From an uncultured Butyrivibrio sp. (GTDB taxonomy: Bacteria > Bacillota > Clostridia > Lachnospirales > Lachnospiraceae): 13,664 nucleotides of DNA. The stretch spans positions 1-13,664 of the forward strand of contig CAMVRW010000035.1 in assembly GCA_947169985.1 (NCBI GenBank), given 5' to 3'. Below the pieces are notes generated by a model. That model had not been told where the DNA came from. It made no database searches and saw only the letters and a list, made by a program, of their open reading frames with translations. The translations under genes were made by a program, and so were the position numbers. Positions 1 through 13,664 of the stretch are shown here, in pieces. Positions within the stretch are counted from its first letter, which is position 1; each line of letters begins with the position of its first letter.

Positions 1-1
1 C

Positions 2-1426
2 GTGATCGTGTTTACTGCGGAGAAGAATGCCGAAGTGGAGAGCCTGAAAAAGGGCGCTGTGGACTTTTTAAACAAGCCCTATGACAGCCCGGAGGTCATT
101 AGGGCCAGGGTCAGCCGTGCTATTGAGCTGTCTATTGGCAGCAACATCATCGGAGCCACGGGAATTGACAAGCTCACGGGGCTTATGACCAGGGAATATT
201 TCTTCCAATACTGCCATGAGTACGACAAGTTCCACCCGGATCAGGAAGTGGACGCCATAGTGGTGAATTTCAGCAAGTTCCACCTGGTCAATGAACTGTA
301 CGGCCGAAGTTTTGGTGATAAGGTGCTTCAGGGAATTGCTGATGGGGCAAGGACTGTGGCCAGGGCCTGCGGAGGCGTTGCATGCCGCCACAATGCTGAC
401 TGTTTCTACATTTACGTGGAGCACCAGGAGGATTACGACCAGATAGTCCAGACAGTGGATGAGAAGCTGTCGTCAATCATGAATAGCAGTGATGTGCACC
501 TTAGGATTGGTGTATATCCTGACATATATCACTCAGTGAACCTGGAACAGCGCTTTGACAGGGCGATTCAGGCCAGCAACTCAATTTCCAGGAACTCTAA
601 CCAGACACTGGTTGCTGTTTACGACAATCGGATGCATGAAAAAGAGCTTTATGAGGCGAGACTACTTGGCGATATTGAGAAAGCTCTTTTGGAAAATCAG
701 TTTAATGTAGTGTTCCAGCCAAAGTATGACATCACAGGAGACAAGCCAAAGCTCTGCAGCGCCGAGGTGCTGATAAGGTGGAAGCATCCGGAATTTGGCT
801 TCGTCCGCCCGGATTTCTTTATCCCTCTCTTCGAGGAGAATGGTCGGATAAAAGAGCTGGACCGTTATGTATGGCGTGAAGCTGCCAGGCAGGTAAAGCG
901 TTGGAAAGACATGTATGGGGCTTCAATCCCGATATCTGTCAATGTTTCACGAGTTGACATCTTTGATCCGGACCTTCTGGAGTTTTTAAAAGAGATGGTG
1001 GCTGAAAACGGCCTTACTACTGAGGATATCCACCTGGAGATAACGGAAACTGCCTACACAGACAGCGTTACCACTATCATTGAGGTGGTTAACAGCCTAA
1101 GGGACGCAGGATTCAAGGTCGAGATGGATGATTTTGGAAAGGGCTATTCGTCCCTTAACATGCTCACATCCCTTCCAATAGATGCCCTGAAGCTGGATAT
1201 GGCCTTCATAAAAGACATTGCGGAGAACAACAAGGAAATGAGCATGGTGGAATTCATCCTGGAAATCGCCAGATTTCTGAAGGTTCCAGTTATAGCCGAG
1301 GGCGTGGAGAGCCAGGAACAATTTCTTTTGCTAAAGAAGGCAGGCTGCGACATCATCCAGGGTTATTACTTCTCGAAGCCTGTAACAGCCAGCGAATTTG
1401 GAAGGCTCATTGAAAAGAATGCATGA
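2..1426 (+). CDS. REC-GGDEF-EAL protein, 5' end outside window; probable c-di-GMP phosphodiesterase
   Basis: Only the C-terminal 474 residues are visible. The frame is open at the left edge, so the GTG at base 2 is an internal valine codon. Residues 1-45 are the end of a response-regulator receiver domain (TA at 5-6, GA at 18-19, the conserved lysine in LNKPY at 25). A GGDEF-type domain follows (DKLTGL at 56-61), but its active-site signature has become NADCF at 131-135, so diguanylate cyclase activity is not expected. The EAL domain spans about 220-474 and keeps the residues expected for metal binding and catalysis: E255 (as EVL), N314, E346, D376-D377, K397, E433 and Q453. Inferred role: hydrolysis of cyclic di-GMP controlled by phosphorylation of the receiver. 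An HPt gene starts 29 bases downstream. Full upstream architecture (single response regulator or hybrid kinase) cannot be seen. Confidence 0.9.
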   Translation: MIVFTAEKNAEVESLKKGAVDFLNKPYDSPEVIRARVSRAIELSIGSNIIGATGIDKLTGLMTREYFFQYCHEYDKFHPDQEVDAIVVNFSKFHLVNELYGRSFGDKVLQGIADGARTVARACGGVACRHNADCFYIYVEHQEDYDQIVQTVDEKLSSIMNSSDVHLRIGVYPDIYHSVNLEQRFDRAIQASNSISRNSNQTLVAVYDNRMHEKELYEARLLGDIEKALLENQFNVVFQPKYDITGDKPKLCSAEVLIRWKHPEFGFVRPDFFIPLFEENGRIKELDRYVWREAARQVKRWKDMYGASIPISVNVSRVDIFDPDLLEFLKEMVAENGLTTEDIHLEITETAYTDSVTTIIEVVNSLRDAGFKVEMDDFGKGYSSLNMLTSLPIDALKLDMAFIKDIAENNKEMSMVEFILEIARFLKVPVIAEGVESQEQFLLLKKAGCDIIQGYYFSKPVTASEFGRLIEKNA

Positions 1427-1455
1427 AACACCTTGCTTAGAAAGGAGCAGACATT

Positions 1456-1788
1456 ATGACAATAGATTCCTTAAGGGGTTATGGTGCAAACGTGGAGGAA
1501 GGCCTTGAAAGATGCATGGGCATGGAGGACTTTTACATTGAGATGATCGAGCTGGGAATGGCGGATGAGAGGTTCGAAAACCTTGGTCCACAGCTGGATG
1601 CGGGAAATCTTGAGGAGGCTTTTGAGACCACCCATGCGCTTAAGGGCGTCATCGGAAACTTGGCTCTGACTCCACTTTACGAGACTATCTGCGAGATCAC
1701 AGAGCACCTTCGTGCCAGCGACCAGATTGACTACAAGCCATTATATGATAAACTCTTAGAGCAGAGGAAGCAGATCATGGATCTGTAA
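1456..1788 (+). CDS. Stand-alone HPt (histidine phosphotransfer) domain protein
   Basis: A 110-residue soluble helical protein. The sequence TTHALKGVIGNLAL matches the HPt active-site helix (H-x-LKG-x3-NL), which makes His60 the likely phospho-accepting residue. The whole protein is one HPt domain with no kinase or receiver attached. The start is well supported by AAAGGAG at 1441-1447, eight bases before the ATG. It follows the receiver-containing EAL gene with a gap of 29 bases, so the two are probably co-transcribed. Known for the family: HPt proteins shuttle phosphate between a hybrid kinase and receiver domains. Inference: it exchanges phosphate with the receiver of the upstream gene. No histidine kinase is visible here, so its donor is unknown. 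Confidence 0.88.
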   Translation: MTIDSLRGYGANVEEGLERCMGMEDFYIEMIELGMADERFENLGPQLDAGNLEEAFETTHALKGVIGNLALTPLYETICEITEHLRASDQIDYKPLYDKLLEQRKQIMDL

Positions 1789-1824
1789 TTATGAAAAGAG
1801 ATTTTGCTGTTTTGGGGGTAACAC

Positions 1825-3147
1825 ATGGAAAATGAAGAGAATAAGCAGACGGGTGAGGAGCAAAAGGCCGAAAACAAAAATCCCATCTACTACATAATTG
1901 AGCATATGCCCGAACTGGACCTTTGGGGGAGAGTTCGGGTTCTTTTCAGATGGCTGTTTCTGGGAGGCATAACAGGTGCTATTGTTGGAGCAATTGGTGC
2001 AGCCTTTTCCAAAGCCATTCTTTTTGCCACCCAGTTCAGGACTGAGCATGACCTGATCATTCTGGGACTTCCCGTGGCGGGACTTGTGATTGTTGCCATG
2101 TACAGGGCATGTAAGGACTACGAGGACAAGGGCACGAACCTGGTCATCAAGTCCATTCAGGAGGGAGAGAATCTTCCCATTACAAAAGCTCCGCTGATCT
2201 TCATTTCTACTACCATAACTCATCTTTTCGGCGGATCCACAGGCCGTGAGAGCGCTGCCCTTCAGATGGGCGGAAGCATCGGCTTTAACCTTGGAAAGCT
2301 CTTCAGACTCAAAGAAGGAAACGTAAAGATCATTACCATGTGTGGCATGAGCGCTGCGTTCTCCGCTCTTTTTGGAACGCCCATGACGGCTTCGTTTATG
2401 GCCATGGAAATAGAGAATGTTGGAGTAATGTACTACTCAGCCCTGGTTCCCTGCGTAGTTTCAGCGCTTGTGGCAAAGGGTATCAGTTCTAGTCTTGGAG
2501 CTGTAGGGGAACAGTTTGTTGTCAATGTTATTCCTGTTTTTAATCCCTATAATGCAGTGTTCACCGGGGTTCTGGCTATTCTTTGTGCGATACTGAGTGT
2601 TATTTTTTGCGATGTCCTTAAATTCTCCGGAAAAACCTATAAAAAGCTTCTGCCCAATCCTTATATAAGAGTGTTTGTTGGCGGATGTATCGTTGTGGCG
2701 CTGACATATATGTCAGGAACAAGGTATTACAATGGTGCCGGAATGAACGTTATTGAGATGGCACTTCGCGGCGAAGCTCCATATTACGCCTTCCTTTTGA
2801 AGATTATCTTTACAGCTCTGACTTTGGGTGCAGGTTACAAGGGCGGTGAAATTGTGCCAGCTCTTTACATTGGAGCAACCTTCGGGTGTCTGTACTCCCA
2901 GCTTTTGGGATTTGAGCCGGCCCTTTGCGCTGCTATCGGAATGGGAGCATTGTTCTGTGGAGTAACCAACTGTCCAATTTCCTCGCTGTTCATATGCTTT
3001 GAGCTGTTTGGCTTCAAGGGAATGCCATATTACCTTCTGGCAATTGCCCTTAGCTACACTTTCTCAGGGTATAGTAGCCTGTACAGCAGCCAGAAGATCA
3101 TGTATTCCAAGTTCCACAACAAGTACATCAACAGGGAGACAAAGTGA
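1825..3147 (+). CDS. CLC-family anion channel/transporter, resembling the CLC-F (fluoride/proton) branch
   Basis: A 440-residue polytopic membrane protein with around ten hydrophobic segments and a charged N-terminal 30 residues. CLC landmarks are present: GRES at 140-143 with the gating glutamate E142 (usual form GREGP), GMSAAFSALFGTP at 174-186, and GGEIVP at 340-345 where ordinary chloride CLCs have GGIFAP. The usual GSGIP loop is replaced by TNLVIKSI (104-111). E342 in GGEIVP, together with the missing second glutamate after the FMAME motif (I196), is the pattern I associate with the fluoride-exporting CLC-F branch, in which a glutamate at this site relays protons. The threonine usual two residues later in that branch is V344 here. 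No fluoride riboswitch is seen in the 36-base gap upstream. GGGGG at 1814-1818 is the likely ribosome site. Family assignment is firm; ion specificity is inference. Confidence 0.88.
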   Translation: MENEENKQTGEEQKAENKNPIYYIIEHMPELDLWGRVRVLFRWLFLGGITGAIVGAIGAAFSKAILFATQFRTEHDLIILGLPVAGLVIVAMYRACKDYEDKGTNLVIKSIQEGENLPITKAPLIFISTTITHLFGGSTGRESAALQMGGSIGFNLGKLFRLKEGNVKIITMCGMSAAFSALFGTPMTASFMAMEIENVGVMYYSALVPCVVSALVAKGISSSLGAVGEQFVVNVIPVFNPYNAVFTGVLAILCAILSVIFCDVLKFSGKTYKKLLPNPYIRVFVGGCIVVALTYMSGTRYYNGAGMNVIEMALRGEAPYYAFLLKIIFTALTLGAGYKGGEIVPALYIGATFGCLYSQLLGFEPALCAAIGMGALFCGVTNCPISSLFICFELFGFKGMPYYLLAIALSYTFSGYSSLYSSQKIMYSKFHNKYINRETK

Positions 3148-3557
3148 AGAAGTATCGTGAAGCGCTTACGGCAGTTCTTGCCATTGCGCTTATCTACATA
3201 GTTTTCTATATAGTGGGGGTGGGATGTCCTATAAAGTTCCTTACGGGCATATCCTGCGCAGGCTGTGGCATGACAAGGGCGTATCTGTCTCTTTTGCGCC
3301 TTGATGTGGCAGCGGCCTTTCATTATCATCCCCTTTTCCCACTTCCACCGCTGGTTCTTCTATTAGTTCTTTTCAGGAAAAGAGTTCCCGACAAAATTTA
3401 TAAGCTGCTGCTGTTTACAATAACAGGCGTATTTCTTATAATATACCTGTTGCGGCTTTTTGACGCGACGGACACGGTAGTTGTTTTTGAACCCACCAGG
3501 GGTTTTATCTATCGGATATTTGAATTTTTAGGGAGGATACTTAAAAATGTTTTGTAG
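3144..3557 (+). CDS. DUF2752 family membrane protein
   Basis: A 137-residue membrane protein with hydrophobic segments at about 8-27, 64-78 and 88-105. The motif CPIKFLTGISCAGCGMTRA (28-46), with C28, C38 and C41, is the DUF2752 signature (a cysteine, then C-x-GCGMTRA). It is followed by LSLLRLDVAAAFHYHPL, where the family usually has an LLRGD-x-AF-x-NPL stretch. The start is GTG and overlaps the CLC stop by four bases (GTGA), with AGGGAG at 3132-3137 as the ribosome site, which implies translational coupling. Its own 3' end overlaps the next gene by 11 bases. The function of the family is not established. The conserved cysteines suggest metal or thiol chemistry near the membrane, but nothing here proves it. 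Confidence 0.82.
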   Translation: MKKYREALTAVLAIALIYIVFYIVGVGCPIKFLTGISCAGCGMTRAYLSLLRLDVAAAFHYHPLFPLPPLVLLLVLFRKRVPDKIYKLLLFTITGVFLIIYLLRLFDATDTVVVFEPTRGFIYRIFEFLGRILKNVL

Positions 3558-4203
3558 TAATTGTGGGGCACAGATTGGTGAAGGGGAGAAGTTCTGTGCT
3601 AACTGTGGAGCACCTGTTGGTGATGGACAAGAAATTAAGAAATTTGTGGTGCCTGAAGAGGGCATTCCACAGGGCGAATCAAGCGGATTTAACCAGAATG
3701 CAGGAAACGCTGCAAATGGTGCATATGAACAGGGAATAGGAAATGGTGCAGGAAGCGGAGCAAATTCCGGAAACTTCACCTATGCAGGCCCAATGGGAAT
3801 GATCCCTCGTAAGACAGACAGGAGCTTTTGGCTGTACCTGCTTCTTACATGGGTAACATGTGGAATTTATAATCTGATCTTCATGTATGAGGTCATCAGG
3901 GATGTGAACATTGCCTGCGAAGGCGACGGAGAGGAAACTCAGGGGCTCTTGGTTCTGATTCTTCTTTCCATAGTAACATGTGGTATCTATACCTTTATTT
4001 GGTATTACAAGCTGGGGAACAGGCTTTCAAAGAACTGCAAGAGATATGGCTACAATGTATCTGAGGACGGAGTCACAGTTCTTTTATGGATGATCTTAAG
4101 TTCATGGCTTTGCGGAATCGGAACCTATGTGGCTAAGTACATCATCATCTCACAGACAAACATGGTCTGCACAGGCTACAACAGGGCTAACGGACTAGCC
4201 TGA
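3547..4203 (+). CDS. Zinc-ribbon plus DUF4234 membrane protein
   Basis: A 218-residue protein in three parts. Residues 1-24 are a zinc ribbon of the type MFCSNCGAQIGEGEKFCANC, with the four ligands C3, C6, C17 and C20. Residues 25-88 are a Gly/Asn/Ala-rich, probably disordered linker. Residues 89-210 are a DUF4234 domain with three hydrophobic segments. The domain contains an internal near-repeat, WVTCGIYNLIFMYEV (102-116) and IVTCGIYTFIWYYKL (142-156). The ATG lies inside the 3' end of the DUF2752 gene and has GGGAGG at 3531-3536, so the pair is translationally coupled. Function is unknown. Cytoplasmic zinc ribbons on small membrane proteins often mediate protein contacts, which is inference here. 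Confidence 0.85.
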   Translation: MFCSNCGAQIGEGEKFCANCGAPVGDGQEIKKFVVPEEGIPQGESSGFNQNAGNAANGAYEQGIGNGAGSGANSGNFTYAGPMGMIPRKTDRSFWLYLLLTWVTCGIYNLIFMYEVIRDVNIACEGDGEETQGLLVLILLSIVTCGIYTFIWYYKLGNRLSKNCKRYGYNVSEDGVTVLLWMILSSWLCGIGTYVAKYIIISQTNMVCTGYNRANGLA

Positions 4204-4243
4204 CAGGACAAAACACCCTCTGAAAAATAATTTCTAAAAAAAT

Positions 4244-4266
4244 ATCAAATTTTATTAAATTTTGAT
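4244..4266. promoter_or_regulatory. 23-nt near-perfect palindrome, candidate operator
   Basis: The 23 bases read nearly the same on both strands: arms ATCAAA and TTTGAT, then one T/T mismatch, then four further pairs around a central T at 4255, giving ten of eleven matching pairs. It contains almost no G or C, so it would make a poor RNA hairpin. It ends eight bases before the extended -10 at 4275-4283 and covers the place of its -35 box. That is the layout of a repressor or activator site for the small gene at 4356. No regulator can be named. Confidence 0.4.
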
Positions 4267-4274
4267 AAACTTTG

Positions 4275-4283
4275 TGCTATTAT
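4275..4283 (+). promoter_or_regulatory. Extended -10 promoter for the 4356 gene
   Basis: TGC followed by TATTAT (4278-4283) makes an extended -10 element. A -35 at the right distance (TTAAAT, 4255-4260, 17-base spacing) is weak and lies within the 4244-4266 palindrome, as expected for an extended -10 or activator-dependent promoter. Transcription would begin near 4290, leaving a leader of about 65 bases. Confidence 0.42.
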
Positions 4284-4355
4284 GGTGTGGAGGGGTATTT
4301 CAAAACCTTCGGAATTTCAATCAAATGTTTGACAAAAGAGAAAGGAGCACCTGTT

Positions 4356-4628
4356 ATGTCAAGCCAGTTGCGCTATTCTCCGTTTAAGCCAAATTTGAAG
4401 ACAGCCGAAGTATTTGCATGGGGCGATCCGGAGTACAATTTGTTTGACCAGCTCAATGAGAAATATGAGCAGAAACACCCAGAATTCTGCCATTTGTCCA
4501 CATATGAGAAGATGGTCATCAGGCAACAGATTCATCATGAAGCCATAGGGCTGACACCACTAAATCTTATAATGGATTTTGTCGAAGATCCGCAATTCGA
4601 TGAGTTCAGAGCAGTGGAAAATCTGTAA
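4356..4628 (+). CDS. Small hypothetical protein, 90 residues
   Basis: I do not recognise this protein. It is soluble, with no signal peptide or membrane segment, and slightly acidic, beginning MSSQLRYSPFKPNLKTAEV. The N-terminal third is extended and the rest looks helical. It ends DFVEDPQFDEFRAVENL. The ATG at 4356 is chosen because AAAGGAG stands at 4341-4347 with an eight-base spacer. The frame is open further upstream to a TTG at 4272, but that codon lies across the promoter. It is a single-gene unit: promoter upstream, stem-loops at 4646-4704 downstream, then a separate promoter for the next gene. Confidence 0.72.
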   Translation: MSSQLRYSPFKPNLKTAEVFAWGDPEYNLFDQLNEKYEQKHPEFCHLSTYEKMVIRQQIHHEAIGLTPLNLIMDFVEDPQFDEFRAVENL

Positions 4629-4661
4629 AAATTAATAGAATACTATTGCTGCCAAGCAACT

Positions 4662-4704
4662 GAAACGCCATGGTTTTTTCCTTAGGGAAGGCCCATGGCG
4701 CTTC
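4662..4704 (+). terminator. Long hairpin after the 4356 gene, terminator-like but without a T tract
   Basis: Outer arms GAAACGCCATGG (4662-4673) and CCATGGCGCTTC (4693-4704) pair over 12 positions with a single A/C mismatch. The inside continues with TTTTCC against GGAAGG around a TTAG loop (4682-4685). A small second hairpin (TTGCT/AGCAA, 4646-4659) precedes it. The stem is followed by TATTGCATTAATA rather than a run of T, so it is an imperfect intrinsic terminator. It could instead block 3' exonucleases or insulate the promoter that starts three bases later. Confidence 0.5.
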
Positions 4705-4706
4705 TA

Positions 4707-4735
4707 TTGCATTAATAATTTATGCTTGTTACAAT
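4707..4735 (+). promoter_or_regulatory. Promoter of the 4761 membrane-protein gene
   Basis: TTGCAT (4707-4712), a 17-base spacer and TACAAT (4730-4735), preceded by TGT, form a good sigma-A promoter with an extended -10. Transcription would start near 4742, just ahead of the GAGGGGG ribosome site at 4746-4752. The promoter overlaps an upstream in-frame ATG at 4722, which therefore cannot be the start codon. Confidence 0.62.
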
Positions 4736-4760
4736 TAATTGCATAGAGGGGGTTCATTTC

Positions 4761-5285
4761 ATGCTTAATCTTATGTATGTGGGGATTGCTTTTTCACTGG
4801 TGTTTTACGTGGTGTTTGGTGTGGCTATCCGCTTCATGGAGCTGACCGATAAGACCAGGAATAATGCAAGACTTCTGATTCTTGTAACTTCCATGATGAT
4901 TTTTGCAATATCAGGTGCTATTGCCGGAGTCCTTAATCTCAAACTTGGTCTTTACGTTCTCGGCATTTTTTTGATTGTGCTTTCTCTCGTGGCGATTCTC
5001 TTCGTGCTTTCCATACTGGTTGAACTTCATCAGATTAAATTCAGAGTGCGCATGCGCAGGTTCATGGTTCTTTTCGACGTGGTGGACAAGTTCCGCACTG
5101 AGGGCAAGAGCCACGAGGAGATCATGTCTTACCTTACAAATATTCAGAAGCTTTCATTTAAGGAAGCATCTGATTTTATGGAGTTCATTTCCGACCCTAC
5201 CAACTACCAGTTTTTGGCTGATGTAAACGCTAAGATTCAGGAGGCTAAGGTGCTTAATAAGGCCGAGACAGATTATTTCAGGTGA
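4761..5285 (+). CDS. Hypothetical membrane protein with three N-terminal helices
   Basis: A 174-residue protein I cannot assign to a family. Three hydrophobic segments at about 3-23, 34-56 and 58-82 place the N-terminal half in the membrane. The segment RVRMRRFMVLFDVVDKF is strongly positive, which suggests that the roughly 90-residue C-terminal tail lies in the cytoplasm. The tail is helical and charged (TEGKSHEEIMSYLTNIQ, then FKEASDFMEFISDP). The ATG at 4761 is chosen over the one at 4722 because GAGGGGG at 4746-4752 is correctly spaced from it and because the promoter -10 lies at 4730-4735. It is a single-gene unit closed by the terminator at 5334-5368. Confidence 0.75.
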   Translation: MLNLMYVGIAFSLVFYVVFGVAIRFMELTDKTRNNARLLILVTSMMIFAISGAIAGVLNLKLGLYVLGIFLIVLSLVAILFVLSILVELHQIKFRVRMRRFMVLFDVVDKFRTEGKSHEEIMSYLTNIQKLSFKEASDFMEFISDPTNYQFLADVNAKIQEAKVLNKAETDYFR

Positions 5286-5333
5286 TATTTCTTTTGCCGG
5301 GGCGTGAGCCCTATAATATGAAAAGAGCTTATG

Positions 5334-5368
5334 GTGGCTCCCAGGATTATCCCTGGGGTCACTTTTTT
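5334..5368 (+). terminator. Intrinsic terminator between the membrane-protein gene and livJ
   Basis: GTGGCTCCCAGG (5334-5345) pairs with CCTGGGGTCAC (5352-5362) with one bulged T and one G-T pair. The loop is ATTATC and TTTTTT (5363-5368) follows. It is the clearest hairpin-plus-T-run in the window and separates livJ from upstream transcription. A small GGGC-GTGA-GCCC hairpin lies at 5300-5311. Confidence 0.8.
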
Positions 5369-5379
5369 GCTTTAAAGTA

Positions 5380-5429
5380 TTGACTTTTTAAAATAATTAT
5401 TTTAACTTAGGATATAACATTGTATACAA
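5380..5429 (+). promoter_or_regulatory. livJ promoter region with two palindromic candidate operators
   Basis: TTGACT (5380-5385) is a good -35. The -10 is uncertain: TAACTT (5403-5408) has the right 17-base spacing, while the better-looking TATAAC (5413-5418) is too far away. Two perfect palindromes are present. TTAAAATAATTATTTTAA (5388-5405) fills the -35/-10 spacer, and TTGTATACAA (5420-5429) lies where the transcript would begin. The second resembles sites of some GntR-family repressors. The first does not match the CodY consensus. The placement suggests repression of the binding-protein gene, perhaps by amino-acid supply, which is inference. Confidence 0.5.
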
Positions 5430-5458
5430 ATATACATTTGATTGAGGAGGATTTGTTT

Positions 5459-6631
5459 ATGAAGAAGTTTAACAAAGTAGTTAGTACTGTTATGGCTTCT
5501 GCTCTGGCAATGGCAATGCTCGCAGGATGCGGCGATGGAGCTGCTCAGTCTGCCGGATCAGGAAGCGGATCATTCAAGATCGGAGCTATCGGACCTCTTA
5601 CAGGCGCAGCTGCTGCATACGGAAACGCAGTTGTTAACGGCGCTCAGATCGCTGTAGACGAGATCAACGCTGCAGGCGGAATCAATGGTTATCAGATAGA
5701 GTACAAGGGCGAGGATGACGAGCTCAACGCAGAGAAGTCAGTTAACGCTTATAACAGCCTTAAGGACTGGGGAATGCAGGTTCTTGTTGGATCAACAACT
5801 TCTGCTTGCTCAATCGCAGTTTCAGAGAATACAAAGGCTGACAACATGTTCCAGCTTACACCTTCAGGATCTGCTGAGGACTGCGTAAAGTATGACAACG
5901 TATTCCGTGTTTGCTTCTCAGATCCTAACCAGGGTATTGCTTCAGCTCAGTACATCAGCGATCACAACCTTGCTACAAAGGTTGGTATCATCTATGACAA
6001 CTCAGATGTTTATTCTTCAGGTATCTACCAGAAGTTCGTTGAGGAGTCAGCAGGCAAGAACTACGAAGTAGTTTCAGCTGAGGCTTACACACAGGACAAC
6101 AACACAGATTTCTCAGTTCAGCTCCAGAAGGCTAAGGACGCAGGCGCTGATCTTGTATTCCTTCCTATTTATTATTCAGATGCAGCTCTGATCCTTACAC
6201 AGGCTAACACAATGGGTTATGCACCTACATTCTTCGGTGTAGATGGTATGGACGGAATCCTTACAGTTGAGAACTTCGACACATCACTGGCTGAGGGACT
6301 TATGCTTCTTACTCCTTTCGCAGCTGATGCTACAGATGATCTTACAGTTAACTTCGTTAAGAAGTACAAAGAGAAGTACGGCGAGACTCCTAACCAGTTC
6401 GCAGCTGATGCTTACGATGCAGTATTCATCATCAAGGCAGCTATGGAGAAGGCGAACGTAACACCTGACATGAGCGTTTCTGATATCTGCGATGCAGTTA
6501 AGGGTGCTATGGTTCAGATCGAGGCTTCAGGTCTTACATCAGCTAAGATGACATGGGCAGCTTCTGGTGAGCCTAACAAGGAACCTAAGGCTGTTGTTAT
6601 CAAGGGCGGCGTATACGTTTCTGCTGAGTAG
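5459..6631 (+). CDS. livJ: Branched-chain amino-acid ABC transporter, substrate-binding lipoprotein
   Basis: A 390-residue periplasmic-binding-type protein (type 1 fold, LivJ/Leu-Ile-Val-binding family). Residues 1-24 are a lipoprotein signal ending in the lipobox LAGC, with C24 lipid-anchored to the outer face of the membrane. A Ser/Gly linker follows, then FKIGAIGPLTGAAAAYG (about 39-55), typical of the family, NGAQIAVDEINAAGGINGY, and VGSTTSACSIAVSEN in the ligand cleft. The start at 5459 has GAGGAGG at 5444-5450; the frame extends upstream to a TTG at 5420 that overlaps the palindrome and has no ribosome site. The gene uses a narrow set of codons (lysine almost always AAG, many GCA, ACA and TCA), unlike its neighbours, as expected for a very abundant protein. 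The exact ligand (leucine, isoleucine, valine or another amino acid) cannot be read from sequence. Confidence 0.93.
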   Translation: MKKFNKVVSTVMASALAMAMLAGCGDGAAQSAGSGSGSFKIGAIGPLTGAAAAYGNAVVNGAQIAVDEINAAGGINGYQIEYKGEDDELNAEKSVNAYNSLKDWGMQVLVGSTTSACSIAVSENTKADNMFQLTPSGSAEDCVKYDNVFRVCFSDPNQGIASAQYISDHNLATKVGIIYDNSDVYSSGIYQKFVEESAGKNYEVVSAEAYTQDNNTDFSVQLQKAKDAGADLVFLPIYYSDAALILTQANTMGYAPTFFGVDGMDGILTVENFDTSLAEGLMLLTPFAADATDDLTVNFVKKYKEKYGETPNQFAADAYDAVFIIKAAMEKANVTPDMSVSDICDAVKGAMVQIEASGLTSAKMTWAASGEPNKEPKAVVIKGGVYVSAE

Positions 6632-6632
6632 A

Positions 6633-6663
6633 GCACTTGGTGAGGTCCTTTCGAACCTAGTGC
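6633..6663 (+). repeat. 31-nt structured hairpin repeat, copy 1
   Basis: It starts one base after the livJ stop codon. Stem GCACTTGG/CCTAGTGC with a T-T mismatch at the sixth pair, closed by a T-A pair, and a 13-nt loop GAGGTCCTTTCGA. The same architecture returns at 6677-6707 and 9604-9634 with five stem pairs changed. CGAAC follows, as in copy 3. Confidence 0.75.
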
Positions 6664-6676
6664 GAACCATGGGCGG

Positions 6677-6707
6677 ACACTTAACGAGGTTTTGTCGAGT
6701 TTAGTGT
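6677..6707 (+). repeat. 31-nt structured hairpin repeat, copy 2
   Basis: Thirteen bases after copy 1, in the same orientation. Stem ACACTTAA/TTTAGTGT with the same T-T mismatch, closed by C-G, and loop GAGGTTTTGTCGA. Relative to copy 1, the first, seventh, eighth and ninth stem pairs differ on both sides, and pairing is kept each time. Confidence 0.75.
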
Positions 6708-6729
6708 AGCGACCAAGAGTGAGCGCTAC
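6706..6729 (+). repeat. Hairpin following repeat copy 2
   Basis: GTAGCG (6706-6711) and CGCTAC (6724-6729) pair perfectly around a 12-nt purine-rich loop. It shares its first two bases with the end of copy 2, so the two stems compete slightly. A comparable extra hairpin follows copy 3. No T run follows. Confidence 0.5.
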
Positions 6730-6764
6730 TTTACATTAAGAATTATAATATGGATTAACTTCAG

Positions 6765-6796
6765 CAAGGGATGCTGTCACAGGCCTCCCTTGTTTT
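6765..6796 (+). terminator. Intrinsic terminator between livJ and livH
   Basis: CAAGGGA (6765-6771) pairs with TCCCTTG (6786-6792) over seven bases around a 14-nt loop that can form a small CTG/CAG inner stem. TTTTACATTT follows. It would end or attenuate the livJ transcript, keeping the permease genes at a lower level than the binding protein. Confidence 0.62.
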
Positions 6797-6806
6797 ACAT
6801 TTAGAA

Positions 6807-6835
6807 TTGAGCGTTACAGTTTAAAATGATAAAAT
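6807..6835 (+). promoter_or_regulatory. Promoter of livHMGF
   Basis: TTGAGC (6807-6812), a 17-base spacer and TAAAAT (6830-6835), preceded by TGA, give a good promoter with an extended -10. The start would be near 6842. GATAAA (6828-6833) and TTTATC (6846-6851) form a short inverted repeat across the -10 and start site, a weak operator candidate. Confidence 0.58.
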
Positions 6836-6877
6836 ATATCAAGTGTTTATCTTATTAGTAGGGAGGAGTTTTGTGGG

Positions 6878-7762
6878 ATGAGTTTTCTTACCTATCTCAT
6901 TAACGGATTAAGTTTAGGGAGTATATATGCCATAATCGCTCTTGGATACACCATGGTTTACGGTATTGCCAAGATGCTGAACTTCGCTCATGGCGATTTC
7001 ATCATGGTGGGCTGCTACATTATCTTTTCAGTGAGCGCAGCCATGTCAGGTAATTCTGTGGTGGGCATCATTGTGGCGATCATACTGTGTACGCTTCTTG
7101 GCGTAACAACTGAGTTCGTGGCCTACAGGCCTCTTCGCGGAGCAGCTTCACCTCTGGCGGTTCTGATCACAGCTATCGGTGTGAGCTACCTTCTTGAAAA
7201 CATCGCGCTTCTTATCTACGGCGCAGATATCAAGTCATTTTCATCAGTAATTTCATGGGAAGGCCTCTCTTTTGCAGATGGCCAGCTGAAGATCCAGGGC
7301 GTAACCATTATTACAATCCTTGTGAGCGTGGTTATCCTTATTGCTTTGCAGCTGTTCATCAACAAGACCAAGCAGGGACAGGCCATGCTGGCAGCTTCTG
7401 AGGACAAGGGCGCAGCTACTTTAATGGGTATTAACGTCAACAGGACAATTGCTCTGACATTTGCAATTGGTTCTGCTTTGGCGGCCATTGCGGGAGCGCT
7501 TCTTTGCTCAGCTTATCCTTCCCTTTCTCCATACACCGGCGCAATGCCCGGAATCAAGGCCTTCGTTGCAGCGGTTCTTGGCGGTATCGGATCTATCCCC
7601 GGAGCAATGATTGGCGGGCTGGTGCTGGGCATAGTAGAGATTCTCTCAAAGACCTACATTTCATCACAGCTTTCCGATGCGATTGTATTTGGAATCCTGG
7701 TTGTGGTGCTGCTGGTTAAGCCGACCGGAATATTGGGTAAAGTAATACAAGAAAAAGTTTAA
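6878..7762 (+). CDS. livH: Branched-chain amino-acid ABC transporter permease LivH
   Basis: A 294-residue integral membrane permease of the BPD_transp_2 family, with about eight hydrophobic segments. Family marks: ALGYTMVYGIAKMLNFAHGD (21-40), YRPLRG (83-88), the cytoplasmic loop AASEDKGAATLMGINV (172-187) that contacts an ATPase subunit, and GIKAFVAAVLGGIGSIPGA (225-243). It pairs with LivM to form the transmembrane channel. GGGAGG at 6861-6866 precedes the ATG by 11 bases, slightly long but the best start. livM begins 19 bases after the stop, and the gene is first in the livHMGF transcript. Confidence 0.94.
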   Translation: MSFLTYLINGLSLGSIYAIIALGYTMVYGIAKMLNFAHGDFIMVGCYIIFSVSAAMSGNSVVGIIVAIILCTLLGVTTEFVAYRPLRGAASPLAVLITAIGVSYLLENIALLIYGADIKSFSSVISWEGLSFADGQLKIQGVTIITILVSVVILIALQLFINKTKQGQAMLAASEDKGAATLMGINVNRTIALTFAIGSALAAIAGALLCSAYPSLSPYTGAMPGIKAFVAAVLGGIGSIPGAMIGGLVLGIVEILSKTYISSQLSDAIVFGILVVVLLVKPTGILGKVIQEKV

Positions 7763-7781
7763 GGCGAAAGGTGATAAACAT

Positions 7782-8837
7782 ATGAACAAGACGACAAAAT
7801 CAAATCTCATAACATATGGCATTGTCATCGGAGCCTACATCATCGTTGAGATCCTGATGCTGACCGGCAATCTTTCAAGCCATCTTAAAGGTCTTTTGGT
7901 CCCAATGACATATTATGCGGTAATTGCAGTAGCCCTGAACCTGTGCGTAGGAATTCTGGGGGAGCTCAGTATCGGACATTGCGGATTTATGTGCATCGGA
8001 GCATTCTCCAGCGCCTTCTTTTCAAGGGCAACAGAGAACGCAATCCCTACTGTGCCAAGATTCATACTGGCTTTCATTATTGGAATCGCTTTTGCAGCGC
8101 TCTTTGGCTTCCTTATTGGAATTCCGGTACTTCGTCTTAAGGGTGACTACCTGGCGATCGTTACACTGGCTTTTGGTGAGATCATCAAAAACGTCATCAA
8201 TGCACTGTACATCGGCATCGACGGCAAGGGCTTCCACTTTACAATGAAGAGTTCCATGGACCTTGGAATGGAGCCTGACGGCGACATTATCGTAAACGGA
8301 GCTATGGGAATCACCGGAACACCGCATAATTCGAGCTTTACGGTAGGCATTATAGTGCTGCTGATAGCTCTTTTCATCGTTCAGAATCTCGTAAATTCCA
8401 GGGACGGCCGTGCGATCATGGCTATCCGTGACAATTATATCGCCGCAGAGTCAACAGGCATCAACGTTACAAGCTACAAGATGATGGCGTTTACCATTTC
8501 TGCAGCAATTGCAGGGGCGGCAGGAGTTCTTTTCTCTCACAATATCACTACGTTGACGGCTTCATCACAGTACTTCGGGTTCAATGCGTCAATCATGATC
8601 CTGGTTTACGTGGTGCTGGGCGGAATCGGAAATATCAGGGGAAGCGTTATTGCAGCATGCATCCTGTACCTGCTTCCTGAGCTGCTTCGCGGCTTCAACA
8701 CCTACAGAATGTTGATCTATTCAATTGTTCTCATCGTGATGATGATCGTGAACTGGTCGCCGAAGGTTATCGAGTGGCGTAAAAAGACCTTTGGGCGCAT
8801 TAATCTTCCCTGGCGCAGGGCAAAGGAGGTGGCTTAA
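7782..8837 (+). CDS. livM: Branched-chain amino-acid ABC transporter permease LivM
   Basis: A 351-residue membrane permease of the same family as LivH, with about nine hydrophobic segments. Visible marks are NLCVGILGELSIGHCGFM (53-70), LRLKGDYLAIVTLAFGEI (117-134), the cytoplasmic ATPase-contact loop SRDGRAIMAIRDNYIAAES (206-224) and LGGIGNIRGSV (279-289). The C-terminal 25 residues are basic and probably cytoplasmic. It is the second half of the channel dimer. AAAGGTG at 7767-7773 is the ribosome site. The stop TAA is followed directly by the livG ATG, and the livG ribosome site lies inside the last codons of livM, so the two are translationally coupled. Confidence 0.94.
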   Translation: MNKTTKSNLITYGIVIGAYIIVEILMLTGNLSSHLKGLLVPMTYYAVIAVALNLCVGILGELSIGHCGFMCIGAFSSAFFSRATENAIPTVPRFILAFIIGIAFAALFGFLIGIPVLRLKGDYLAIVTLAFGEIIKNVINALYIGIDGKGFHFTMKSSMDLGMEPDGDIIVNGAMGITGTPHNSSFTVGIIVLLIALFIVQNLVNSRDGRAIMAIRDNYIAAESTGINVTSYKMMAFTISAAIAGAAGVLFSHNITTLTASSQYFGFNASIMILVYVVLGGIGNIRGSVIAACILYLLPELLRGFNTYRMLIYSIVLIVMMIVNWSPKVIEWRKKTFGRINLPWRRAKEVA

Positions 8838-9596
8838 ATGGCACTTCTGGATGTAAATAACTTAAGCATTTCTTTCGGTGGCCTTAGGGCTGTTGATAAT
8901 TTCAATATTACTATCGAGAAGGGCGAGCTTTACGGGCTTATCGGACCTAACGGCGCCGGAAAGACCACAGTTTTCAACCTTCTGACAGGTGTGTACAAGC
9001 CAAACGAAGGAATCATCAGGCTTGATGGCGAGGACATCACCCGCAAGAACACCATTGAGATCAACCATGCAGGTATCGCAAGGACTTTCCAGAACATCAG
9101 GCTTTTCAAGAACATGCCTGTTATCGACAACGTTAAGGTTGGACTTTCCGAGCGCTTTAAGTACAGTGCCCTGGAGGGAATGCTGCATATTGGCAAGTAC
9201 AGCAAGGTTGAGAAAGAGATGGATGCAGAGGCCATGCGGCTTTTGAAGGTCTTTGATCTGGACGGGGAGAGGGATACCCTGGCGGCAAATCTTCCTTATG
9301 GTAAGCAGCGTAAGCTGGAGATTGCCCGTGCCATGGCCACAAATCCTAAGCTCCTTCTTCTGGATGAGCCCGCAGCTGGCATGAATCCTAATGAGACAAA
9401 AGAGCTGATGGACACAATTGCGCTTGTTCGCAGGGAATTCGACATGACGATCCTTCTGATTGAGCATGACATGAAGCTGGTTTCAGGTATCTGCGAAAAG
9501 CTGACAGTGCTGAATTTCGGACGTGTCTTGTGTCAGGGCGAGACCAAGGAAGTGCTGGCTAATCCGGAGGTTATTACGGCTTATCTTGGAGAGTAG
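8838..9596 (+). CDS. livG: Branched-chain amino-acid ABC transporter ATP-binding protein LivG
   Basis: A 252-residue cytoplasmic ABC ATPase. Walker A is GPNGAGKTT (36-44), the Q-loop is TFQN with Q85, the signature is LPYGKQ (152-157, the LivG-type variant of LSGGQ), Walker B is LLLLDEP (172-178) and the H-loop is H210 in LLIEHDM. The C-terminal GEVL-like stretch ETKEVLANPEVITAYLGE is typical. It forms a heterodimer with LivF and drives LivHM. AAAGGAGGTGG (8822-8832) is a very strong ribosome site within the end of livM. The 116 bases after its stop hold hairpin repeat copy 3 before livF. Confidence 0.95.
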   Translation: MALLDVNNLSISFGGLRAVDNFNITIEKGELYGLIGPNGAGKTTVFNLLTGVYKPNEGIIRLDGEDITRKNTIEINHAGIARTFQNIRLFKNMPVIDNVKVGLSERFKYSALEGMLHIGKYSKVEKEMDAEAMRLLKVFDLDGERDTLAANLPYGKQRKLEIARAMATNPKLLLLDEPAAGMNPNETKELMDTIALVRREFDMTILLIEHDMKLVSGICEKLTVLNFGRVLCQGETKEVLANPEVITAYLGE

Positions 9597-9603
9597 GCTG
9601 TGA

Positions 9604-9634
9604 GGACTTGCTGAGGTTCTTTCGAAGCTAGTCC
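9604..9634 (+). repeat. 31-nt structured hairpin repeat, copy 3
   Basis: It lies seven bases after the livG stop. Stem GGACTTGC/GCTAGTCC with the same T-T mismatch, closed by T-A, and loop GAGGTTCTTTCGA. Relative to copy 1, pair 2 changes from C-G to G-C and pair 8 from G-C to C-G, with pairing kept. CGAAC follows as in copy 1. Confidence 0.75.
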
Positions 9635-9640
9635 GAACGT

Positions 9641-9681
9641 GTTCTGGCGAGCGCTTTTTGCGAGAGCAGAACTTCCTTTTT
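9641..9681 (+). repeat. Hairpin following repeat copy 3, with T-rich tail
   Basis: GTTCTG (9641-9646) pairs with CAGAAC (9667-9672). An inner CGC/GCG stem with a TTTTT loop lies at 9652-9662, and purine-rich sides (GCGAG, AGAG) could form stacked G-A pairs. TTCCTTTTT follows at 9673-9681, so partial termination between livG and livF is possible. It is the counterpart of the hairpin at 6706-6729. Confidence 0.5.
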
Positions 9682-9712
9682 GCTATGCTGATTATAAATG
9701 CGAGGTATATAT

Positions 9713-10429
9713 ATGGCTGATTCAATTTTGACGGTCAAAGATTTAAGTGTATATTATGGCGTAATCCAGGCCCTCAAGGGTATCTCTTTTCACGTAGACA
9801 AGGGCGAGATCGTGGCCCTCATCGGTGCCAACGGGGCTGGAAAAACCACAACCCTTCATACTTTGTCGGGGCTCATAAATGCTGACAAGGGCGAGATTGA
9901 TTATAAGGGCTTTGACCTGACCAAGATTCCGGGCCACAAGATTGTAAGCTTTGGAATGGCGCAGGTTCCTGAGGGAAGACGAGTTTTTGCGGAGATGACA
10001 GTTCTGCAGAATCTGAAGATGGGAGCTTTCACCAGAAAGGACAAAGCTGAGATGGAAGGCACTTTGCAGACCATCTACAAGAGATTCCCAAGGCTTGAAG
10101 AGCGTAAGAACCAGTTGGCAGGAACACTTTCAGGCGGTGAGCAGCAGATGCTTGCCATGGGAAGGGCGCTGATGTCCCATCCGGACCTGATCCTTATGGA
10201 CGAGCCATCCATGGGACTTTCACCGATCTTTGTTAACGAGATCTTCAGCATCATTGAGGATGTAAATAAGGATGGTGTGACAGTCCTTTTAGTAGAGCAG
10301 AACGCAAAGAAGGCTCTTTCTATCGCAAACAGGGCGTACGTCCTTGAGACAGGCTCAATTATCAAGGAAGGCGATGCAAAAGAATTGCTTAATGACGAGG
10401 ATATTAAGAAGGCATATTTAGGAGAGTGA
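9713..10429 (+). CDS. livF: Branched-chain amino-acid ABC transporter ATP-binding protein LivF
   Basis: A 238-residue cytoplasmic ABC ATPase. Walker A is GANGAGKTT (38-46), the signature is LSGGEQQ (139-145), Walker B is LILMDEP (159-165), and the H-loop histidine is replaced by glutamine in LLVEQNA (192-198), which is normal for LivF. The sequence ending IKKAYLGE is also typical. The ATG at 9713 is preferred over an in-frame ATG at 9698 because GAGGT at 9702-9706 is correctly placed for 9713 only. It partners LivG beneath LivHM. The kinase-like gene starts two bases after its stop, with its ribosome site inside the last livF codons. Confidence 0.95.
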   Translation: MADSILTVKDLSVYYGVIQALKGISFHVDKGEIVALIGANGAGKTTTLHTLSGLINADKGEIDYKGFDLTKIPGHKIVSFGMAQVPEGRRVFAEMTVLQNLKMGAFTRKDKAEMEGTLQTIYKRFPRLEERKNQLAGTLSGGEQQMLAMGRALMSHPDLILMDEPSMGLSPIFVNEIFSIIEDVNKDGVTVLLVEQNAKKALSIANRAYVLETGSIIKEGDAKELLNDEDIKKAYLGE

Positions 10430-10431
10430 AC

Positions 10432-11070
10432 ATGAAGCGCAACATTACAATTACGATTGCAAGGCAGTATGGTAGCGGCGGACGTACCGTTGGTGAGATG
10501 CTTGCCAATGATATAGGAGTTCATTACTACAACAACGAACTGATCAAGCTTGCTTCAGAGGAGAGCGGAATCAGTGAGTCTCTTTTCCTGGAGACTGATG
10601 AGAAGTGCAGAAACACCGGATTTTTCAAGAAGTCCATAGATGTTTATCAGGGCGGACTCATCGGTCCTGACAGCAAGGATTTTACTTCTGAGGCGAATCT
10701 TTTCAATTATCAGGCCAAGGTCATCAAAAAGCTTGCTGAGACCAGCAGCTGTGTTATTGTTGGCCGTGCAGCTGATTTTGTGCTGAAGGACTACAACAAT
10801 GTCCTTAGTGTCTTTGTTCATGCGCCCCATGACTTCCTTGTGGAGCAGGCAGCCAAGGTTAAGAGCCTTCCACACGATGAGCTGATCAAATTTATGGCCA
10901 AGGAAGACAAGTATCGCGCCGAGTACTACGAGCACCACACTGGCCAGAAGTGGACCGACGCCATGAACTACGATCTGTGCCTCGACAGCAGCAAGCTGGG
11001 CTTCGAGAAATGCGTTGAAGCCATCAAAGCTCATGCAAGAGTGAGGTTTGGTGAGGATATATTTGATTAA
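10432..11070 (+). CDS. Cytidylate-kinase-like family protein
   Basis: A 212-residue soluble protein of the cytidylate-kinase-like group. The N-terminus ITITIARQYGSGGRTVGEML (5-24) is the family's modified P-loop, in which the usual GKS/T becomes GGRT. CVIVGRAADFVL (107-118) is the second conserved stretch, and the C-terminus YDLCLDSSKLGFEKCVEAI (180-198) matches the family end. True CMP kinases phosphorylate CMP/dCMP with ATP; the substrate of this divergent group is not established, so the enzymatic call is tentative. AGGAGAG (10420-10426) supports the ATG at 10432; a GTG at 10426 is possible but falls within the ribosome site. It is last in the liv transcript and ends at the terminator 11080-11104. 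Confidence 0.85.
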   Translation: MKRNITITIARQYGSGGRTVGEMLANDIGVHYYNNELIKLASEESGISESLFLETDEKCRNTGFFKKSIDVYQGGLIGPDSKDFTSEANLFNYQAKVIKKLAETSSCVIVGRAADFVLKDYNNVLSVFVHAPHDFLVEQAAKVKSLPHDELIKFMAKEDKYRAEYYEHHTGQKWTDAMNYDLCLDSSKLGFEKCVEAIKAHARVRFGEDIFD

Positions 11071-11079
11071 AGAATGAAG

Positions 11080-11104
11080 AAGAGCGCCCCTCAGGAGCGC
11101 TCTT
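11080..11104. terminator. Bidirectional intrinsic terminator between convergent units
   Basis: AAGAGCGC (11080-11087) pairs perfectly with GCGCTCTT (11097-11104), with a CC/GG inner stem and TCA loop. On the + strand the stem ends in TTTT; on the - strand it continues CTTCTTCATTCTTT. It closes the liv-kinase unit and also lies over the last codons and stop of the - strand acyltransferase gene, whose stop codon (11091-11093) forms the hairpin loop. Confidence 0.75.
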
Positions 11105-11819
11105 TTAAATGTTCATCAATTTTTTTCTTAATTCTCTGCTCGACCATAAGAGCAATATCCACTGTCTTCATTCCCTTGTAGTCATCATAATAGATGGGAT
11201 CAAGGTAGTAGATATATGTTGTGACAGGGCCCTTATGGGGACTGTTGTAGACTTTATAGGAATCAATCAGTGCCACGGGAACGATGGGGCACTTGGACAT
11301 CTGCGCCAGCTTAAAGCTTCCTGCCTTAAAAGGCTCAACAATATTCCGATTATCCTCCTTGTAGCCACCTTCCGGGAAGAGGATGAATTTCCTGCCTTCT
11401 TCCGTTATCTCTTTTGCCATTTCCTTGAAAATTGAAAGGGTCTGACGAAGATTGTCCATCATCAGGCGCTTGCCGCCAACCAAAAGAAGAAATTCATTCA
11501 CCAGGATAATGTGGGACTTTTTCTCATCCATAACAAAGGAACAGGGCTTGTCGTGGGCTGTGAAAATCCCGGGAACATCGTACTTGCCCTGGTGGTTGGG
11601 ATACATTACGTAGCCGCCCTCTTTTGGGAGCTTTTCCTGGCCGAAGGCGATGGTCTTGTAGCCTGAAGACTTGTTCATTTTCTCCACCATTTCCTGAGCC
11701 ATGGCGTAGCGCTCCTCCATGGAATGGCGCTCCGGGTGCCTCAGCCAAATGTGGGTCTTGGTGACGTAATATATGATCCTATGCAGGTTTTTTATAATTG
11801 TGCGGTAGTAATTTGTCAT
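11091..11819 (-). CDS. PlsC-like lysophospholipid acyltransferase
   Basis: A 242-residue acyltransferase of the PlsC/LPLAT superfamily. The catalytic H-x4-D motif is PNHQGKYD (74-81, H76 and D81) and the substrate-binding motif is FPEGG (148-152, usual form FPEGTR). KAGSFKLAQMSKCPIVPVAL (166-185) is the conserved stretch after it. Family role: transfer of a fatty acyl group to lysophosphatidic acid or a related lysolipid at the inner membrane face. There is only a weak hydrophobic N-terminal segment. No strong ribosome site stands before the ATG (GAAAGA at about 11832 is the best), so translation may depend on the exonuclease gene 24 bases upstream. The last codons lie within the bidirectional terminator. 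The exact acyl acceptor is not known. Confidence 0.88.
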   Translation of the reverse strand: MTNYYRTIIKNLHRIIYYVTKTHIWLRHPERHSMEERYAMAQEMVEKMNKSSGYKTIAFGQEKLPKEGGYVMYPNHQGKYDVPGIFTAHDKPCSFVMDEKKSHIILVNEFLLLVGGKRLMMDNLRQTLSIFKEMAKEITEEGRKFILFPEGGYKEDNRNIVEPFKAGSFKLAQMSKCPIVPVALIDSYKVYNSPHKGPVTTYIYYLDPIYYDDYKGMKTVDIALMVEQRIKKKIDEHLKERS

Positions 11820-11843
11820 TAAAAGAAATCTTTCTAATTATTT

Positions 11844-12884
11844 TCAAAGCTTCTCCATCAGGGACTTGAAGCCGTATTTCTCAAACTGCTCTTTTGCCTT
11901 GTTCTTGTCAAAATTCAGCTTAAAATCGTCAAGAGCCTGAGGGATGGGGTAATCCTTGCGGATCTGAGCTAGCTCTTTTGACAAAAGAGCCATATCCCTA
12001 TATTCAACCAGAGCCTTCATGGGGCTTCGGGAGATCCCCAGGTCCTCTTTCCAGCTTGTGGCAAGGGCCTTCAGCTCTTTATCTCCGTTGCAGCCGTCAA
12101 TCGCTTCATAGATGCCCTCAACGGTGCGGTACTTAGCAAGGAGCGGGATGGCAGCGCTGCTAACGCCCTTAACTCCCGGGATGTTGTCACTGGCATCACC
12201 CTGAATTCCCTTAAGATCAGGAATCTGGCAGGGCTCAACGCCGTACTCCTTAAGGCAAAGGCTCGGCGAAACCTCAAAAGCCTTGTCCGGAATGCTGGTC
12301 ATTTTCCTGTTCCAGCCAAACTCTGCGCCATACTTGGTCTGAAGCTCGTCCGCCGTCTCCTGTTTAGTCTGCACCAACCAAACCCTGGTATAATCGCTCA
12401 CAAGCTGCAGATAATCATGGTCCTTGGTGATGATAAAAGAGGGAATCTCTTTTTCAAACTTGCTGACCACGCTGCCCACAATGTCGTCTGCCTCGAAGTG
12501 GTCGTCGTACATCACCGCAAAACCAAGGGCCTTTAGCATTTCCTCCATGTTCTGGAACTGCTCCTTCAGCGGCTCAGGCGTATCGCCTCGATTGCCCTTG
12601 TAATCCGCATACTTCTCACGCCTGAAGGTGTCTCTGGTGGTGTCGAAGGCGAACATCATGTGAGTGGGCTGCTGTTCTGCCATGATTTTCAAAATAGTCC
12701 GCATCATGCCGTACATGGCGTTAGTGTACTGGCCCTTGTCATTATGCATGATCTGGGAAAAGAGCTTTTCCTTCTTCTCCGGGTCTTTTTCAAAAAGCAG
12801 CGCCTTGGGCAGGTTTCCATAATAATTGGTCACCAGCATTGAGCTGCCATCTATAAGGATGAATTTTCCTTGATTATTGGTCAT
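11844..12884 (-). CDS. Stand-alone 5'-3' exonuclease (Pol I N-terminal nuclease type)
   Basis: A 346-residue FEN-family nuclease with a PIN-like and a helix-3-turn-helix half but no polymerase domain. Metal ligands are visible in order: D12 in LIDGSS, D81 in FDTTRDTFRREKYADYKGNR, EADD at 131-134, TKDHD at 153-157 (usual form TGDKD), and DLKGIQGDASDNIPGVKG (223-240) with D230 and D233. Known role: removal of 5' flaps and RNA primers during lagging-strand synthesis and repair. It is longer than the usual 290 or so residues, mainly through residues 24-50 and about 186-215. GAGG (12896-12893, - strand) is the ribosome site. A separate polymerase I would still be expected elsewhere in the genome. 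Confidence 0.9.
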   Translation of the reverse strand: MTNNQGKFILIDGSSMLVTNYYGNLPKALLFEKDPEKKEKLFSQIMHNDKGQYTNAMYGMMRTILKIMAEQQPTHMMFAFDTTRDTFRREKYADYKGNRGDTPEPLKEQFQNMEEMLKALGFAVMYDDHFEADDIVGSVVSKFEKEIPSFIITKDHDYLQLVSDYTRVWLVQTKQETADELQTKYGAEFGWNRKMTSIPDKAFEVSPSLCLKEYGVEPCQIPDLKGIQGDASDNIPGVKGVSSAAIPLLAKYRTVEGIYEAIDGCNGDKELKALATSWKEDLGISRSPMKALVEYRDMALLSKELAQIRKDYPIPQALDDFKLNFDKNKAKEQFEKYGFKSLMEKL

Positions 12885-12920
12885 TTGCCAGGCCTCGTGT
12901 TTTTGTATTCTTTCTTCAAT

Positions 12921-12950
12921 ATTATATATTTTTCAGGACTATATGCGCAA
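12921..12950 (-). promoter_or_regulatory. Promoter of the exonuclease-acyltransferase unit
   Basis: Read on the - strand, TTGCGC (12950-12945), an 18-base spacer and TATAAT (12926-12921). A perfect -10 about 35 bases before the ATG makes this the best candidate. It overlaps the opposite-facing promoter of the 13007 gene. Confidence 0.5.
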
Positions 12951-12959
12951 CATTTAGTG

Positions 12960-12965
12960 TATAAT
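12960..12965 (+). promoter_or_regulatory. -10 box of the 13007 gene
   Basis: A perfect TATAAT at 12960-12965 with no convincing -35 (GGACTA at 12936-12941). TATAA-TTG-TTATA (12960-12972) is also a small palindrome. The gap 12885-13006 is thus a divergent promoter region. Confidence 0.42.
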
Positions 12966-13006
12966 TGTTATAAAGATATCTATGACCACAAATTGTAGGG
13001 GTGTAT

Positions 13007-13664
13007 ATGGGGTTCGACATTTCGAAGCTGACAAATGCTGTCAACAAGTACCTTAATTCAATATCAGATGTTACTTCTGCAGCTAAGCGTGCTTCTCAGG
13101 AGATTGAGGATCGTACCCGTTTTGCCAGTGAACTTGGGGATGCCATCAAGCAGAACATGACCAGTCGCCTTCGAGATGATGCGACAACCGAGATTCCTGA
13201 CATCTCCGCTCAGATTCAGAATGAGATCAAGCAGGTCACAAGCGGTTTTGATGCCACTATCGAGCAGATCAATGGGGCCTTTGAGTCAATTCGGGAGTCT
13301 GGCGGAGTTTCGGGCAGCAAGTCAGGAAGCAACACAGAGTCAGAATCTTCTTCAAATTCTGCTAATGGCTTGGAAAGTATGGCAAGTGCATACCAAGCAG
13401 CTTCTGCTGCCAACTCAACATATGGCGCATCATCTGCAACCGCTGCAAGTTCCAGCACATATTCTGCCCTGAATGCACTTTCATCCGGAAACCGCGACGC
13501 ATACTCTGGTCTGCTTAGCACCGAAGCGCTACAGGAGCTTTCCAAGTCCCAGTACTTTTCATCAAACCTGCTTCAAAGCTCACTTTTTGACGTACTTGAT
13601 GAGAGCGATGAAAAGAGCTCTTCCGGAAGCTCAGCTTTTGATTCTTTGTCACTTTCAGATCTTA
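13007..13664 (+). CDS. Hypothetical Ser/Ala-rich protein, 3' end outside window
   Basis: An open frame of 219 codons runs from ATG 13007 to the window edge without a stop. AGGGG at 12997-13001 is a suitable ribosome site and TATAAT lies 42 bases upstream. Residues 1-100 (starting MGFDISKLTNAVNKYLNSIS) are polar and helical, with possible coiled-coil character. Residues 100-165 are a low-complexity Ser/Ala/Asn linker, and about 170 onward is again helical (LQELSKSQYFSSNLLQSSLF) before another Ser-rich stretch. No signal peptide or membrane segment is seen. I do not recognise the family. The layout, a helical head and disordered linker before something off the edge, would fit a cell-wall enzyme or surface-associated protein, but that is only a guess. 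Confidence 0.72.
   Translation, partial: MGFDISKLTNAVNKYLNSISDVTSAAKRASQEIEDRTRFASELGDAIKQNMTSRLRDDATTEIPDISAQIQNEIKQVTSGFDATIEQINGAFESIRESGGVSGSKSGSNTESESSSNSANGLESMASAYQAASAANSTYGASSATAASSSTYSALNALSSGNRDAYSGLLSTEALQELSKSQYFSSNLLQSSLFDVLDESDEKSSSGSSAFDSLSLSDL

Follow-up and report, generated by a model that had tools for sequence, protein, structure and literature searches.

The window analyzed here, a 13,664-nt stretch of DNA from an uncultured Butyrivibrio sp., contains three copies of a 31-nt hairpin within its liv gene cluster, which raises the question of what kind of sequence they represent. An earlier note on this DNA had taken their fold to be the conserved property and had suggested an RNA processing site, a protein-binding site or a dispersed repeat. 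Re-reading of the sequence showed that the hairpins lie, as it had described, on the strand of the liv genes (+), at positions 6633–6663 (GCACTTGGT-GAGGTCCTTTCGA-ACCTAGTGC), 6677–6707 (ACACTTAAC-GAGGTTTTGTCGA-GTTTAGTGT) and 9604–9634 (GGACTTGCT-GAGGTTCTTTCGA-AGCTAGTCC); the first two were placed by sequence, RNA folding and alignment, and the third by sequence, RNA folding and a model match. Each stem consists of eight standard pairs and a T·T mismatch at pair 6, stem pairs 3–5 are invariant, and pairs 1, 2, 7, 8 and 9 differ among the copies with pairing retained, all as previously claimed. The inner G-C and G-U loop pairs that had been proposed were also recovered by RNA folding of each 31-mer. 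Paired units, helices formed with the flanks, presence or absence at individual sites, scars, arrays and site preference are absent from the earlier note.

The unit is larger than the single hairpin described previously. The first two copies form one two-hairpin element (type A, about 6626–6715, +), and the third is the first hairpin of a distinct form, type B (9597–9672, +). Two further helices were found: P1, between the left flank and the inter-hairpin strand, and P2, between the inter-hairpin strand and the right flank. The type A element begins with GAG-T-AGA (6626–6632, +), comprising the 5′ strand of P1 and the AGA of an internal loop, and the livJ stop codon (TAG, 6629–6631) lies inside this left end. 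In the middle strand GAACCATGGGCGG (6664–6676, +), RCCN′ (6666–6669) pairs with the left flank and 6670–6675 provides the 5′ strand of P2; the P1 pairs in this copy are G6626-C6668, G6628-C6667 and T6629-A6666, with A6627 bulged. Hairpin 2 is followed by AG and the P2 3′ strand CGACCA (6708–6715, +), with five of the six P2 pairs formed, and then by the right junction AGAG (6716–6719, +), whose GAG repeats the left GAG and is either displaced host GAG or element-coded. The type B element starts with GCTGTGA (9597–9603, +) directly after the livG stop codon (TAG, 9594–9596), and its 3′ part (9635–9672, +) consists of GAACGT and a second hairpin, GTTCTG-(GCGAGC...GCGAGAG)-CAGAAC, whose outer pairs vary among copies with pairing retained, as judged by eye. 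The 44-nt hairpin period of type A recurs elsewhere in the same genome, and the hairpin 2 loop tip differs in length at several loci (L074, L087, L117, L148 and L178). The family thus consists of elements of about 90–110 bp, type A having a pair of nearly identical hairpins oriented alike and type B having one such hairpin and a GCGAGC hairpin.

The folding energies of the single 31-mers were unremarkable (z = −2.00, −1.25 and −2.17), and the minimum-energy fold of one 104-nt sequence (6629–6732) omitted hairpin 2. The 13-nt loop motif with two mismatches allowed gave 8 matches in the window against 9.3 expected, which is chance level, and its exact form gave 20 matches in the same genome against 12 for a reversed-pattern control, so that the loop alone was not significant; because of these counts, the loop motif by itself was rejected as evidence. 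The signal resides in the stems and their arrangement. In the eight founding copies of the tandem covariance model, 98.1% of the paired cells were complementary compared with at most 44.4% when the strands were slid, and in 87 aligned copies with 30 pairs the values were 94.1% and at most 42.2%, which bears out the claim that the fold is what is conserved. In the 87 copies, the gap-free subset of 103 canonical copies, 19 of the 30 pairs had changed on both sides, and none of 500 shuffles reached either 94.1% or 19 pairs; the copies are not phylogenetically independent. The loci had been drawn with a pattern fixing parts of hairpin 1 and GARCC, and the hairpin pair counts are conditional because the copy-finding script demands most stem pairs and the T·T at pair 6. 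RNAalifold with no structure supplied recovered P1, including its outermost pair N-N′, and four P2 pairs. The fold, including P1 and P2, is kept by covariation. Among 308 distinct hairpins chosen on Watson-Crick pairs only, 38 G-T and 10 A-C stem cells were counted, along with other mismatches (37 A·A and 29 A·G), and the wobble excess points to folding of the strand given here.

When the covariance model was run against Lachnospiraceae genomes, as the earlier note had proposed, further copies were found in the same genome (18 matches at E ≤ 0.001, best 5.6e-21) and in its relatives, and they were distributed genome-wide rather than limited to the liv gaps, in keeping with the dispersed-repeat option. 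Matches were obtained in at least 66 of 79 congeners, one of which (G004) had 29, in at least 112 of 397 Lachnospiraceae genomes and, at E ≤ 0.001, in at least 101 of the 334 Lachnospiraceae genera sampled. These counts are lower bounds, because searches of more than 40 genomes scored only a subset of the candidates and did so under tighter filters. The best E value was 1e-8 or lower in 55 of the 397 family genomes, and some family matches around E = 1e-4 may be due to chance. In samples at the order and class levels, all matches fell within Lachnospiraceae. Rfam gave no match for the window at the gathering threshold, nor for positions 6560–6900 at E ≤ 10, in agreement with the earlier statement that no known family is recognisable, and it returned only FMN and tRNA matches on 13 element loci. 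Open-access literature listings gave no sign that an element of this kind has been described in either Butyrivibrio or Lachnospiraceae. The repeats make up a family, apparently undescribed, of two-hairpin sequences of about 100 bases in many gut and rumen Lachnospiraceae genomes.

The sites occupied by 153 copies were then compared. Thirty-four were located at coding ends, 20 of them with the element's TAG as the stop codon and 8 with N, the host base directly 5′ of the element, plus GA as a TGA stop; seven copies were at tRNA ends, and copies also occurred between tRNA genes. Fifty-one of the 153 lay directly after a terminator-like hairpin with a T-run, compared with 0 to 5 of 152 downstream on the opposite strand, 242 of 20,000 random positions and 207 of 9,977 T-GWG positions at those loci. 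Copies are thus enriched at stop codons, at the T-tracts of terminators and at tRNA ends, mostly in the sense orientation. For the nearest open reading frame within 400 nt (n = 142), the same strand outnumbered the opposite strand both upstream (89 vs 27) and downstream (90 vs 24), a bias to which the stop codon and a left flank rich in T contribute (a T-run was present there in 52 of 142 copies). Nine of the 142 lay inside script-called reading frames of at least 90 codons.

Orthologous presence and absence in close relatives, the general mark of a mobile element, was observed at livJ, livG-livF, the gap after livF and atpB-atpE. At the livJ stop codon, four type A copies, four type B copies and one remnant were seen among 30 loci, no copy being recognisable in the other 21. 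The livG-livF and post-livF gaps held type A, type B, arrays and scars among relatives, and at atpB-atpE (30 loci) there was one full copy, in the window's own genome, one scar, in its sister G027, 23 empty sites and 5 that could not be read. Nested and tandem copies occurred, as did truncated copies anchored at one end. Given orthologous gain and loss, scars and arrays, the element apparently is or recently was mobile; the scars also fit plain deletion of old copies, and between-species differences fall short of proving present movement. The left end was consistent across alleles, and the right end was not fixed exactly. A reading of GAAGAG at atpB as a 6-bp target duplication was rejected, because part of it belongs to hairpin 2 and the allele of the sister G027 is more plausibly a scar. 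Likewise, the G027 atpB allele suggested that the P2 3′ strand is host sequence, which was unsupported at livJ, where the element-free allele lacks that strand. In 24 of 105 copies the left junction recurred at the right end, as a second GNGY[AG]GAGCA within 40 nt; Y was identical in all 24 and W in 22 of them, and this second junction may be a terminal repeat or a stub of an older copy.

The host flank followed a pairing rule. In the window, N is T6625 (+), the third base of the Ala codon GCT preceding the livJ GAG codon, and it pairs with N′ at 6669; the element-free livJ of G029 likewise reads gctGAG. N paired with the internal N′ in 103 of 103 canonical copies (TA 88, AT 8, GC 6 and CG 1), compared with a mean of 77.5 and a maximum of 86 in 5,000 shuffles. 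Canonical copies were those passing the filter GNGY[AG]GA + G[AT]RCC, which imposes, and so fixes, the two P1 G-C pairs and leaves N, N′ and P2 unconstrained; the rule was counted on these 103 only, the other 50 of the 153 being copies from other genera with other P1 helices or mispairings in arrays. One step outward from N, pairing was at chance (23 of 103), and no wider flank pairing was seen. N was a host-gene base wherever checked, and copies differing at just 4 or 6 of 83 positions already carried different, site-fitting N′ bases. N′ may be selected, templated or adjusted after insertion, and a single host-paired base beyond the element end is little for a guide.

No recurrent partner gene was recognised among the 25 neighbour clusters shown, which comprised transporters, iorAB, tRNA-linked and ribosomal operons and a 147-aa frame in 10 loci; this frame was taken as spurious because it lies inside a composite repeat with inverted tRNA-like pieces. 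No ORF between the hairpins, as in an autonomous form, was seen among the single-hairpin loci listed, and L132 and L180, which lack hairpin 2, had no obvious ORF in its place by eye. Of 79 congeners, 60 had a Y1 transposase match, and some of the frames were longer (209–285 aa). Across 40 Y1 loci (the 30 best Y1 matches and 10 with longer frames), an element match was found in three, at about 2.9 kb (L310), 0.7 kb (L284) and 0.3 kb (L294, a single-hairpin match), and no consistent match indicated a related full-length IS with the same ends. Loci with 158–160-aa Y1 frames had an element match in 2 of 10, on different sides. Y1 matches were absent from the window's own genome (67% complete), G028 (99%) and G070 (100%) despite 18, 19 and 18 element matches, respectively. 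Y1 was rejected as the partner on the basis of the 3 of 40 loci, the differing distances and the copy-rich, Y1-free genomes.

We favor the reading, with a probability of roughly 0.6, that the repeat is mobile but non-autonomous and acts in the form of a folded strand. An enzyme supplied in trans would recognise the hairpins, with their U·U mismatch and tandem G·A pairs, on a folded single strand, and P1 pairing would read the last base of the target to which the left end is joined. The element's own TAG, or a TGA completed after T, would end the upstream gene harmlessly, and a copy inside an operon would be transcribed and could fold in the mRNA, any effect there probably being secondary. More tentatively, it might be a minimal gene-less mobile element in which P1 chooses or rewrites the join so that N′ complements the host base, served by a non-Y1 enzyme acting on a folded DNA or RNA strand and adapted to harmless landing at stop codons and terminators.

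A cis-acting RNA under selection, in which a protein or RNase binds the twin hairpin and protects or cuts intercistronic mRNA, or which tunes the expression of its neighbours, would account for the sense bias on both sides, the RNA-like motifs (tandem G·A in C-GA-G, and U·U) and the excess of G-T over A-C. Copies also occur in operons with unequal products, namely atpB-atpE, livJ-livH and what we take from their sequence to be rplJ-rplL, pgk-tpiA and rpsH-rplF, and one copy is common to several congeners at iorAB-type gaps. However, the 51 copies directly following a terminator-like hairpin lie where the upstream mRNA has normally already ended, many orthologous gaps have no copy, the neighbours share no common pathway and some copies are between tRNA genes. 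We consider this explanation unlikely, though it is the strongest rival, and the RNA processing and protein-binding options of the earlier note, though conceivable, leave the insertion pattern unexplained. A riboswitch or ligand-binding tandem hairpin resembling guanidine-II is very improbable: the two hairpins are alike, their spacing is almost constant, some copies lie in leaders and the L019 copy directly follows an FMN riboswitch, but the downstream genes lack a common pathway and the hairpin 2 loop tip varies in length.

Two further explanations concern the mover. The Butyrivibrio left foot reads G-Y-A-G, A and then the hairpin, and GYAG is among the degenerate REP tags given in PMC3733652, so that a Y1 (TnpAREP/RAYT or IS200-type) HUH transposase moving a REP-type element might be suspected, the more so given the frequency of Y1 genes in congeners and the proximity of the L294 match. 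Against this, the foot is base-paired and other genera instead read TAAATAGA, GCATTGA or TATAATATGA, the hairpins are direct rather than inverted, and the Y1 loci and Y1-free genomes show no association, which makes it improbable. Slightly less probable again is a retroelement that moves through RNA with a reverse transcriptase provided in trans, much as group IIC introns do; these introns likewise insert after terminators. Terminator-proximal sites, the flank base-pairing rule, RNA-like motifs and one-end-anchored truncations would fit it, but there is no ribozyme-like core or Rfam match for the element, no reverse transcriptase was recognised among the leading neighbour clusters, and stubs retain the left end and not the RNA 3′ end.

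Among known systems, REP/REPIN (BIME) sequences with TnpAREP (RAYT) are similar in being small dispersed extragenic palindromes that number in the tens per genome and lie close to the 3′ ends of genes, with compensatory stem changes and hypothesised trans mobilisation, and the Butyrivibrio element shares the GYAG foot. In contrast, the Lachnospiraceae element has two direct hairpins with U·U and tandem G·A, and its foot sits in the P1 helix; the REP-style G-Y-A/G-G precedes hairpin 1 in the 103 canonical copies, where the filter imposes it, and is found neither before hairpin 2 nor in several other genera. According to PMC3733652, REP dimers are mainly inverted, head-head or tail-tail; the terms Firmicutes, Clostridi- and Lachnospir- are absent from its text. 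In the present family the two hairpins share one orientation, both in the window and in the 84-position model, most of whose listed matches are full-length, the script having sought same-strand pairs only; no RAYT/Y1 gene with the repeat on its flanks was seen in the 40 Y1 loci.

The ends of IS200/IS605 elements (IS608 and ISDra2) and their non-autonomous derivatives also have same-strand hairpins at both ends, insert 3′ of a short target and pair the flank with an element-internal strand. Their guide lies just 5′ of the hairpin foot, according to the accessible part of PMC6006769, whereas the flank partner found here is 3′ of hairpin 1 and not a guide tetranucleotide in that position. Only one outside base is shown to matter here, and no transposase gene was found.

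Bcr1, BOX and NEMIS-type repeats are about 100-nt intergenic repeats with a conserved RNA-like fold and modular forms; they differ in sequence, fold and hosts, and none of them is known to us to combine direct twin hairpins with a rule of pairing to the flank. Guanidine-II riboswitches and ANTAR target RNAs also have two similar hairpins at near-fixed spacing, with unlike loops; the present family has no consistent regulated gene set and a patchy, mobile-like distribution. Small structured repeats shape operons, but for few of them are fold, target rule and distribution all known. In this family the fold can be tested base by base, the flank rule is exceptionless in the 103 canonical copies, and filled, empty and scarred alleles exist naturally; therefore, the mover and the targeting chemistry can be searched for directly. 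If the pairing guides insertion, the family would join a short list as a minimal guided mobile element.

Sequence inspection and folding confirmed the three 31-nt hairpins that the earlier note had placed in the liv cluster, in their positions, pairs, T.T mismatch and loop. The source genome (2.53 Mb assembled, 66.85% complete) had five sites, one of them in the window, where two exact loop matches were spaced by exactly 44 nt. The loop motif alone was common, whereas the stems and their arrangement were not. Eight aligned pairs gave one unit, YAGA-hairpin 1-GARCC-N8-hairpin 2, in which 98.1% of cells were paired and 8 pairs were altered on both sides (slid controls, 16.9–44.4%), bearing out the view that the fold is conserved. 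Because the aligned pairs form one covarying unit, the hairpins at 6633–6663 and 6677–6707 are two halves of one element (type A, approximately 6626–6715) rather than two copies of a single hairpin. The hairpin at 9604–9634 does share the first hairpin of type A, but downstream of it come GAACGT and a second hairpin that differs in sequence, GTTCTG GCGAGC..GCGAGAG CAGAAC (type B, 9597–9672). Among other type B copies the outer pairs varied with pairing retained, as judged by eye. Two contigs (L132 and L180) had in common hairpin 1 followed by GAGCCACACAGAG without hairpin 2, possibly a third form of the element.

A script, for which the U.U at pair 6 of each hairpin was a criterion, took 243 paired hairpins from the loci at hand. 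Among the 153 non-redundant copies, 103 were canonical (left end GNGY[AG]GA, middle G[AT]RCC), and 87 of these aligned without gaps. Two helices accompany the hairpins. In P1, the left flank N-G-(W)-G-Y, where N is the base immediately outside GWG, pairs with R-C-C-N' directly downstream of hairpin 1, leaving W as a bulge and AGA/GA as an internal loop; in P2, the remaining middle strand pairs with the six bases that follow the AG trailing hairpin 2. The resulting 30-pair structure held in 94.1% of 2610 cells, with 19 pairs altered on both sides; none of 500 shuffles reached either value, and slid versions gave 21.7–42.2%. The count of further pair types was less telling, being equalled in 42 of 500 shuffles. 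Given the alignment and no structure, RNAalifold returned hairpins 1 and 2, P1 with N-N', and four P2 pairs. P2 was weaker (each of its six pairs formed in 55 to 79 of 87 copies), in part because the TGGG/CCCA subfamily is out of register. Each hairpin retained tandem G.A pairs (C-GA-G type) and a G-C pair, and the tip beyond the G.A pairs was longer or replaced in some copies (L074, L087, L117, L148 and L178). In other genera the P1 sequence differed and the helix persisted, as judged by eye: TGCC/GGCA in L335, TAAAT/ATTTA in L193, TTGT/ACAA in L316, and GGTAT/ATACC in several of L343–L354. In 308 distinct hairpins picked on Watson-Crick pairs only, the non-Watson-Crick stem cells comprised 38 G-T versus 10 A-C, together with 37 A.A and 29 A.G. 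Given the excess of G-T over A-C, the strand as written, which is that of the window's neighbouring genes, is likely to be the one that folds, either as RNA or as single-stranded DNA.

N and N' formed a Watson-Crick pair in all 103 canonical copies (T-A 88, A-T 8, G-C 6, C-G 1), compared with a mean of 77.5 and a maximum of 86 in 5000 shuffles. The next position outward was paired in 23 of 103 copies (24.5 expected); therefore, the rule is one base deep. Wherever this could be checked, N was a host-gene base. In livJ, livG and livF, it was the third base of the GCT or GGT/GGA preceding the last Glu codon, and at the atpB end the third base of the Glu codon (GAA 20, GAG 5 in 25 readable loci). 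In sugar-permease genes ending in TGA, N was the T of the stop and N' was A (L079, L173, L176, L182), and in those ending in TAG, N was its A and N' was T (L085, L134). Near-identical copies differed at N' to suit their sites: L085 and L179 at 4 of 83 positions including N', and L154 and L176 at six positions, N' among them. Three routes would give this match: N' selects the site, acquires its identity during insertion, or is corrected later. That not one mismatch occurred, not even a G-U, would argue against slow correction. L019 contained the sole canonical copy in which N was C (N' = G); this copy (2923–3006, minus strand) follows an FMN riboswitch aptamer (3012–3129, minus strand) at a distance of approximately five bases.

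The element was spread through the genome rather than restricted to liv gaps, the two distributions that the earlier note had considered, and further copies were present in the genus and family. A covariance model (R1) gave 18 matches in the source genome at E ≤ 0.001, 9 of them at 84 bits or more. Within the genus it matched 66 of 79 genomes, including 40 of 47 good ones, with counts of 0 to 43 per genome. Across the family it matched 112 of 397 genomes, representing 101 of 334 genera; 55 of the 397 reached E ≤ 1e-8. All matched genomes in the order sample (22 of 344) and the class sample (8 of 391) were Lachnospiraceae. The exact hairpin-1 pattern occurred in at least 117 stretches; Butyrivibrio predominated among the named contigs listed, and the matches listed included [Clostridium] aminophilum, Dorea sp. 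5-2, Hespellia and Enterocloster MAGs and other Lachnospiraceae. In keeping with the impression of no known family, Rfam 15 matched nothing in the window, and in 13 additional loci it gave no match to the element.

Occupancy differed between orthologous sites. At the livJ stop codon, the best 30 LivH loci of the genus held type A in 4, type B in 4, a remnant in 1 and nothing recognisable in 21 (for example, gctGAG-TAATTTC in G029 vs gctGAG-TAGAGC...CGACCAA-GAG-TAATC in G034). In the livG-livF and post-livF gaps both types were present, along with nested arrays and stubs (for example, GAGTAGAGCACTTGG). In L270 (livG-livF gap, genome G028) and L262 (genome G047), type A, type B and stubs formed nested arrays within a single gap, which would fit repeated use of one site. 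Tandem units occurred in L060, L183, L316, L319 and L353. The source genome and its near relative G027 (LivH 98%, AtpE 100% identical) differed at the livJ, livG-livF, post-livF and atpB-atpE sites alike. Among 30 atpB-atpE loci, the element was present in the source genome and absent from 23, and five were unread by the script. The G027 sequence can be read as a scar of the element. In the source genome, the ancestral stop and ribosome site seem to have been pushed to the element's right, where TAAC-AAAGGAGG now stands, and atpB would end one residue later, at GAG-TAG.

By site, 34 of the 153 copies adjoined a coding end (the element's TAG as stop 20, TGA from N + GA 8, other stop 6), a further 49 came after a terminator-like hairpin with T-run, 7 after a tRNA and, in other genera, 10 after a -10-like box; 12 of the 53 other sites look like mispairings within arrays. 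The terminator test was positive upstream of 51 of 153 copies, compared with 0, 3, 5 and 4 of 152 downstream on the opposite strand at four offsets, and 242 of 20000 random and 207 of 9977 T-GWG positions in the same loci. Copies were found between atpB and atpE, between tRNA genes and directly after an FMN riboswitch, and between what we take from sequence to be rplJ-rplL, pgk-tpiA and rpsH-rplF. For 142 distinct copies, 9 of which lay inside a frame of at least 90 codons, the nearest ORF within 400 nt was on the same strand in 89 cases and the opposite in 27 upstream, and in 90 and 24 downstream. This sense bias fits a possible main role as RNA; however, one third of copies come directly after terminators, most of the orthologous gaps inspected lack a copy, and the neighbouring genes have no gene class in common. 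The simplest account, favoured because of copy number, arrays, scars and presence/absence, is a gene-less mobile element moved in trans.

Several neighbouring features were observed. In the source genome, L032 (1501–1584, minus strand) and L038 (1501–1585, minus strand) are diverged relatives of the element in which the 3' strand of P2 continues into a -10-like box, TGTGGTATAAT. Sequence resembling TGGTATAAT bracketed many of the copies in G129 and G177 (L343–L354). In L078, L083, L087, L096, L102, L150, L167, L181, L330 and others, the element is enclosed in a larger repeat that has GGAAGATGGGACTT to the left and a GAGTCCCCTTCCGC-like stretch to the right; we take this to resemble fragments of a tRNA 3' half in inverted orientation. 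In L335 and L342 (G438), copies lay directly behind what is presumably a 23S rRNA-like 3' end and, in antisense, just before a presumed 16S rRNA gene. In the window, a terminator-like hairpin (AGCAAGGGATGCTGTCACAGG..CCCTTGTT, 6762–6795) between livJ and livH, similar in most of 30 loci, is likely a partial terminator inside the operon. Pfam placed a GGDEF-EAL protein at 2–1423, a ClC channel at 1825–3144, a cytidylate kinase-like protein after livF at 10426–11067, and, on the minus strand, an acyltransferase at 11094–11819 and a stand-alone 5'-3' exonuclease at 11847–12884.

The mover was not found when HUH transposase (Y1) loci and matches were compared with element copies: the element accompanied 3 of 40 Y1 loci, and two near-complete, copy-rich genomes (G028 and G070) had no Y1 match. 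Longer Y1 proteins of RAYT-like size (L305–L314; open frames of 209–285 aa, 1–2 per genome) occurred in many Butyrivibrio genomes, with no link to the element. Searches of the open PMC literature turned up no description of such an element in Lachnospiraceae. We file it with small structured mobile repeats, a known kind, the flank rule being its unusual part. According to PMC3733652, REP elements share a GYAG-like foot with the Butyrivibrio element; however, the foot here is paired, several other genera lack it, and the two hairpins are in direct orientation. With two like hairpins in one direction on a folded strand, the element is similar to the ends of IS200/IS605 elements, where pairing reads the target, as it would here. 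The partner strand lies 3' of the hairpin in the element, whereas PMC6006769 places it 5' in the IS family; the element may resemble IS200/IS605 elements in its working without necessarily belonging to them.
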